A DNA stretch of 56,899 bases from an uncultured Lachnospiraceae bacterium. Its GTDB lineage: Bacteria; Bacillota; Clostridia; Lachnospirales; Lachnospiraceae. Position 1 is the stretch's first letter, and every line of letters starts with the position of its first letter. The notes below the pieces were generated by a model. It was not told where the DNA came from, did no database searches, and saw only the letters and a list, made by a program, of their open reading frames with translations. Shown piece by piece: positions 1 to 56,899 of the stretch. The DNA lies in contig CACZBW010000022.1 in NCBI GenBank assembly GCA_902779575.1, forward strand, positions 1 through 56,899, read 5' to 3'. The translations under genes and the position numbers were made by a program.

Positions 1-149
1 CCATGCAGTACTCCAATGCAATTTGTAGTATTTGATAGAACTACATATATGATACTGCATAGCTTTCAATAATGCAATACATAGCGGCAAAACAAAGACA
101 TTAAGTATATTTTGATGAGTGTAGTGCTACTTTCTTACTCATCTAAGGT

Positions 150-998
150 TTATTCGTACAGAAATGAAATCTTTTCGTAGATCTTTTTAAAATCGATCCT
201 GCATTCGCCCTGCCAGATGCCTACCGGAACGGAATCCTGAAAGCTGTAGATGACCGGGATCTCAACCTGCTCCAGGTTATAGACAACAATAACCCTTTTA
301 TCGGGATCGATGATCCAGTATTCGCGTACACCCGCGTTCGCGTACTTATAAAGCTTCAGCTGCATGTCTTTCTTCCGGGTCGACGGAGATAGGACCTCCA
401 CAAGAAAATCCGGCGCCCCAAATACACGTCCGTTCCGATATCTGCTCCGGTCACAGACAATCAGTACATCCGGCTGTACAACCGTCCTGTCGTCCTGATC
501 CAGCTGCACATCCACAGGGGATATAAAAGGCATGCAAGGGCCTTCCTGTTCCAGAACAAAATCCAGGAGATACTTATACAGAAAACCGATAATTGCCTGA
601 TGAACCGTCGTCGGTGCCGCCATATCATAGAAGACCCCGTCAATCAGTTCCACACGGCGCTCCTCCGGAAGCGCCAGATAGTCTTCAAGCGTATATCCTT
701 CCTCTTTCCTTACTGCGGAAGGTCCGTATGCAGCCGGAGCTTCCTGCAGCATATCCGGAAGCGGATGCCCATCCGCAGTTAAGGCAGGCGCCTGCTTTTC
801 CGAACCGCACTGCCCGTCCATAGTTCTTTGCTCATTAAGCGCACGGGAAAGCGCCAGGATTGTCTCCCGTCTGGGGTGTTTTGTCGCCCCGGAAAGCACC
901 TTCTGCAGGGTGCCAAGGGGAATACCCGCGCGCTCGGCCAGGACCTTATTGGAATAACCAAGTTCTGCTTTTATCGTCCTTATCTCATCGATCGTCAT
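150..998 (-). CDS. XRE helix-turn-helix / Uma2-family nuclease-like fusion protein
   Basis: The protein has about 282 residues. Residues 1-55 form a Cro/C1-type helix-turn-helix (AERAGIPLGTLQKVLSG is the recognition region). Residues about 100-280 match the Uma2 (DUF820) family, a PD-(D/E)XK-type nuclease fold often annotated as putative restriction endonuclease; visible marks are QPDVLIVCD, FLVEVLSPSTRKKD and KLYKYANAGVREYWIIDP. The ATG at 998 was chosen because a GGGAGGAGG ribosome site lies 8 nt upstream; a longer reading start at 1016 has no site. Uma2 proteins are abundant, often multicopy, and of unknown biological role; the fused HTH suggests DNA targeting or autoregulation (inference). 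Domain assignment is confident, function is not. Confidence 0.85.
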   Translation of the reverse strand: MTIDEIRTIKAELGYSNKVLAERAGIPLGTLQKVLSGATKHPRRETILALSRALNEQRTMDGQCGSEKQAPALTADGHPLPDMLQEAPAAYGPSAVRKEEGYTLEDYLALPEERRVELIDGVFYDMAAPTTVHQAIIGFLYKYLLDFVLEQEGPCMPFISPVDVQLDQDDRTVVQPDVLIVCDRSRYRNGRVFGAPDFLVEVLSPSTRKKDMQLKLYKYANAGVREYWIIDPDKRVIVVYNLEQVEIPVIYSFQDSVPVGIWQGECRIDFKKIYEKISFLYE

Positions 999-1142
999 AA
1001 AACAGCCTCCTCCCAACCAAAATCGTATCCTTTCAGTTCCGTATCAAAACCGTCTGAGAACAGGCTATCACATCTAGAACCTTTTTGCAACCCTTTATCC
1101 CGTTTTTCATGGTTGTAATTCCAATTCAGTTTTTATATCGGT

Positions 1143-1170
1143 ATTATACCAGCATTGAAACGGTCTTGAA
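1143..1170 (-). promoter_or_regulatory. probable sigma-A promoter of the XRE-Uma2 gene
   Basis: On the minus strand a perfect TATAAT (1143-1148) is preceded after 16 bp by TTCAAG (1165-1170), about 150 bp upstream of the start at 998. The -35 match is only partial. Confidence 0.5.
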
Positions 1171-1234
1171 TTGATCTCAATATGGTCTCATTCAATTTTC
1201 AGGCTATATCTGGCCTGCAGAAAGACGAATCCAT

Positions 1235-2059
1235 TCAGCCCGGATTCCCCCCACAGATTCTATCGTAAACTTCCCGGAAAACCGTCCCGATCCTCTCATG
1301 AAATACCAGATCCGCCTTCCCTTCCAGCTTCGTCGGACCCTTGTTGACAATCACCAGAAAACGGCCGTGAAAGAGATGCGCCAGCTGTGCCGCCGAACCG
1401 ACGGCAAGCGAGGTTCCGCCTATCACAAGCATGTCCGCCCTGTTCATCAGGTCCACCGCATTGTCATAGGCAGGCTGTGGCAGGAATTCACCGTAGAGAG
1501 TAACGTCCGGGCGGATCATCCTCCCACAGTCCGGACAGAGCGGTACAGGATCCTTATTCTCAAACAGATAATCCGGACCATACTGCTTCCTGCAGTAAGT
1601 ACAGTAGTTGCGGAGAATACTGCCGTGGATCTCCTGAACCTTCCTGCTTCCTGCCTTCTGGTGCAGACCGTCGATATTCTGCGTCACAAGACCTTCCAGT
1701 TTTCCTTCCTGTTCCAATGCCGCAAGCACTTTATGGGCATCATTCGGCTCAGCATTTCTGCAGTCCAGATTTTTCCTGTAATAGGAAAAGAAAAGCTCCG
1801 GACGGTCAGACAGACATTTACTGCTCAGAAGATACTCCGGCTTATATCTTGAAAAAAGCCTGCCCGATTTCCGGTACAGGCCATTTTTACTGCGAAAGTC
1901 AGGAATCCCGCTCTCCGTCGACACACCTGCGCCGCCCAGAAAAACAGTCATCTCCGACTCTTCGAGCATCTCACAGAAAGCCTCCGTCTTCCGCTCCCCG
2001 GACAGGGAGCGGTAATATCTGGCTTTCTCTCGCTGGTTGGTAAAATCCTTCATTTTCAC
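1235..2059 (-). CDS. SIR2-family NAD-dependent protein deacylase (sirtuin)
   Basis: The protein has 274 residues, slightly longer than a typical CobB sirtuin. It carries the NAD-binding GAGVSTESGIPDFRS motif near residue 43, VTQNIDGLHQKAGS with the catalytic-site histidine EIHGS, a CTYC...CPDC zinc site, and RPDVTLYGE. Sirtuins remove acyl groups from protein lysines using NAD and act in the cytosol. Translation probably begins at the GTG at 2059, with GGAAGGA 8 nt upstream; an in-frame ATG follows two codons later. No operon partner is evident. A short duplicate of its first codons lies upstream at 2392-2427. Confidence 0.93.
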   Translation of the reverse strand: MKMKDFTNQREKARYYRSLSGERKTEAFCEMLEESEMTVFLGGAGVSTESGIPDFRSKNGLYRKSGRLFSRYKPEYLLSSKCLSDRPELFFSYYRKNLDCRNAEPNDAHKVLAALEQEGKLEGLVTQNIDGLHQKAGSRKVQEIHGSILRNYCTYCRKQYGPDYLFENKDPVPLCPDCGRMIRPDVTLYGEFLPQPAYDNAVDLMNRADMLVIGGTSLAVGSAAQLAHLFHGRFLVIVNKGPTKLEGKADLVFHERIGTVFREVYDRICGGNPG

Positions 2060-2164
2060 ACATCCGTTCCTTCCGCAATGTCATGGAACGCCCTTCCTTT
2101 TTCTATCGCTGCCTATCTTCATGAAATATCAGGAACCAGTAACAGAGAGAGCACCTCGCGCAAC

Positions 2165-2362
2165 TCATTCCTTATCCTTTCGGAATTTCTTCACGCTCGA
2201 ATAAGCCAGAAAGGGAATCGCCGCCAAATCAAGAACCCCCAGTATTCTTACAGCAGCATCAGGTAGGTCTATTCCAATCATTCCGGATCCTGCCAGAATT
2301 ATTGTAACGATTCCTATCACAAGCAAACTAAATCCCCAGATCAGATCATTCTTATTTCCCAT
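2165..2362 (-). CDS. small membrane protein, two predicted helices
   Basis: A 65-residue protein with two hydrophobic stretches (about residues 8-28 and 35-55) and a basic C-terminus ending KKFRKDKE. A good ribosome site (AAGGAGAG) lies 10 nt before the ATG at 2362. The family was not recognised. It lies between the sirtuin gene and a decayed duplicate of the sirtuin start. Confidence 0.6.
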   Translation of the reverse strand: MGNKNDLIWGFSLLVIGIVTIILAGSGMIGIDLPDAAVRILGVLDLAAIPFLAYSSVKKFRKDKE

Positions 2363-2391
2363 AAGCTGCTTCTCTCCTTCTTTTTTATTGG

Positions 2392-2427
2392 TTATCTCTC
2401 TCGCTGATTGGAAAAATCTTTAAGCAT
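2392..2427 (-). pseudogene. vestigial duplicate of the sirtuin gene start
   Basis: The minus strand reads MLKDFSNQRER then stop. This mirrors the sirtuin N-terminus MKMKDFTNQREK at 2059, with matching DNA in GATTTT-CCAA-CAGCGAGAGA. It is too short to encode anything on its own and is read as a leftover of a local duplication. The small membrane-protein gene sits between the two copies. Confidence 0.45.
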
Positions 2428-2492
2428 ATACAATCTCCAGGACAAAACCAGGTTACACCCGATCCGGTTGCCCTCATCAAAAGCGGTGAACG

Positions 2493-2521
2493 TTGACAAA
2501 AAATGATATAATCTGTATAAT
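2493..2521 (+). promoter_or_regulatory. consensus sigma-A promoter of the antisense RNA
   Basis: TTGACA at 2493-2498, an exact 17-bp spacer, and TATAAT at 2516-2521 give a full consensus promoter. No protein start with a ribosome site lies downstream; transcription would begin near 2528 and meet a terminator at about 2620. Confidence 0.85.
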
Positions 2522-2527
2522 ACAAAA

Positions 2528-2621
2528 AAGAGGAGCACTGCGACAAGCGGTTAGCCTCGATTAAGTTGTTTTACATGTGCTAAACAACCGTCACTTGGCA
2601 GAGTGGCGGTTGTTGCTTTTT
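2528..2621 (+). ncRNA. putative antitoxin (antisense) RNA, about 95 nt
   Basis: This is the stretch between the consensus promoter at 2493-2521 and a hairpin with U-tract ending near 2621. It contains no credible reading frame. It is complementary to the 3' half of the minus-strand 25-aa reading frame and its 3' UTR, which is the geometry of type I antitoxin RNAs that overlap the toxin message tail to tail. It also contains a hairpin formed by GAGG near 2531 and CCTC near 2556. The 5' end is inferred from promoter spacing. Confidence 0.6.
2584..2621 (+). terminator. intrinsic terminator of the antisense RNA
   Basis: Arms ACAACCGTCACT and AGTGGCGGTTGT (one mismatch) around the loop TGGCAG are followed by TTGCTTTTT. 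The minus-strand message instead probably ends at the GAGG...CCTC hairpin followed by TTTTTT near 2522-2560. Confidence 0.8.
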
Positions 2622-2668
2622 ACGATGATCGTCACGGTGAACCGTCCGATGTGCAAAGTAATTCGCAT
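2591..2668 (-). CDS. 25-aa small peptide, candidate type I toxin under SOS control
   Basis: The 25-codon frame begins MRITLHIGRF, continues with TVTIIVKS and ends NNRHSAK. It has a near-perfect ribosome site, GAGGAGGTGATG, immediately upstream of the ATG at 2668. The middle is hydrophobic and beta-branched, flanked by basic residues, as in short membrane-active type I toxins. The message starts from a strong promoter at 2746-2774 containing a LexA-like palindrome, and its 3' half is covered by a convergent RNA from the consensus promoter at 2493. Known analogues of this logic are TisB/IstR (SOS-induced toxin plus antisense RNA) and TxpA/RatA (convergent RNAs); this peptide matches neither by sequence. 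Toxicity is inferred. Confidence 0.65.
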   Translation of the reverse strand: MRITLHIGRFTVTIIVKSNNRHSAK

Positions 2669-2745
2669 ACACATCACCTCCTCACGAAGATGATGGCCAA
2701 CCGCCTGCGCTTTAGCAGTACTCCTCTGCTCTTGCGAGCATTATT

Positions 2746-2774
2746 ATTGTATCAGAACATATGTTCTTGGTCAA
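2746..2774 (-). promoter_or_regulatory. sigma-A promoter of the 25-aa peptide gene
   Basis: On the minus strand, TTGACC (2769-2774), a 17-bp spacer and TACAAT (2746-2751). The spacer contains the LexA-like palindrome at 2755-2766, so repressor binding would block RNA polymerase. Confidence 0.8.
2755..2766. promoter_or_regulatory. LexA (DinR) SOS box
   Basis: GAACATATGTTC is a perfect 12-bp palindrome that fits the Firmicutes LexA box GAAC-N4-GTTC. It sits between the -35 and -10 elements of the peptide promoter, the classical repressing position. The site is read directly; binding by LexA is inferred. Confidence 0.75.
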
Positions 2775-2786
2775 TTCCAACTTACC

Positions 2787-4049
2787 TTAATCTGTAAAAT
2801 CCAGCGTGACTTCCTTCAGCCCCTTCTTGTCAATGGTCCAGTCCTTTACACTGCTGTAGCCATGATTCAGCTCAATTTTCGTATCTGCAGGCGTCAGTCC
2901 CTCAATCGCCGTATCAATCTCACGCTCAAACTTCTCCACATCATTTTTCTTTTCGTTCGCCGTGTTAATTTCAACATGCAGGCAGTCATTGTACAATTCA
3001 ACTGTAGTCAGAGAAGCGTCATTTCTGCGGCAGACCTCTTTCAAAGCGGAAATGTACTCCTGCTCGATGGCATCCTTTTCCTCGTCTGGTATATTGTTCA
3101 AAGCACTGTTGTCTTCCTGTACCCGGCCGCCTGAGGAAATCGTAAAATCCGCAAGACGTGTATTTTGCTTATAGGAATAGCGCAATATAAGCGGAATCTC
3201 CTGCTGGATCTCTGTCACCGCAGCAACAGCATCCACTGTTTTCTTAACCGGAACCCTGTAATAGGTATCTGTTTCGATATGAGCGTATACCTGGTCTCCT
3301 TCATAGTTGATCTCAAAGAGGGTAAAATCAGTTCCGTCCAGGCTGGCCTGCACATAGGATTCGTAAGCAGAACAGATCGACTTAATATCCTCTTCGGAAA
3401 GGGTATCCGTTTTATCTGTCCAGACCTTAACGATGCCGTTCTCATTCACATCGACACTTCTGACCGTAGAGTAGTCCTTCAGGAAATCCAGACGCATCCT
3501 GTACCCTGCAAAGCTATCCATCACGGAAACAACTTCTTTCTGCAGCTCGTCAATCCGGTCTTTCTGTGTCGTCGCGGCATCCAGATCCACATAAAAAGTC
3601 TTCCCGGACAGGTAGACATCATTGACTGCCGCATCCGTTCCGGCAAGCTTACTGCTCAAGGAGGAAGTAAGGCTCGATATGAGCCTGTTCCTCTTCATTG
3701 TACTGATCCGGACGCTGATCACCGCATAGACAATCAGAGCCAGAAAAACCAGAAGGATAATTCTCCTGCGCTTTCTCCTCCTGCTTCTTTTCTGTTCCTT
3801 AAGCAGTTCTTTTGCCCTGCGTTCTTCTTCCCTGCGGCGCTCTCTTTCATTCTTAAGCTCCGCTTCTCTGACACATGTCTCATCTATGTGTCTGTCCGCA
3901 GAGTTATGATTCTCCGATTGTTCTGAACGCTCATCCACATCATCAATTAAGATCCTGCACCCGCAATACTCGCAGAAGCAGATCCTCTGATCTTCTTCAA
4001 TCTGTAAATCGGCGCCGCACTGCGGACACTTCACTGCAATCAGTTTCAT
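2787..4049 (-). CDS. zinc-ribbon membrane protein of the export operon
   Basis: The 420-residue protein starts with a four-cysteine zinc ribbon (CPQCGAD...CEYCGCRI, residues 9-32). A charged, strongly basic region up to about residue 95 follows, then one membrane helix (about 97-115), then a roughly 300-residue predicted extracytoplasmic part with no recognised domain. Its ATG overlaps the stop codon of the upstream NHLM ABC gene by 4 nt (ATGA), so it is translationally coupled to the exporter and probably works with it. The role is unknown; an accessory or sensor subunit is inference. It is the last gene of the operon, and the SOS-type locus follows. Confidence 0.7.
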   Translation of the reverse strand: MKLIAVKCPQCGADLQIEEDQRICFCEYCGCRILIDDVDERSEQSENHNSADRHIDETCVREAELKNERERRREEERRAKELLKEQKRSRRRKRRRIILLVFLALIVYAVISVRISTMKRNRLISSLTSSLSSKLAGTDAAVNDVYLSGKTFYVDLDAATTQKDRIDELQKEVVSVMDSFAGYRMRLDFLKDYSTVRSVDVNENGIVKVWTDKTDTLSEEDIKSICSAYESYVQASLDGTDFTLFEINYEGDQVYAHIETDTYYRVPVKKTVDAVAAVTEIQQEIPLILRYSYKQNTRLADFTISSGGRVQEDNSALNNIPDEEKDAIEQEYISALKEVCRRNDASLTTVELYNDCLHVEINTANEKKNDVEKFEREIDTAIEGLTPADTKIELNHGYSSVKDWTIDKKGLKEVTLDFTD

Positions 4050-6238
4050 TTCCCTCCCCCCTGGTCCAGCTGCTGTCTGGCCACCAGGTCGGCAAAGATT
4101 CCCTTCTTCTCGATCAGTTCATCGTACTTCCCGTCCTCGACGATCTTCCCGCCGTCCATGACCAGAATCCGGTCGCAGTGGCGTATGGTGGACAGGCGGT
4201 GAGCGATGACAATTCTGGTGCAGCGCATCCTGTCCAGCGCCTCGGACACCTGCTTCTGGGTGATATTGTCAAGAGCGGACGTAGCCTCATCAAGCAGGAG
4301 CAGGCGGGGTTTCGGGGCGATGGCCCGGGCGATCATCAGCCGCTGCTTCTGGCCGCCGGAGATTCCCCTTCCGCCTTCCTGCAGCACCGTGTGCATGCCC
4401 ATGGGCATGGCCCGGATATCGTCGGCGATGCCCGCCGTCTCCGCCGCTTCCCAGGCCTTCTGCAGGCTCAGGTTCGGGGCGGATATCGTGATGTTCTCGT
4501 AGATCGAGCCGCCGAACAGGTCTCCGTCCTGCATGACGGTTCCGATGCATTTGCGCAGGGAGCCGATATCCAGGGACTGAATATCCTTGCGGTCATAGAA
4601 GATAGCGCCCTTTTCCGGTTTTTCAAAGCCGAGGAGCAGACGGATCAGGGTCGATTTCCCGCAGCCGGTCTTGCCCACGATGGCCACATACTGGCGCGCC
4701 GGGATCGACAGGCTCATATCATCGAGGATCTTCCTCCCGTCCTTCTCATAGCGGAAGGTCACATGGGACAGCTCCACGCTGCCGCTGATCGAAGAGACCG
4801 CGTCCCTGCCCTCCTGTTTTTCCGGCTCCGCGTCCATCAGCGGGCGGATCATCTCCAGGCTGGGCTTCACCGTCGCGGCGGTCACCGCCACGGAAGAGAT
4901 CGCGGCGAAGGCGCCGGAAATATAGGCGTAGGCCGCGTTAAAGGCATAGTAATCCGCCACGGAGACATGGCTGCGCACCGCCACATAGTACATCACGATC
5001 GTACCGGTGAGGCTGATCGCGCTGCTCAGCACCGAATTGTATTTGAGCAGCAGCGGAGGCTTGTATTTCAGTTCCGATTCCCGGGTATACAGGTCCATCC
5101 ATTTTGAGAACACCCGGTTTTCGGCTCCGAAGAGGCGGATCTTCTCGATCCCGCCGATCAGCGCATAGGTCAGGCCCTTTTCTTTCGCGGACAGACCCAT
5201 CAGTTCCTTGTTCAGATCCGCCTGCAGGGCGTTGGCCGCCAGGCTCAGCGCCAGGGTCAGCAGGGTCACGATCAGGGACGGCAGCACCAGGCTGCGCGCA
5301 TAGGAGAAGATCTGCGTCAGATAGATCAGCGAGAACACACTGGTCAGCGCCGTGGAAAAGATCGAATCCACCAGCGTTGAGCAGAGGGTATTCATATAGG
5401 ACAGATACTGGCTCAGCTCACCGGAGCTGTACTCCTTGAAAAATCCCGCCGGCAGGGAGAGAACGCGCATCATGGCCGCCGCCTGCACGTTCACGTTCAG
5501 CTTGATGCGGATCCGGGCCAGGACCAGCTGGCGGATCACGGTCAGCAGAAAGCTTCCGACAATTGCGAAGAACATAAAGCTCACCACCGCGGCCAGCAGC
5601 CGGTCGCTCCGGTAGGCCACCACCTCGTCCATCAGGATGTGGTTGAGCTTCGGGATCAGCATGCCGACCAGGGTGATCATCAGGGCCGCCAGGGCAAAGG
5701 ACGCGATATCCCAGCCGCTTAAGCTGTCCCACATATAAGCGAAGAGATCCCTGAGGGTAATCTTCCGAAGCGGCAGGGGCCTGTAAAAACAGTAGGCCTC
5801 TCTGCTGATCTTCTTCTCCTCCGCCGCCGTCACCCGCACCCGGCGGCCGCTCGCGGGATCCGTATAGATATAGCGGCCCGCGGCGTTGCGGTGGATCGTG
5901 ATCACGGCGCCGCTGTCCTTCAGCACGCCGATCAGCGCGCCCATGCCGTCCCGGTGCCAGCCCTCCTCCAGTTCCACCTTCCGGTACATGATATTGGAAG
6001 AAGTCAGAAGGAAATCCAGCTGGGACTCCAGATCCTTCAGGCGGGCCGGAATCTCCTTCCCTTTGATCCCGAAATACTTCAGGAGCGCTTCCAACGCGTC
6101 GCTGATATCCGCCCCCTCAAGAAATGCTGACCCGGCCTTCTGCCCCGTCACCGAAAAGGCAAGCTTCTCAAAGGAATCAGAAAGCATCTTACGCTCATGC
6201 TTTTTCCGGTATTCGATCTGTTCGTCAAACCAACCCAT
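4046..6238 (-). CDS. NHLM-type peptide export ABC transporter, permease/ATP-binding protein
   Basis: A 730-residue half transporter. An N-terminal cytoplasmic region of about 165 residues lacks the C39 peptidase. A six-helix exporter permease (about 170-440) follows, and then a nucleotide-binding domain with Walker A IVGKTGCGKST, signature ISGGQKQR, and Walker B LLLLDEATSALD. Architecture and position next to a C39-containing partner match the NHLM bacteriocin-system ATP-binding protein, though it is shorter than many members. It likely forms a heterodimer with the product of 6268-8445 to export a modified peptide. It is 30 nt downstream of that gene and overlaps the zinc-ribbon gene by 4 nt. 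Confidence 0.88.
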   Translation of the reverse strand: MGWFDEQIEYRKKHERKMLSDSFEKLAFSVTGQKAGSAFLEGADISDALEALLKYFGIKGKEIPARLKDLESQLDFLLTSSNIMYRKVELEEGWHRDGMGALIGVLKDSGAVITIHRNAAGRYIYTDPASGRRVRVTAAEEKKISREAYCFYRPLPLRKITLRDLFAYMWDSLSGWDIASFALAALMITLVGMLIPKLNHILMDEVVAYRSDRLLAAVVSFMFFAIVGSFLLTVIRQLVLARIRIKLNVNVQAAAMMRVLSLPAGFFKEYSSGELSQYLSYMNTLCSTLVDSIFSTALTSVFSLIYLTQIFSYARSLVLPSLIVTLLTLALSLAANALQADLNKELMGLSAKEKGLTYALIGGIEKIRLFGAENRVFSKWMDLYTRESELKYKPPLLLKYNSVLSSAISLTGTIVMYYVAVRSHVSVADYYAFNAAYAYISGAFAAISSVAVTAATVKPSLEMIRPLMDAEPEKQEGRDAVSSISGSVELSHVTFRYEKDGRKILDDMSLSIPARQYVAIVGKTGCGKSTLIRLLLGFEKPEKGAIFYDRKDIQSLDIGSLRKCIGTVMQDGDLFGGSIYENITISAPNLSLQKAWEAAETAGIADDIRAMPMGMHTVLQEGGRGISGGQKQRLMIARAIAPKPRLLLLDEATSALDNITQKQVSEALDRMRCTRIVIAHRLSTIRHCDRILVMDGGKIVEDGKYDELIEKKGIFADLVARQQLDQGGGK

Positions 6239-6267
6239 CCTGCCTCCGGCTCCTCTTCTTTAAGTCC

Positions 6268-8445
6268 TTATTCATTGGTCACCAGCTCCGCATAGGCGCC
6301 GTTCTTTTCCATCAGTTCCTCATGGGTCCCCCGCTCCACGATATGGCCCCGGTCCATGACGATAATTTCATCGCAGTCCCGGATCGTGGATAGGCGGTGG
6401 GCAATCACGACGCAGGTGATGCCGCGCTCGCTGATGGAATGCACCACCTCAAACTCCGTCTTGGCGTCCAGGGCGGATGTAGCTTCATCGAGAATGCAGA
6501 TGGTGGGATCCGTGGCCAGGGCCCGGGCGATCTCGATCCTCTGCCGCTGTCCGCCGGAATAATCCCTTCCGTTCTCCGTCATCTTATGCAGATAGCCTCC
6601 CGGCCGCTGGACGATGTCCTCATGGATCCCGGCGTCGCGCGAAGCCATGATCATCTCGAAATTCTCGATGGAATCATCCCACATCTTGATATTCTCGGCC
6701 ACCGTATCCTCAAAGAGGGTCACCGTCTGGTCGATCACGGCCACCGAGCCGGTAAATACATTCCGGTCGATCTCCTGGATCGGCATGCCGTCATAGCTGA
6801 TCGTTCCGCTCCAGGCCTGGTTCAGGCCGGACAGGAGCTTGGCAACGGTAGATTTTCCGCAGCCCGATCTGCCGACGATGGCAACCTTCTGCCCGGGCTT
6901 CACGGTCATCGAGAAGTCCGTAATCAGTGGCGCGCCCAGGCGGGCATATCCGAAGCTGACATTCTTCATCTCGATATTGCCGCTGAGCTTCTCATAGTCT
7001 CCCGTCTTTTTCTTGGGCTCCAGATAGGGATCCGAGGGATAGCTCATCACATCGTCCACCCGCTCCATCTGGGTGACCATCTCCTGCAGGGACTGGCCGG
7101 TTGTAATGATGGAATTCGCCGGCGCCATAAAAGACTGGAGAAAGCCCTGGAAGGCCATCACCATACCGACGGTGAAAGAGCCGTGAAGCACCAGATAAAT
7201 TCCGCCCCCCAGCACCGCCAGGCTGGTGACGGAGGTCACCAGGGAGGGAATGGTGCTCAGCAGGGAATTTACACGGACATACTGGGTCTCCTGCCTGTTG
7301 ACGCTGGCCTGGAAGCCGGCCCAGCGCCCGAAGAAGCCCTTCTCCGCGCCGCTGGATTTGATGGTCTCGATCATGCGGACGCCGGAAGAGGTCGCCGCGG
7401 AAAGCTTCGCGGAATCCCGCATCTGCACCCTGGTAATATTGACCCGTTTTTCCGTCACCAGGGCGGAAACAAGCAGATTTACCGCGATAGCGGACAACCC
7501 GATCACCGTCAGCACCACACTGTAGCGGAGCATGACAATCAGGTAGAAGACCATCATCATCGTATTGATCGCCAGCGGCGCGAAGGTATTCACCAGGGTC
7601 CCCGCGATACTGGCATTGGTCGCCTGCCGGTCCGCGATGTCCGCCGCCAGCCTCTGCCCGAAGAAGGGCATCGGGAGGTGCAGCACCTTCCAGAGATAAG
7701 AGGTACTGCCGACCGCCTCCATCTTTCCCTGGATCCGCAGGCTGTACATCGCAGCGATCCACTGGACGATGATATTTACCACGGCAAAGCAGCTCAAAAA
7801 GAGAATAAAGGGCGTCAGCCAGTCCGGATTGCGCCCGCTCAGCAGGCGGTCCAGGAAGACCCGGCTGAACACCGGCAGGATAATCCCGAACAGGGAGGCG
7901 ATCGTCGTCGTCAGCACCACGAAGGTCACCGCCGCGGAAGTCCCCTTCAGGCGCTCCCTGGCGTAGGCAAAGACACTCTTCTTTTTTCCGGAGGGTTCAA
8001 AATCAGGTCCCGGCTCCACAGTGATCATAACCCCGGTGTATTCCTGGTCGAACTCCTCCATGGACACCTGCACGCGCCCGCGGGCAGGGTCGTTGAGCAC
8101 CGCCTTCCCCCTCCGGAAGCCGCAGAGCACCACGAAATGATTGAATCCCCAGTGGATGATGCAGGGAAATGGTCCCTCCTTGATCAGGTCCTCCGGCTCC
8201 ACCCGCCAGGCCTTCGCCTCCATGCCGTAGCTGCGCGCCGCCAGCATCAGGTTTTTCGCGTTTGCGCCGTCCCTGGACACGCCGCAGTCCACCCGGGCCT
8301 GCTCCAGCGGGATCCATTTCCGGTAATAATGCATGATCATGGTCAGGGAAGCGGCCCCGCACTCCAGCATCTCCAGCTGCATGGTCACAGGCACCCTCGC
8401 CACGCCGCTCGTTATGGGCTTTGGAATCTTACCTTCTTTCGCCAT
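6268..8445 (-). CDS. NHLM-type ABC exporter with C39 peptidase domain
   Basis: Counted from the ATG at 8445 (GAGG 8 nt upstream; a TTG at 8463 is possible), the protein has 725 residues. An N-terminal C39 cysteine protease carries Gln23, Cys29 (LECGAAS), His103 (GFNHFVVL) and Asp119 (LNDPARG). A six-helix permease follows, then an ATPase domain with GRSGCGKST, YSGGQRQR and LDEATSALD. Such proteins cut leader peptides, usually after a Gly-Gly or Gly-Ala pair, while exporting RiPPs or bacteriocins. All catalytic residues are intact. No NHLP or Nif11-type precursor is present next to the operon; the only visible precursor candidate is at 24448-24687. Confidence 0.92.
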   Translation of the reverse strand: MAKEGKIPKPITSGVARVPVTMQLEMLECGAASLTMIMHYYRKWIPLEQARVDCGVSRDGANAKNLMLAARSYGMEAKAWRVEPEDLIKEGPFPCIIHWGFNHFVVLCGFRRGKAVLNDPARGRVQVSMEEFDQEYTGVMITVEPGPDFEPSGKKKSVFAYARERLKGTSAAVTFVVLTTTIASLFGIILPVFSRVFLDRLLSGRNPDWLTPFILFLSCFAVVNIIVQWIAAMYSLRIQGKMEAVGSTSYLWKVLHLPMPFFGQRLAADIADRQATNASIAGTLVNTFAPLAINTMMMVFYLIVMLRYSVVLTVIGLSAIAVNLLVSALVTEKRVNITRVQMRDSAKLSAATSSGVRMIETIKSSGAEKGFFGRWAGFQASVNRQETQYVRVNSLLSTIPSLVTSVTSLAVLGGGIYLVLHGSFTVGMVMAFQGFLQSFMAPANSIITTGQSLQEMVTQMERVDDVMSYPSDPYLEPKKKTGDYEKLSGNIEMKNVSFGYARLGAPLITDFSMTVKPGQKVAIVGRSGCGKSTVAKLLSGLNQAWSGTISYDGMPIQEIDRNVFTGSVAVIDQTVTLFEDTVAENIKMWDDSIENFEMIMASRDAGIHEDIVQRPGGYLHKMTENGRDYSGGQRQRIEIARALATDPTICILDEATSALDAKTEFEVVHSISERGITCVVIAHRLSTIRDCDEIIVMDRGHIVERGTHEELMEKNGAYAELVTNE

Positions 8446-8459
8446 AGATGAAACCTCGA

Positions 8460-8951
8460 TCAATTAAAGAAAAGCGACATGGGAGACATGGTCTCCGTCA
8501 GCAGCTGTCCGGTATATACGCCGCTCTCCAGAGGCTGAGCCAGGGGGATGGGATAGACGACGTCCCCCACGGACAGGCCGCCGGCCAGTATGACATAAAC
8601 GTCCATATCCGTGGAAACCACCTGGGGCTCCAGAACGGAAGGCGCCAGCTCAAGATCCTGTCCGTCCACCGTCACCTGCTTATAGCGGAGCACGCCCTGC
8701 AGAGCGGAGGCCGGAACATAACACACAGTCTCTCCTTCCCCTCCTACCACAGCCGCGGAGCTGGTCGCGCGGATGGTACCGAACACGCCCCAGATGCACA
8801 CGCCGGCCAGAAGGGCGATCACTGTCCCCAGCAGCAGCCAGACCCCGGGGGAAGTCACCCGGAGATAGTCATTGAGCTTCTCCGGCGATTCCATCCGTTC
8901 GATATTTTTCTCCCTGAACAGACCTTTTTTCTTTTCCGTATTTTCTGCCAT
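8460..8951 (-). CDS. short HlyD-like (NHLP system) secretion accessory protein
   Basis: A 163-residue protein with a conserved N-terminal stretch (LFREKNIERMESPEKLNDYL), one membrane helix (about 40-60) and a short extracytoplasmic part. The N-terminus matches NHLP bacteriocin-system membrane-fusion proteins, but the long coiled-coil and lipoyl parts of a typical HlyD are missing. It therefore resembles a minimal adaptor rather than a full fusion protein. Its stop codon lies 15 nt before the start of the C39 ABC exporter gene, so the genes are cotranscribed. Confidence 0.75.
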   Translation of the reverse strand: MAENTEKKKGLFREKNIERMESPEKLNDYLRVTSPGVWLLLGTVIALLAGVCIWGVFGTIRATSSAAVVGGEGETVCYVPASALQGVLRYKQVTVDGQDLELAPSVLEPQVVSTDMDVYVILAGGLSVGDVVYPIPLAQPLESGVYTGQLLTETMSPMSLFFN

Positions 8952-8996
8952 GATCTTCCCTGCTTTCTTAAAAGTCCCTCTCCGGCTCCCCCGGCT

Positions 8997-10667
8997 CTAT
9001 GATTCCAGTGTCATCTTCCCGTCCGCGATATGCAGCGTATAATCGCAGATCTCCAGCGCCGCTTTGCGGTGCGTCACGATGATGCAGGTCTTATCCCGCA
9101 TCAGGGAGATGTTATGAAGAAGCTTCTCCTCCGTCTTCTCATCCAGCGCGCTGGTCGCTTCATCCAGCAGCAGAACCGGCGCTCCCGAGATCAGAGCCCT
9201 GGCCACCGCCACCCGCTGCGCCTGGCCTTCCGACAGGCCTACGCCCCGTTCGCCCAGCACCGCGTCCAACCCGATCTCTTTTACCACGTGATCGATGCAG
9301 GCAGCCTTCGCTGCGGTCATGATCTCATCATCCGAGGCCGAATCCGTAAACATCGTCAGATTCTCCCGGAGCGTCCCGGAAAAGAGTGTATTGCCCTGAG
9401 GTACATAGGCAAAGAGTCCCCGGGTTCCCCTGGAAGCCGGAACCTCCCTGTTCCCGCAGCAGAAGCTGACAGATCCAGAAGTCGGTTTATAGATCCCGAG
9501 AAGAAGCTGGAAGAGCGAAGTCTTCCCGCCGCCCGACATCCCGGTCAGGGCCATGAAATCCCCTCTCCGGATCGTCCAGCTGATGCTCTGCAGCACCTCC
9601 TCCACACCATCATCGTAGATAAAGGTCACATCCTCCAGCCGGATCGCGTCAAATCCGGTCAGGGTCTCGCCCTGCTCCTCCGCCGGCAGTTCCGTCAGCT
9701 CCAGCAGACGCTCCGCCGAAGAGATGACGCCGTAAGCCTGACTGGCGATGCCCACCGCACCTGCAATCGGCCCCTCGATGCGCCCGATCAGCTGGATCAT
9801 GGCCGCAAGGGATCCATAGGTCAGATCTCCGTGGAAGATCCGCATACAGCCCCAGATCATGCAAAAAAGCCAGGACAGGTCAAACACAAAGCCCATGCTG
9901 TCATTCATCCGGAAACTGAACATCCCCTGCCGGACCTGCTCGCTGCTCAGTGCCTCCTGCGCCTTCGCGATCTGCCCGGCCGCGCGCTCCTCCGACACAC
10001 TTGCCTTGATCAGGCGGATATTCTCCAGGATCTCCTGGACTGACGCGTGCAGTTTTCCTTCCGACTCCTGCATTCTCTTATGCCGCGTCTTCATGGGCGA
10101 GCGGAACAAAAGCACCAGAATCAGGGCCAGAACGCCTCCGACGATCATCAGGATTACAAAATGCCAGTCCATGGCGATCAGAATCACCGCGGCGCCGACA
10201 AAGCTTACCACGGTGCTGAACAGGTTCGGGAGAATCGACATGACGCCGTTCTTCACCACACCGACGTCCGAAAAGACACGGTTTACCAGTTCCCCGCTGT
10301 GATAGCCTTTGAGTCCCGCATAATTCCGGGACAGCAGGGACCGCATCATCATCCCCTGCATCGACTTCTGCAGCTCCGCCGAGGCGTGCACTCTCAGATA
10401 GGCCCGCAGGGCAGACAGCAGATGCTGCAGCAGAATCAGTCCGCCAAGCAGCAGGCCGAACCTTCTCAGCGCGTCCAGGTCAGAGGACACCGCGCCATCC
10501 ACCAGTCCCTTCGTCGCCATGGTAAAGCCAAGAGAAGCGATCGTGGACGCCACCGTCAGCAGGCAGATCAGAAGCACCTTCAGGTGCACGCACTTCGACC
10601 AGCCCGCCGCTGCCGCAAGCCCCGGACTTTTCAATATTGATTTTATTTTACGAAGCCCGTCTCTCAC
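8997..10667 (-). CDS. ABC exporter, fused permease and ATPase
   Basis: A 556-residue half transporter: six membrane helices in residues 20-310, then an ATPase domain with Walker A TGMSGGGKTS, a variant signature LSEGQAQR and Walker B LLLDEATSALD. It starts at GTG 10667 with AAGGGG upstream and is separated by 45 nt from the HlyD-like gene. It is a MsbA/MdlB-type exporter and has no peptidase domain. A decayed copy of its N-terminus (ICLLTVA motif) lies at 21725-21822 just after the RiPP cassette, which suggests that this exporter family belonged to that cassette. The substrate is inferred to be a peptide. Confidence 0.85.
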   Translation of the reverse strand: MRDGLRKIKSILKSPGLAAAAGWSKCVHLKVLLICLLTVASTIASLGFTMATKGLVDGAVSSDLDALRRFGLLLGGLILLQHLLSALRAYLRVHASAELQKSMQGMMMRSLLSRNYAGLKGYHSGELVNRVFSDVGVVKNGVMSILPNLFSTVVSFVGAAVILIAMDWHFVILMIVGGVLALILVLLFRSPMKTRHKRMQESEGKLHASVQEILENIRLIKASVSEERAAGQIAKAQEALSSEQVRQGMFSFRMNDSMGFVFDLSWLFCMIWGCMRIFHGDLTYGSLAAMIQLIGRIEGPIAGAVGIASQAYGVISSAERLLELTELPAEEQGETLTGFDAIRLEDVTFIYDDGVEEVLQSISWTIRRGDFMALTGMSGGGKTSLFQLLLGIYKPTSGSVSFCCGNREVPASRGTRGLFAYVPQGNTLFSGTLRENLTMFTDSASDDEIMTAAKAACIDHVVKEIGLDAVLGERGVGLSEGQAQRVAVARALISGAPVLLLDEATSALDEKTEEKLLHNISLMRDKTCIIVTHRKAALEICDYTLHIADGKMTLES

Positions 10668-10674
10668 AGCCGCC

Positions 10675-10830
10675 CCTTCCCGACAATCCTCCGCCTGCCT
10701 GTCTCTTCAGCAGTCTTCCTGATAATCCTCTGTCTGCCTCTTCGGCAGCCTTCCCGATAATCCTCCGTCTGCCTGTCTCTTCAGCATCTTTCCTGTTATC
10801 TTCTGTCTGCCTGTCTCTTCGGCAGCCTCC
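10675..10830. repeat. degenerate tandem repeat, units of about 35-39 bp
   Basis: Four imperfect copies of a unit with the core CTGCCTGTCTCTTC-GCAG-CTTCC-GATAATCCTC fill the gap between the peptidase gene and the ABC gene. They lie between two genes of the same operon. Confidence 0.75.
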
Positions 10831-10831
10831 A

Positions 10832-11308
10832 TTAATGAAAAATCCTATGGTAGATCCGTGAGAGTTTCCCCCTAGCCCGCAGCAGGAAGCATTTAACAGG
10901 AAAGAAGTCGACCCAGATATGGCTGTACAGCTTGTAGCGGAAATCCGTATCCGTTCTGATCTCCCTTCCATCCCGTATAATCCTCGTCATCTTTCCGAGG
11001 ATCATACGATCCGTCACATCCCTCTCCACAAAGATATTATTGTCCCCCGCAATCAGGTAACCTCCATCCGGCCGGACTTTCAAAACACGGTGAAGAATAT
11101 AGGTTTCTCCCCGCTTGTACAATAGCACATCATACTTCTGCGGCTTCCCCGCCAAAGGTCTTATCTCAATGATGTCACGGCGCTGTCTCAGCAGAGGAAG
11201 CATGGAAGTTCCAACATTTGTATAGACTATGTAACCCTTCTCTTCAAGTAATTCCTCAAACGAATATACCTTAACAGAAGGCGGTTCAGAATAATGTTTC
11301 TCCGTCAT
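10832..11308 (-). CDS. S24/S26-family peptidase (signal peptidase I-like)
   Basis: A 158-residue protein with the S26 core: the nucleophile motif VGTSMLPLL near residue 35, YDVLLYKRG, LHRVLKV and AGDNNIFVERD. The C-terminus is basic, without a clear membrane helix, so it is probably a peripheral or SipW-like peptidase. It overlaps the upstream XRE gene by 4 nt (ATGA). S24/S26 peptidases of this type recur in Firmicutes peptide clusters together with PqqD and HPrK-like proteins; leader removal is an inferred role. A decayed second copy lies at 24730-24880 upstream of the RiPP precursor. Confidence 0.8.
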   Translation of the reverse strand: MTEKHYSEPPSVKVYSFEELLEEKGYIVYTNVGTSMLPLLRQRRDIIEIRPLAGKPQKYDVLLYKRGETYILHRVLKVRPDGGYLIAGDNNIFVERDVTDRMILGKMTRIIRDGREIRTDTDFRYKLYSHIWVDFFPVKCFLLRARGKLSRIYHRIFH

Positions 11309-11673
11309 AAGTTCTGCTTCTTTGCTTCCTTCAATCTCCCCATCGCCTGCGCATACCCAAGAATCCTCGCCTGCGTAACAGTATCACAGGAATTGTAGAC
11401 CGCTACCAGCTCACCGACCTCCGTAGCGGTGTCTATTGCTATGATCGTAGCCGGATTGCTCCTTGTTCCACGCGCCTCCACCCCGCTCAGCAGCCATTCA
11501 GGGGTAACATTCAGTACTTTACATATGATCAGGATCTTCTCCGCTGCCGGATTCGTCCGTTTCTTTTTCCAGTCACTGACAGTCGTCTCAGGAATCCCTG
11601 TTCTCCTGGCGAATTCCTTCTGTGTCAGATCCAATTCAGTTATTTTATCAAATATACGGTCTCTGATCGTCAT
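11305..11673 (-). CDS. XRE-family transcriptional regulator
   Basis: About 122 residues from the ATG at 11673, which has GAGGG 8 nt upstream (an in-frame ATG at 11694 has no site). Residues 5-65 form a Cro/C1 helix-turn-helix (LTQKEFARRTGIPETTVSDW); the rest is a short helical tail. It is the first gene of the export operon and overlaps the peptidase gene by 4 nt, so it probably controls this operon and itself. The upstream DNA contains AT-rich symmetric sequence near 11725-11760 that could hold an operator, but no clear site can be fixed. Confidence 0.85.
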   Translation of the reverse strand: MTIRDRIFDKITELDLTQKEFARRTGIPETTVSDWKKKRTNPAAEKILIICKVLNVTPEWLLSGVEARGTRSNPATIIAIDTATEVGELVAVYNSCDTVTQARILGYAQAMGRLKEAKKQNL

Positions 11674-11694
11674 CTTTAAAGCCCTCAAGCTCAT

Positions 11695-12041
11695 TCTATC
11701 ACTGCCACGGGCAGTTCACAATGTTCCAATATGTACTAATATACGGATTTGGTTTCGAAAAACAAACACACCTGTCATTCTCCCCCACCCTGTATTAGCC
11801 TTGTTTTCCTGAGATTTTCCGACTAAACGCCCTCAGACGCCCTCTTGTCACCGCACAAATCACCACTTTGGTTCATATCCATCATCGTCTCCGTCGCCTT
11901 CAAACGATATGATTTCAAACCCGTTTTCCCTGCACCATTCCGAAAGTCCCCGGAGACTCCGCCACTGCCTGTGCATTCCAGTATTGCCCGAATCAGGAAA
12001 CGTATCTTCGCGTATCCCTGTCAGATCCGCATGTCCCGCTT
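11695..12041. other. intergenic stretch, no intact gene
   Basis: This holds the upstream region of the XRE operon (AT-rich around 11720-11760). On the minus strand from about 12030 to 11860 there is a short open frame ending ENGFEIISFEGDGDDDGYEP that has neither start nor ribosome site and may be the tail of a lost gene. Nothing else was recognised. Confidence 0.4.
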
Positions 12042-12305
12042 CATAACAACCTCGCCGGGCAGGCCATAAGGCCCTTCACTTTGGGTAGAAAGAACTGGGT
12101 TAACATGTATTCCACCCATGGCGCACAGGCAAGCACAGTCATCTATAGCCTGGTTGAGACTGCAAAGGCAAACAACCTGAATGTGTACGAATACTTCGAT
12201 TATCTTCTGACTCAGCTGTCCGCCCATGCAGAAGACACCGATCTTTCTTTCCTGGATGATCTGCTCCCATGGTCGGAAGCAACGCAAAAAATGCCGCAGC
12301 CGTAA
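12042..12305 (+). pseudogene. IS66-family transposase, C-terminal fragment
   Basis: The plus frame reads NNLAGQAIRPFTLGRKNW, then THGAQASTVIYSLVETAKAN and DLLPWS near the end. These are hallmarks of the IS66 transposase C-terminus. The catalytic domain and partner orfs are absent, so it is a dead remnant of about 88 codons. A hairpin terminator follows at 12349-12369. Confidence 0.85.
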
Positions 12306-12348
12306 GAAAACCTGATTCATTTTTCAATGTACGGACCTTTGTAAAACC

Positions 12349-12369
12349 GCCGCCAACACGGCGGCTTTT
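12349..12369. terminator. hairpin terminator between convergent units
   Basis: GCCGCC-AACAC-GGCGGC followed by TTTT on the plus strand and by GGTTTTAC on the minus strand. It lies between the IS66 remnant and the end of the minus-strand gene at 12374. Confidence 0.7.
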
Positions 12370-12373
12370 GCTA

Positions 12374-13675
12374 TTATTCACACATGCATTCTGTACTCAT
12401 GTTTGAGTGTTTACCTTCCATATCGGCTTTATATTCGTTGATTGTATTTAGTTGACAGTCGATTCCATCAAGAATATTATTCAGTTCTTCGAAGAAATCA
12501 CCAACATGGATAAAATCAAAATGCTTATTGTTTGAAAAGTAAGGTTGCACGTTATTCGCCATAGGATACCGGAATTTGTTAGCATCGCTATCAATTGAAT
12601 GAATTTGATTGCAATAATCATCAATAACATTCAAATACTCTCTATCCTCATCACTTATTGAAGCTTCTAAAGCATATGGTCTAACTTTTTCCCACAATCC
12701 ATGAATGCTGTGCTTGTGATCTAACATAATCTTGCACTTAACTTGAAAATCTTCTGTGATTTCTTCAAACCAGATTGCTTTCAAATTAAGCTCAACACAG
12801 TTTCTGTACAGATAGCACATGGGAAGAAATAGCCTATTGCAGTATAGGGAAATTCCTTCATCTGCTTGCTTTTTGCAAAACCATTTTAAAAAATTAGCGC
12901 ACTCCAAATAAGATCTCGTGTAAGGGTAGAAGTCATTTCTTCTATAGCGATAGCCAACAACTGATTGTGCATAATAATAACCGCCTATTTCAATAAATAC
13001 AGGATTCAATTCCTTCCATTCAACTGACTTCTCACCGGAATCATGATACCAATTTCGAATGATTTCATATGCCGCTTCAAATTTGTTCGCGAACTTAACC
13101 AAGTCTATTGGTGTTTGTTCATCAAAAACTCTCTTGATAGTAAATCGGCCACTTCCAAAAATATCTTTTTCCCAATTAATATGAAAAGGATATCGAAAAG
13201 AATCTGATTCTTTATCAACAATCGATATATCTGTAAACAGTTTCCTTAACCACTCTAACTCACCCTCTTGTGGAAGATGGTCACAAAGAAGCTCCAATCT
13301 TCTAAGTAATTCGAACAGATCATGCCGGGTATCCCTGATGAACCGAATTCTGTCTGATTTATTATCCAAGCATCGAAAAGCAATCGCCTTTAATCCGAGT
13401 TCTATGCAATGACGATATAGGAACGCAATTGGAAAAAAGAAGGTGTCAAGTTTTCCAGTATCAGGATGTTCCTCATAAAGAATGAACTCTGTTATACGAT
13501 GAGCCGCCTCATAGAAGCTTTTAGCATATTCATCCAGTTTGCTCTCGAGGCTAGTTGTAGCAACAATCTTAATCAAGTACTTTGAATGCTTATCAAACTC
13601 TGTCAGTTTCTTATCCTTTTTAGGATGTCTTATCGATGTCAATGATATCGGCGCATCAGTATATTCGTTCCGCAT
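12374..13675 (-). CDS. uncharacterised protein with internal duplication, HEPN-like
   Basis: The 433-residue soluble protein consists of two related halves. Residues 79-164 and 282-372 share FLYRHCIELGLKAI / YLYRNCVELNLKAI, then RHDLFELLRRL / KHSIHGLWEKV, then SDSFRYP / ANKFRYP. The helix pattern and the His near the end of the helical pair resemble HEPN-type RNase folds, though no strict R-x4-H motif was found, so that is only a suggestion. The gene is AT-rich compared with its flanks and follows the DUF2806 gene by 14 nt, which implies a two-gene operon. Its function is unknown; a defence role is possible from context. Confidence 0.7.
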   Translation of the reverse strand: MRNEYTDAPISLTSIRHPKKDKKLTEFDKHSKYLIKIVATTSLESKLDEYAKSFYEAAHRITEFILYEEHPDTGKLDTFFFPIAFLYRHCIELGLKAIAFRCLDNKSDRIRFIRDTRHDLFELLRRLELLCDHLPQEGELEWLRKLFTDISIVDKESDSFRYPFHINWEKDIFGSGRFTIKRVFDEQTPIDLVKFANKFEAAYEIIRNWYHDSGEKSVEWKELNPVFIEIGGYYYAQSVVGYRYRRNDFYPYTRSYLECANFLKWFCKKQADEGISLYCNRLFLPMCYLYRNCVELNLKAIWFEEITEDFQVKCKIMLDHKHSIHGLWEKVRPYALEASISDEDREYLNVIDDYCNQIHSIDSDANKFRYPMANNVQPYFSNNKHFDFIHVGDFFEELNNILDGIDCQLNTINEYKADMEGKHSNMSTECMCE

Positions 13676-13689
13676 ATTATATTCTTGTT

Positions 13690-14622
13690 CTACTCCAGTT
13701 TCTGCCCTTCTACTATAGATACCGATCCCGTTATGATAGCGTATGTTATCTGATCTCCATTTCTGTTGACAATTTGTCCTAGAGCAAACACAAAATCCTG
13801 AAATTCGTTCTGAAGAGTCTTACATAATTCTTCTATGTTCGTATCGCTTCCTACGACTGTATAAAGTTCCTTGCCTGTAGCTGAGAACAAATAATGTCGG
13901 AGTTCCAAACGATTCTTCGAATTTCCATCTCGCTTTTTTACCAGTAATACATACTTATCATCAGCAGAGAGCAGACTATATTTGTTATGAACAGACACGT
14001 CAATACTCATACCTACATCACTTTTCAACAATCCACAATCATCCAGTTTGATAACATCGCCGTAAGATATCCCGTTTTTCTCCATGATTCCGCCAAAACA
14101 CGGAAGAAGAACCAATCTGCCAATCTGTACGCTGCAATCACAAACCTTCTTGAATAGAATTGCTTCCTCCTTTGAGATATTTCTTAAGGATTCAAGCGTT
14201 CTTAATGAATAACTTCCCGGATTAGTGATTTCACCATATAAAACTGACGCCCAGATTTCTTGCATCTCTTCATCACTGATATTCCCACACGCCTCATAAA
14301 AACGAGTATGCCAATCAAAGTCCTGGGGTGACAATTCTTCCTCCTGTTCTGCCTTAAGATCATCAGCCTTCCTTGCGATTTCTGCATAGTTCTTCATCTT
14401 CCAGAACTCGGTATATGTAATCCTTCCAGAGTCGAGAAGCATCTCTGCGGCTTCTCCGAGTTTAGCGGCCTTGATCTTTTCGAATGCCTTCGTACCGGTT
14501 TCAATACTCGTTTTCTTACGTAAGAACATAGCACTTACGACAGCACCGGCTACGAATTGCACTGAAGGAGCGATTGTTGAGATATTATTCCGTATAAAAC
14601 CAACGATATCGAAACTTGCCAT
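13690..14622 (-). CDS. DUF2806 domain-containing protein
   Basis: A 310-residue protein with a hydrophobic N-terminal segment (about residues 17-35) and the DUF2806 core around residues 100-150: DFDWHTRFYEACGNISDEEM, IWASVLYGEI and YSLRTLESLRNISKEEA. A ribosome site (AGGAAGG) precedes the ATG at 14622. DUF2806 proteins are sporadic in bacteria and their function is not established. It is cotranscribed with the duplicated protein downstream. The pair is AT-rich and sits between pieces of a RiPP-type locus, consistent with insertion of a horizontally acquired cassette. Confidence 0.8.
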   Translation of the reverse strand: MASFDIVGFIRNNISTIAPSVQFVAGAVVSAMFLRKKTSIETGTKAFEKIKAAKLGEAAEMLLDSGRITYTEFWKMKNYAEIARKADDLKAEQEEELSPQDFDWHTRFYEACGNISDEEMQEIWASVLYGEITNPGSYSLRTLESLRNISKEEAILFKKVCDCSVQIGRLVLLPCFGGIMEKNGISYGDVIKLDDCGLLKSDVGMSIDVSVHNKYSLLSADDKYVLLVKKRDGNSKNRLELRHYLFSATGKELYTVVGSDTNIEELCKTLQNEFQDFVFALGQIVNRNGDQITYAIITGSVSIVEGQKLE

Positions 14623-14838
14623 ACCTGATCCTTCCTGTCATTATAAATTCACCTACTTAAAAATGATCGGCAACGATAGGACTCTTGCTTGTACACGTTA
14701 ACTGCCAGAAAAGTCATCGGAAACTCAAATCCATCACGACTCAATATACAATCACAAACTCTTGCTGAAGCATTTGGATGAGATTTTTCTTCAATTGCCC
14801 TCTTGCATTCCAACTCAAAACAATACCCGTTCAGGTGA

Positions 14839-15057
14839 TTAAGAAATCTGCTCCAAAAATCTCCGAATCTGCTCCGGAGAAAGCAGGGCCCGGCCCATCT
14901 GACTTTCAGCAAGATGCACATAGCACATTTCGCAGCGGAAATTGCAAAGAGGCGTCAACTCAAACTGACCGTTAAGGGGTACTCCCGCTTTCCTTGCCTT
15001 ATAATCAAGATACCTCGCGAAATCTCTGAATGATCGGTATTCTTTATTTTTATTCAT
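14839..15057 (-). pseudogene. radical SAM enzyme, N-terminal fragment
   Basis: The 72-residue frame contains an intact [4Fe-4S]-binding motif (LCNFRCEMCYVHL, Cys38, Cys42, Cys45), but stops after FLEQIS. At least 250 residues of the SAM barrel and any SPASM domain are missing. Another frame at 14649-14921 continues on the same strand without recognisable homology, so the gene was cut by deletion or insertion rather than by one frameshift. It lies 26 nt after the HPrK-like gene at 15084-15815 and was presumably its partner. Confidence 0.8.
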
Positions 15058-15083
15058 TATTCCAGATTCTCCGGCATTCCTCT

Positions 15084-15815
15084 TTATGTCAGCTGCGAAA
15101 GCAGCTGAACCCCCGGACGCAACGCTGCCGATGCGGTATTAAGTGCCTCCCAAATCTGCTCCGGATCTTCTTTATCCATATTACAGATCAGAAGAAAGAA
15201 TTTCGTCTGATCAACAAACTTCTCCAGCAGATCCATAAAATGGCTCATATTCTCTTCAACTTCAGGAAAAAGAATCTGCCCGGAAAGACGCCTCAGTACT
15301 TCTTTTGTCTGCAGTTTGTATAGTGCAGCCTCCTCGCCCCGTTCCAGAAAACACACATATTCCAGTGGAACACAGGTATTCTCCCCCATATTCTCTTTGC
15401 CCATCCAGGGCGTACCAAAAGCAAACAATGTACCATCAACAAACCGCAGAATCGGTTTATCCCCGTTCACGATGCGGATCCTGCTCCCCATAGCCTTCTT
15501 CCACATTCTTACCCGGGTCGTCTTCCCTGTTCCGCTCCTGCTGGTAAATGCAACACCCCGGCCATCCACACTGATCACAGCCGCATGCAGCAAAAAGCCA
15601 TCATATTCGTTCATTGCATAAGCAATCTGGCGATAAATGGACTGTGACTCCGCATATGCAGAAGGCGGCGTGGATTCTGCCGGCATTTTCTCCCGCAACG
15701 CAGAAATTGCGAACAAGGCAGGCTTATCCGATGAGAATGCCTCGCATTGTCGTTCTACAAAGCTGAAATGATTATCAACTGCGATCGGAATTCCTGCAAT
15801 TTCTATCGTAAACAT
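15084..15815 (-). CDS. HPr kinase-like P-loop protein (second copy)
   Basis: A 243-residue protein related to the one at 22154-23002. Shared features are the N-terminal IAGIPIAVDN, the LLHAAVISVDGRGVAF lead-in, the P-loop SRSGTGKTT (residues 92-100), VNGDKPILRF and GTPWMGKEN. This is the HprK/P catalytic fold as found in RiPP loci, where such kinases can phosphorylate precursor peptides (PadeK of paeninodin is the known example). It starts at ATG 15815 with AAGGAA upstream. Its presumed radical SAM partner is truncated and no precursor remains beside it, so it may be an orphan. Confidence 0.8.
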   Translation of the reverse strand: MFTIEIAGIPIAVDNHFSFVERQCEAFSSDKPALFAISALREKMPAESTPPSAYAESQSIYRQIAYAMNEYDGFLLHAAVISVDGRGVAFTSRSGTGKTTRVRMWKKAMGSRIRIVNGDKPILRFVDGTLFAFGTPWMGKENMGENTCVPLEYVCFLERGEEAALYKLQTKEVLRRLSGQILFPEVEENMSHFMDLLEKFVDQTKFFLLICNMDKEDPEQIWEALNTASAALRPGVQLLSQLT

Positions 15816-15865
15816 TGGACTTTTTCCTTATGCGAGGTGTAAGGCCCCAGCTGAGCTAAGCCGCT

Positions 15866-16025
15866 TTATCTTAGCTTATTCTCAAAATCTTCCAACATGT
15901 GAAAAACATCTGTAATATAAACTCTTTCATCCGCTTCAATCTTAAATAACACAAAGTAGATAAGCCAGATATCTCCTTAAACCTGTTTTTGCATCTGGAG
16001 TCACAGCTACCTTATACTTCTTCAT
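15866..16025 (-). pseudogene. RelE/ParE-family toxin, internally deleted
   Basis: The start MKKYKVAVTPDAKTGLRRY is typical of a RelE/ParE toxin, and a second frame supplies the C-terminus ERVYITDVFHMLEDFENKLR. The middle of the toxin (about 40-50 residues) is missing and the frame is broken. It overlaps the antitoxin stop codon by ATGA, the standard antitoxin-toxin arrangement. It is inactive as far as can be seen. Confidence 0.8.
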
Positions 16026-16273
16026 ACTACAAGCTCCTGCATAAGTTCAGCAATCACTATATCAGCGTCTTCGCCAATCCCTGCATCAGCTTGAGTAAGT
16101 GAATGATCAATATGTTTCCAAAGCTGTTCATCTGACTTAATATCCAGAGGACTAATAAATTGATTATTTACCAATCCAATAATGATTGTATGTATGGCAA
16201 TAAGCTGTTGATCATTTAGTTCCTGTAACTTTTCAACTATATCCTCATATGTTCTGCGGGCTGTAATAGTCAT
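16022..16273 (-). CDS. antitoxin of a RelE/ParE-type toxin-antitoxin pair
   Basis: An 83-residue acidic protein ahead of, and overlapping by 4 nt, the deleted toxin frame. It begins MTITARRTYEDIVEKL; the N-terminal part is probably helical, and it ends IAELMQELVV. The family assignment comes mainly from position; the sequence resembles small antitoxins found with ParE-like toxins in Clostridia. The antitoxin is intact while its toxin is broken. Confidence 0.65.
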   Translation of the reverse strand: MTITARRTYEDIVEKLQELNDQQLIAIHTIIIGLVNNQFISPLDIKSDEQLWKHIDHSLTQADAGIGEDADIVIAELMQELVV

Positions 16274-16349
16274 ATTATCCCATCTCCTTATCTCTTAATT
16301 GAGCTCTCATTCTAATTCATACTTCTTGTTTCGTTTCTTCCAATACAAT

Positions 16350-16667
16350 TCACAGGCTTTTATTGTCGTTTCCGTACCACTCAATCACTATTAATTCATC
16401 GGACATTGCTGCAATCAGACGATTTCTCCGTGGAAAGCCGTAACCCCTTGCCTTCGTCCCCGGCAGATATTCTGAAACAACGCACCCTTGGGATGCTGTC
16501 TCCTCATACAGCCTTTCATGTTCCTCAAGATAGCATATATCAACACCTGCAGGATACCTGCCCTCTGAACAAATCCTTTTTGTGTCATAGATTAATGATA
16601 CACGGTACCAACCCCGGATACCGAAGTTCTCATTATGATATTCCTTGCATGTGCGTCCATCGTTCAT
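16350..16667 (-). pseudogene. DprA/Smf-like fragment
   Basis: The 105-residue frame matches the middle of the DprA Rossmann domain: AGVDICYLEEHERLYEE, VVSEYLPGTKARGYGFPRRN and RLIAAMSDELIVIEW. The N-terminal domain with the GSR motif and the C-terminal winged helix are missing. DprA loads RecA onto single-stranded DNA in transformation, and DprA-like proteins also occur in defence loci. Its ATG overlaps the stop of the upstream gene (ATGA), so it may be translated despite truncation. It is read as a gene remnant. Confidence 0.7.
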
Positions 16668-17416
16668 TCATCCGGATCAGTCCGATACTGGACGCAAATT
16701 TCATCCAGCCATCCCTGGTCTTTCACGCCGCTCATCCCTTTGTACGGAACTGCCCTCGCCGGACCCATGCTATAGTACTTGCAGGACAGAGGACCATAGC
16801 AAAATGTCTCAAAGCGGTTACGGACAAGATTTCGGTCAAAATCATACTGCACGGTAACATTGGCCATATTTGCCCAGATGCACTGAAAGCATTTGCCTTT
16901 CCATGATGCCTTGCTGAGCATCCTCCCCCCTCTCCAGGCATATATTTCAAGGGAGGGTACTTCCATCTTCCACGGCGGTCCCGGGTAATCAGCCGACTTC
17001 ACCCTTGGAATCGGCGTCCCGTCATACCGAACGTTGACATCATCGGTTTCAACGTCCATTGTCCGTGCTGAACTATCTTCTCCGTTCACCTTCTTAAGGC
17101 TTCCTGCACGGTAATAGTCCGCAAATTCTATTTCAGGATATTTTTTCGTCCAACCTGTCCCCTGCAGAACATCCCCAATGTGGATCTTCATCTTGGCCTG
17201 CTGTTTTTCCGAGATTGCCACACAGAAATCGTATCTATCAGAACCTCTGTCATGATGGAGGAGTTCCGAACCGGGGTGTACTTCACCCTTCATGAAAATA
17301 TTATATCCGCATTCACGGTGTGTCCGGTTGTCGATCAGATACCGCCAAACCGTGCTTCTCGGCTGAATGGAGACCACCTCTCCCTTCCACTCTATTTTTC
17401 TTTGTTCGTCGTCCAT
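16664..17416 (-). CDS. uncharacterised protein
   Basis: A 250-residue soluble protein, not recognised. The N-terminal 110 residues (WKGEVVSIQPRSTVWRYLID...) look beta-rich, possibly OB-fold-like. The C-terminal half is rich in Trp, Tyr and Cys (KGKCFQCIWANMANV, FETFCYGPLSCKYY). It lies directly upstream of, and overlaps by 4 nt, the DprA-like fragment. No signal peptide or membrane helix is seen. It might be a nucleic-acid-binding accessory protein (weak inference from the fold guess and neighbour). Confidence 0.55.
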   Translation of the reverse strand: MDDEQRKIEWKGEVVSIQPRSTVWRYLIDNRTHRECGYNIFMKGEVHPGSELLHHDRGSDRYDFCVAISEKQQAKMKIHIGDVLQGTGWTKKYPEIEFADYYRAGSLKKVNGEDSSARTMDVETDDVNVRYDGTPIPRVKSADYPGPPWKMEVPSLEIYAWRGGRMLSKASWKGKCFQCIWANMANVTVQYDFDRNLVRNRFETFCYGPLSCKYYSMGPARAVPYKGMSGVKDQGWLDEICVQYRTDPDE

Positions 17417-17492
17417 TTTTTGTCCGTAGTTTCAAAACAGGTAGTGTCAAGTTCACCACCTATTTCTTGTTTATTAGCCTTGATTTCTCAAA

Positions 17493-17669
17493 CCCTTTGT
17501 CGATACCTACCCTTACGAAAAAGGTTCTGTCATGGTCGATAACGAAACCTACATCAAAGTTCACGGCTAAAAAGGCTTCATCTGGCTAATCATCAATGTG
17601 GCGACCTGTATTATGATCGGCTATCAGGTGTCCGATAACCGCGGCGAAGGGGGAATTCTTATTGACAAA
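17493..17669 (+). pseudogene. IS6-like DDE transposase fragment
   Basis: The plus frame PFVDTYPYEKGSVMVDNETY continues IKVHG, a stop codon, then KGFIWLIINVATCIMIGYQVSDNRG. This matches the DETYIKV-GKKGYIWL-IGYQVSDNR region of IS6/IS240-type transposases, including the first catalytic aspartate position (here DNETY). One stop codon and loss of both ends make it a relic. Confidence 0.7.
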
Positions 17670-17908
17670 ACACAACTTGTATACAATGCAGGTGGTGCGG
17701 GGCGAAATGGAGGCTCCCGCTCCTCCGGAGCAGTTATATAGCGTGAGAAGGATCCGGGGTAAGGACAACTTTAATTCATCATGTGGAGGAACCTTCTCCC
17801 CGTATGATTGAAGCGAGGCGGGTTGAGCCAGAGCGGGGAATTACTCTAAACTGATGGAATAGGCCTCGTCACCTCATCATGAGTCTCATCTTGATCCCTA
17901 CTCGCAGC
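17670..17908. other. intergenic stretch with small hairpins only
   Basis: No gene was recognised. A GGAG-GCTCCCG-CTCC hairpin near 17710 and a purine-rich stretch are visible. It follows the IS6-like relic and may be derived from its flank. Confidence 0.3.
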
Positions 17909-18706
17909 TCATGATGCATCCGATATACTTTTTAGGAATCCGTTCCCCAGTGGTGTGATCCGATATGTTCCATTACTTCCTATCTTTTTAATCGAATTGG
18001 GAAGCTTAACACCCTGTGGTTTACTTCGTTTAGAATCTGATTCTACCTTCTTAAGATATTCTACAATCTCATCCGTGTTGTTGTTACGTAAAATATCATT
18101 CTTTCGATACAGCAATCCAAGCCTTACCAGTTTCTCCTTCACCAACCTGAGGCGTTCTGAATCTATACCATATTTCTGGGTAACCGTGTGCCAATCAATA
18201 TCGGAATCTGCCGGATACATCTTCAATGTATCAATATCGAGAACGGTCAGTTCAGCCAATGTATCAAAGAAAATCTGCATGATGTTTTCATTGGATTCGT
18301 TTGTCATCATGTTCACGAATCCGTTAACGTTCCATTTAATTTTCTCTCCCTGCCGCTCGTCAGTCACATTATCGAGAAGCATCTCAACGTATAGGCCTCG
18401 ATACTGCTCCTGCATTTCATTGGAGAGGGAAAGATAATTGTTTTCAAGATTAGCTACCCTCGCCGTGAGCTCCTTCATGAGCCGCGTCATATTTCTTTCA
18501 AAGCGGTTCTGCCTGTATGTCAGTATTACACCATTGATCCTTGGTGTCGCTGCACCGATAATAGATCCAACCAATGGACCAGCCGGGCCGGATATAATCT
18601 GTGAAGCAGCCTCTACCATAAGAGCCTGGAATGACTCGCTCTCAAGAGCCGTCGTTACTCCCTCTTCTCTTACGGCTGATACAAGATCTGTTATTTGCTC
18701 TTTCAT
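17909..18706 (-). CDS. uncharacterised protein with hydrophobic N-terminal segment
   Basis: About 265 residues from the ATG at 18706 (GAGG 7 nt upstream; another ATG at 18718 has no site). A glycine/alanine-rich hydrophobic stretch lies near residues 35-55 (IISGPAGPLVGSIIGAAT), followed by a helical, probably coiled-coil region to about residue 110. The C-terminal half ends in a winged-helix-like segment (YRITPLGNGFLKSI). The gene is AT-rich. It is the last of four minus-strand genes (21178 to 17909). The family is not recognised; phage- or island-type context is inferred. Confidence 0.6.
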   Translation of the reverse strand: MKEQITDLVSAVREEGVTTALESESFQALMVEAASQIISGPAGPLVGSIIGAATPRINGVILTYRQNRFERNMTRLMKELTARVANLENNYLSLSNEMQEQYRGLYVEMLLDNVTDERQGEKIKWNVNGFVNMMTNESNENIMQIFFDTLAELTVLDIDTLKMYPADSDIDWHTVTQKYGIDSERLRLVKEKLVRLGLLYRKNDILRNNNTDEIVEYLKKVESDSKRSKPQGVKLPNSIKKIGSNGTYRITPLGNGFLKSISDAS

Positions 18707-18738
18707 GATTTGCCTCATACTACAGTGTAAAAAGCGAT

Positions 18739-19602
18739 CTACTTACACCGCACAATCTCTTCGTTTTCTTTCTGTTTGACCAACATCGGTAACATTAGCC
18801 CGAAGTGATTCGGATTATTGTTCGACTCTAAGAGTCTATGCGCTCTGCTAAAAAGTATCATCGGTTCCATCTGGTCAATATCCATCAATAAACTATCAGC
18901 TCCGCAAGGAATCAAGCGATATGAATAGCCACCGTCACTTGGGTCAAGGAAAAACTTTATGGTTTCCCCAACTTTAACAGTCTGTTTCTTAACACTGTGG
19001 AGAGCGAGTCTTTCTGAATACCAAAAGCATTTGAGATCAGGTCGATAACTTGCTGATATCCAGAATTTTCCAACTGAATCATCCGGACATCCTTGAACAA
19101 CACTCTCGAATGCGCTGTCCGTCAACTCTGTTGGGTCTTTTTCCGGATCTGACATCCTAATCCTCTGGAATTCACGAAATGCTTCGTAAGATCCCAGCCA
19201 AGCAGAGGAACAGTTCTTCTGAACCCTGCCATCTTTTATGCAGTCAATACGCATGATAGTATCATCTGCTGTGCAAATGATAAATTCGATATCAGAAGGA
19301 CTCTTCGCGCCACTGTGAATGGCATATGCTCTTTCAACAGCTTCTACCACAGAGAAAGTCTTCAACTCACAAAGCTGTGAGAATAACTTTGCCGCCAAGA
19401 AAATGTTATTACCCGCGAATGCTACACTGATCGAGGCACCAAGATTTGATATCTTTACAATCCCATATTTTTCTATCAGATCTAATTCTTCTTCACAAAA
19501 TGCGGCTTTCGCTCCATCGAGAAGCCCTATCTTTGTATCGCAATGGATAGTTATGATTTCCTGATCAATTACCATTTTCTTTTCTGCGTATACAAAGCTC
19601 AT
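18739..19602 (-). CDS. uncharacterised protein, possibly Ntn-hydrolase-like
   Basis: The ATG at 19602 (MSFVYAEKK) has GAGGTG 6 nt upstream and is preferred over the longer frame from 19686. The 287-residue product has a beta-rich N-terminal half with IHCDTKIGLLDG, VKISNLGASISVAFAGN and IEFIICTADD, a pattern resembling proteasome/HslV-type Ntn hydrolases; an N-terminal catalytic residue is not evident, so this is only a fold guess. AT-rich, and separated by 32 nt from the downstream gene, so probably cotranscribed. Confidence 0.55.
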   Translation of the reverse strand: MSFVYAEKKMVIDQEIITIHCDTKIGLLDGAKAAFCEEELDLIEKYGIVKISNLGASISVAFAGNNIFLAAKLFSQLCELKTFSVVEAVERAYAIHSGAKSPSDIEFIICTADDTIMRIDCIKDGRVQKNCSSAWLGSYEAFREFQRIRMSDPEKDPTELTDSAFESVVQGCPDDSVGKFWISASYRPDLKCFWYSERLALHSVKKQTVKVGETIKFFLDPSDGGYSYRLIPCGADSLLMDIDQMEPMILFSRAHRLLESNNNPNHFGLMLPMLVKQKENEEIVRCK

Positions 19603-19846
19603 GATTAACACCTCATGTGTGGGCACCACCGCTGTTAAGCACATCGTCCATACTTCTAAATTCGTAACCGTCCTATCGTAGTGCATCCGTACGCCCAGAA
19701 TCGCTCTTCTCGTTGTGAGTGATTCACATCAGAAATATCCATCACCAGCGAAGTGAATGGATTCTAGAATATCTTTGCCAGTTCCGGGATGGAGCTGTTG
19801 TGTTTGCTGATACTCTTCCGGTTCTTGATTTCATCGTATTCAAGTA

Positions 19847-20263
19847 TCATTCCTCTTCCAAGGCAACTTGTATAGATGTATTATACGGTATGCAAAGACT
19901 TGCTGATTCAAAATACTCTGAGCTTTTGATTTCAGAAGTCACTTGGCATATATTTACGATCTTAGCTCTGGGAATGCGGAAGCTCAATAGTTTCTCACCC
20001 ATCAAATACTTGCCTACAAACTGGAACTCTTTTGTACTCATGGTGTTCGGTTTGTCAAAAGGGTCTCTATATTTTATATCCAGATCCTCAAACGCACATC
20101 CTTGGTATGAGAAAGGTAATTTTCGAAAACTAATCTTCGTTTCGCCCTCAACTTTCCCAACTTGAATGCATTCAAGAAGCTTATCATATAAGGAATCCTT
20201 CTTATCAATCGTAACCCTCAAGTATTTGTTATCGTCAAAAATAAAGTAGTTCCCTAAAAACAT
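19847..20263 (-). CDS. uncharacterised 138-aa protein
   Basis: The ATG at 20263 (MFLGNYFIFDD) has AGGTGG about 6 nt upstream. The protein is soluble and beta-rich, with no recognised motif. It lies 78 nt downstream of the gene at 20342-21178 and upstream of the Ntn-like gene, in the same orientation, and is AT-rich like both. No function can be proposed. Confidence 0.5.
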   Translation of the reverse strand: MFLGNYFIFDDNKYLRVTIDKKDSLYDKLLECIQVGKVEGETKISFRKLPFSYQGCAFEDLDIKYRDPFDKPNTMSTKEFQFVGKYLMGEKLLSFRIPRAKIVNICQVTSEIKSSEYFESASLCIPYNTSIQVALEEE

Positions 20264-20341
20264 CTTTTCCACCTTTCGCAATCTCAAGAAAATTGCTCTT
20301 TATTACATTACCTTCGGTTATCACATCATCCTCGAATGCCC

Positions 20342-21178
20342 CTACTTAGCAGTCAAATGTTTAAAGGCTTGAATATCTCTATTTCTTGATTGGTATTCCA
20401 GAAGGACAAATAGCATCAAACTCTGATCATAAATCCTGTCATACCACTTTTCTTTCTCTATACTGCTGAGATTTGCGAATTCTGTAAAAAAGTTTTTCGG
20501 ATCTGTATGATCACAATTATTGTGCCGGACATTCATCTTGTTGACCATCCAGAAGAAATCTTCTGTTGCACTCTTATTGATGGTATTCAGTGTGGCACGC
20601 TTCGGTTCCAAGGCATCCGCTATCTTCTTTAGCAATTCTTGCTTCCGTGTCATGTCGCCTCTTAGGAGATAGTGATTATACTCAATAATGACATCCGCCA
20701 ATTTGGGAACTAAGTCTGCAACTTCAACTGCCACAGCATTCTTTTCTACGATCAGATAGTCATTATCAACCTCCCTAATTTCAAATCCTGATTTCTCAAC
20801 GTTTGCGATAATCGTTTTAATTAAATGCTTTGAACCATCCCGCATTGCGGATGACATATCAAATTCCTGAAGGTCCCAGAGAATATTTATGATCAGTTCA
20901 GAAAAGAGGAAGTAGTCTTCCATTCCAACGTTTTTCCGTAACACGTATTCTCCGTTATCTTCTTCCGTCGGGAAACCTATCTGAATCCTGACTTCGGAAA
21001 AAGACGTATAATTGTCTCTTTTTTTCCAATCTCTAAAGTGATCTTCTATCCACCTGTTGATCGTTATAGTTCCATATATCTGCCTAGAATATTTCTCCAG
21101 AAGGAGCATCTCTTCCAGTTTGAAATACTCTCGTGAGAAATCTATCTCCCTTTCCAGTCGTTCAAAATAGTGCAGCAT
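20342..21178 (-). CDS. uncharacterised 278-aa helical protein
   Basis: The start is placed at ATG 21178 (MLHYFERLER; AAGGA 9 nt upstream), but ATG at 21199 or 21211 is possible. The protein is mainly helical and charged, without membrane segments. RHNNCDH and the final helix (YDQSLMLFVLLEYQSRNRD) are its most distinctive parts. First gene of the AT-rich minus-strand group 21178-17909. Not recognised; the style is that of accessory island or defence genes. Confidence 0.5.
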   Translation of the reverse strand: MLHYFERLEREIDFSREYFKLEEMLLLEKYSRQIYGTITINRWIEDHFRDWKKRDNYTSFSEVRIQIGFPTEEDNGEYVLRKNVGMEDYFLFSELIINILWDLQEFDMSSAMRDGSKHLIKTIIANVEKSGFEIREVDNDYLIVEKNAVAVEVADLVPKLADVIIEYNHYLLRGDMTRKQELLKKIADALEPKRATLNTINKSATEDFFWMVNKMNVRHNNCDHTDPKNFFTEFANLSSIEKEKWYDRIYDQSLMLFVLLEYQSRNRDIQAFKHLTAK

Positions 21179-21408
21179 TACTCTGTATCCTTTTCCCATC
21201 CAAGATTCCAAGATTGACTGAGGAATTTTTTAAATTCAGCACATTCGGAGTTGCACCGAAGAAATGCTCTCCCCAGATCCATATTTCAGGTTCCAGGAGA
21301 TCTTATTTCCTACAGTTTCACTATCAGATTCTGGCTGTTTGGTAACCGGTAAATGGTGGGTGCTGGGTTAACAGTACGCCATCCCACTTATGGATGATGG
21401 AAGCAGTA
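21179..21408. other. intergenic stretch beside an IS66 relic
   Basis: No gene recognised. The part 21335-21408 follows the IS66 transposase tail on the minus strand and probably includes the decayed right end of that element (TGGGATGGCGTACTGTTAAC on the minus strand). The part to 21240 is the upstream region of the 278-aa gene. Confidence 0.35.
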
Positions 21409-21540
21409 TTATTCCGATTGTCTGCATACTGCCGGCAATTTACCTGACCACGGAAGAAGATCTTCCAGATAGGAATTATCCCCGAACTCGCCGTGTGCGG
21501 GGATCTGCTCAAGCAGATATTTGAAATATGGGAACTCTGC
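21409..21540 (-). pseudogene. IS66-family transposase, C-terminal fragment
   Basis: The minus frame reads AEFPYFKYLLEQIPAHGEFG, then YLEDLLPWSGKLPAVCRQSE and stop, the characteristic end of an IS66 transposase. The rest of the gene is gone. It lies between the AT-rich island and the RiPP cassette and marks a recombination scar. Confidence 0.75.
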
Positions 21541-21724
21541 TTTTCTTTGTGACCTTCTCGTATTTTTTACTCTAGAAATCTGAACCTCAACTTCATATGA
21601 TTTTTATCCCTCATTGGGTCTGACATCAAACAAGATCATCATTATCATCGATATCTACGGGAGAGGTTGTTATCTCGAATAATGCATTAGTATATTTGTT
21701 TTAAGCAGAGTCTCTCCGAATTCC
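21541..21724. other. intergenic stretch, nothing recognised
   Basis: AT-rich DNA between the IS66 relic and the ABC exporter relic. No frame, hairpin or promoter stands out. Confidence 0.3.
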
Positions 21725-21822
21725 AGCGCCGCCTATCAGACCCTTCATCTCGATGGTAAAGCCAGAAGGGCGATCGTGACTGCCACCGTCAGCAGGCAGA
21801 TCAGCTTCACCTTCATCCGGTC
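21725..21822 (-). pseudogene. remnant of an ABC exporter N-terminus
   Basis: The minus strand encodes RMKVKLICLLTVAVTIALLA and then, after a frameshift, FTIEMKGLIGGA. This matches LKVLLICLLTVASTIASLGF and TMATKGLVDGA in the exporter at 8997-10667. The DNA match is also direct (GCCACCGTCAGCAGGCAGATCAG near 21784 and near 10552). It is the decayed 5' end of a second exporter gene that once followed the PqqD gene. Confidence 0.75.
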
Positions 21823-21871
21823 ACTTTATAAGCTCCACAGATCTCTAAAATCTGTTCAACACTGATATAAT

Positions 21872-22144
21872 TCACGGAGTCGTTTCCGTTGCAAAAGAAA
21901 TATCCTTCAGAAATTCCATAATATCTTTTTTAACTGTCTCTTCATCGGCATCTTCAAAACGCTCCATGGCCAAAACCGCAAGACTGTCGAAAGTCGTTCC
22001 TTTTTCCAACTCTCTCCAATAGAAAGCAGCAGACTCATTCAGCGTAAGCATTCCCCTGAACTGCTCAGCTGCAGTTCCAACAGGGATGACCATATATTCT
22101 TCTCCGATTTTCTGCAGAATATAGTTCTTCTTAGTCTTTATCAT
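21872..22144 (-). CDS. PqqD-family peptide chaperone (RiPP recognition element)
   Basis: A 90-residue PqqD-like protein: ILQKIGEEYMVIPVGTAAEQ, then a helical part with LNESAAFYWRELEKG and a C-terminal helix. PqqD proteins fold as winged helices that bind RiPP leader peptides and present them to radical SAM enzymes. The gene is last of the cassette precursor-rSAM-HPrK-PqqD and starts 9 nt after the HPrK-like gene (AGGGA upstream of ATG 22144). The family is confident; that the partner is the adjacent precursor is inferred from gene order. Confidence 0.88.
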   Translation of the reverse strand: MIKTKKNYILQKIGEEYMVIPVGTAAEQFRGMLTLNESAAFYWRELEKGTTFDSLAVLAMERFEDADEETVKKDIMEFLKDISFATETTP

Positions 22145-22153
22145 AACATATCC

Positions 22154-23002
22154 CTATATATTGATATCCTGCCTGATCCGGTTCCAGATCTTCAACGGAT
22201 CCTCGCCATCTTCGATGCAGCATTTCAGCAGATAACACGGTATCTGACCGATCAAGGTATTAATCAATCCAGCAAGACGCTTCAGATCTGCAGCATTATC
22301 CGGAATTAACAGATGATCAAAGATCCTGTGTGATATCTCTTCTGTCTGCAGCCGCCGAATCTCCACCCGCGTACTTCTTTCCACAAAGCAGAGAACCTTC
22401 AGCGGAACCATACAGTTACTGTCGCGGTTTTCCTTTCCATTCCACGGAGTTCCGCATGCATACAATGTACCATCAAGCAGGCGTATGACCGGTTTATCTC
22501 CATTGATGACTGCCGCACTCTTCCCGAAAGCATCTTCCCAAAGCCTTAACCGGGTACTTTTCCCTGCGCCGTGTTTTCCCACAAACGCAATCCCCGCTCC
22601 GTTTATTGCTATGACAGCAGCATGCAGTACAAAAGCATCGAAATTTATAAGCTTCCGGCAGATCTGTCTGTAAACGTTCAGTTCCTCCAGATAGCTCCAG
22701 GTTTCGAGCGGAATTACAGGTTTTTTCCCTCCGCACGAAATAATCTTTTCCCGGTATTCCTGTTCATCAGATGGTGGTTTTTCCACCTGCAGGGCTTTTT
22801 TCAGTTCTTCTGCTTCAGCCGCGGTCAGATCCCGGGACCAACTCAGAATACCTCTTAATTCATCTATGAGCATCTTATCTGATGCCCTTACAGTGAAAGC
22901 AGGATCCCCGCTTTCTATCTGATAGTTTCTGCAAAGCCATCCTACCGGTGCGTATCGATTATCCACACCGATCGGGACGCCGGCAAGCCTGATAAAAAAC
23001 AT
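22154..23002 (-). CDS. HPr kinase-like P-loop protein of the RiPP cassette
   Basis: A 282-residue protein with FVLHAAVIAINGAGIAF, a P-loop GKHGAGKST (residues 142-150), VINGDKPVIRLLDG and GTPWNGKEN, the HprK/P catalytic fold. It lacks the N-terminal domain of true HPr kinases. HPrK-like enzymes in RiPP loci can phosphorylate the precursor, as PadeK does on a C-terminal serine in the paeninodin pathway. The precursor here ends with Ser/Thr residues (DPTESI), so a similar role is plausible but unproven. The ATG follows the radical SAM stop codon directly (TAGATG). Confidence 0.85.
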   Translation of the reverse strand: MFFIRLAGVPIGVDNRYAPVGWLCRNYQIESGDPAFTVRASDKMLIDELRGILSWSRDLTAAEAEELKKALQVEKPPSDEQEYREKIISCGGKKPVIPLETWSYLEELNVYRQICRKLINFDAFVLHAAVIAINGAGIAFVGKHGAGKSTRLRLWEDAFGKSAAVINGDKPVIRLLDGTLYACGTPWNGKENRDSNCMVPLKVLCFVERSTRVEIRRLQTEEISHRIFDHLLIPDNAADLKRLAGLINTLIGQIPCYLLKCCIEDGEDPLKIWNRIRQDINI

Positions 23003-24448
23003 CTATTCTGAATCCTCTGGTCTGTCTGATCCCTGCAGAGCCTCTTCCGCGGCAGCTCTGATCCGTTCCGCGTATCCTTCCTTCCAGAGCATACACATCA
23101 TCCGGTCTGTTCCATACATCTCGCCTTCGCTTATAAAAGCATGCGCCCTGCAGCCCCCGCAGCATCTCAGAACATACGTACAATCTGCGCACTCCCTGTT
23201 TTCTCTCATCAGATCCTTAACACGGCTGTCAATGAACGTCATGTAGTAATTATTTCCCTTTAATGCATTTTTGAGGCCATCTTTCAGTAGGTCCGGAAAC
23301 ATACTCAAGTCATGGACAGAGGCGATTGGCATACAGGGAAGAACATGCCCGTCAGGAGAAATATATGCCGTAGTTCTTATTGCTCCACACAAATATAATC
23401 CTTTACTGCTGATTTCTCCGTCTCCATATTCTGCAAGAAGCTTATACCGAACACCGGTTTTCTCCGCCTCCTTTTTTGTGTACAGATCGATCGCGCTGGA
23501 AAGCATAAGGTGAACCGATGTATCTGAGTTTATGTACTCCGGTATGAATTTAATTACCTCTTCCAGATATTCCTCTTGTTCCAGAAGATTTCCATCGGAA
23601 TGACGGACCCATAATTCTGTTTTGGAAACATTGGATGCTTTGACATAGGTGACCCCAACAGCTTCAAGAGCCTGGAGCGTATCCATCAGGCCGGACACAT
23701 TCCCGCGGTAAATACACATCTCAACATTCGTCGGAACGCCTTTTTCGCGGCACAGCTTTAAGGCTCTCAGGGTCTGCTCCTCAGCGCCTTTCTGTCCACG
23801 CATCCAGTCATGCCAGTGCAGGCCATCAAAGCTCATGCTGAAAAAAGGATGAAGACCTCTCTCTGTAAATGAATTCAGGAGATCTTCATTTACCAGCCAT
23901 CCGTTTGTATAGATTTGGGTGATATGGATTTTCTTTTTCAGAAGCCTGTCCACGATATCCCAGAAGTCGGAACGAACAAGCGGCTCTCCTCCTGTCAGCT
24001 CAACAGAATGAATGCCGCAGGCAGCAATCTGATCAATAATATCGAAGCACTCCTCTGTGCTCAGGGATCCATCTCTGCCCGCGGGGGCATCCAGGTAACA
24101 ATGCCTGCACCGGAAGTTGCAGTGACCTGTAATCGACCACAGGATCCCCGGAATATATCTGCAGTCATAATAGCGGTACCGTTGGGCCGGCGCGATCGGA
24201 TCGGGATTCTGACTTTCCAGGATAATTCCTTCCTGCAGAAATCCGTCAATCATCTGCTGCATTTCCTTTGTTCGCAGCTCATCCGAAATTGCTGTTTCGC
24301 CATTGCACAGCAGAAGACATTGGAATTCCTCAAAACTTAACGCTCTGATTTTTCCGGATGATAAAAACAAAAGCACTCCCGTAAGCTTTTCCCAGCCCCG
24401 GAGTGCACAGTCATTTTTTAATCTGTAATATTGCATCTTCTTAGCCAT
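23003..24448 (-). CDS. radical SAM/SPASM peptide-modifying enzyme
   Basis: The protein has 481 residues. The N-terminal 95 may contain a PqqD-like leader-binding domain. The radical SAM motif is GHCNFRCRHCYLD (Cys110, Cys114, Cys117), with GGEPL about 50 residues later. The SPASM region holds LCGAIRTTAYISPDGHVLPC and CADCTYVLRCCGGCRAHAF, ligands for auxiliary Fe-S clusters. Such enzymes make thioether or C-C bonds in RiPPs. The gene starts one base inside the precursor stop (TAATG), so the two are tightly coupled. Chemistry cannot be told from sequence alone; Cys-rich precursor favours thioether formation (ranthipeptide or sactipeptide type). Confidence 0.92.
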   Translation of the reverse strand: MAKKMQYYRLKNDCALRGWEKLTGVLLFLSSGKIRALSFEEFQCLLLCNGETAISDELRTKEMQQMIDGFLQEGIILESQNPDPIAPAQRYRYYDCRYIPGILWSITGHCNFRCRHCYLDAPAGRDGSLSTEECFDIIDQIAACGIHSVELTGGEPLVRSDFWDIVDRLLKKKIHITQIYTNGWLVNEDLLNSFTERGLHPFFSMSFDGLHWHDWMRGQKGAEEQTLRALKLCREKGVPTNVEMCIYRGNVSGLMDTLQALEAVGVTYVKASNVSKTELWVRHSDGNLLEQEEYLEEVIKFIPEYINSDTSVHLMLSSAIDLYTKKEAEKTGVRYKLLAEYGDGEISSKGLYLCGAIRTTAYISPDGHVLPCMPIASVHDLSMFPDLLKDGLKNALKGNNYYMTFIDSRVKDLMRENRECADCTYVLRCCGGCRAHAFISEGEMYGTDRMMCMLWKEGYAERIRAAAEEALQGSDRPEDSE

Positions 24449-24687
24449 TAGATCGATTCGGTAGGATCAACACTGTTAGCGCCTATTTCCTGATCACAAA
24501 GTGTGCCAAATAAAAAAGTCCTTTTACAACCACCAATAGTTTGTTCAACGAGTAATGAACATACACGTCCAACATTAGCGCAATCATCTGAGGCATTAGG
24601 TCCCAAGGTGCATTTATGAGGGCTTGCTGCTAAAATATCTTCATTGTTAAATATGATTTTTCTTACAACAGGCTTTTCGTATCTCAT
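24448..24687 (-). CDS. RiPP precursor peptide with five cysteines
   Basis: A 79-residue peptide. The leader starts MRYEKPVVRKIIFNNEDILA, a YEKP...(F)xxEDxLA pattern common to Clostridial radical SAM substrates. The core from about residue 22 holds Cys26, Cys36, Cys43, Cys54 and Cys64 and ends with an acidic DPTESI tail. A Gly-Gly pair (52-53) precedes Cys54, a possible C39 cleavage point, and ILAAS at 18-22 could be a leader boundary for an S26-like peptidase. GGGGAAG precedes the ATG. It directly precedes and overlaps the radical SAM gene. Precursor identity is inferred from position, size, leader style and Cys content. Confidence 0.8.
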   Translation of the reverse strand: MRYEKPVVRKIIFNNEDILAASPHKCTLGPNASDDCANVGRVCSLLVEQTIGGCKRTFLFGTLCDQEIGANSVDPTESI

Positions 24688-24729
24688 ATTATCTTCCCCA
24701 TCATGGTTTCTTCATCAATTTGTGACAGA

Positions 24730-24880
24730 GCGGGGTGGTTTTCCATCTAATTCGAAGCATAAAACACTTAAAAGGAAAAAATTGACCCTTATGTGACTAT
24801 ACACTTTATAGCAGAGATTAGAATCCGTGTAAATATCCCTGCCATCACGAATTATGGTAAACACTCAATTGCCAGTACCT
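24730..24880 (-). pseudogene. remnant of a second S26-like peptidase gene
   Basis: The minus strand encodes TIIRDGRDIYTDSNLCYKVY, then SHIRVNFFLL, matching TRIIRDGREIRTDTDFRYKLY and SHIWVDFFPVK near the end of the peptidase at 10832-11308. A frameshift precedes it and the catalytic half is gone. It lies immediately upstream of the RiPP precursor. Confidence 0.75.
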
Positions 24881-24982
24881 TACTACCTTAACACATCCAT
24901 GAGATAATGTCCCCGCTATCTATGTCGGTTTGCGCGACTTGTCCTACTTGCGCAACCCACACCACACACGGAGGTTATCTCT

Positions 24983-25570
24983 ATGAATACAGATCTGAAA
25001 ATCCGTCAGGCCAAGCTCTCCAGATGGGCTGTCCTTTTCCAGGAACAGGCTTCCAGCGGCCTTCATGTCAAAACCTGGTGCGACCAGAACGGTATTTCCA
25101 TTCATGCCTACTATTACTGGAAACGCATCGTCAAGGAAACATACGTGGATTCCATGCTCCCGGATATTGTTCCCCTGGCTGTCCCGGATATGCCATCCGC
25201 TCCTTCTGTTCCTGTCAAATCGGAACCTTCATCACATGAGTTGTACAAGTTGCACGACTTACACGAGTCGGACCCGGCACAAGAATCAACCTCTGATACC
25301 GTCAGTGTTTCTATCGGTGATATCCGTATCGTGTTTGGCTCCAATACTCCTGATGATACCATCCTCAGATTGATCAAGGCGAAGGGCGCCACGGTAGTCA
25401 TCTATGAGCCGACCCTGGAAAACGGGACGACCTTCTTCGGCAGCAAGGTGGTAAATGATCTGAAAAAATTCAGGAAAATGTGCGGCTGCATCATCGCCAA
25501 CCGCTACAATTCCGAACTGGACGATGTAAAAGAAAAAGTCTATACAAGGGATCTCTTCCGCAGAGACTGA
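24983..25570 (+). pseudogene. chimera of IS66 TnpA and the C-terminus of UDP-glucose 6-dehydrogenase
   Basis: The 195-codon frame is open but fused. Residues 1-130 are an IS66 TnpA-type accessory protein: KLSRWAVLFQEQASSGLHVK, YYYWKRI, and IGDIRIVFGSNTPDDTILRL. From about base 25376 it continues in frame as the end of UDP-glucose 6-dehydrogenase (KGATVVIYEPTLENGTTFFG, CIIANRY, DDVKEKVYTRDLFRRD). The two parts join within LIKAKG. Neither half is a working enzyme as it stands. The fusion is a deletion scar that removed the rest of the IS and most of ugd. Confidence 0.85.
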
Positions 25571-25650
25571 TGCCCTTCTTCCCTACGACGATCGCCATAC
25601 GGGAAGGGCTCAGGAACTTTGCTGAGTGGTATAAGGAGTATTATGGGTGA
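25570..25650 (+). pseudogene. UDP-glucuronate 4-epimerase-type C-terminal remnant
   Basis: The 26-codon frame ends TIAIREGLRNFAEWYKEYYG, the usual C-terminus of NAD-dependent UDP-sugar epimerases (REGL-FA-WY-EYY). It overlaps the end of the ugd fragment (TGATG). Together they are the tail of a former ugd-epimerase polysaccharide operon. Confidence 0.75.
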
Positions 25651-25701
25651 AAGTAACTTTTCCGAGTCGCCGGAAAAAAATGACCGAGTGAAAGAAAAAG
25701 T

Positions 25702-25733
25702 GAGGTTGGCCAAACTGGTCAACCTCGTTTCTT
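25702..25733 (+). terminator. intrinsic terminator of the former polysaccharide operon
   Basis: GAGGTTGGCCA-AAC-TGGTCAACCTC hairpin followed by GTTTCTT. Confidence 0.75.
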
Positions 25734-25801
25734 AACCCGATAAGCGCTTCAACTTTGAAAAAGAACGTTCCAAAATCCAGCGAGATCATTCCAATTACAG
25801 A

Positions 25802-26770
25802 TCATTTTTTCAGCAATGATATTCTGTCCCAATTTACTCCGAACCCCATGAGTTGCATAACATCCGTTGCTGGAATCGTCTGAAGTTGACGATTTAGTTT
25901 ATTAAAGGCTGTTCTCATCTGTGAAATAAATTCTTTCGTGTCAGTTTTGCTAAGCAAAAGAGCAAACATTATACTGATGGCATATACATCATTAGTACCA
26001 TAAGTATAAGAGCCGTCGGGTGCACGGACAATTCCAAGAGTAGAGAAGTTTCGAATGCTCTTAGTATGGAGGCTTTCCCTGAATTTCATATCAAAGAACC
26101 GTTCATCGTGCGCGCATTTGTTTCTTGCAAGCGCAAGCATATGAATGAATTTAGCAAATTCATTTGGCTGTAGTCCAAACTGTTTAGCAACAGTTATTTT
26201 ATCAGCAGGCTTCATACTCTTATAAAAATACTCAATTTTTCCAAATGTTAATACATTTACAAGAACCCATAATGGGATATATCCGTGAGCAGTCATATAG
26301 TGCGTAACAACTTTGTGGTTTTTGTTCATCTGCCGCGCTATTTCTTGCTGAATATCACCAATCAACTTAGTTGCCGAAGCAATTTTATTTCCAGAACTAT
26401 CATCAAAGTTGGAAATTTTCAAATAGTTATCATAACCATATTTTGCAGAAAATTCATGCGCGATGACGGTTTTAAATGAATTCTCCAGCTTGAGAAGAAA
26501 TTTGAGATAAATGTTGCGTAAATCTCTGTCAAAACTATATAGAGCATATACCTCATCAAATGTAGTTCCATTTTTATATACTTCATCTTTTGTTGCTGTT
26601 GCCGGGGTAGCAAGGAATAGTTCCTTATAGCCATTTATTACATTGTAATAATTTTCACGCTCCAATATACGAATAACTCGTGAGCCTTGTGATCCTTTAC
26701 CGATGATCATGCCACGAGATCTCAAAATGTTCAGTTGCTGACGATACGATCTATATGTCTTCTCAGTCAT
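25802..26770 (-). CDS. Abi_2 (AbiD/AbiF) family abortive-infection-like protein
   Basis: A 322-residue protein of the Abi_2 family. Typical features are the N-terminal YRQQLNILRSRGMII, YYNVINGYKELF, LYSFDRDLRNIYLKFLLKLE, and an R-x4-H motif in LARNKCAHDERFF, which places it in the HEPN superfamily of likely RNases. Lactococcal AbiD/AbiF proteins act against phages by abortive infection. The gene is AT-rich, has its own promoter at 26843-26870, and stands alone between remnants of polysaccharide genes, consistent with horizontal gain. Family assignment is strong; activity here is inferred. Confidence 0.88.
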   Translation of the reverse strand: MTEKTYRSYRQQLNILRSRGMIIGKGSQGSRVIRILERENYYNVINGYKELFLATPATATKDEVYKNGTTFDEVYALYSFDRDLRNIYLKFLLKLENSFKTVIAHEFSAKYGYDNYLKISNFDDSSGNKIASATKLIGDIQQEIARQMNKNHKVVTHYMTAHGYIPLWVLVNVLTFGKIEYFYKSMKPADKITVAKQFGLQPNEFAKFIHMLALARNKCAHDERFFDMKFRESLHTKSIRNFSTLGIVRAPDGSYTYGTNDVYAISIMFALLLSKTDTKEFISQMRTAFNKLNRQLQTIPATDVMQLMGFGVNWDRISLLKK

Positions 26771-26842
26771 GGTACCTCCAAATAAAATAGCCCCCGGGCC
26801 CGAAGGACACCGGAGGACAAACTAGCACCTGCTTATATGCAT

Positions 26843-26870
26843 ATTATAGTACAACTGATATAAAAGTCAA
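26843..26870 (-). promoter_or_regulatory. sigma-A promoter of the Abi_2 gene
   Basis: Minus strand TTGACT (26865-26870), a 16-bp spacer, and TATAAT (26843-26848), about 70 bp upstream of the ATG at 26770. Confidence 0.75.
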
Positions 26871-27154
26871 CAGAAATTAATCCAGGCTACGGCCATTAGA
26901 ACAAGATGGATACCGTTTATGCTGGCGAGACTTGACATGTTCTTTTTTTCCGCAATGCGGATGCTTCCTCCTCTGTATGTTTCCCGGACGTATTCATAGC
27001 TCTTCAAATCACCGATATCGTATCGTTTTCCAGGCATGACGTAAGCATGCATCGGCGTCTGTCCGGATAACCATGAGGCAAAGCTTCCCGGAGCGTCATA
27101 CCCGTAGCCGGCCGCAAGAGCTTCCGGTATCACATGCAGGTCTTCCGCCCTCAC
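26867..27154 (-). pseudogene. sugar nucleotidyltransferase, C-terminal fragment
   Basis: The frame carries GYDAPGSFASWLSGQTPMHA, YVMPGKRYDIGDLKSYEYVR and ETYRG, the end of a glucose-1-phosphate-type nucleotidyltransferase. The catalytic N-terminal half is missing, and the last about 25 codons run into the Abi_2 promoter region. It is another broken piece of surface-polysaccharide metabolism beside the ugd and epimerase tails. Confidence 0.6.
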
Positions 27155-27217
27155 GCAGAGGTTTGGGAAAGTTCTCCGTCAGCGGATAAAGATCTCTCCT
27201 TCAGGTTGTTTATCATT

Positions 27218-27628
27218 TCATTTTCCCTGTCTTTGCCTGCTTATTTCGATCAGATCATCAATCGCCACATCCGGATCAAACGTGTGGAAAGCCATATAAT
27301 TCCTCTTCATGGTCTTTGCCGGTGCCTGCCGGTAGATCCTCTTGCTGCTCTCACCTCGTGTGCACGCCCAGTAGCGATACAGATATCCGATCCAGTACAG
27401 TACTTCTGGAGAATATTTTTCCCCGTCTGTATTCAATGTCTTTTCATCTTTAAGTTCATCAACCAGATATTCTTCTCCCATCCACTGCAGCTTATTGTAG
27501 GGGGAATCCAGATGTGCGGCAACCTCTGAATTCATGAAATCACGAATGAATCCTTCGCTTGCATATGCGGTGGATCGTTCGAACAGTCAGCCCTGGATAT
27601 CGCAAAGTTTTAATTGAATGCTATCCAT
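27218..27628 (-). pseudogene. small uncharacterised protein interrupted by a stop codon
   Basis: A strong ribosome site (GGGAGGTG) precedes ATG 27628 (MDSIQLKLCDIQG), but TGA at 27587-27589 interrupts the frame. The same frame then runs on as FERSTAYASEGFIRDFMNSE and to the end KYSPEVLYWIGYLYRYW...DPDVAIDDLIEISRQ. A shorter product from ATG 27535 (105 residues) is possible. Proteins of this kind occur beside DUF3791/DUF3990-type small genes in Clostridia, so a toxin-antitoxin link is possible but weak. Confidence 0.55.
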
Positions 27629-27703
27629 GGATTTCACCTCCCGGCTTCCTTCAGGATCTCATCAATTTTTCCATTCTCGTTTGTAACATTTGCTATATTT
27701 CTA

Positions 27704-28264
27704 TCATAGCATCGTCATACAAGGATTCAATTTCAATCTGTATTTCTCCTGTTTTGCGATCTGTTCTGTAAGATGGATCGTTCTGTTGTTCCATGGCACC
27801 AGCGTCCGGGATGTCAGTGCCTTTGAGAAAATAACAGTTTTATACCTGATGCAGGCAGGATCCTCCGGATTCTGATAGGGTTCACAGGTATACCCATTGC
27901 TTCTGTAAAAGGCAAGAGCGGTATCATTGTTCTCAGCATCAGTATAGAGCCGGGCGAACTGAAATCCCCTGGCGGCAGCCATCTCTTCGAATTCTTTCAG
28001 GGCTCTTGAACCGAGATGCCTTCTCCGGAAGCCTTTTCTGATTCCGAACCATCCAAGCCAGGCACTGTCCTGATCCTCCGGATAACTGTACAGTCCGATC
28101 ACCCCGACACAGACTCCGTCTTCGTAGAGCAGATAATAGCTGTAGTCGGATTCTCCCTCGATGGATTCCTCAAAATTAGCCCTCCCGCTTTCTCCAGGGA
28201 AGAGTTCCTCCTGTATCCGAACAGCGAAATCTATGTTGCTTTCCGTAATTCTTTCCAGAGTCAT
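27704..28264 (-). CDS. GNAT-family N-acetyltransferase
   Basis: A 186-residue protein. The GNAT core covers residues 1-140, with the acetyl-CoA loop IRKGFRRRHLGSRALKEFEE, ARLYTDAENNDTALAFYRSN and GY near 130. The C-terminal about 45 residues are not part of the family core. GGGAGACGGAG precedes ATG 28264. The substrate is unknown. It follows the 5'-nucleotidase gene by 55 nt. Confidence 0.85.
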   Translation of the reverse strand: MTLERITESNIDFAVRIQEELFPGESGRANFEESIEGESDYSYYLLYEDGVCVGVIGLYSYPEDQDSAWLGWFGIRKGFRRRHLGSRALKEFEEMAAARGFQFARLYTDAENNDTALAFYRSNGYTCEPYQNPEDPACIRYKTVIFSKALTSRTLVPWNNRTIHLTEQIAKQEKYRLKLNPCMTML

Positions 28265-28319
28265 GATCTCCGTCTCCCTGCTTTATTACAAATTTCGGCT
28301 CACGGCGAAGGTCTGACGG

Positions 28320-29993
28320 TTACTCAAGCACCGTAATCCTTCCCTGCCCATAAGGATCCGCGTAGTCTCCGCCGACCTTTCCTCCCAGCGTGTCCACGAT
28401 ATAGTCGATCAGCACCTGGTTGTCGAGCTTGACACTGTCCTGCAGAACCGGCGCGCCGTCATACACGGTGTATCCGTCTCCCTGCTGGCGAAGCTGATAA
28501 TCAAAGCCTGCCAGCGTATAAGTTTTTTCCGGATCCAGCGCTTCCCCGCCGACCATAACATTCTGCACCCTGCGTTCTCCTTCGATTCCGGTAAACATAC
28601 CGTCCTTGTCGGCTTTGCAGGGGCTGTCGATGGCGCTGTTGATTTCAAAGGTCAGTCCTGAGACCTGGTTAAATCCGCCATTCTCATCCGGTACACTGTG
28701 GCAGCTCCATTCCAGAGCGTCCAGAATCTGCTGTCCTGTCAGTTCCAGGACACAGAGCATGCTCCCGAAAGGATGCACTGCAAGGATGTTTCCGAACGTA
28801 ATATCTCCTTTTTCAATACTGACACGGATTGAGCCCCCGTTCACGAAGGCGATATCCGCGCCGGACTGAGCTCTGACCGCGTCTGCGCACAGATCTCCCA
28901 GATTGGTTTCAGCACGCCTGATCATGCGGACAGGATTTCCGGAGCTGTCCACTTCCTCCGGATCATTGATGGTCAGAGTGACTGCTGTTGACGCCACGAC
29001 CTGATCCAGTTCTTCCGCCAGCTCCTGCTGCGCCTCGTCAACCCTGTCGCGGATCTCATTATGGATATCCAGAAGCTCCGGAGCGGATGTCTTGTTGGGC
29101 CAGGACCAGATTCCTGTCTCCACGATATCTCCCTCTGCGGAAATGTGGCTGTAGCCGATGCACGCCATCTTTGTTCCCACGGCGGAACGCGGCACGTCTT
29201 CCCCGTCTTTGTTTTTCATAATCACCTGGTCTGTGTCATGGCTGTGCCCGTCCAGGAAGACGTCGATGCCGTCTGTATGGGAGATCACATCCGCATAGGT
29301 CCAGGGTTTGAATTCCGCGCCATTTCCCATATGGCCGATCACATAGACATAATCGGCTCCCTCCTCGCGGGCTGCGTCCACAGCGCTCTGAACCGCCTGA
29401 TACACGCGCTCCCCCGTATCATCCGACATAAAGCCGTAGACATATTCCCCGTTCTCATCCTGGAAATAAACAGGGGTCGAAGCCGTGATGGTCAGCGGAG
29501 TAGTCACGCCTACAAAGCCGATCTTCTTTCCCGCGGCCTCTTTTATGATATAAGGTTCAAAAACCAGTTCATCCAGGTAGGTGAAATTGCAGCTGATGTA
29601 AGGAAAGTCCGCCTTCTCCACAAGCTCCAGGAAGCGGGGCATTCCGTAATCAAATTCATGGTTTCCGGGAATTGCGACGTCATATTTCAGATCATTCATC
29701 AGGTCGATAATCGCCTCTCCTTCCGAGAGGGTTCCGATGGGTTCCCCCTGAATGGCGTCCCCGTCATCCACCAGGATCGTCTCATAGCCCTGTGCTTCCA
29801 GGGTATCTCTCACTTGCTGCAGGCCGGCGTAGCCGAATCCCTTGTCTATGCCGCAGTGAACGTCGCTCGTGAAGAGGATATAGATATCCCCGTTCTTCTC
29901 CGCCCTCTCTTCGGCAGCGCTGCAGACTGCCATGGAAAGCATCAGGATGACAGTCAGCAGAATCCCCAGTCTCTTCTTTCCCTGTGTCCTCAT
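28320..29993 (-). CDS. secreted 5'-nucleotidase / metallophosphatase (UshA family)
   Basis: A 557-residue exported enzyme with an N-terminal signal peptide (residues 1-27, ending CSAAEE). The metallophosphatase domain has LFTSDVHCGI, DDGDAIQGEP, GNHEFDYG and GHSHDT. The C-terminal 5'-nucleotidase domain has NLGDLCADAVRAQSGADIAF and NGGSIR. It dephosphorylates extracellular nucleotides or related sugar nucleotides. AAAGGAGGG precedes ATG 29993. No LPXTG anchor is visible, so it is secreted or loosely attached. Confidence 0.93.
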   Translation of the reverse strand: MRTQGKKRLGILLTVILMLSMAVCSAAEERAEKNGDIYILFTSDVHCGIDKGFGYAGLQQVRDTLEAQGYETILVDDGDAIQGEPIGTLSEGEAIIDLMNDLKYDVAIPGNHEFDYGMPRFLELVEKADFPYISCNFTYLDELVFEPYIIKEAAGKKIGFVGVTTPLTITASTPVYFQDENGEYVYGFMSDDTGERVYQAVQSAVDAAREEGADYVYVIGHMGNGAEFKPWTYADVISHTDGIDVFLDGHSHDTDQVIMKNKDGEDVPRSAVGTKMACIGYSHISAEGDIVETGIWSWPNKTSAPELLDIHNEIRDRVDEAQQELAEELDQVVASTAVTLTINDPEEVDSSGNPVRMIRRAETNLGDLCADAVRAQSGADIAFVNGGSIRVSIEKGDITFGNILAVHPFGSMLCVLELTGQQILDALEWSCHSVPDENGGFNQVSGLTFEINSAIDSPCKADKDGMFTGIEGERRVQNVMVGGEALDPEKTYTLAGFDYQLRQQGDGYTVYDGAPVLQDSVKLDNQVLIDYIVDTLGGKVGGDYADPYGQGRITVLE

Positions 29994-30103
29994 AAAAAAA
30001 TACCCTCCTTTGATTCATCACATTCCCCTGCAGTTCTGGTTTCCGTGTTCCTATAAAATCACGCCTGATCCGGAAGACCGGCAGGAAAGCTCCATACGCT
30101 TTG

Positions 30104-30250
30104 CTTTATGCCGCTATATCCTCTGCTTCGGTTTCACCTTCCGGTTTGATCACTTTATGCTGCTCTATCCTCTGCTTCGGATTCGCTTTCCGGTTTGATC
30201 ACTTTATGCTGCTCTATCCTCTGCTTTGGATTCGCCTTCCGGTTTGAGGC
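30104..30250. repeat. three 49-bp tandem repeats
   Basis: Copies begin at 30104, 30153 and 30202; the unit core is CTTTATGCTGCTCTATCCTC followed by TGCTT-GGATTCGC-TTCCGGTTTGA. They fill the gap upstream of the nucleotidase gene and downstream of the gene ending at 30269. Confidence 0.85.
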
Positions 30251-30268
30251 AGGACTTTCTGCTCATAT

Positions 30269-30715
30269 TCAGCGCTTATCCTTGTCTATAAATTCGAGCG
30301 TGATCATGGCCAGCAGCGCAAAGAGGAAGATAAACATAATCAGCCGCATCCAGTAAGCTGTTATGTTTTCTTCTGTATTTTCGTAATCAGCGTTATAGCT
30401 GGCCTGGGCCGCGTTCTGTTCTATATAGTGTCTGACCTCCTCTTCCCCGGCGATCTGCAGCACCTCGCCAACGGTGGTCTCCACCTTCACTTCCTTCTCC
30501 AGAGCTTCCTGTGCGCCGGGAACTTCTTTCAGAAGCTCCAGCAGATCTGTCACTCTTGGATCATCCACCCTTTCCAGAAGATCCAGCAGTTTCCCGGCCT
30601 TCGTGTTCAGCTCGATCTTATTGTCTTTCATCTTGACGAGCATATTGGAAATGGTGACGAAGGGACGGTTGTTGACGTCTGCCTGCGCCAGGCAGATCAG
30701 CGCCTGATACAGCAT
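30269..30715 (-). CDS. uncharacterised tail-anchored membrane protein
   Basis: About 148 residues from the ATG at 30715 (weak AAGGG upstream), which avoids overlap with the glucosidase gene ending at 30762. The N-terminal part is soluble and helical (LLDLLERVDDPRVTDLLELL). One membrane helix (MRLIMFIFLFALLAMITLEF) and a basic end IDKDKR finish the protein. No family was recognised. Same strand as the glucosidase, 46 nt downstream, probably cotranscribed. Confidence 0.5.
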   Translation of the reverse strand: MLYQALICLAQADVNNRPFVTISNMLVKMKDNKIELNTKAGKLLDLLERVDDPRVTDLLELLKEVPGAQEALEKEVKVETTVGEVLQIAGEEEVRHYIEQNAAQASYNADYENTEENITAYWMRLIMFIFLFALLAMITLEFIDKDKR

Positions 30716-30761
30716 ATGTCCGGTCCGCCCTTGCAGGAGAGTGCTCGCGCTCGCGGCAGAC

Positions 30762-32453
30762 TTAGCTGTCAGTTCGTGGCACACGCTCAAATACCAATGC
30801 CTGGTAAGGCTTGAGCGTAGCGGTTCCGTTCTTGCTTTCCAGTTCCTCATAATTATTTAGAAGGAGCTTTGCGTTCTCCGTCCAGTCGGGCAGGATGCAT
30901 CTGACATTTCCTTTCGAGAAATTGGCGGCAATAAGCAGCTTTTTTCCTTTATAAGTTCTGGTGTAGGCCAGGATCCTTTTATTTTCATGGCCGACTTCTT
31001 TGGTCCTGCCGTAGATCGCGGCTTCATTTTCTTTTCTGATCTTCAGAAGCTTCTGGTAGAAGCGGTAGATCGACTTTTCTGAGTTCAGGTCCTTCTGTAC
31101 GTTAATCTCCTGATAGTTCGGATTGACGCACTGCCAGGGTTCCTGTCCCTGATTGAAACCGCCGTTGACGGTATCGTCCCAGGCCATCGGTACTCTGGAA
31201 TGGTCCCTTGCCGCGTAGCGGACAAGCCGGAATGCGAAGGAGCCCGGCAGGCCGTAGCGTTTCATAAGGTCGTATACAAAGTGAGAAACCGGATCCTTCA
31301 TCTCATCTATGTCTTTGAAGGGACAGTTTGTCATTCCGATTTCCTGCCCCATATAGATGAAGGGCGTCCCAAAGCCCATGTATGTGATTGTGGCCAGCAT
31401 GGTGGCGGCTTCATAACGATAATGCTCAGTGTCGATGGAAAATCTGCTCACACTGCGGGGATTGTCATGGTTTTCCAGGACCAGTGTGTTCCAGCCCAGT
31501 CCGTAGGAGGCGGTCTGCGGTCCGATCAGACCATCCTTGAACTGCAGGAGGTCAAATGGCTTATAGACAAATCTGCTGATATTGTCGGAGTCCAGATGCG
31601 CGAAGTTGAAAATGCTGTCCAGCTCGTGATTCTCTTCCCGGACATACTCCAGCGCATTTTCCTCCGACGGATGATAGGATTCTCCCACAGTATAGCTGTC
31701 ATACAGAGAGAGCGCTCTTTCATTCATCTCCTTCAGGAACTCATGCATCCTCGGTCCGTCAACAAAGAATTTCGCGCCTTTCTGGAAGGTCTTTCTGCTG
31801 TTGTCATCCCGGATCGGATAGACCTTGGAGAACATATTGAAGACGTCGAAACGGAAGCCGTCCACGCCCATTTCAAGCCAGAAATTGAGGATGTCCATGA
31901 TCTCATCTCTCACTTCCGGGTTCTCCCAGTTCAGGTCCGCCTGCTCCCTGCAGAAAAGGTGCAGGTAATATTCGTCCGTATCTCCGATTCTCTCCCATGC
32001 GGAACCGGTAAAAGTCGAGGCCCAGTTGCTGGGCGGTACCAGCCTGCCTTTCTCGTATCTGCCCTTCCGGATGATATAGTAATCGCGGTATTTGGAGTCC
32101 TTGTCCGCCAGCGCCGCCTTGAACCAGGGATGCTTGGTGGAGGTATGATTGAGGACCATGTCCATGATGACCTTCAGGTCTCTTTTATGGCATTCCTCCA
32201 ATAATCTTCTAAAGTCATCCAGCGTACCGAATTTCTCATCGATATCTCTGTAATCGCTGATATCGTAGCCGTAATCATAATCCGGAGACTTATACAGCGG
32301 CGAGAACCAGATCGCGGTTACGCCAAGGTCCCTGATATAGTCCAGTTTGGAGATGATACCCTCGATATCCCCCCAGCCGTCATTGTTGCTGTCAAGAAAA
32401 GAAAAAGGATAGATCTGATAGACAACTGCGTTTTTATACCACTGTGTTCGCAT
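30762..32453 (-). CDS. GH13 alpha-glucosidase (oligo-1,6-glucosidase type)
   Basis: 563 residues from ATG 32453, which has a perfect AGGAGG site 6 nt upstream; a start at 32489 is less likely. GH13 regions are all present: DMVLNHTS (region I), GFRFDVFN with the nucleophile aspartate (II), TVGESYHPSEE with the acid/base glutamate (III), and LVLENHDNPR (IV). An N-terminal barrel with the Ca-loop DSNNDGWGD and a C-terminal beta domain complete it. Cytosolic hydrolysis of isomalto-oligosaccharides or sucrose-like sugars is typical of this subfamily (GH13_31). No sugar transporter is adjacent. Confidence 0.93.
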   Translation of the reverse strand: MRTQWYKNAVVYQIYPFSFLDSNNDGWGDIEGIISKLDYIRDLGVTAIWFSPLYKSPDYDYGYDISDYRDIDEKFGTLDDFRRLLEECHKRDLKVIMDMVLNHTSTKHPWFKAALADKDSKYRDYYIIRKGRYEKGRLVPPSNWASTFTGSAWERIGDTDEYYLHLFCREQADLNWENPEVRDEIMDILNFWLEMGVDGFRFDVFNMFSKVYPIRDDNSRKTFQKGAKFFVDGPRMHEFLKEMNERALSLYDSYTVGESYHPSEENALEYVREENHELDSIFNFAHLDSDNISRFVYKPFDLLQFKDGLIGPQTASYGLGWNTLVLENHDNPRSVSRFSIDTEHYRYEAATMLATITYMGFGTPFIYMGQEIGMTNCPFKDIDEMKDPVSHFVYDLMKRYGLPGSFAFRLVRYAARDHSRVPMAWDDTVNGGFNQGQEPWQCVNPNYQEINVQKDLNSEKSIYRFYQKLLKIRKENEAAIYGRTKEVGHENKRILAYTRTYKGKKLLIAANFSKGNVRCILPDWTENAKLLLNNYEELESKNGTATLKPYQALVFERVPRTDS

Positions 32454-32676
32454 CTGTAACCTCCTGCTGTCTGGACTGACCGTGCTCATGATGCGCCTGT
32501 CCTGTCAGGCTTTGAATGGGAATCTATCATTTATTATACATGAGAATCATGCACGCTGTTACCAAAAAAATGTGCTGAATATACAAAAATACATCAGATT
32601 TTCCAAACCTGCCTACGTCCCGGAATAAAATTTTCAAAAGTCGCCTGCGGACGGCTCCTGATACTCCGCAGAATAC

Positions 32677-32718
32677 AAAAACGCCTCACTTCCTAATCCT
32701 AAGAAGTGAAGCGTCTTT
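32677..32718 (-). terminator. intrinsic terminator downstream of the DnaJ-like gene
   Basis: Arms ACGCCTCACTTC and GAAGTGAAGCGT with one mismatch. Read on the minus strand, the hairpin is followed by TTTTT; it overlaps the stop codon region at 32718. Confidence 0.75.
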
Positions 32719-33062
32719 TAAATCTGCATCGCGGAGAAAAAAGCAGAAATAATACCGACTGCCGCCATACTGGCAACTATAGCAACGAGGACCACCCTCC
32801 GGAACACCGAATTGTAGAAAAAACTGTCCTTCCGGATTCCTTCATCGGGTTGTCTTACGTACCAGTTTTCGTCCGGGTCAAAGTCATATCTGCCTTCCCG
32901 GAGCATGGAGTACGCCGCATTGATCCGGTTCATTTTCTCAGCATTATAGCCGTTCCCCGGATTTGCATCGGGATGATACTGCTTGGCCAGTCTGCGGTAA
33001 GCGCTCTTGATCTCTTCCGAAGATGCGTCAGGGCTGATTCCAAGTTCTGCGTATGGGTCCAT
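32718..33062 (-). CDS. membrane-anchored J-domain protein
   Basis: A 114-residue protein. Residues 1-62 are a J domain with the HPD tripeptide (KQYHPDANPGNG), the motif that stimulates DnaK ATPase. A linker and one C-terminal membrane helix (about 90-110) follow. There is no Gly/Phe or zinc domain, so it is a type III J protein that recruits DnaK to the membrane. It is 19 nt downstream of the UPF0340 gene. Confidence 0.85.
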   Translation of the reverse strand: MDPYAELGISPDASSEEIKSAYRRLAKQYHPDANPGNGYNAEKMNRINAAYSMLREGRYDFDPDENWYVRQPDEGIRKDSFFYNSVFRRVVLVAIVASMAAVGIISAFFSAMQI

Positions 33063-33081
33063 GAAACACCTCTGAAATCAT

Positions 33082-33648
33082 TCACATCAGACTCTCGTCA
33101 TATAGAGCTCTGGGTCCCCCGATATATCGCGGTCTGGTTCTTGCGCAGATGATAACCGCTTCTCCGATCTTCCTGAGAGAGATTCTGATCGGTACGACCG
33201 TAGGATGAAGATGCATCCCGATCATCGTTCCGCCGATATCGATTCCTGCGGCAGCCTGCATGCAGATACTGTCGGTGAGCACCGGGTTCTTCATCCGCCG
33301 GTAACAGACCGTTGCGAACGCGCCGCCCGCATGGTTCGGCTGAGGGATTGCATTGACCTGTTCAAAGCGATATTTCTCCAGTACCTCTTCCTCGATTACA
33401 AGAGCCCGGTTCAGATGTTCGCAGCACTGCCCCGCCAGAAAAATGCCTCTTTCCTGCAGAACGGGGGCAATGCCATTGTAGATCGCTTCCGCTGCATCCA
33501 TATTCGTGGCTGTTCCGATCCGGCTGCCGATCACTTCACTCGATGAACACCCGACCACAAATATCTGGCCTTCTTTTATTCCTGATACCTCGCAGATCTC
33601 CAGTACTGCCCTCCGGCTCTGCTCCTCAAGTTCCCGTAAATTGATCAT
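33082..33648 (-). CDS. UPF0340 (YwlG-like, TIGR01440) family protein
   Basis: 188 residues from ATG 33648 (GGGAGAAGAG upstream). Conserved blocks are VGCSSSEVIGSRIGTATN, GQCCEHLNRALVIEEE, AGGAFATVCYR and AAAGIDIGGTMIGMHLHPTV. The family is widespread in Firmicutes and its function is unknown. It lies between the ATPase operon and the DnaJ-like gene on the same strand. The gap of about 90 nt from the ATPase gene leaves operon membership open. Confidence 0.9.
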   Translation of the reverse strand: MINLRELEEQSRRAVLEICEVSGIKEGQIFVVGCSSSEVIGSRIGTATNMDAAEAIYNGIAPVLQERGIFLAGQCCEHLNRALVIEEEVLEKYRFEQVNAIPQPNHAGGAFATVCYRRMKNPVLTDSICMQAAAGIDIGGTMIGMHLHPTVVPIRISLRKIGEAVIICARTRPRYIGGPRALYDESLM

Positions 33649-33738
33649 GAATATTCTCTTCTCCCGGTTTCTGACACGCACATATTGCTCACCTTATTTC
33701 AGGCCTTTAACAAGAAACAGCCATTTGCAGCTGCCTGT

Positions 33739-34944
33739 TTATTCCAGCACTTCCTCCAGAGAAGGGGATTCTTCTTCCTCCTCAAAGGTTTCACGCCCAA
33801 GCTCATCAATTCTTGTATGACCGGCTTCCCCATACTGATAGAGCTGGTCGAGGAATTCTATCGCTGCCCTGATCTTCGTCCTCAGCAGGTAGCCCCCGCC
33901 AGCCAGAGCGGTCTCAAGCAGAGTTTTCGCTGAGATGTTCGGAGTCCAGTCATACGCCTGGCCGTGAAACTCCTGTACGCGCAGAAGGGTCTGCAGAATC
34001 TCATCTTCTGTAAGTGGCACAAGTTCCGGAGCTTTGATCATCGCGTTGAGGACATCCCGGACCTGTCCCTGATTTCCTGCCAGGTTCTGCTCCACATTTT
34101 CAAACTCGTGCTTTCCGTCAATTACATCCTCCACATAAGAGGAACTAAGCGCAATGAGAGTAAAGATATTTGTCAGACACTCTTCCCCTCCCAGGAAACT
34201 TCCGATATTCTGATACGCTTTCAGACGGGCTTTTTTCCCAAGTCTCCCCATCAGTTCCGCTTCATCCACCAGGATGATCCAGCCTTTATAACCCAGTCTG
34301 CAGAACAGTCTGCTCATGAAACTGAAATAATCCATGGCATGTTTTGTCTTGGAAAAGTTGGTATTGTATTGGGCCGGGGTATTAAAGATTCGCCTGTAGA
34401 TGCGCTTCAGCTGCGCATTTGCTATAAAGTCTCCCTCCATATCTGCCAGAAGCGCAAATTTCTCTTCCTCATCCTGCGTATTCAGATAGCTCTTCAGGAC
34501 ATAATACAGCTTGTCTGTCTCCAGTTCTTTGGCTGCATAAACCAGCAGATCAGATGCTGCCGGAGAATTCGGTGAAAGTGCCTCCAGTTTTTCAGAAAAC
34601 CCAGGCTGTTCGTGATCGGGCAGGTAAGTATTGGCGATTGCTTTCTGATAAAAGAGATAGAGTTTATCCATCGGCGTCTCCTTGCTCAGGGAGACGTAGG
34701 AAACGACGCACTTGCTTGCGTGCGCCTGGTTAAAGATCGTATTCAGCAGATGGGTCTTTCCTTCTCCATACCGCCCTGTAACAATCATGCCGCGGGATCC
34801 TTCTCCGTCAAGCACATTCTCCATGGATTCGGTGATCCTCTTCATTATGCCGGGCCGGGAATCGCTGAAATACCGGCCAACCGCACGTGAGGGCACGCCC
34901 TGCCGCAGTGCCTCAATAATGTGTCTGGCTTCGAAACTGCTCAT
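33739..34944 (-). CDS. DUF2791 (BrxD-like) P-loop ATPase
   Basis: A 401-residue AAA-type ATPase. Intact Walker A is GRYGEGKTHLLN (about residues 57-68) and Walker B is GWIILVDEAELMG. The N-terminal IIEALRQGVPSRAVGRYFSD matches the DUF2791 family, whose best-known member is BrxD of BREX phage-defence systems. It overlaps the upstream ATPase gene by 4 nt (ATGA). A paralogous ATPase and an unknown protein precede it, and an SF2 helicase gene is divergent. No PglZ, PglX or BrxC is present here, so it is not a standard BREX locus. Confidence 0.85.
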   Translation of the reverse strand: MSSFEARHIIEALRQGVPSRAVGRYFSDSRPGIMKRITESMENVLDGEGSRGMIVTGRYGEGKTHLLNTIFNQAHASKCVVSYVSLSKETPMDKLYLFYQKAIANTYLPDHEQPGFSEKLEALSPNSPAASDLLVYAAKELETDKLYYVLKSYLNTQDEEEKFALLADMEGDFIANAQLKRIYRRIFNTPAQYNTNFSKTKHAMDYFSFMSRLFCRLGYKGWIILVDEAELMGRLGKKARLKAYQNIGSFLGGEECLTNIFTLIALSSSYVEDVIDGKHEFENVEQNLAGNQGQVRDVLNAMIKAPELVPLTEDEILQTLLRVQEFHGQAYDWTPNISAKTLLETALAGGGYLLRTKIRAAIEFLDQLYQYGEAGHTRIDELGRETFEEEEESPSLEEVLE

Positions 34945-36191
34945 CTCGTCTCCTCCTGCCCTGCTCCTTTGCCCTGTACTTCCTGCAGCACCATAAGCGG
35001 CAGTCCCAGCGCTCCGAACTCTGCTCTCCGGATCAGCTCTTCCGCTTTTTCCTCATTAATCGCTGAATATTTCTTTTCTTCCCCGCCAGCCAGCGCATTT
35101 CCATAACCCGCCATCTTTTCAGACATTTCGGCAAGTACTGCCGGGGAATAGATTTCCCTGCCCAGCTTATCCAGGTTCACAATGTCATTAAACTTATTAA
35201 ACCGCTCCCCGACAATCTCGTTCTGAATTCTCATCCAGAGCGCCTGGTAGGATTTAAAGCCATTACTTTCATGATCCATCAGTCCTCTGTCAAATCCATA
35301 AACCACCATAATGTTGCGGAAAGAATCAATCTCGTCGATCATCTGCCGGATGCTTTCGTAAGTATCATCTCTTCGCATTTTCGTATAACGGACATTTTCA
35401 GATCCGGCACGGCTGATCAGAATATCAAGGTCGTCGATTGATACATAGATACCGTTTTTCCCGCTCAGCCTTATCGCCTCGCAGAGCGACCTCAGCATAT
35501 GCCGTGCATTATATTTCGTAATCCTGACCGGGGAAAGGCCGAGCGCCCGGAGCATGGACAGTTTCACTGTCCTGTCTCCGGAAAGGAAAGCTGTCAGAAT
35601 CTCTCTGCTCTGGATTTCCAGAGAAGGATATCCGAGAATACCTCCCGTAATCAGGGAACAGCACAGGGCAAAATTGTTATCCATACGGGGGTTATCCAGG
35701 AACATGTTTTTAAGCTCATCCCGGATTCCCTTCTTGGTCAGGGGATTATTCTGCCCGATTGAGGACAGATAATCAAGAAAGGTCATTCCTTCCCCGACGT
35801 TTTCCGGAGCAAATCCCATCTGACGGATGATCTCATCCGCGCATCCGCGCAGGCAGCTGTCCAGTCCGCACTGCCGGAAAATTTCCAGGTAGATTTCTCT
35901 GAAATCGTGAAGCCAGACATCCCTGGCGGAAAAGGAAACCTTTACAAAGTTCTCCTTTACAGCCCGTTCCTCCATCACTTTCAGAAAAAACGTAACGCCT
36001 GAGCCTCTCCTGCCGGTTACAAATTTCACCTTGCTTCCTCCGGGAGCAATAAACCCCTGCAGATACATCTTTTCCCAGAAATCAGCAAGCACCTGGACCC
36101 CTGTCATCAATCGGAGAGCAGATTCCGCATCTTCCGGCGCGTTTCCTTCTTCAAAGCGCTTCAGCGCATACATTCTTTCTATTTCCGTCAT
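34941..36191 (-). CDS. second DUF2791-like P-loop protein, degenerate Walker A
   Basis: 416 residues from ATG 36191 (GGGAG 8 nt upstream; a TTG at 36224 is possible). It shares the layout of the downstream ATPase, but the P-loop reads TGRRGSGVTFFL: the lysine of GxxGxGKT is replaced by valine. A Walker-B-like IYVSIDDLDIL is retained, and SFRNIMVVYGFDRGL follows. Loss of the lysine suggests that it binds ATP weakly or acts as a non-hydrolysing partner of the intact ATPase, like paired active and inactive AAA subunits (inference). Coupled to the downstream ATPase by ATGA overlap. Confidence 0.75.
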   Translation of the reverse strand: MTEIERMYALKRFEEGNAPEDAESALRLMTGVQVLADFWEKMYLQGFIAPGGSKVKFVTGRRGSGVTFFLKVMEERAVKENFVKVSFSARDVWLHDFREIYLEIFRQCGLDSCLRGCADEIIRQMGFAPENVGEGMTFLDYLSSIGQNNPLTKKGIRDELKNMFLDNPRMDNNFALCCSLITGGILGYPSLEIQSREILTAFLSGDRTVKLSMLRALGLSPVRITKYNARHMLRSLCEAIRLSGKNGIYVSIDDLDILISRAGSENVRYTKMRRDDTYESIRQMIDEIDSFRNIMVVYGFDRGLMDHESNGFKSYQALWMRIQNEIVGERFNKFNDIVNLDKLGREIYSPAVLAEMSEKMAGYGNALAGGEEKKYSAINEEKAEELIRRAEFGALGLPLMVLQEVQGKGAGQEETR

Positions 36192-36261
36192 TTTCAATCT
36201 CCCGGAATTTACTTCTTCCTTCAAATCTGTTCAAAAATGCCCCGGAGTTCCTGCTGCGGTG

Positions 36262-37035
36262 CTACTCAGCCTCGAAAAACTTAACCGTAGAAACGAACTG
36301 TTCATGACCGGTACTGTCCAGAATACGTATCCCGCTTTTTCCATCTCTGCTTGTCCCAAGTTCAAAAATTCGCCCGCTCTTCGTCTGACGGACCTGTGAA
36401 TTGTATAATCTTGCAATATCAAAAGAGAATCCCATAATGTCATATTCTTTTCTGGATCTGGCCATGGGAACCATCATCTTATATACATTGTTGAGAAGAA
36501 TCACTGCATTGGGACGTTTTCCGCCCTTCAGAACAGCCAGTTCATAGCCCAGCTCAAGTTCGGATGCGAACGCTTCCGGATTGAAACCAGCCTTATTCAG
36601 CCGCTGCTGCTCAGCCGCCACCATGTCGATGACCGCCTGCGGGCGGATCGAACTAAGTTTTTTCCGGTTCAGATATACATCCTGGTTCGCCGCATCAATC
36701 CGGACCTTATACGGAAACATCTCGAAAACAGGATTCTCGCCGGCAGCATCCACCCCGCTCTTTTGTGCGCATTCAAGCATCTGCCGCGTGAAGTCTCCGC
36801 TTTCAAAATAAGCGGCAGTATCAAAATCTTCCAAAGCGGCTCTCAATTGCCGGACAGCCTCCAGCTGTTTCAGAGCAGCTTCCTCCAGAACAGTCAGCTG
36901 TCTGGCAAGATCCCTGATATCTCCCCTGTCTGTATCCTTAACTGCTGCTTTATATCCTTTCTGCCCGGCTCCTGTGGAATCTTTGACTTGTTTTATGATC
37001 GGCTGAAGATCCTGATATAATTCTTCGTAATTCAT
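36262..37035 (-). CDS. uncharacterised protein of the DUF2791/helicase module
   Basis: A 257-residue soluble protein, first gene of the three-gene minus-strand operon. Residues 1-75 are helical and probably coiled coil (LARQLTVLEEAALKQLEAVR). The rest is mixed, with LNRKKLSSIRPQAVIDMVAA and VILLNNVYKMMVPMARSR. No catalytic motif or membrane segment is seen and no family was recognised. Its place in front of two ATPases, divergent from a helicase, suggests a structural or DNA-recognition subunit. Confidence 0.6.
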   Translation of the reverse strand: MNYEELYQDLQPIIKQVKDSTGAGQKGYKAAVKDTDRGDIRDLARQLTVLEEAALKQLEAVRQLRAALEDFDTAAYFESGDFTRQMLECAQKSGVDAAGENPVFEMFPYKVRIDAANQDVYLNRKKLSSIRPQAVIDMVAAEQQRLNKAGFNPEAFASELELGYELAVLKGGKRPNAVILLNNVYKMMVPMARSRKEYDIMGFSFDIARLYNSQVRQTKSGRIFELGTSRDGKSGIRILDSTGHEQFVSTVKFFEAE

Positions 37036-37163
37036 CTTTCTCCCTTTCTTTCGTCCGGTTTACTATCCATACTGCGATATTCCACGTTTCCTGTTCATTT
37101 TATCTGTATCCATATGAAAAAGCAATCTCGGATGTGATACTATAGTGTTACTATTCACGGCCT

Positions 37164-37292
37164 GTTTGAAATCAGGTTCTGGTTCGTCGTGCCTGCACGT
37201 AAGAAACAGGTTCTGATTCGTCGTGCCTGCACGTAAGAAGCAGGTTCTGATTCGTCGTGCCTGCACGTAAGAAGCAGGTTCTGATTTCAAAT
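37164..37292. repeat. 34-bp direct repeats within a dispersed inverted-end element
   Basis: Full units begin at 37173, 37207 and 37241, with a partial fourth at 37275. The core is CAGGTTCTGATTCGTCGTGC followed by CTGCACGTAAGAAG. The array is bounded by TTTGAAATCAG at the left and CTGATTTCAAA at the right, an inverted pair. Each unit can fold through CCTGC...GCAGG. A one-unit copy of the same element lies at 47241-47300. It fills the region between the divergent ATPase operon and helicase gene. Confidence 0.9.
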
Positions 37293-37376
37293 CTGGGCCT
37301 GCGAAGCAGGAACTCCACTCACAGCCTCAGAAACATCAGTCAACTGTCTGTTCAGATTCCGCCGAAGGTAAACCAC

Positions 37377-38978
37377 ATGCTCACAATAGATAATAATCCT
37401 GTAAAGCATACCCTATATAAATGGCAGAAGGATTGCCTTGAAGCCTGGAGGCAGAATCAGCACAGGGGAATTGTAAATGTAGTGACCGGGGCCGGCAAAA
37501 CCTGGCTTGCATGCGCAGCGATCGAATATCTGCAGAGTATTCAGAAAGGGCTACGGGTCCGTATCGTTGTTCCGACCATTGCCCTGGCGCAGCAGTGGCA
37601 CCATGAGCTGCTGTCCTATTTTGGAGAGGATCTTCAGGAGGCACCCGGATTTTACTACGGCGCAGTGAAGAGCAGTACAGATCTCTCCTGCCTGATTTAC
37701 GTAATCAATACAGCAAGAGACTGCCTCTCCTGGCACATTGAAAACGACCTGCAATCCAGCCATCCTGTCTTCCTGATCTGCGATGAGTGTCACCATTATA
37801 CAAGTCGTGAAAACCGTCATATTTTTGATTTTCTCACTCCGCAGATACAATCGTCAGGTACCTTCAGCTGCCTCGGGCTCTCGGCTACTCCGTTTGAAGC
37901 AGAAGATCCTTCTGTCCTGACAGAAAAACTCGGTCAGGAGATCTTTCGCTTCCAGACCACGGACGCTCTGGCTGCCGGAACGGTTTCCCCATTCATAATC
38001 GGAACCGTTGCCGCCTCTTTCCTGACCGGAGAGGCCTTCAAATACCAGAAAATCAGTGAATCCATCGGAATTCAATATGCCCGTCTGCTGGACGCCTTTC
38101 CTTTTTTAAAGAATCTGGACCCTGCCGTTCAGATCAAGGCAATTCGCCGTCTGGCGGCAGACGCGGATATGGATCCTTCTGATCCGGCTGCAGCCTATCT
38201 TCTGCTTCTGTATCAGCGCAGGGAGATCTCGCTCCTTGCGGATGCGCGCATTCAATGTGTTCAGGAGCTGATCGGATCTTTACACATTTCTGCTAAGATA
38301 CTGGTTTTCAGTGAACGTATCGAACAGGCACATTCGCTTTTTATCCGCTTGTCTGAACAGTATCCGCATGGATGCGGGATCTATCATTCTCAAATGTCAA
38401 AAGATGTCCGCAAGTCCACTCTTCAGGCCTTCCGTGAAGGGCATATCCGGATTCTGGTCACATGCAGATGTCTGGATGAAGGACTCGACGTCCCGGATGC
38501 CGATATCGGAATCATCATGTCCTCAAGCTCCGTAAGCCGTCAGCGCATCCAGCGTCTGGGGCGGATTATCCGAAAAAAGGAAGCAGGTGCATATGCCCTG
38601 CTCTACTATCTCTATATCTATAATTCTAATGATGACAGTGCTTACCTGCCGGGCCTGGAGAACATGCCCTCCTTTTCTCTGCGCTATTATTCAAGTGATC
38701 ATCTGTTTTCCAATCCGGTTTATGAAGAGGCGGCGCTTGATCTGATCCGGAAGACCGAAGAAAAAGCTGCTGTCAAAGAGAACAAAGCAGCCCTCAGTAA
38801 AGAACTTCTCCGCTGCATCCTGGAAGGGGCTGCTTTAGCAGATTACCTTCTGCCGGCGGAAACATTGCGCAGGCTGTCAAAGAATGCCTTAAGTCAGCGT
38901 GAAAAAAACTATTATCTGACTCAGCTTGCCATCGGAAATCTGACAGTCTCAGAAAAAGACCAGGGTCCCTTAGAGTAA
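37377..38978 (+). CDS. SF2 DEAD/DEAH-type helicase (XPB/Rad25-like)
   Basis: 533 residues from ATG 37377 (GAAGG 8 nt upstream); an in-frame start at 37257 would lie inside the repeat array. Motif I VVTGAGKTWLA, motif II ICDECHHY, motif III GLSATPF and motif VI QRIQRLGRIIRK are complete. The compact build and the tail YALLYYLYIYNSND resemble XPB-like DNA translocases. It is divergently oriented from the two DUF2791 ATPases, a pairing reminiscent of BrxD with BrxHI in type 2 BREX, and it probably acts with them. The terminator follows at 38953-38992. Confidence 0.88.
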   Translation: MLTIDNNPVKHTLYKWQKDCLEAWRQNQHRGIVNVVTGAGKTWLACAAIEYLQSIQKGLRVRIVVPTIALAQQWHHELLSYFGEDLQEAPGFYYGAVKSSTDLSCLIYVINTARDCLSWHIENDLQSSHPVFLICDECHHYTSRENRHIFDFLTPQIQSSGTFSCLGLSATPFEAEDPSVLTEKLGQEIFRFQTTDALAAGTVSPFIIGTVAASFLTGEAFKYQKISESIGIQYARLLDAFPFLKNLDPAVQIKAIRRLAADADMDPSDPAAAYLLLLYQRREISLLADARIQCVQELIGSLHISAKILVFSERIEQAHSLFIRLSEQYPHGCGIYHSQMSKDVRKSTLQAFREGHIRILVTCRCLDEGLDVPDADIGIIMSSSSVSRQRIQRLGRIIRKKEAGAYALLYYLYIYNSNDDSAYLPGLENMPSFSLRYYSSDHLFSNPVYEEAALDLIRKTEEKAAVKENKAALSKELLRCILEGAALADYLLPAETLRRLSKNALSQREKNYYLTQLAIGNLTVSEKDQGPLE

Positions 38979-38992
38979 ACCTGGCCTTTTTC
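38953..38992. terminator. bidirectional terminator between helicase and MscS genes
   Basis: AAAAAGACCAGG ... CCTGGCCTTTTTC hairpin spanning the helicase stop codon, with T-runs on both strands; the neighbouring genes converge here. Confidence 0.8.
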
Positions 38993-39084
38993 ATTCAGCT
39001 TCTGAATTGCGCCCCGGGAGTCATTATACACGAGAATCCGGATCAATGAAATCAAAGAAGAACTGTATCCCGGATAATGGGGAA

Positions 39085-42000
39085 TCACAGGCTGTATCCA
39101 TGTTCCAGAAAAATCCTCTGCAGTGCGGCGTTGATCCTGTCTCTTACATAGGAATAGTCCTCCTCGCGGCATTCCGCGCTGACCGACAGGGTCATCTTCC
39201 CGCCGCCGATCGAGACGATTCCGTTGTAAGTGGGCCCGCTCAGAATCTGGCGGTCTGTCCGGCCGATTTCCGGAAGTTCCGCATTCAGCATCTGTTCCAG
39301 CTCATCCGCACGATAGGAAGATGAAACCACCAGCTCGCAGATGACGCGGGAGTTCAGCTGCGTGCTGTTCTTTATCGTCCTGATATCCCTGTTGCTGCAG
39401 GTAATAATATCGCCTTCAGGGGTCAGCAGCCTGACGCTGCGGATACCGACCTCCACCACTTTTCCCTGGAAAAGCGTACCTGAGCCATAGATCCCGAGCT
39501 GTACGATATCCCCCACATGGACGGTTCCCTCAAACACATATGTCAGACCGGCAATGATATCAGAGACAAAATTCTGCGCGCCCAGAGAAATGGCCAAAGC
39601 CATGGACCCTATGCCGGCCGCGATCGCCGCCGGGCTGAACCCGAAGTACTCCAGCGCCTTGATCAGGAAGAAGAAGAGGGCGATATACAGGACGACATTT
39701 GCAATCAGACGGAAGATCGTCTTCCCCCTTGGGCCGGAAAAGAAAGCGCAGATGCTCGTCAGGAACCTGAGGCCGATCACCAGCAGCGCAACCTTCGCCA
39801 GAAGGATCATTACCGCAGCGATCGCAAACAGATTGAAACCCTTCTCCCATTCGCCGGAGGAAATATAGTTGTAAACCGTGTTTCTAGCGATTGACGAATT
39901 TGAATTCACAACGAAAATGATCTGAAGCAGAACGAAAGCCGAAGATAATTCCATCGTGACGATGCCTTTCCTTAACGGACTGGCGGAGGCAAAGATCCTT
40001 TGAACCAGATTCAGTTCTTTCTTCGGATCATCGAATCCCTTCACGTGTTTATAACTATTGTAAAAATCATCCGTATAACCGGCGAGAATAATACAGGCAA
40101 GGATGCTGTAAATCACGAGGAACAGGATGCCGCCGGTTATTGCCTGGACCAGCATCCCGGACAGGAACGCGTTTTTCGGTCCTCTGTAATAGGCGATGAC
40201 GCCTTCCGACGCCTCGGTCCATTCAAGAATCCCGGGCGTTTCCATGAAGTCGGATGTGACAAAAAAGTCCCCCTCGTCTGTCTTCAGATCCCTGATCAGG
40301 GAACCTCTCAGATCCTGCTCGTTCAGCCCGAGAATGGCGATATTTTTCCCTTCCAGTTCTTTTGTTCCGGCAACAAGGATCCGGCCGCTTTCCGCGTCAG
40401 CGATCCAGAGACTTGTCTCAGGGTCGGAGAGATTCTGGACAATCTGTCTGGCAGCCTCTGCCGGGTCAATATCCTGGCCGGTCAGGTCAGAGAGATCGAC
40501 ACAGACCATCATCACGCCGTAGCGTTCATCCGACTGATCGTCCCGGATCTGGATTCCAAGCCTCATCTCGTTCAATCCGGTCACCTCGTCGGTTTCCGGG
40601 TCATGGAGAATGCTGGGGACTCCTTTCAGGATCCGCCTGAAGTCATAGGTCGCCGAATCCGGATCAGTCCCCAGCTCAAGACCGACCCAGCCGCCGCTGC
40701 TTACCGTTTCGCAGCCGTCCGCATCATACAGGGTGATGGAAGAGGCGGAAATGCTGTCCGCCAGTGTTGACAGGACCGCAGCGTTCCGCAGCTGCGGATA
40801 AGTATCGAGGAGCCGGGCGATATGATTTCCGTAATCCAGGTAGACATCATAGAATGTCTGCATGTTCTGGCTGTAGCGCTCCGTATACATGGAGATACTG
40901 TCATCCATCATGCCGAGGCGCTCTCTTCCCCTGACGACATCGTCATAGATCCCGTTCAGCACATAGCCGAACATGCCGAACAGCACCATCAGGACGATCC
41001 CGAGCACCCCGTACAGGGAGGCAATCGATCTGACATGGGCAGGCTGATAGCTTTTTTCCTCCTCCGGAGTAAGGATATTATTGAGAACATAGGGGCAGAA
41101 GGAAAATCCTGCGACAAGCAGCGTCGTCACTGTAATCATCAGGACCGCGATCATATATCCCGCCTGGATGAATGCCTTCGCGAACAGATCCGGCGCCGGT
41201 TCCAGAAGGATGACATACCCGGCCGGCAGTTCCGATTTCCCTGAGACATAGGAAAAACTGACTTCGTCGAATTTCAGCTTTCCGGAATTTTTCCCGTCGC
41301 TCTTCTTCAGATCCTCAAGGCTAAGTCCCAGATCCTCAAGGCTCTCGCAGGCCGCAAAATACCGGTCATTTTTATATAGAATACCGGTAATCTCCCCGCT
41401 GTCCGGGTCACAGGCCGCAAATATGGCAGGTACATCATAAATGATCTCTGTCCTCTGCAGAAGACCGGGAAGATCAAGGGTTTCCCTCACGGTATCGGAA
41501 ATATCCGTGTCCTCGTACCACTTGATGAAATAGCTGTCCGTGTTCCCGATTCTGCTGTATACCACAAAGGTCGACGGCACATCCGGAGCGGCAAAGGAAC
41601 CGCTCCTTTTCTTAAGCAGGGATGCATCCAGGCCAAGTTTCCTGACCGCCGGATCAGTTGTGGTCAGTTCGCCGTCCCGGATGCTGACCACAATCCCGTT
41701 CTCCCGGTCTTCTTCCTCCGGCGCGATCCCGTCGCTTATAACATTTTGGAGCGCCAGCGAAGCAAAAACCGCTTCCACTTCATATCTGGTTTTGATCTTT
41801 GCCTCATAATCAGCCCATGATTCAGACAGATTCTCCAGGGTATAGCTGACAGCGTCCCAGGTAAGCGGCTTTTCCTTAGCTGCTTCCCTGGAAAGCCGCC
41901 TGTAGTTCTGCCAGGCGACAATCCAGCTGAACAGAAGGACAAAGAATACCGCAAGAAGCACGGTTAAAAAGATTTTCAGGCGATAATGCTTCAATCGCAT
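39085..42000 (-). CDS. MscS-family mechanosensitive channel fused to an extracytoplasmic sensor
   Basis: A 971-residue membrane protein. The N-terminal helix (12-30) is followed by a roughly 240-residue extracytoplasmic region, a helix pair near 270-345, a second extracytoplasmic region to about 620 resembling Cache-type sensors (LSDPETSLWIADAESGRILV), and then the channel. The MscS core is at 800-960: the pore-lining helix SPAAIAAGIGSMALAISLGAQ, then VGDIVQLGIYGSGTLFQGKV and NRDIRTIKNSTQ. MscS channels release solutes on membrane tension; the added sensor suggests ligand gating (inference). It is 12 nt downstream of the ABC1 kinase gene. Confidence 0.88.
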   Translation of the reverse strand: MRLKHYRLKIFLTVLLAVFFVLLFSWIVAWQNYRRLSREAAKEKPLTWDAVSYTLENLSESWADYEAKIKTRYEVEAVFASLALQNVISDGIAPEEEDRENGIVVSIRDGELTTTDPAVRKLGLDASLLKKRSGSFAAPDVPSTFVVYSRIGNTDSYFIKWYEDTDISDTVRETLDLPGLLQRTEIIYDVPAIFAACDPDSGEITGILYKNDRYFAACESLEDLGLSLEDLKKSDGKNSGKLKFDEVSFSYVSGKSELPAGYVILLEPAPDLFAKAFIQAGYMIAVLMITVTTLLVAGFSFCPYVLNNILTPEEEKSYQPAHVRSIASLYGVLGIVLMVLFGMFGYVLNGIYDDVVRGRERLGMMDDSISMYTERYSQNMQTFYDVYLDYGNHIARLLDTYPQLRNAAVLSTLADSISASSITLYDADGCETVSSGGWVGLELGTDPDSATYDFRRILKGVPSILHDPETDEVTGLNEMRLGIQIRDDQSDERYGVMMVCVDLSDLTGQDIDPAEAARQIVQNLSDPETSLWIADAESGRILVAGTKELEGKNIAILGLNEQDLRGSLIRDLKTDEGDFFVTSDFMETPGILEWTEASEGVIAYYRGPKNAFLSGMLVQAITGGILFLVIYSILACIILAGYTDDFYNSYKHVKGFDDPKKELNLVQRIFASASPLRKGIVTMELSSAFVLLQIIFVVNSNSSIARNTVYNYISSGEWEKGFNLFAIAAVMILLAKVALLVIGLRFLTSICAFFSGPRGKTIFRLIANVVLYIALFFFLIKALEYFGFSPAAIAAGIGSMALAISLGAQNFVSDIIAGLTYVFEGTVHVGDIVQLGIYGSGTLFQGKVVEVGIRSVRLLTPEGDIITCSNRDIRTIKNSTQLNSRVICELVVSSSYRADELEQMLNAELPEIGRTDRQILSGPTYNGIVSIGGGKMTLSVSAECREEDYSYVRDRINAALQRIFLEHGYSL

Positions 42001-42012
42001 AGGAACCTTCCC

Positions 42013-43638
42013 TCATCGTTTTCCTGCTGCTTTGATCAGCTTTTTGATGGAATAAATGGCCAGCGCGATGGACACTGCGAATCCGGCGATCGCGAACATC
42101 GGAACCCCGTCGATCATGGGCGGAATCGAGGAATCGCAGAGCCTGCAGGATCCGCTGAACAGTACGCAGGCGAATACGGCGAGCATTACATTTTTGACCA
42201 GCTCGACCAGCATGCGGAGCGGCTCTTCAAAACCCGCCATCTCAAAGGTGATCTTCAGCCTGCCCTTCACAAGATTTCTTAAAGCATCCGTAGCCAGTCC
42301 GGGCAGCTTTACGGTCCGCATCGCGGTTGCCGCGAGCGATTCCATGGAGGAGGTCAGCTGTTCCTTGACGTCAAAGTTTTCTTTTGCCCTGGCAAGCAGC
42401 TTTTCCTGCAGGAAGTCAAACAGGTCAAGCTCGGGGCAGAGCACTTCCAGCACGCCTTCCATCGTGACAAGGCTGCGGATCAGCATTGTATACTCTGTGG
42501 AAACGACGATATGGTGCTCGCTCAGAAGATCCGTCAGTTCCGTCATCAGCTTTCCGACGTCCATATCCTTCAGGTTGGAGGATGACATATAGCGGGAACT
42601 GATGCTCTCCAGATCGTCCATCAGACGAGACTTGTTGAGCTTCCCTTTCACGGTTCCCATCGCAAGCGCCGCATTGGTCAGCGCCTCCACATCCTCCTGT
42701 ACCAGTGCGAAGATCAGGTTCTGGATCGCGGAGATATTAGCGTCGCTGAGCCGTCCCACCATTCCGAAGTCAATCCAGCATGGAACGCCGCTGCAGACCA
42801 TGATATTCCCCTGATGCGGATCGGCGTGGAAGAATCCCGCATCCAGTACCTGGTGCAGATAGTTGTTTGTGAGCGCTTTCCCGATTTCCAGACAGTCGTA
42901 TCCCTCTTCCACAAGACGCTCTTTATGCGATAAAGAATATCCGTCGACAAAGGTCATCGTGAGAATGCGCTCTGTTGTCAGTTCGTCAATGATTCTCGGG
43001 CAGGAAATCACTGCGTCATCTTCGATGCACAGCTCATGGAATGTCCTGGTATTCTGCGCCTCAACCCGGAAATCCAGTTCTTCCCAGGTCACTTTTTCAA
43101 GCTCTTCCAGGATTCCCTTCAGATCAATCGTCTCGACCTCGTCATCATCTTCCGCAGACATGCTCACCATCCCGGCAAGCTTCTTCAGAAGGACAAAATC
43201 CTCCCTCATCATGTCGGCGATCTCCGGCCGCTGAACCTTTGTGACAACTCTTGTTCCATCCTTCAGAACGCCATAATGCGCCTGCCCGATGGAAGCGGAA
43301 CCCAGCGGCTCATCCCTGAATTCACTGTAGATATCGTCGATGGTCTTTCCGGTCTCCTGTTCGATTACCGCCCGAGCAAGCTCTGAGGGAAGCGGTTTGA
43401 CGGTACTGCGCAGCTTCTCCAGTTCACGGCAGTATTCGATCGGGAGCATGTCGGTCCGGCTGGACATGATCTGTCCGATCTTTACATAAGTCGGACCGAG
43501 ATCCTCCAGTGTCGTCCGGAGCTCTACAGGTGTAAACCCATTGCTGTAGAAATTGTGTTTCGCGAATATGCCTAAAATCTCAGCGGCACGCTTTTTATTT
43601 TTCTTTTTGCCCTTTGCGGGATTCTGCTGTTCTGCCAT
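42013..43638 (-). CDS. ABC1/UbiB-family atypical kinase
   Basis: A 541-residue protein with the UbiB kinase-like core: LGPTYVKIGQIMSSRTDMLP (KxGQ motif), the Ala-rich loop PLGSASIGQAHYG, catalytic HADPHQGNIMV and IDFGMVGRL. Two C-terminal membrane helices near 465-485 and 500-530. In aerobes the family supports ubiquinone synthesis; in anaerobic Firmicutes it has other, unclear lipid-related roles. GGAGTG precedes ATG 43638. The next gene in the operon is the MscS channel. Confidence 0.93.
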   Translation of the reverse strand: MAEQQNPAKGKKKNKKRAAEILGIFAKHNFYSNGFTPVELRTTLEDLGPTYVKIGQIMSSRTDMLPIEYCRELEKLRSTVKPLPSELARAVIEQETGKTIDDIYSEFRDEPLGSASIGQAHYGVLKDGTRVVTKVQRPEIADMMREDFVLLKKLAGMVSMSAEDDDEVETIDLKGILEELEKVTWEELDFRVEAQNTRTFHELCIEDDAVISCPRIIDELTTERILTMTFVDGYSLSHKERLVEEGYDCLEIGKALTNNYLHQVLDAGFFHADPHQGNIMVCSGVPCWIDFGMVGRLSDANISAIQNLIFALVQEDVEALTNAALAMGTVKGKLNKSRLMDDLESISSRYMSSSNLKDMDVGKLMTELTDLLSEHHIVVSTEYTMLIRSLVTMEGVLEVLCPELDLFDFLQEKLLARAKENFDVKEQLTSSMESLAATAMRTVKLPGLATDALRNLVKGRLKITFEMAGFEEPLRMLVELVKNVMLAVFACVLFSGSCRLCDSSIPPMIDGVPMFAIAGFAVSIALAIYSIKKLIKAAGKR

Positions 43639-43801
43639 ATTTAATCACTCCTCTGCAGACGATTCCTGTGCTGTGAATCAATCCATTTTCTAATATGTTA
43701 TAGCGATCTTTTCCACTTTTCTTTCCGATATACAAATTCTTTTGTGCCTGACCGGCTGGCATGCCTTCTCTGTCCGGCTGGCATTCAGATCGCCTGACCG
43801 C

Positions 43802-44356
43802 TTACGCTGCCTGCTGGCGGAACGGCCAGATCCAGAACAGGCTGATCAGATAAACCAGCGCGGAATAGAAGAGCGTTCCTCCGATCACCATCAGTACTGC
43901 GCGCGGATCGTCTGCCCACGGATTGATAAACAGAACCGTGCCAAACACAAGAAGCAGACAGTTCAGGATGATGAGAACCCACCAGCCTTTTCGTCCGGAA
44001 CGCCTTGCAAAGAACAGGGCGTTATAGAGGCCGACAAATCCGAGCAGGATCGGCAGTGTACCGACCAGCCAGTTCAGTACCGCAAGAAACAGACCGTCAA
44101 TCGCAAAAAGCAGAATTCCGATGAGGCCTGCCAGCAGGCCAAGCGTCAGACTGATATAATGGGCCAGCCCTTTTTTGCTGCTTATGAAATCCATGATCTT
44201 AAGAATCGACAGGACCAGAAGGGCAAAGCCAAGTGTTTTTCCAAGCATCGGGACGTAGGATACCGGAACGACAAACATCGTAAGTCCCGCAAACAGAAGG
44301 AAGATGATCATCATAACCATCGTTCTTTTTAATTTGTCCAGAGTATTAAATAACAT
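43802..44356 (-). CDS. DUF308 (HdeD-like) membrane protein
   Basis: A 184-residue protein with six predicted membrane helices arranged as in HdeD/DUF308 proteins (LNTL-KLKRTMVMMIIFLLFA start; GLVDG-like repeated helix pairs). GAAGGAG precedes ATG 44356. The biochemical role is unknown; enterobacterial HdeD is linked to acid resistance. It precedes the ABC1 kinase gene by about 160 nt. Confidence 0.8.
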   Translation of the reverse strand: MLFNTLDKLKRTMVMMIIFLLFAGLTMFVVPVSYVPMLGKTLGFALLVLSILKIMDFISSKKGLAHYISLTLGLLAGLIGILLFAIDGLFLAVLNWLVGTLPILLGFVGLYNALFFARRSGRKGWWVLIILNCLLLVFGTVLFINPWADDPRAVLMVIGGTLFYSALVYLISLFWIWPFRQQAA

Positions 44357-44738
44357 TTATTTTTTCTCCTTCCTGAATTTCTTTCCTGTGTAAGCACGCC
44401 GTTCATCAGGACGGCCGGCAAAACACTCTCATCTGTTCTGGCCGTTACAATCAATAATAATTCATATAGAGAGAATATACAATCATTTTGCATAGAATTT
44501 CGCCTGTTTGATTCCCTTTTCCTCACAGATACAACAACATCTGCAGTCCCGGACAGCTTCTTTCTATGTCAAACAGACAGCTTGTGTCCGTCCGTCTGCA
44601 GGTGTTATATTAATTCTGATGAATCTCTGCTTTTTGAGTCCGGAATAGAAATTGAAACCGGACAAGGAGTAAGCGATCCGGATACGTATTTATAAAGAAG
44701 GGAACTGCCCTGCAGAGGCAGTATTAGAAATGATAGAG
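44357..44738. other. intergenic region between divergent genes
   Basis: No gene recognised. It contains an inverted repeat GTCCGG...CCGGAC (44638-44663) and a GTCCGTCCGTCTGCAGG stretch ahead of a TATATT near 44605, possibly an extra promoter for the plus-strand operon. Confidence 0.35.
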
Positions 44739-44843
44739 GAATTGACACGCAGCGTCAGTGTTTTTAATTAATTGAATTGACTCACAGCGTCAGTGTTTTT
44801 ATTAAAAGGAACTGATTCGCAGCGTCAGTATTGCTAAGCAAAA
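44739..44843 (+). promoter_or_regulatory. three 35-bp direct repeats carrying tandem promoter-like elements
   Basis: The repeat core GACACGCAGCGTCAGTGTTT occurs with period 35. TTGACA (44742-44747) with a 17-bp spacer and TAATTA (44765-44770) form the first element; TTGACT (44777-44782), 17 bp, TATTAA (44800-44805) the second; the third begins CTGATT (44812) and is degenerate. The AGCGTCAGT core sits in the spacer each time, a plausible operator. The array ends at the ribosome site of the gene starting at 44855. Confidence 0.7.
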
Positions 44844-44854
44844 AGGAGCTGACT

Positions 44855-45802
44855 ATGATTCTCGCGTTATATGGTGCCGGGGCGATGGGCCGTGAATTCA
44901 GGCAGATCGCGGAGGAAAGCGGACAATGGTCCGGAGTCGTTTATATTGACGATCACGCAAAAGCAGAGGAGCTGGGCGGTTGCCAGGTTTACAGGTTCCA
45001 GGTCTTTCGCAGACAATTTACCCCGGATGAGGTACGTTTTGTCGTATCCATCGGGGAACCGAAGTTCCGCCTGGAGGCATTTGAAAATATGACGCGGGCA
45101 GGATATTCCGCCGGCGTTCTAGTTGATAAAAACGCCCGGATCAGCCCGGATGCCGAAATCGGGGAAGGCACGGCGGTCTGCGGCGGTGCCTTTATCGGTT
45201 CGCAGGCCAGAGTCGGAAGCAACTGCTACATCTCGAGAAATGCTTCCGTGGGCCATGACGCTGTGATCGGCGATCATACCCGTCTGGGCGTTAATTCTTT
45301 TATCGGCGGGCATACCGAGATTGGCGAAAATGCTTTTATCGGCGCCGGCGCTATGCTGCGTGACCGCATTCATGTCGGCGCCGGCAGCATTGCCGCGCTG
45401 GGATCTGTCGTGTTTGAGGATGTACCGGACAATGTCACGGTGATCGGTAATCCTGCCCGGATATCCGGGGACGGTACGCAATCCGCCGTCTACGCGCCCA
45501 GCAAAGCCCTGGAGGCCGAACAGAAAGCCGGACAGGATGCCGCGAAGAGCATTCCGGAACTTTACTGGGAGGTGTTCACCAGCTGCTTCGAAGGGGTGGA
45601 CTTCAACCCGGTTACCTATCGCTATCAGGATGAGGGTTGGAATTCCCTGGCCCAGATGATGCTGATCAGCCGGCTGGAGGAGACCTTCCATGTTTCCATA
45701 AAAGGCCGGGAGGCCATGCGGCTGAAATCCTACGGCGCCGGGCTCACGATGATTAAGAGCAAGCTGGAACAGAAAGAGAAAGAGAAGGTGAATGAAGCAT
45801 GA
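44855..45802 (+). CDS. NeuD/PglD-like acyltransferase fused to an acyl carrier protein
   Basis: 315 residues from ATG 44855 (AAGGAG 6 nt upstream). Residues 1-75 form a Rossmann-type PglD_N domain (LALYGAGAMGREF). Residues about 85-210 are a left-handed beta helix with hexapeptide repeats (IGEGTAVCGGAFIGSQARVG), ending VIGNPARI, as in NeuD sugar O/N-acetyltransferases. The last about 80 residues look like an acyl carrier protein: EGWNSLAQMMLISRLEETF, where the serine of WNSLA is the likely phosphopantetheine site. The stop overlaps the next gene (ATGA), an AMP-forming ligase that could load this carrier. The fusion implies acyl transfer from a carrier-bound acid to an amino sugar (inference). 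Confidence 0.8.
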   Translation: MILALYGAGAMGREFRQIAEESGQWSGVVYIDDHAKAEELGGCQVYRFQVFRRQFTPDEVRFVVSIGEPKFRLEAFENMTRAGYSAGVLVDKNARISPDAEIGEGTAVCGGAFIGSQARVGSNCYISRNASVGHDAVIGDHTRLGVNSFIGGHTEIGENAFIGAGAMLRDRIHVGAGSIAALGSVVFEDVPDNVTVIGNPARISGDGTQSAVYAPSKALEAEQKAGQDAAKSIPELYWEVFTSCFEGVDFNPVTYRYQDEGWNSLAQMMLISRLEETFHVSIKGREAMRLKSYGAGLTMIKSKLEQKEKEKVNEA

Positions 45803-47211
45803 ACAGGATTTGGGATTTCGGCGCATTCGGCAAAAAAGAAGCGCTGACCGATGATACCGGCTTCTCCCTGCGCTACGACGAGCTTCTGGCGCTTCAGAAT
45901 CAGCTTGCGGAGACAGAAGGCGCCGGAGAGCTGACCATGATGCTCTGCGAAAACAGCATCGGCGCTCTGGCAGGATACGCCGCCCTGTTAAACAGCGGGC
46001 ATCCGATGCTGCTGGTGTCGGCGGAGCTGGCGGAAGATATGCGCAGGCAGATCATGAACACCTACCGCCCCGGACTTGTTTTCGCGCCGGCGGCGCTGCG
46101 GGCGGATTACGCGCACATGCGGGAGCTTCTTTCGATCGACCGCTATACCCTCTTCCGGACAAATTACGCGGATCTGTACCCGGTCAATCCGGACCTCGGC
46201 CAGATGCTGACCACCTCCGGTTCCACAGGTTCCGTCAAATTCGTCCGGCAGACCTGGGAAAACGTCCGGCATAATTCCCGGCTTCTTGCAGACGCCCTGC
46301 TGATGACCGGGTCGGAGAGAAACATCACTTCCCTGCCGCTGAACTATACCTACGGTATTTCTCTTTTCTGTGCGAGCCTGCTGAAAGGGTCGGCAACGAT
46401 TGTGACCCGGAAGGGCATCATGGACGAGGAATTCTGGGACCTGTTCGAAAATGAACACATTACCGCATTCCACGGCGTCCCGAACACCTACGACATGCTT
46501 CTGCAGCTGGGCATTTTCGAAGAGGATTTCCCGGATCTCAAAGTACTGTCGCAGGCAGGCGGCAAACTGAGCAAGGACCTTCACCGCAGTATTGCGCAGT
46601 ATGCCGGCGAACATAACAAGCAGTTTGTCGTCATGTACGGGCAGTGCGAAGCCACCTCCTGCATCAGCCTTCTGCCTCCTCAGAAAGCCCTTGAGAAAAC
46701 CGGTTCTGTGGGAGTCGCCTTCCCGGGCGGGGAGATTGAGCTGCATGACGAGAATGGAAATCGGATTACAGAACCTCATGTTCCCGGAGAACTGATCTAC
46801 CGAGGCAAAAATGTGGCGCTCGGCTATGCGGCCGGCGGCGAAGACCTGATCCGGGGAGATGACTGGCACGGCGAACTCCATACCGGCGATCTTGCCGAGA
46901 CGGATGAGGACGGCTTCCTCTATATCACCGGCAGGCTTAAACGCTTTATCAAGATTTCCGGCTCCCGGATCAGCCTTGATGAAATCGACAGCAGGATTAT
47001 GAATGACCTTCACATCCGCAGCGTGAGTTCAGGCGTGGATGACAATCTGGTTGTTTTTGTCCTGAGCGATGAGGATAAAGACGCTGTCCTGAAATACCTC
47101 AGGCAGAAATTCACCGCCATTCGCACCGCCCTCCGGGTGAAAAAGATTGACGCATTTCCGCTCAACGAATCAGGGAAAATCCTCTACGGAGCCCTGCAGA
47201 AGATGATATGA
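45799..47211 (+). CDS. AMP-forming acyl/aryl ligase (ANL superfamily)
   Basis: A 470-residue adenylating enzyme: the P-loop-like TTSGSTGSVKFVRQTWENV, VMYGQCEATS, HTGDLAETDEDGFLYITGR with LKRFIKISG, and the C-terminal lysine in NESGKILYGAL. It is shorter than most acyl-CoA synthetases and belongs to the group that loads stand-alone carrier proteins. Translationally coupled to the NeuD-ACP gene, so its likely task is to activate an acid and transfer it to that carrier. The acid is unknown. Confidence 0.88.
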   Translation: MNRIWDFGAFGKKEALTDDTGFSLRYDELLALQNQLAETEGAGELTMMLCENSIGALAGYAALLNSGHPMLLVSAELAEDMRRQIMNTYRPGLVFAPAALRADYAHMRELLSIDRYTLFRTNYADLYPVNPDLGQMLTTSGSTGSVKFVRQTWENVRHNSRLLADALLMTGSERNITSLPLNYTYGISLFCASLLKGSATIVTRKGIMDEEFWDLFENEHITAFHGVPNTYDMLLQLGIFEEDFPDLKVLSQAGGKLSKDLHRSIAQYAGEHNKQFVVMYGQCEATSCISLLPPQKALEKTGSVGVAFPGGEIELHDENGNRITEPHVPGELIYRGKNVALGYAAGGEDLIRGDDWHGELHTGDLAETDEDGFLYITGRLKRFIKISGSRISLDEIDSRIMNDLHIRSVSSGVDDNLVVFVLSDEDKDAVLKYLRQKFTAIRTALRVKKIDAFPLNESGKILYGALQKMI

Positions 47212-47240
47212 CAAAAACGCCGCGGTTCACGGTCTGTCTG

Positions 47241-47300
47241 AAATCAGTTTCTGATTCGTCACGCCTGCAGGTAAGAAACAGGTTCTGATTTCAAATCCGG
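47241..47300. repeat. second copy of the dispersed 34-bp element
   Basis: CTGAAATCAG at the left, one 34-bp unit beginning at 47245 and a partial unit at 47279, then CTGATTTCAAA. The flank TTCACGG-CTGT-TGAAATCAG also matches the array at 37153-37170. It lies between the ligase gene and the secreted-protein gene. Confidence 0.85.
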
Positions 47301-47340
47301 ACTGTAAACAGCAGTTATTGAGATGTAAAAAGGGACTGTC

Positions 47341-48846
47341 ATGAATACTTCAAAAGCTTTTCTTCATTCAAAACTTAAGGCGCTCGTTGTTTTATTATTT
47401 GTTATCTCTGCATGCCTTCTGTTTTCTGTTAACCATACGCTGGCAGCGGCAGACACGAGAACTGAGACAGAAAGCGAAAGCGGAAGCGGTCAGAAGCTGG
47501 CGGATGAAGAGTCAGATCTGGTCAGGATCATGAACCTGAACCTGCGCTATATTCTCAACACATGGTGGCCTTCGGAAAAAGACTACGTCTATGCGGCGGC
47601 AACCAGCCTGCAAAGCGATCAGCAGCTGACAGAGGAACGGAGTCTTGCCATCAGAAACAGCGCGGAGGCGTTTGCAGACTGGAAGAATGAAGAGATTCTT
47701 CCCATCCTCTATCTCAGCAGAGAGCAGGCGGAAAACGGGATTCGTCCGGTATCGCACGCCATCTACTGCATCGGCCTGGCCCTGTATTATGACTACTACG
47801 ATGAGGAAATCGTCGGCGTCTCCAAAGAAGATGCGGAGGCAATGTGCATAAAGCTGATCGATTCCGTCGTGGAAGAGCACCGGTCGAATCATCCTGATGA
47901 TCAGGAGGACCGTTACTGGGGCGACAGCTGGCAGAGCCCGCTGTGGGCGGAGAATATCGCGCTTGGCGCCTGGCTGCTCAGAGATCAGATGGCCCCGGAA
48001 ATTTACGAAAAAGTGGAGCGCATGGTCCTCGATGAAGCGGATACACTGACTTACGACTTTGAAATTCCGTATTACATGGATGAAGACGGAACAATCGTTT
48101 ATCCCGGCGACACTAAGGGGGAAGAACTCGCCTGGCGGACCAAGATTCTCGCTCTTGCCTGCTTCATGTTCCCTGATTCGGAAAAAGTATCAGACTGGTC
48201 CGACAGGCTGGAACGCATGCTGATTGCCTCGACTGCCATGCCGGATGATGTGAACAGCGGTCGTGTGGTAGACGGGCTGATCGTCGGTGACGTACTCAGC
48301 GGTTCCAATGTCAATGAAGACGGAACCGTAGTCAACCACGACCGGGTCCATATCGATTACATGGCGACCATACTGGAAGAGATGGGAGATACGGTTACCG
48401 TATTCAAAATCGCGGATGCGCCGGTGCCGGAAGCGGCGGTCTTTAATCTGGACAAGATCTACGACGGGCTGATCTATGTGGATCTGGGAAAATTCGATGA
48501 AAAGCTCTCAGGCCGCAATTTCTACCTCCGGGACGAGAAGGGCCAGCCTACAGGAGAAACGAAGATGCCCGGCGATAATGACTGGGGCAAACCGGGATAT
48601 GCCATTTATTATCTGCTTGATGTGATGGCGGACACCCTGGGACTGGATGAGGATGTCGAAGAGGCCTACAAGGGGTATGTCTGGGAAGAGCTGCATTTTG
48701 AGAAGATGCGCGAACAGATCTACAGCGAGACAGACGGTGAAATCACAGGTCAGTTCTTCCAGCCGGGAGAGAATTACTTTGTCTCCGGTGAGCTGTTTAT
48801 GATGCATAATCTGGCGGAAGCATATGTTCTGAAATACGCAGTGTGA
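47341..48846 (+). CDS. secreted protein, possibly an alpha/alpha-toroid carbohydrate-active protein
   Basis: A 501-residue exported protein. A signal peptide (residues 1-36, VVLLFVISACLLFSVN...TLAAAD) is followed by a low-complexity Ser/Glu stretch and then a mostly helical body with paired helices and motifs RYWGDSWQSPLWAENIALGA and PGDNDWGKPGYAIYYLLDVM. The repeated helical pairs with Trp/Asp/Asn-rich loops suggest an (alpha/alpha)-barrel as in polysaccharide lyases and some glycosidases; no catalytic motif can be named. AAAGGG precedes the ATG. It is the third plus-strand gene after the NeuD-ACP and ligase genes and may share their surface-glycan context. Confidence 0.6.
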   Translation: MNTSKAFLHSKLKALVVLLFVISACLLFSVNHTLAAADTRTETESESGSGQKLADEESDLVRIMNLNLRYILNTWWPSEKDYVYAAATSLQSDQQLTEERSLAIRNSAEAFADWKNEEILPILYLSREQAENGIRPVSHAIYCIGLALYYDYYDEEIVGVSKEDAEAMCIKLIDSVVEEHRSNHPDDQEDRYWGDSWQSPLWAENIALGAWLLRDQMAPEIYEKVERMVLDEADTLTYDFEIPYYMDEDGTIVYPGDTKGEELAWRTKILALACFMFPDSEKVSDWSDRLERMLIASTAMPDDVNSGRVVDGLIVGDVLSGSNVNEDGTVVNHDRVHIDYMATILEEMGDTVTVFKIADAPVPEAAVFNLDKIYDGLIYVDLGKFDEKLSGRNFYLRDEKGQPTGETKMPGDNDWGKPGYAIYYLLDVMADTLGLDEDVEEAYKGYVWEELHFEKMREQIYSETDGEITGQFFQPGENYFVSGELFMMHNLAEAYVLKYAV

Positions 48847-48953
48847 ATATATCTCATGATACATCGCTAAAAATCCGGTCAGAGAAAATCGCATTAGTAA
48901 GTCTGACATCTGCACAAGTGATCAGAACTTCTTAGCTTGTCATAAAATGCGTA

Positions 48954-49014
48954 CGTCCGAAAAAAAGTCCACTGTCAGAGCCCTTCAGGGCGGGTTTGGA
49001 CTTTTTTTCGGACG
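48954..49014. terminator. long bidirectional terminator hairpin
   Basis: Perfect 18-bp arms CGTCCGAAAAAAAGTCCA and TGGACTTTTTTTCGGACG with a smaller GCCC-TTCA-GGGC hairpin inside. It separates convergent genes ending at 48846 and 49027. Confidence 0.85.
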
Positions 49015-49026
49015 TTTTTAGCATCT

Positions 49027-49536
49027 TTATGAGGAGGTTTCTATAAACAGCTCCATGTCCGTACAGTTCCAGGTACCGATCGGCATCCTGCATTCCCGTC
49101 TGTTGTATTCCTTAAAACCGACGGCTTCATAACAGCGTCTCGCAGTTTCATTATTCTCAAATACGCCCAGATCAATCCTTGAAACCGGGAAATTGTCTTT
49201 TACATACCCGATCGCAAGCCGGAGCATTTCCCTTCCGTATCCTCTTCCTCTGAACGCAGGATTCACGATCACAAAACCGAACCGGACGGAACTGTCATCA
49301 TCGGCGCGCGGATATCTTATGATAAAATGCCCAACGACTTCTCCGCTGTTTTCAACCGCCATAAGCGGATGGAACCTGCCGCTTTCGATCTGAGGATCAT
49401 AGTTCTCGTTTATATCATCCCCCGAGAGCGGATATTTATTAAACCTGTCAGCTGACCATTTATACAGTTCGTCCTCTGACCGGATCCAGCCGGCTATGAT
49501 CGGTGCGTCTTCTTTCACAAAATCTCTCAGAATCAT
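49027..49536 (-). CDS. GNAT-family N-acetyltransferase
   Basis: 169 residues from ATG 49536 (AGGTG 6 nt upstream; longer starts at 49542 or 49545 are possible). The acetyl-CoA motif is IVNPAFRGRGYGREMLRLAI, followed by RIDLGVFENNETARRCYEAV and GFKEY, as in RimJ/RimL-like enzymes. The substrate is unknown. Monocistronic, facing the terminator at 48954-49014. Confidence 0.88.
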   Translation of the reverse strand: MILRDFVKEDAPIIAGWIRSEDELYKWSADRFNKYPLSGDDINENYDPQIESGRFHPLMAVENSGEVVGHFIIRYPRADDDSSVRFGFVIVNPAFRGRGYGREMLRLAIGYVKDNFPVSRIDLGVFENNETARRCYEAVGFKEYNRRECRMPIGTWNCTDMELFIETSS

Positions 49537-49630
49537 CTGCATCACCTGAATTCCACTAATCTCTCACAGAACGGAAAGCGGATGTTTCCGGATACAGGTT
49601 TTTTCCCTGTCTCCGTACCCCTCAGTCATT

Positions 49631-49718
49631 TACTCATCCTTCATGGCTTCTGACCCGTAAACGACCTTCATGAATACTCATCCTTCATGACTTCTGACCC
49701 GTACGCGGCCTTCATGAA
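49631..49718. repeat. 44-bp tandem duplication at a gene end
   Basis: Two copies of TACTCATCCTTCATG-CTTCTGACCCGTA start at 49631 and 49675. The second copy contains the stop codon and last codons of the Cys-tail membrane protein. Confidence 0.85.
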
Positions 49719-50913
49719 TACTCCGCTTAAAGAAATCTTTTACAGTACACCCGGCGCGCCCTGAAGATGCGCAGGCGCAGGCGCAGGCACAGGAAGACGC
49801 GCAGGCGCAGGAGGATGCACAGGAGGACGCGCAGGAGGAATGATGGGAGCCGCCGGAAGAACGGGTATGTGTTCTCGAACTCGGCGTACTGACCACATTC
49901 ACAAATATAAATGTATTCGGAGAATTGCCGTAGCGGTATGTTCCGTTCTTTGTATATTTCTCAGGGTTTTCAATCTCGCTTTCTTCCACTACTTCCTTTT
50001 TCTTTATCATGCTGCGTCCGCAGTAGGGACAGCTGTCTTTTCCTTCCTCACGCGGGGCTCCGCAGTTCGGGCAGTTCGGATAGTATTCGATCATGGTGCG
50101 GGTAATTTTTTTGCCCTCCCGGTCGGATCCGAAGCCGGCGCCTCCGGCGAACCATTTGACAAATTTTACTATGATAATAACCGGAACCACGAAACATCCC
50201 AGTCCGATGATGATGGCAAGTACGGCAACAAATATGCCTGAAGCGCTGAAGCCTTCGCTCTCGCCGCTGTCTCCGCCGCCTCCGCTTCCCGCGGCCTGCC
50301 GCTCAGGCACAAAGCCGAAGGTATCATTCGGATATGTGACAGAGATCGTATATCTGTCGCCCTGCGAAAGCGATGTTTCAAATACCAGGTACCCATCGTC
50401 CTCATAGCAGTCCGGCTGCCAGGCCCCGGCATCTTCCGCGTTCCAGCGGATGGTGAGCGAGTCGACCTCCATGCTGTCAAACCAGGCGGGCGTGAAGGTA
50501 TAAACCGTCTCCCCCTCCACCCATTTATCGATCTGATACATATGGTCCTGGGTCATGGAGAAATCAACGCTGACGGTCTCGCCTTCCTCGTATGACTGGT
50601 CAAGATAGATATTCAGCGAACTGCCCTTATCTTCAATATGATCGATCGTGTCGCTCAGCGGGGTGATGTTCTCGTGGTACCTGTTCGGCACGCCCAGGTC
50701 AATCCATTCCAGTTCGCCGACCGAGTCATCCAGTACTTCCCAGTCAATGTGATAAAGCATGTTAAGGGAAGCGTCTTCATTGACATCCACTGTGATCGTG
50801 AAATCCAGGATCTCATCCGTCGGATCGGCCAGGACCGGAATAGCCGGAATGCCGGTGAGGAGCAGCAAAATGCACGGAAGATATCTGTATGGCCTCATTT
50901 TAAAATCTTTCAC
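49678..50913 (-). CDS. exported zinc-ribbon membrane protein with nine-cysteine Cys/Ala/Ser tail
   Basis: The start is GTG 50913, with AGGAGG upstream, overlapping the radical SAM stop (GTGA). The 411-residue product has a signal peptide (residues 6-28, ending VLADP), a beta-rich extracytoplasmic region (DUF2207-like), a membrane helix (about 225-255), a zinc ribbon CPNCGAP...CPYCGRS, and a C-terminal region rich in Ser/His. The tail (residues 361-389) has nine cysteines spaced as CASSCASSCACASSC then ACACACASSGRAGC. Repetitive Cys tails coupled to a radical SAM/SPASM enzyme suggest that this tail is the substrate for thioether or similar crosslinks. This is inference; the tail and the coupling are seen directly. 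Confidence 0.8.
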   Translation of the reverse strand: MKDFKMRPYRYLPCILLLLTGIPAIPVLADPTDEILDFTITVDVNEDASLNMLYHIDWEVLDDSVGELEWIDLGVPNRYHENITPLSDTIDHIEDKGSSLNIYLDQSYEEGETVSVDFSMTQDHMYQIDKWVEGETVYTFTPAWFDSMEVDSLTIRWNAEDAGAWQPDCYEDDGYLVFETSLSQGDRYTISVTYPNDTFGFVPERQAAGSGGGGDSGESEGFSASGIFVAVLAIIIGLGCFVVPVIIIVKFVKWFAGGAGFGSDREGKKITRTMIEYYPNCPNCGAPREEGKDSCPYCGRSMIKKKEVVEESEIENPEKYTKNGTYRYGNSPNTFIFVNVVSTPSSRTHTRSSGGSHHSSCASSCASSCACASSCACACACASSGRAGCTVKDFFKRSIHEGRVRVRSHEG

Positions 50914-52310
50914 TGACAGCACCTCCTTAAGGGACACTCGCCCGTCATCTGGGATGAATAATTTCTCTGCGCAGTGCATACTTCGCTTTCCCAGATCGCG
51001 TTCCAGTCATCGCGAAGCATGTTCCCCAGCGGCTGATCAGACAGCCAGCTCTGACACGGAACCACATTTCCGCCGGGAGTGACGGCCATGTTGGAAAGAC
51101 ACGCGCCGCAGGATGGCGACGGGATATTCAGTTCCTCAAAAACAGGCTCTTTAATCCAGCCCGGAGAGGTGAATGCGATCTCCATGCCGTGTTCGCCGCA
51201 GTAGCTGACTGCCTCGCGCAGGATCTCTTCCAGCTGATCCCCTGACAGCTGCAGGCGCGCGGATTCTTCCCCTGCAGCGTTTCCGGTTGTGATCATGCCG
51301 GAGCAGGTCACATAGATGACGCCTTTCTCATGAAGGAATTCCAGCGTCTTCACATAGTCCCTGTTCAGGGTGCAGAGCGGCGTATTGATACTGACGGACA
51401 GGCCCTCCGCCAGGGCGTTCTCAATGCCGCTGACCGTACTGCTGTACTGGGGAGCGCCGACAAGCCGGTTGTGGATCTCCGGATCCTTCGAATAAAATGT
51501 GATCTGTACGCTGTCCAGCTCAGCCTTGCGCAGCGTACGGCAGTATTCCTTTGTAAGACGGATTCCGTTTGTGTTCAGTCTGGAAACAAACCATCTGGCG
51601 TCCCGGATCAGTTCGGGAAGATCGTCCCGCATGGTTGGCTCGCCGCCGGTAAATGTCACCTGCGGGATGCCGGCCTCACGGCATTTCGCCAGAATCTTCT
51701 TCCAGTCACCGGTCGAAAGCTCTTCCTCATCCGACAGCATCTGTCCGGCAGCGTAACAATGGACACATTTCTGATTGCAGTTCCATTTTCCTTTCTTTGT
51801 CATGGCGCTCACCATCAGATCCATGCGGTGCGGCGCATTCATGTACTGGGCATATTCTCCCAGGCTCATATAATTCACGTCGGTCGTGACTTCTTCCCGG
51901 TAAGCGATCTGCCGCATCGTCTCATAGATCGTCCGGATATCTTCCCGGATCCGCTTATTGGAATAGACCGGCATGATCTTCCTGACATTTTTCGCAGTAT
52001 TTTCAAGGATCGACTGAATCTGGTCCTCGCCGATCTCCCTGCCGTCGTATTTATTTGTCTCGCGGATCATCTCTGCCAGGATCACAGCCCAGGCAAAATT
52101 GACCGGTACGACGTCGCTGCCGTTGATGATGGCAACGCTTGGATTCAGGGTGTTCTCCTCCTTCTTCGGCGGGATCAGATGAATCCTGATAGCGCCGGGA
52201 CCGTTGGGATTCAGCGTCGTGTGCAGGACTTCGTCAAAGACGGTGTCCATATAGGAATTGATCCGCTGTACGGATCGGGTCTTTCTGAATAATGCGGGTA
52301 CATAAGCCAT
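50910..52310 (-). CDS. radical SAM/SPASM enzyme coupled to the Cys-tail protein
   Basis: A 466-residue enzyme. Residues about 35-115 may form a PqqD-like recognition domain. The cluster motif is WNCNQKCVHCYAAG (Cys178, Cys182, Cys185), followed by VTFTGGEPTMRDDLPELI. The SPASM region has CGACLSNMAVTPGGNVVPC and a Cys-rich end (CPLRRCCQ). A perfect ribosome site and a promoter (52335-52363) precede it. The downstream membrane-protein gene overlaps its stop by 4 nt. SPASM enzymes mature peptides or protein side chains; the adjacent nine-Cys tail is the obvious candidate. Confidence 0.92.
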   Translation of the reverse strand: MAYVPALFRKTRSVQRINSYMDTVFDEVLHTTLNPNGPGAIRIHLIPPKKEENTLNPSVAIINGSDVVPVNFAWAVILAEMIRETNKYDGREIGEDQIQSILENTAKNVRKIMPVYSNKRIREDIRTIYETMRQIAYREEVTTDVNYMSLGEYAQYMNAPHRMDLMVSAMTKKGKWNCNQKCVHCYAAGQMLSDEEELSTGDWKKILAKCREAGIPQVTFTGGEPTMRDDLPELIRDARWFVSRLNTNGIRLTKEYCRTLRKAELDSVQITFYSKDPEIHNRLVGAPQYSSTVSGIENALAEGLSVSINTPLCTLNRDYVKTLEFLHEKGVIYVTCSGMITTGNAAGEESARLQLSGDQLEEILREAVSYCGEHGMEIAFTSPGWIKEPVFEELNIPSPSCGACLSNMAVTPGGNVVPCQSWLSDQPLGNMLRDDWNAIWESEVCTAQRNYSSQMTGECPLRRCCQ

Positions 52311-52334
52311 CTCATGAAACCTCCTTGCTTTTGC

Positions 52335-52363
52335 CTATAATAACAATGATGATGGAGAAATGC
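52335..52363 (-). promoter_or_regulatory. promoter of the radical SAM/Cys-tail operon
   Basis: Minus strand TTGCAT (52358-52363), a 17-bp spacer and TATTAT (52335-52340), about 25 bp before the start codon at 52310. Confidence 0.6.
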
Positions 52364-52398
52364 AAACAAAGAGGCGAAAGATCTGAGAATCTCTCGCC
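52361..52398 (-). terminator. intrinsic terminator upstream of the radical SAM gene
   Basis: GAGGCGA...TCGCCTC arms (52369-52375 and 52392-52398). On the minus strand the hairpin is followed by TTTGTTTGC; it closes the preceding unit (TRAP fragment). Confidence 0.65.
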
Positions 52399-52459
52399 TC
52401 CTTTAAAACGATTATTATTCCATGTTGTCAACGGAATGACATGGCCGATGATCCTGTTT

Positions 52460-52843
52460 TTATCTGTAGACCAGATTCGGCAGGAACATGGTTACCTGCG
52501 GAATAAATGCGATAATCAGGATCACCGTTAACATGGTGATGTAGAAAGGTACCGCCTCCCGGGCCGTTTCCTGCGGTTTACATCCCATGATCTCCGATGT
52601 CGTGTACAGGGCGATGCCTACCGGCGGAGTCATAATCCCTCCGGTAACCACGGTCATCATCAGCACGCCGAAATGGACCGGTTCCACCCCGACACTCTGC
52701 ACGACCGGCAGAAGGATCGGTGTCATCAGAAGCGCGACAACAGTGGTTTCCACGAACATCCCTGCAAAAGTAAGCAGAAGAATGATCAGAAGAAGCATGA
52801 TGTAACGATTCCCGGTAACGCCCACCAGAGAGCGACCGTCCAT
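52460..52843 (-). pseudogene. TRAP transporter large permease (DctM), C-terminal fragment
   Basis: The 127 residues have the DctM features YIMLLLIILLLTFAGMFVET, MTPILLPVVQSVGVEPVHFG and GIMTPPVGIALYTTSEI. A full DctM has about 430 residues; the N-terminal two thirds and the DctP/DctQ partners are absent. It starts just after the double GNAT gene. No function is expected. Confidence 0.85.
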
Positions 52844-52870
52844 AAATATATCTTCTTTTCATGAAGTCGT

Positions 52871-53986
52871 TCACATATCCGAACCGGTTGAAATCCAGTA
52901 ACGCCGGAGCCTGCCGCATCTGCTCAATCCCACTGTGTCTTCGATCTCATTTTCCAGGACGCCGCCATTCTTCAGAATGGTTTTTTCTGACGCAGTATTA
53001 TCGCTGTCACAAGTAAGCAGAACCCGCTTTTCTCCATAAATACGGCATAGATCAAGCATCAGCCGAAGCATCTCGGAAGCATATCCTTTCCGACGCTCGG
53101 AAGGCCGGATGCTGTACCCGATGTTCCCGCCGAAATTCATAAGAAAGTCGGTGAGGGGATGCCGGTAATCGATGATTCCAACCAGACGGTCATCCGTCTC
53201 CCTGACTGCCAGAAAGACTTCGGAGGGAACATAGCCTTCTTTGTACTTAACTCTCAGACGGTCCCCGAATCGAATCCACTCCTCAAAGGAAGCACAGTCT
53301 TCCAGACCGGCACATCCATCGAATTCATCTCCATTCTGCTTTAATTCATCCCGGAAGTCCATTACCTGCCCGGAATATCGGCTTCCAGGCCGGCACAATG
53401 AGATTTTTGCCGGTTCAATACCAGGATCCTGCATTCGCAGTTCGGCGCCTGCGGGTCTGCGGCAGAGGTTCCTGGAAAGAAACAGAACAAGATCATCATC
53501 ATTTGCGATTTCCGTTTCATACTGTGCACAGGCTTTATCCCGGTACCAGACGCCCGTTCCATCCGGGATATAGCCTCGTTTGACATACATTCGCTGTGCG
53601 CTTCCATAACCGCTGTGGAGGCCGACGCCAAGCCAGACCGTATCGGCATACTGCCCGGCAAGCTGTTCAGCGGCGTCCATCAGTCTGCTGCCGATCCCCC
53701 TCCTCCGGTATTTTTCCAGTACGCCAAAATCAACGATCTCCGGCAATCCTTTGCCGCCGAATGGACCGCCGGAAGGGGTAATATAGATATTAACATACCC
53801 GGCAGGGGCCCCTCTATATACAGCAGTCAGGGAAATACATATTCCCTCGGACTGGTCTTTAAGCCTTGTCAGAAATTTGGAGATATCCGTGTGCCAGCCC
53901 TGTTTTATCTCTTCATCAGTAAAGATCCGGGCATCTGCTTCTTCCATATTTCGGATCATCAGTTCGTTATCAATGTAATAAACCAT
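52871..53986 (-). CDS. double GNAT-domain acetyltransferase
   Basis: A 371-residue protein with two GNAT domains. The first (residues 1-160) has VDFGVLEKYRRRGIGSRLMD and YVKRGYIPDG; the second (about 195-365) has IGYSIRPSERRKGYASEMLR and a KTILKNGGV end. Both acetyl-CoA loops look intact. Substrates are unknown; tandem GNATs occur in aminoglycoside- and peptide-modifying enzymes. AAGGGAG precedes ATG 53986. Confidence 0.85.
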   Translation of the reverse strand: MVYYIDNELMIRNMEEADARIFTDEEIKQGWHTDISKFLTRLKDQSEGICISLTAVYRGAPAGYVNIYITPSGGPFGGKGLPEIVDFGVLEKYRRRGIGSRLMDAAEQLAGQYADTVWLGVGLHSGYGSAQRMYVKRGYIPDGTGVWYRDKACAQYETEIANDDDLVLFLSRNLCRRPAGAELRMQDPGIEPAKISLCRPGSRYSGQVMDFRDELKQNGDEFDGCAGLEDCASFEEWIRFGDRLRVKYKEGYVPSEVFLAVRETDDRLVGIIDYRHPLTDFLMNFGGNIGYSIRPSERRKGYASEMLRLMLDLCRIYGEKRVLLTCDSDNTASEKTILKNGGVLENEIEDTVGLSRCGRLRRYWISTGSDM

Positions 53987-54187
53987 GTTTTCTCCCTTGT
54001 TGAACCTTCGTCCGGGCTGATGAGAGGTTTTTCCGGATGCTTCTCCCTGCCGCCACAGATACCTGACTTTCTGTTTCTGAAAAATGATCTCAACCGTTCA
54101 GCGTGCGTCCATGTCTGCAAATTATACCGTCTGTATTTTCAGTATACAGCGGATTCCTGCGTGAGGAAAATAAATCTGAAAGCTATG

Positions 54188-54556
54188 TTATTTCAGGTTC
54201 CTCATCACAACCTCAATAAGGTATTTATTCTGCCTTTCTTGTGGAAGAGAATTATACTGGTACAGGAACAGATGCTCCATGATTTCCCTCACGCTCTTTG
54301 CCCCACAATTACGAATGCCCTTCAATTCCTTTCCGGAAGCTACCGCCTGTGCCACATCCCCTATTGTATGAAACCCTGCTCTCTTCAGACTGTTGAATGA
54401 CCTTACACTCAAATCCAGCGATTCAATAGGTTCATTTTTCATCATACTCGTCAGGTTCATATAAAAGCGGAACTTCCCGCCTTTCTTTTCATGAAGGTTT
54501 ACCCCGTCGATCCGGTTCATGATTGCCATCACGCTCTGACGCTGATCGTTTTTCAT
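54188..54556 (-). CDS. RNA polymerase alpha C-terminal domain-like protein
   Basis: A 122-residue stand-alone protein. Residues about 40-95 match the alpha-CTD helix-hairpin-helix fold: PIESLDLSVRSFNSLKRAGF, HTIGDV, GIRNCGAKSVREIMEHL. In RNA polymerase this domain binds UP elements and activators, so the protein may recruit or compete for polymerase. A strong site (CGGAGGAATAGG) precedes ATG 54556, which lies about 68 nt inside the end of the Lrp-type gene in another frame. Confidence 0.8.
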   Translation of the reverse strand: MKNDQRQSVMAIMNRIDGVNLHEKKGGKFRFYMNLTSMMKNEPIESLDLSVRSFNSLKRAGFHTIGDVAQAVASGKELKGIRNCGAKSVREIMEHLFLYQYNSLPQERQNKYLIEVVMRNLK

Positions 54557-54995
54557 ATCCTATTCCTCCGTAAACGTCCTTGATGATCTCCTTTACAGCG
54601 TGACAATGGATCTCTGCGATCCCGTCGCTGCAATTTTTCCGGATCATCTTAGTCAAATACTTGAGATCTGAGGCCTGGTCAGATACTGCAACCATATGGA
54701 TATGGTTCTCTTTCGTTGTACGGAAGATCTGCCGGATATACGCAGTATGGGCAGTGACATATTTCAAAACATCCTCATACTTCCCGGGAACCGTCACGAT
54801 ATCAATAAACAGCGTGATTTCATCCTCACGATAGATGCAGGTATTATATCCACGGATGATTCCTTCCTTCTCAAGCTTTTTCACTCTCTTCTTTGCAGCG
54901 ACTCTGGACATTCCAACCGCGTTTCCAATCTCCTGAAAGCTCATCCTGGCGTTTCCTTTTAAAAGGTTCAATATCCTAAGATCCGTATTATCCAT
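54489..54995 (-). CDS. Lrp/AsnC-family transcriptional regulator
   Basis: 168 residues from ATG 54995 (GAGGGAAGAGG upstream). The N-terminal AsnC-type helix-turn-helix (ILNLLKGNARMSFQEIGNAV, then GMSRVAAKKRVKKLEKEGII) is followed by an effector-binding RAM-like domain (HIHMVAVSDQASDLKYLTKM). Lrp-type regulators sense amino acids or related metabolites. The 3' end overlaps the alpha-CTD-like gene by 68 nt, so the two are expressed together. Confidence 0.85.
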   Translation of the reverse strand: MDNTDLRILNLLKGNARMSFQEIGNAVGMSRVAAKKRVKKLEKEGIIRGYNTCIYREDEITLFIDIVTVPGKYEDVLKYVTAHTAYIRQIFRTTKENHIHMVAVSDQASDLKYLTKMIRKNCSDGIAEIHCHAVKEIIKDVYGGIGYEKRSASERDGNHEPDRRGKPS

Positions 54996-55057
54996 GACCT
55001 CTTCCCTCATTCATCAGCGTCGACTCTGATAAAACCATAATACAGAATAACAGGAAT

Positions 55058-55098
55058 AAAAAGCAATATGCCCGGTTTCGTTTCGAAACCAGGCATAT
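55058..55098 (-). terminator. intrinsic terminator of the lipase gene
   Basis: ATATGCC-GGTTTCG pairs with CGAAACC-GGCATAT across a short loop (one mismatch); on the minus strand it is followed by TGCTTTTTATT. Confidence 0.75.
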
Positions 55099-55252
55099 CG
55101 TTTGTAAACCGGATAGCCAGCTATGTCTGACTGTGTCTTCCGGAATCGCCCGGGATCTGCCCGGCCGCTCCGCGCCGGGAATTCTTCCATCCAAAGCGTA
55201 CTGATTCGCCCGGCGCACAGAGATCCCCCGTTTTTATAAGCCATGCCGCTGA

Positions 55253-56182
55253 TTACGACAGGTTTTTCATAAAGAAATCAATAATCCCCGCTTCTACTTC
55301 TGCCTTGATCTCATCATAATTGTGGATCTCATGGCGGTATCCGGAATAGAGTTTTGTGGTTACCTTATGGCCTGTGCCTGCAAGCCAGTTCGTTGTCTGA
55401 TATACGCCTTCTCCCCAGTTGCCCACAGGATCCAGGTCGCCGCCGATGTTGTAAATCGGCAGTTCTTTCGGGACCTTAGCGGCCCATTCCGTTCCCTGGA
55501 TACAGCCCATCATCTCACAGAAATACAGCATGGAACGGTTGTTGGTCGGTTTTGTAAATGCGTCAAACGGATCCGCTGCATGGTCATTCTGCACCCATGG
55601 ACTGTGGCAGATCCACTCATTGCCAAGCTTCACCGGCTCTTCGATACGTGAGAACATAAATCCGAACAGCATGCCTGTAAACGCCGGATCGGATTCGTCA
55701 CCCTTTCCGGCGTCCACTGCTTCTCTCACTGCAGCCATAGCCTCCTGAAGGGAAGGCAGTGCCCCGCAGGTTCCGCATATCGTTACGCCTTTCAGTTCAT
55801 TCCCATACTTCGCGATATAATCCCTGGCAATGAAGGAACCCATGCTGTGTCCAAAAAGGAAATACGGAAGATCCGGGTAAATCTTCTTCACGATTCCTGT
55901 CAGGATATGCTCATCTTCCATCATCGTGTGCGCACCCTTATTCCCCCAGTCACCCCAAGTATTATTGACGACTGCTGTTTTTCCATGGCCTACATGGTCA
56001 TCCGCCGCAACTATGAATCCTGCATCCATAAATGCGACAATCATATGGAAGTACCGGCGGGAGTGTTCGCCAAAGCCATGAATCAACTGTATGATTCCTT
56101 TCGGTTCGCATGCCGGCACATACACCCATCCCTGAACCTCATCACGTTCATTGAAAGACTTGAAACTAATTTCATGCAGCAT
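55253..56182 (-). CDS. alpha/beta hydrolase, monoacylglycerol lipase/lysophospholipase type
   Basis: A 309-residue cytosolic hydrolase: the oxyanion-loop motif QLIHGFGEHSRRY, the DHVGHGKT loop, the nucleophile motif FGHSMGSF, and late catalytic Asp (GGDLDPVG) and His (YRHEIHNY). These fit Hydrolase_4 family monoglyceride lipases of usual length. Ribosome site GGAGGAG lies before ATG 56182. Confidence 0.93.
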   Translation of the reverse strand: MLHEISFKSFNERDEVQGWVYVPACEPKGIIQLIHGFGEHSRRYFHMIVAFMDAGFIVAADDHVGHGKTAVVNNTWGDWGNKGAHTMMEDEHILTGIVKKIYPDLPYFLFGHSMGSFIARDYIAKYGNELKGVTICGTCGALPSLQEAMAAVREAVDAGKGDESDPAFTGMLFGFMFSRIEEPVKLGNEWICHSPWVQNDHAADPFDAFTKPTNNRSMLYFCEMMGCIQGTEWAAKVPKELPIYNIGGDLDPVGNWGEGVYQTTNWLAGTGHKVTTKLYSGYRHEIHNYDEIKAEVEAGIIDFFMKNLS

Positions 56183-56212
56183 GATTCTTCTCCTCCTTTA
56201 CATCATTATTTA

Positions 56213-56332
56213 TTACTGCAAAGACAATATTGAATACTCCGTAAACTCAATCTTGTTACCGTCCGGATCATAAATGCACTCTACGTCCGGCTTTTTAATA
56301 ACCCCGATATCGAAATAAATATGATTATTCGG
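56213..56332 (-). pseudogene. glyoxalase/VOC-family C-terminal remnant
   Basis: The frame NNHIYFDIGVIKKPDVECIY continues DPDGNKIEFTEYSILSLQ and stops. The DPDGNKIEF motif is the metal-site end of VOC proteins. It has no start codon and continues in frame directly from the stop codon of the SseB-like gene. Confidence 0.7.
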
Positions 56333-56809
56333 TCAGGAAGCGTCAAGCACCATCTTCAGCATGCTCTTATCCAGGACGATAGGATTCTCCCAGGGATTTA
56401 TAATCAGTCCTTCTTTATCCTCCGCCGCCAATGCGGTCTCCAGAATATCCTTCATGGGCTGGTTGATTGAGGAAGATGCTTCCCCCTTACATGCTTCGTT
56501 GTGGTCGGTAAATACAACATACCAGAGCCTGCCATTATTGTCTATAATCGTCTGCGGCTTCATACGGATTTCCTCCGCAGCCTGAAGCGTATCGCCTGCC
56601 TTGACTTTATTCAGATCTCCCAGCATATCAAAAGCAGACTGGGACAGCTGAACAGGCAGAATAAATTCCCCCTGCTCGGCGATCCTCTTTACAATCAGAT
56701 CGAGCACTCTGATAAAGCTTTCCCTGCCGCTGTCCTGATGGGCGGCCGCCATGGCAGCCACCAGTTCTTCGTTTCCGAAGCTGTCCTTTGCGTGTCTAAG
56801 CACAGTCAT
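56333..56809 (-). CDS. SseB-family protein
   Basis: A 158-residue protein matching the SseB N-terminal domain: EFILPVQLSQSAFDMLGDLN, YVVFTDHNEA and LIINPWENPIVLDKSML. The family is widespread in Firmicutes and of unknown function. No good ribosome site precedes ATG 56809, so the start is uncertain. The stop codon TGA is followed in frame by a VOC remnant. Confidence 0.8.
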   Translation of the reverse strand: MTVLRHAKDSFGNEELVAAMAAAHQDSGRESFIRVLDLIVKRIAEQGEFILPVQLSQSAFDMLGDLNKVKAGDTLQAAEEIRMKPQTIIDNNGRLWYVVFTDHNEACKGEASSSINQPMKDILETALAAEDKEGLIINPWENPIVLDKSMLKMVLDAS

Positions 56810-56842
56810 TGATGTTTCTGTACATATGAGCCAGGATTTGGC

Positions 56843-56899
56843 TCACAGAGGGTAGGTTTTCTCAGGAATAAATCCCATTGCCTCAAGCAGAGCCAGATC
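56843..56899 (-). CDS. C-terminal end of a gene entering from beyond the window
   Basis: The minus strand reads DLALLEAMGFIPEKTYPL and stop, open to the window edge. Too short to identify. Confidence 0.35.
   Translation of the reverse strand, partial: DLALLEAMGFIPEKTYPL

Follow-up and report, generated by a model that had tools for sequence, protein, structure and literature searches.

A radical SAM enzyme paired with a membrane protein that ends in a cysteine-alanine repeat

Why would the gene for a radical SAM enzyme lie beside a gene for a membrane protein that ends in a run of regularly spaced cysteines, and what might the enzyme do there? These genes are found together in the window, by which we mean the entire stretch of 56,899 nucleotides that was analysed, from an uncultured Lachnospiraceae bacterium (contig CACZBW010000022.1). 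We lean towards the view that they form a two-gene maturation unit which puts thioether rings into the cytosolic tail of the membrane protein. If the tail is modified enzymatically, this would represent a new route to a finished membrane protein, and it would extend radical SAM maturation to membrane proteins, beyond peptides and soluble enzymes.

The two genes and their products

Both genes are on the minus strand, with the enzyme upstream and the membrane protein directly after it. The features are:

50910-52310, minus strand: radical SAM/Twitch enzyme gene, 466 amino acids (an open reading frame with Pfam Radical_SAM and SPASM matches above cut-off)
51903-52229, minus strand: the enzyme's N-terminal domain (residues 28-136), with strands followed by three helices (AlphaFold2 model)
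51756-51779, minus strand: CxxxCxxC motif for the SAM-binding 4Fe-4S cluster, residues 178-185 (Cys 178, 182, and 185)
50934-51110, minus strand: putative auxiliary-cluster (Twitch-like) region with Cys 401, 404, 419, and 459 (Pfam SPASM match)
49678-50898, minus strand: gene for the tail-bearing membrane protein, 406 amino acids from the ATG at 50898 (open reading frame and relatives)
50329-50826, minus strand: predicted outward beta-sandwich domain, about residues 25-190 (AlphaFold2 model)
50146-50244, minus strand: predicted transmembrane helix, model helix 219-251 (hydropathy and AlphaFold2 model)
50020-50073, minus strand: putative zinc ribbon CxxC...CxxC, residues 276-293 (sub-threshold Pfam match)
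49747-49833, minus strand: cysteine tail CASSCASSCACASSCACACACASSGRAGC, residues 356-384, the proposed substrate
49747-49791, minus strand: invariant core CACACACA-xx-GRAGC, residues 370-384
49729-49740, minus strand: K-D-F-F motif, residues 387-390, conserved C-terminal to the core

Judged by its sequence, the enzyme is a member of the SPASM/Twitch subfamily of the radical SAM superfamily. It scores 74.1 bits against Pfam's Radical_SAM (cut-off 29.5) and 27.2 bits against SPASM (cut-off 21.5), and the enzymes of two congeners are 72% identical to it. The cysteines of the CxxxCxxC motif are 100% conserved across 95 aligned enzymes. Cys 401, 404, 419, and 459 are common to all four groups that are defined by type of tail (404 is at 95-100%). 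Three extra C-terminal cysteine columns are conserved at 88-100% in the group whose tails have GGAGC and at 0-3% in the other groups; the second set for Aux II that a full SPASM domain with two auxiliary clusters would have was not found in the window's enzyme. The C-terminal iron-sulfur domain of the enzyme looks Twitch-like, not like a complete SPASM domain, which refines the earlier description of a "radical SAM/SPASM enzyme." In the AlphaFold2 model, strands precede helices in the N-terminal domain, and Foldseek's alignments to SkfB and SuiB run the whole length. This domain is a possible substrate-docking (RRE-like) domain, but hhalign against 13 PqqD sequences gave a probability of only 0.5%.

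The membrane protein has a hydrophobic N-terminal segment and one transmembrane segment, which is followed by positive charge. Its start is likely the ATG at 50898. There is an alternative in-frame start, the GTG at 50913, whose GTGA overlaps the TGA of the enzyme, and the overlap that was described earlier is correct if this start is used. Blocks of the AlphaFold2 model across residues 31-200 have pLDDT of 91-98. Net charge is higher after the transmembrane segment than before it in 60 of 63 tail proteins (63 of 72 were counted; L029, L049, L051, L053, L068, L071, L078, L087, and L090 have no anchor motif). From this charge distribution, the tail would be expected to be cytosolic, not outside.

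The earlier note also described the protein as bearing a zinc ribbon. Its four cysteines (276, 279, 290, and 293) are invariant among 39 aligned relatives, but the window's protein scores 22.6 bits, which is under Pfam's cut-off of 25, and the ribbon is missing from L014-L017. Those four proteins retain the tail, so we rejected the ribbon as a key part of the system. We also rejected L004 (E = 7.5e-4) as a relative: it is a different protein that has a zinc ribbon in common. Sequence comparison of the membrane protein to the PDB gave no convincing match; the best was to a zinc finger, with E = 0.069.

Enzyme and tail across genomes

We scanned 84,980 species genomes for relatives of the enzyme and examined the nearest 80 of 509. 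The earlier note had suggested a search for cysteine-repeat tails beside such enzymes, and they are there: in 72 of the 80 loci, the tail gene is immediately downstream of the enzyme. The remaining eight reach the end of the contig, and in seven of these the membrane gene is visible up to the edge. As that note had it, the tail is carried by a large membrane protein (about 400 amino acids in the loci that we read), not by a free peptide. Farther away in the class and the phylum we looked at 18 distant relatives, of which 13 have complete (often variant) tails, two are cut within a visible tail, and three are uninformative.

Tails without the enzyme would have argued against a link between the two, and we looked for them by searching 392 genomes of the order for the tail by itself. 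This search yielded ten convincing tails, and all ten adjoin the enzyme; none of the ten genomes has the tail without it. Two other matches, L133 (E = 0.002) and L134 (E = 0.009), have no such tail in any open reading frame, and we took them as chance. L014 also appears as L019, a single gene, and L018 matches weakly and in part. The type of tail follows the enzyme's tree, with four changes where the minimum is three and the mean after shuffling is 37.8. The enzyme and the tail protein are a dedicated pair.

The two-gene unit occurs in some gut and rumen bacteria, and Sarcina sp. DSM 11001 (L040), a strain from a culture collection, has it. The pair is patchy, however, with 3 of 61 close genomes having it. 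We rejected carriage by mobile elements: there was no match to plasmids at E = 1e-30, and the radical SAM relatives in a scan of viral contigs were remote (13, at 23-34% identity).

The tail itself is strongly conserved. In the window it reads HSSCASSCASSCACASSCACACACASSGRAGC, and the nine cysteines and the spacing that were reported for it are both correct. From H353 to C384, 32 residues are identical in three congeners, while the whole membrane proteins are 60-61% identical, which argues that the tail is not there by chance. Across 13 positions of the core CACACACA-(SS/GG)-GRAGC in 72 genes, there are 18,822 synonymous and 0 nonsynonymous pairwise codon differences; the tail is under selection at the protein level. 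At the DNA level the tail is plainly repetitive, as one would expect if the Cys-Ala run were a functionless repeat that arose by slippage. But the 72 cores are 72 different DNA sequences that encode just two peptides, and the pairing persists across the phylum. These results refute slippage or chance as the origin of the repeat, and we give that explanation almost no weight. The KDF[FY] motif that follows the core has K in 87 of 87 aligned rows, then D or E, then F (85 of 87), and then F or Y. It could be a recognition motif, although far groups have SERGYQ or xxKF instead while keeping the Cys-Ala repeat.

Besides the enzyme and the tail protein, no third gene is conserved: no family of flanking open reading frames of at least 90 amino acids is present in more than 8 of the 80 loci. 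The commonest families (8 loci) are led by a cut copy of the membrane protein. Similarly, no conserved exporter or protease was found among these flanking frames. This bears on the idea that the tail is not a substrate but an unmodified ligand for a metal or an iron-sulfur cluster, a membrane dock, or an electron donor, with the enzyme acting on something else. Metal binding would fit with the CxC spacing and with the zinc ribbon. However, the flanking frames of at least 90 amino acids offer no other conserved partner, and a ligand or a dock would leave the invariant alanines and the fixed GRAGC unexplained. We consider this improbable.

Proposed modification of the tail

The class of the enzyme and the Cys/Ala sequence of the tail suggest that the tail is very probably the enzyme's substrate; on the same grounds, we see an even chance that the product is thioether crosslinks. 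In our proposal, the partner is a type I membrane protein with an outward beta-sandwich, one transmembrane helix, and a cytosolic zinc ribbon or Gly/Ser-rich linker, and it would end in a disordered cytosolic tail, (CA)n-xx-GRAGC. A cytosolic radical SAM/Twitch enzyme would bind this tail, and its N-terminal domain and its auxiliary cluster are candidates for docking. The 5'-deoxyadenosyl radical would remove hydrogen atoms from amino acids within the repeat, alanine and neighboring serine or glycine being the likeliest. Cysteine thiols would then be joined to the activated carbons, giving several thioether rings. In the cytosol, the finished tail might serve as a rigid, redox-proof, or metal-binding module that is coupled to the outward domain, but this is a guess.

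The passages of PMC8172795 on alanine give it a precedent as an acceptor in RumC1, but also state that AlbA does not accept alanine in place of its own acceptors, which counts against thioethers. Our proposal is further weakened because the enzyme scores far under the cut-offs for sactipeptide maturases (48.9 bits for NCBIfam's skfB, with a cut-off of 300, and 45.9 bits for StsB, with a cut-off of 625), because the fold matches have modest TM-scores (0.35-0.54 by query length among the 50 Foldseek matches listed), because the PqqD comparison was negative, and because the pair is patchy.

The main rival to thioether formation is epimerization. The enzyme would convert the alanines (or the cysteines) of the repeat to D-residues. 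L and D would then alternate along the tail, its mass would stay as it was, and its free thiols could serve in metal or redox chemistry. The strict alternation of Cys and Ala would fit, and Cys 336, which sits where a barrel strand ends in the AlphaFold2 model and is invariant across all four tail groups, could donate the hydrogen atom. Foldseek also matches the epimerase EpeE, but at rank 50, far under SkfB and SuiB. Furthermore, nothing about the cysteine-rich CASSC segments, or about fixed cysteines in place of a general alternation of small residues, calls for an epimerase. We view epimerization as unlikely.

Alternatively, the tail might be modified in another way, such as by carbon-carbon links, by alpha,beta-desaturation, or by attachment at residues of K-D-F-[FY] or GRAGC. 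Both of these motifs are conserved together with the repeat, and the nearby folds, such as those of TigE, SuiB, and anSME, have varied chemistry. Against attachment at KDF[FY] is its loss in the far groups, which retain the repeat. This too seems quite unlikely.

Returning to thioethers, we tentatively suggest a broader picture, though it is somewhat doubtful. In several classes of one phylum, a single enzyme would work along the (Cys-Ala)n repeat at the cytosolic end of an integral membrane protein. It would make either a ladder of thioether rings, in which Cys sulfur is bonded to Ala carbons, or a helix in which L and D residues alternate. The result would be a membrane-anchored covalent scaffold, coupled through the transmembrane helix to an outward beta-sandwich that acts as a sensor or ligand domain. 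We know of no counterpart to a ribosomally made, membrane-anchored covalent scaffold. If true, a conserved function in anaerobic bacteria would be implied. The fixed Cys-Ala repeat would also be an unusually clean multi-site substrate for learning the enzyme's chemistry.

Relation to known systems

The best match to the enzyme in the PDB is SkfB, both by sequence (3.3e-17) and by fold (among the 50 Foldseek matches listed). The nearest solved structures include the RiPP maturases SkfB and SuiB; TigE is also near, and anSME is at rank 8. The models for MoaA and NirJ2 outscore skfB and StsB (25 of the 55 NCBIfam matches are listed), these 25 include no QhpD or anSME model, and no NCBIfam model is over its cut-off for either gene among the matches listed.

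Like our enzyme, the sactipeptide maturases (SkfB, AlbA, CteB) have a radical SAM core, an N-terminal domain, and a Twitch/SPASM cluster; their substrates contain cysteines, as the proposed one does. The substrates of these maturases are short secreted peptides, whereas no short precursor with a leader and a core was found here: in the loci that we read, the enzyme's partner is a membrane protein, about 400 residues long. RiPP mining mostly targets short precursor peptides beside radical SAM enzymes, and a substrate at the end of such a protein would escape it. Sactipeptide loci also differ in that no exporter or protease is conserved near our pair, and in how far the enzyme is below the skfB and StsB models. 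PMC6231123 gives SkfB an N-terminal domain, a SAM cluster, and a single auxiliary cluster, an arrangement that the window's enzyme shares.

QhpD, which serves in the maturation of quinohemoprotein amine dehydrogenase, is a radical SAM enzyme too; as described in part of PMC8172795, it installs thioethers in a subunit of a protein, not in a free peptide. By that description it resembles our proposal, but QhpD acts on a dehydrogenase complex, in its small subunit, and the links are dispersed, while ours would be in the Cys-Ala repeat of a membrane protein.

Radical SAM pathways that act on repeat peptides also have a single enzyme facing a short repeated motif. The portion of PMC9062424 on these pathways covers TvgB, which acts on TVGG repeats, and Asp-Cys repeat peptides, including X-Cys dipeptides. 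The peptides there are free and have clusters of their own, and that portion has no Cys-Ala repeat or membrane substrate.

Within the literature we covered, which includes few subscription journals, we recognized no published description of the enzyme/tail pair, and an account may exist. Another SPASM enzyme that acts on a protein is anSME, the anaerobic sulfatase maturating enzyme, which modifies one residue of a sulfatase. It has two auxiliary clusters, according to the relevant passage of PMC6231123, whereas the window's group has one cluster and a tail with many cysteines.

TIGR04133 (rSAM_w_lipo) is named for a lipoprotein partner, which suggests a radical SAM/SPASM protein paired with an envelope protein, as here; the window's enzyme is not a member, at 75.4 bits with a cut-off of 425. 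For the outward domain, the DUF2207 model (PF09972), which covers neither the tail nor the enzyme partner, has a cut-off of 24.4 bits; the relative L106 reaches 15 bits, and the window's protein has no match to this model among those listed. Still, the outward domain is weakly similar to DUF2207 proteins, with 24 of 39 members matching at E up to 1 and a best E of 0.0013.

The enzyme gene and its tail-bearing partner

Two open reading frames of the window form the pair:

50910-52310, minus strand: radical SAM enzyme, 466 amino acids
49678-50898 (from an ATG), minus strand: membrane protein, downstream of the enzyme gene

The membrane protein ends in a tail with nine cysteines, as the earlier note had read it. 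The note's overlap of the two genes (GTGA) holds for a start at GTG 50913, which overlaps the enzyme's TGA stop codon; the likely start, ATG 50898, gives no overlap. In Pfam, the enzyme matches Radical_SAM (74.1 bits) and SPASM (27.2 bits; cut-off 21.5). The membrane protein has sub-threshold matches only: a zinc ribbon, which the note had also named, leads them, but with a score below the threshold. No NCBIfam model was above its cut-off for the membrane protein, nor for the enzyme among the best 25 of 55 matches.

A single scan of the enzyme alignment against 84,980 species genomes gave at least 586 pattern matches and at least 509 relatives, and we examined the best 80 of these (60-82% identity), so that the sample covers the near family. 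Nearly all of these loci are MAG contigs (79 of 80 are titled MAG or "uncultured"; the exception, L040, is from Sarcina sp. DSM 11001), and the titles are mostly of Lachnospiraceae from ruminant and other gut samples. In 72 of the 80 loci, a gene for a GRAGC tail lies downstream on the same strand. In the other eight (L024, L027, L035, L043, L044, L073, L082, and L084), the contig ends 327-1256 bases past the enzyme; seven of them show the membrane gene close to the contig edge, and the contig of L082 is too short to tell. In a mechanical count, covering 8 bases before to 120 bases after, 57 of the 72 loci had their first in-frame start codon 1-8 bases ahead of where the enzyme's stop codon ends.

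We clustered 574 flanking ORFs of at least 90 amino acids around the 80 loci. The most frequent family, with a truncated membrane-protein copy as its example, occurred at 8 loci and the next at 7. Because no flanking family goes beyond 8 of 80 loci, the unit is two genes. Plasmids gave no match, and viral contigs gave remote radical SAM genes only.

Occurrence of the pair and of the tail

We searched for the pair across the order, class, and phylum of the window's organism. Among 61 close genomes (its own and 60 relatives), the membrane protein had strong matches in three, and the enzyme was found in the same three. (A weak fourth match, L004, E = 7.5e-4, is a different protein with a zinc ribbon in common.) Among 18 other genomes of the genus, the pair is present in two, and neither gene was found in 16 at the thresholds used, several of these genomes being incomplete. 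The membrane-protein profile (A1) had 10 matches in 392 genomes of the order; in the nine genomes beyond the window's, the enzyme is directly upstream and the tail reads (CA)n-GGGRAGC-xxKDFY. At L014-L017 the zinc ribbon is missing, with the outward domain, TM segment, and tail kept.

The earlier note would have been contradicted by tails in genomes that lack the enzyme. A profile of the tail only (A7, 25 rows) had 12 matches in the 392 genomes of the order, and the 10 strong ones (E of 1.6e-9 or better) are in exactly the A1-positive genomes, all known carriers of the pair. The two marginal matches (E = 0.002 and 0.009) are not such tails. Up to E = 0.01, the window's own genome has a single tail.

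With the enzyme profile (E up to 1e-80), 391 genomes of the class gave 10 matches: the window, G170 (the genome of L016), and eight new loci. Five of the eight have complete tails (L103, L106, L109, L111, and L112); the contig is cut inside the visible tail at L105 and before the tail at L102 and L110. (L110:4346-5346 encodes a related membrane protein whose C-terminus is Pro-/Gly-rich up to the contig end.) In 398 genomes of the phylum there were 11 matches, the window and 10 others, of which eight have complete tails, L122 is cut inside the visible tail, and L118 is masked and cut. The 18 far relatives thus comprise 13 with complete tails, two with partial tails, and three with the tail region out of view, and none of the 18 shows a complete partner without the tail. 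Variant tails occur in L109 and L111, CACACACACA-(G/V)GGRVGC-SERGYQ, and in the eight complete phylum-level loci, GC(A/Y/H)CVSCACACVSCACACACA-GG(G/R)GAGC-xxKF. In L112 (G655:C13:105000-117000), two tail-bearing membrane genes stand in tandem upstream of one enzyme, and Tyr replaces one core Cys in one of the two tails. At L111, an insertion sequence separates the enzyme from the tail gene, so that the pair is no longer contiguous:

7571-8953, minus strand: enzyme
5528-7267, plus strand: transposase-like ORF pair
4660-5451, minus strand: tail gene, 5' part outside the open frame

The membrane protein and selection on its tail

In the structural model of the membrane protein, the outward part is a confidently predicted beta-sandwich, with pLDDT 91-98 for blocks of residues 31-200. 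The model also has a helix (219-251), a small domain in the cytosol that carries the zinc ribbon, and a tail whose blocks have pLDDT 30-52. Its fold matches are oligosaccharyltransferase subunits (ribophorin I) and M1 aminopeptidases, with query TM-scores of 0.24-0.34; we take these to reflect a common beta-sandwich. The outward domain is remotely DUF2207-like (E of 1 or lower in 24 of 39 relatives; lowest 0.0013). Besides an N-terminal hydrophobic segment, 58 of 63 relatives have one later segment and five have two. Net charge is higher after the TM segment than before it in 60 of 63 (means +4.3 vs. -5.4), which argues that the tail is in the cytosol.

Our table of tails has 87 rows, 84 of them distinct (L012 = L077, L016 = L101, and the window = L100). 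CACACACA and GRAGC are invariant over the 84, with the single exception of one Tyr (L104). All four Ala codons and both Cys codons occur. In the 72 scanned loci, 72 distinct DNA sequences of the core (the invariant stretch that ends in GRAGC) encode just two peptides, which differ in the residue pair before GRAGC (44 SS, 28 GG); the core without this pair has 18,822 synonymous and 0 nonsynonymous pairwise codon differences. As codon pairs are not independent, these figures and those below are contrasts, not probabilities.

Fraction of codon pairs coding for different amino acids (63 of the 72 genes)
Outward domain: 0.50
TM segment and linker: 0.73
Zinc ribbon to tail: 0.39
Outer tail: 0.36
Core: 0.06 (the SS/GG pair)
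After the core: 0.59

On a quick enzyme tree (93 rows, L012 removed as a duplicate; 44 SS, 39 GG, 8 GGAGC, and 2 RVGC tails), tail type changes four times, where the minimum is three and the mean for shuffled types is 37.8 (0 of 200 shuffles were as low), a contrast that near-copies inflate. The exception is L080, with an SS tail within the GG part. This shows joint descent, not contact.

The enzyme and its candidate activity

An AlphaFold2 model from 36 sequences has a mean pLDDT of 81.6 and a pTM of 0.83. By sequence, the PDB ranking is SkfB (3.3e-17), GDGT-MAS, PqqE, BtrN, MoaA, 5wgg (CteB), and SuiB (5v1q). By fold, SkfB, SuiB, BlsE, anSME, MoaA, and TigE are within the first 14 matches and EpeE is at rank 50; the best 50 have query-length TM-scores of 0.35-0.54, and we think that domain orientation partly explains these modest values. 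Cys 178, 182, 185, 336, 401, 419, and 459 are present in every one of 95 rows from four tail groups, and Cys 404 in 95-100%. Towards the C-terminus, the GGAGC group has three extra Cys columns, as a full SPASM domain does. The window group appears to be of Twitch type with a single auxiliary cluster, and this resembles SkfB as described in PMC6231123. The order of elements and the alignment length suggest a candidate RRE-type domain at the N-terminus; profile comparison of this domain with PqqD gave no match.

CACACACAGGGRAGC tails may be present in database entries, but we know of no paper on them, and we recognized no account of the pairing of this enzyme with a Cys-Ala tail protein in the open-licence literature. 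Modification of the tail by the enzyme is the best reading as a candidate activity, because of the pairing, the fixed Cys/Ala pattern, the predicted cytosolic access, and the nearest enzymes. Our first choice is that the enzyme would form thioethers in the tail, from Cys sulfur to carbon, because such links are the product of the enzyme that ranks first in both the sequence and the fold comparison, and because the proposed substrate is Cys-rich. According to PMC8172795, RumC1 is a precedent for Ala as acceptor; AlbA rejects Ala replacements. Epimerisation of the tail comes second, given the strict alternation of tail residues and Cys 336 of the enzyme. QhpD and anSME are described, in PMC8172795 and PMC6231123, as enzymes of such a class that act on proteins, and PMC9062424 reports repeat peptides, including Asp-Cys repeats.

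The window has a second, unrelated-looking radical SAM cassette (21872-24448, minus strand), and the two radical SAM enzymes can be aligned around the SAM motif only:

23003-24448, minus strand: radical SAM/SPASM protein, 481 amino acids
22154-23002, minus strand: protein with a P-loop-like GKHGAGKST motif, 282 amino acids
21872-22144, minus strand: PqqD-family protein, 90 amino acids (PF05402, E = 1.9e-11)

A 127-amino-acid ORF at 52460-52843 (minus strand) matches only the last quarter of DctM, a TRAP transporter subunit (profile positions 302-412 of 413), and is probably a transporter remnant; the adjoining gene (52871-53986) encodes two GNAT domains. At 44831-47211 (plus strand), two adjoining ORFs appear by eye to encode a NeuD-like acyltransferase with a carrier-protein domain and an AMP-forming ligase.
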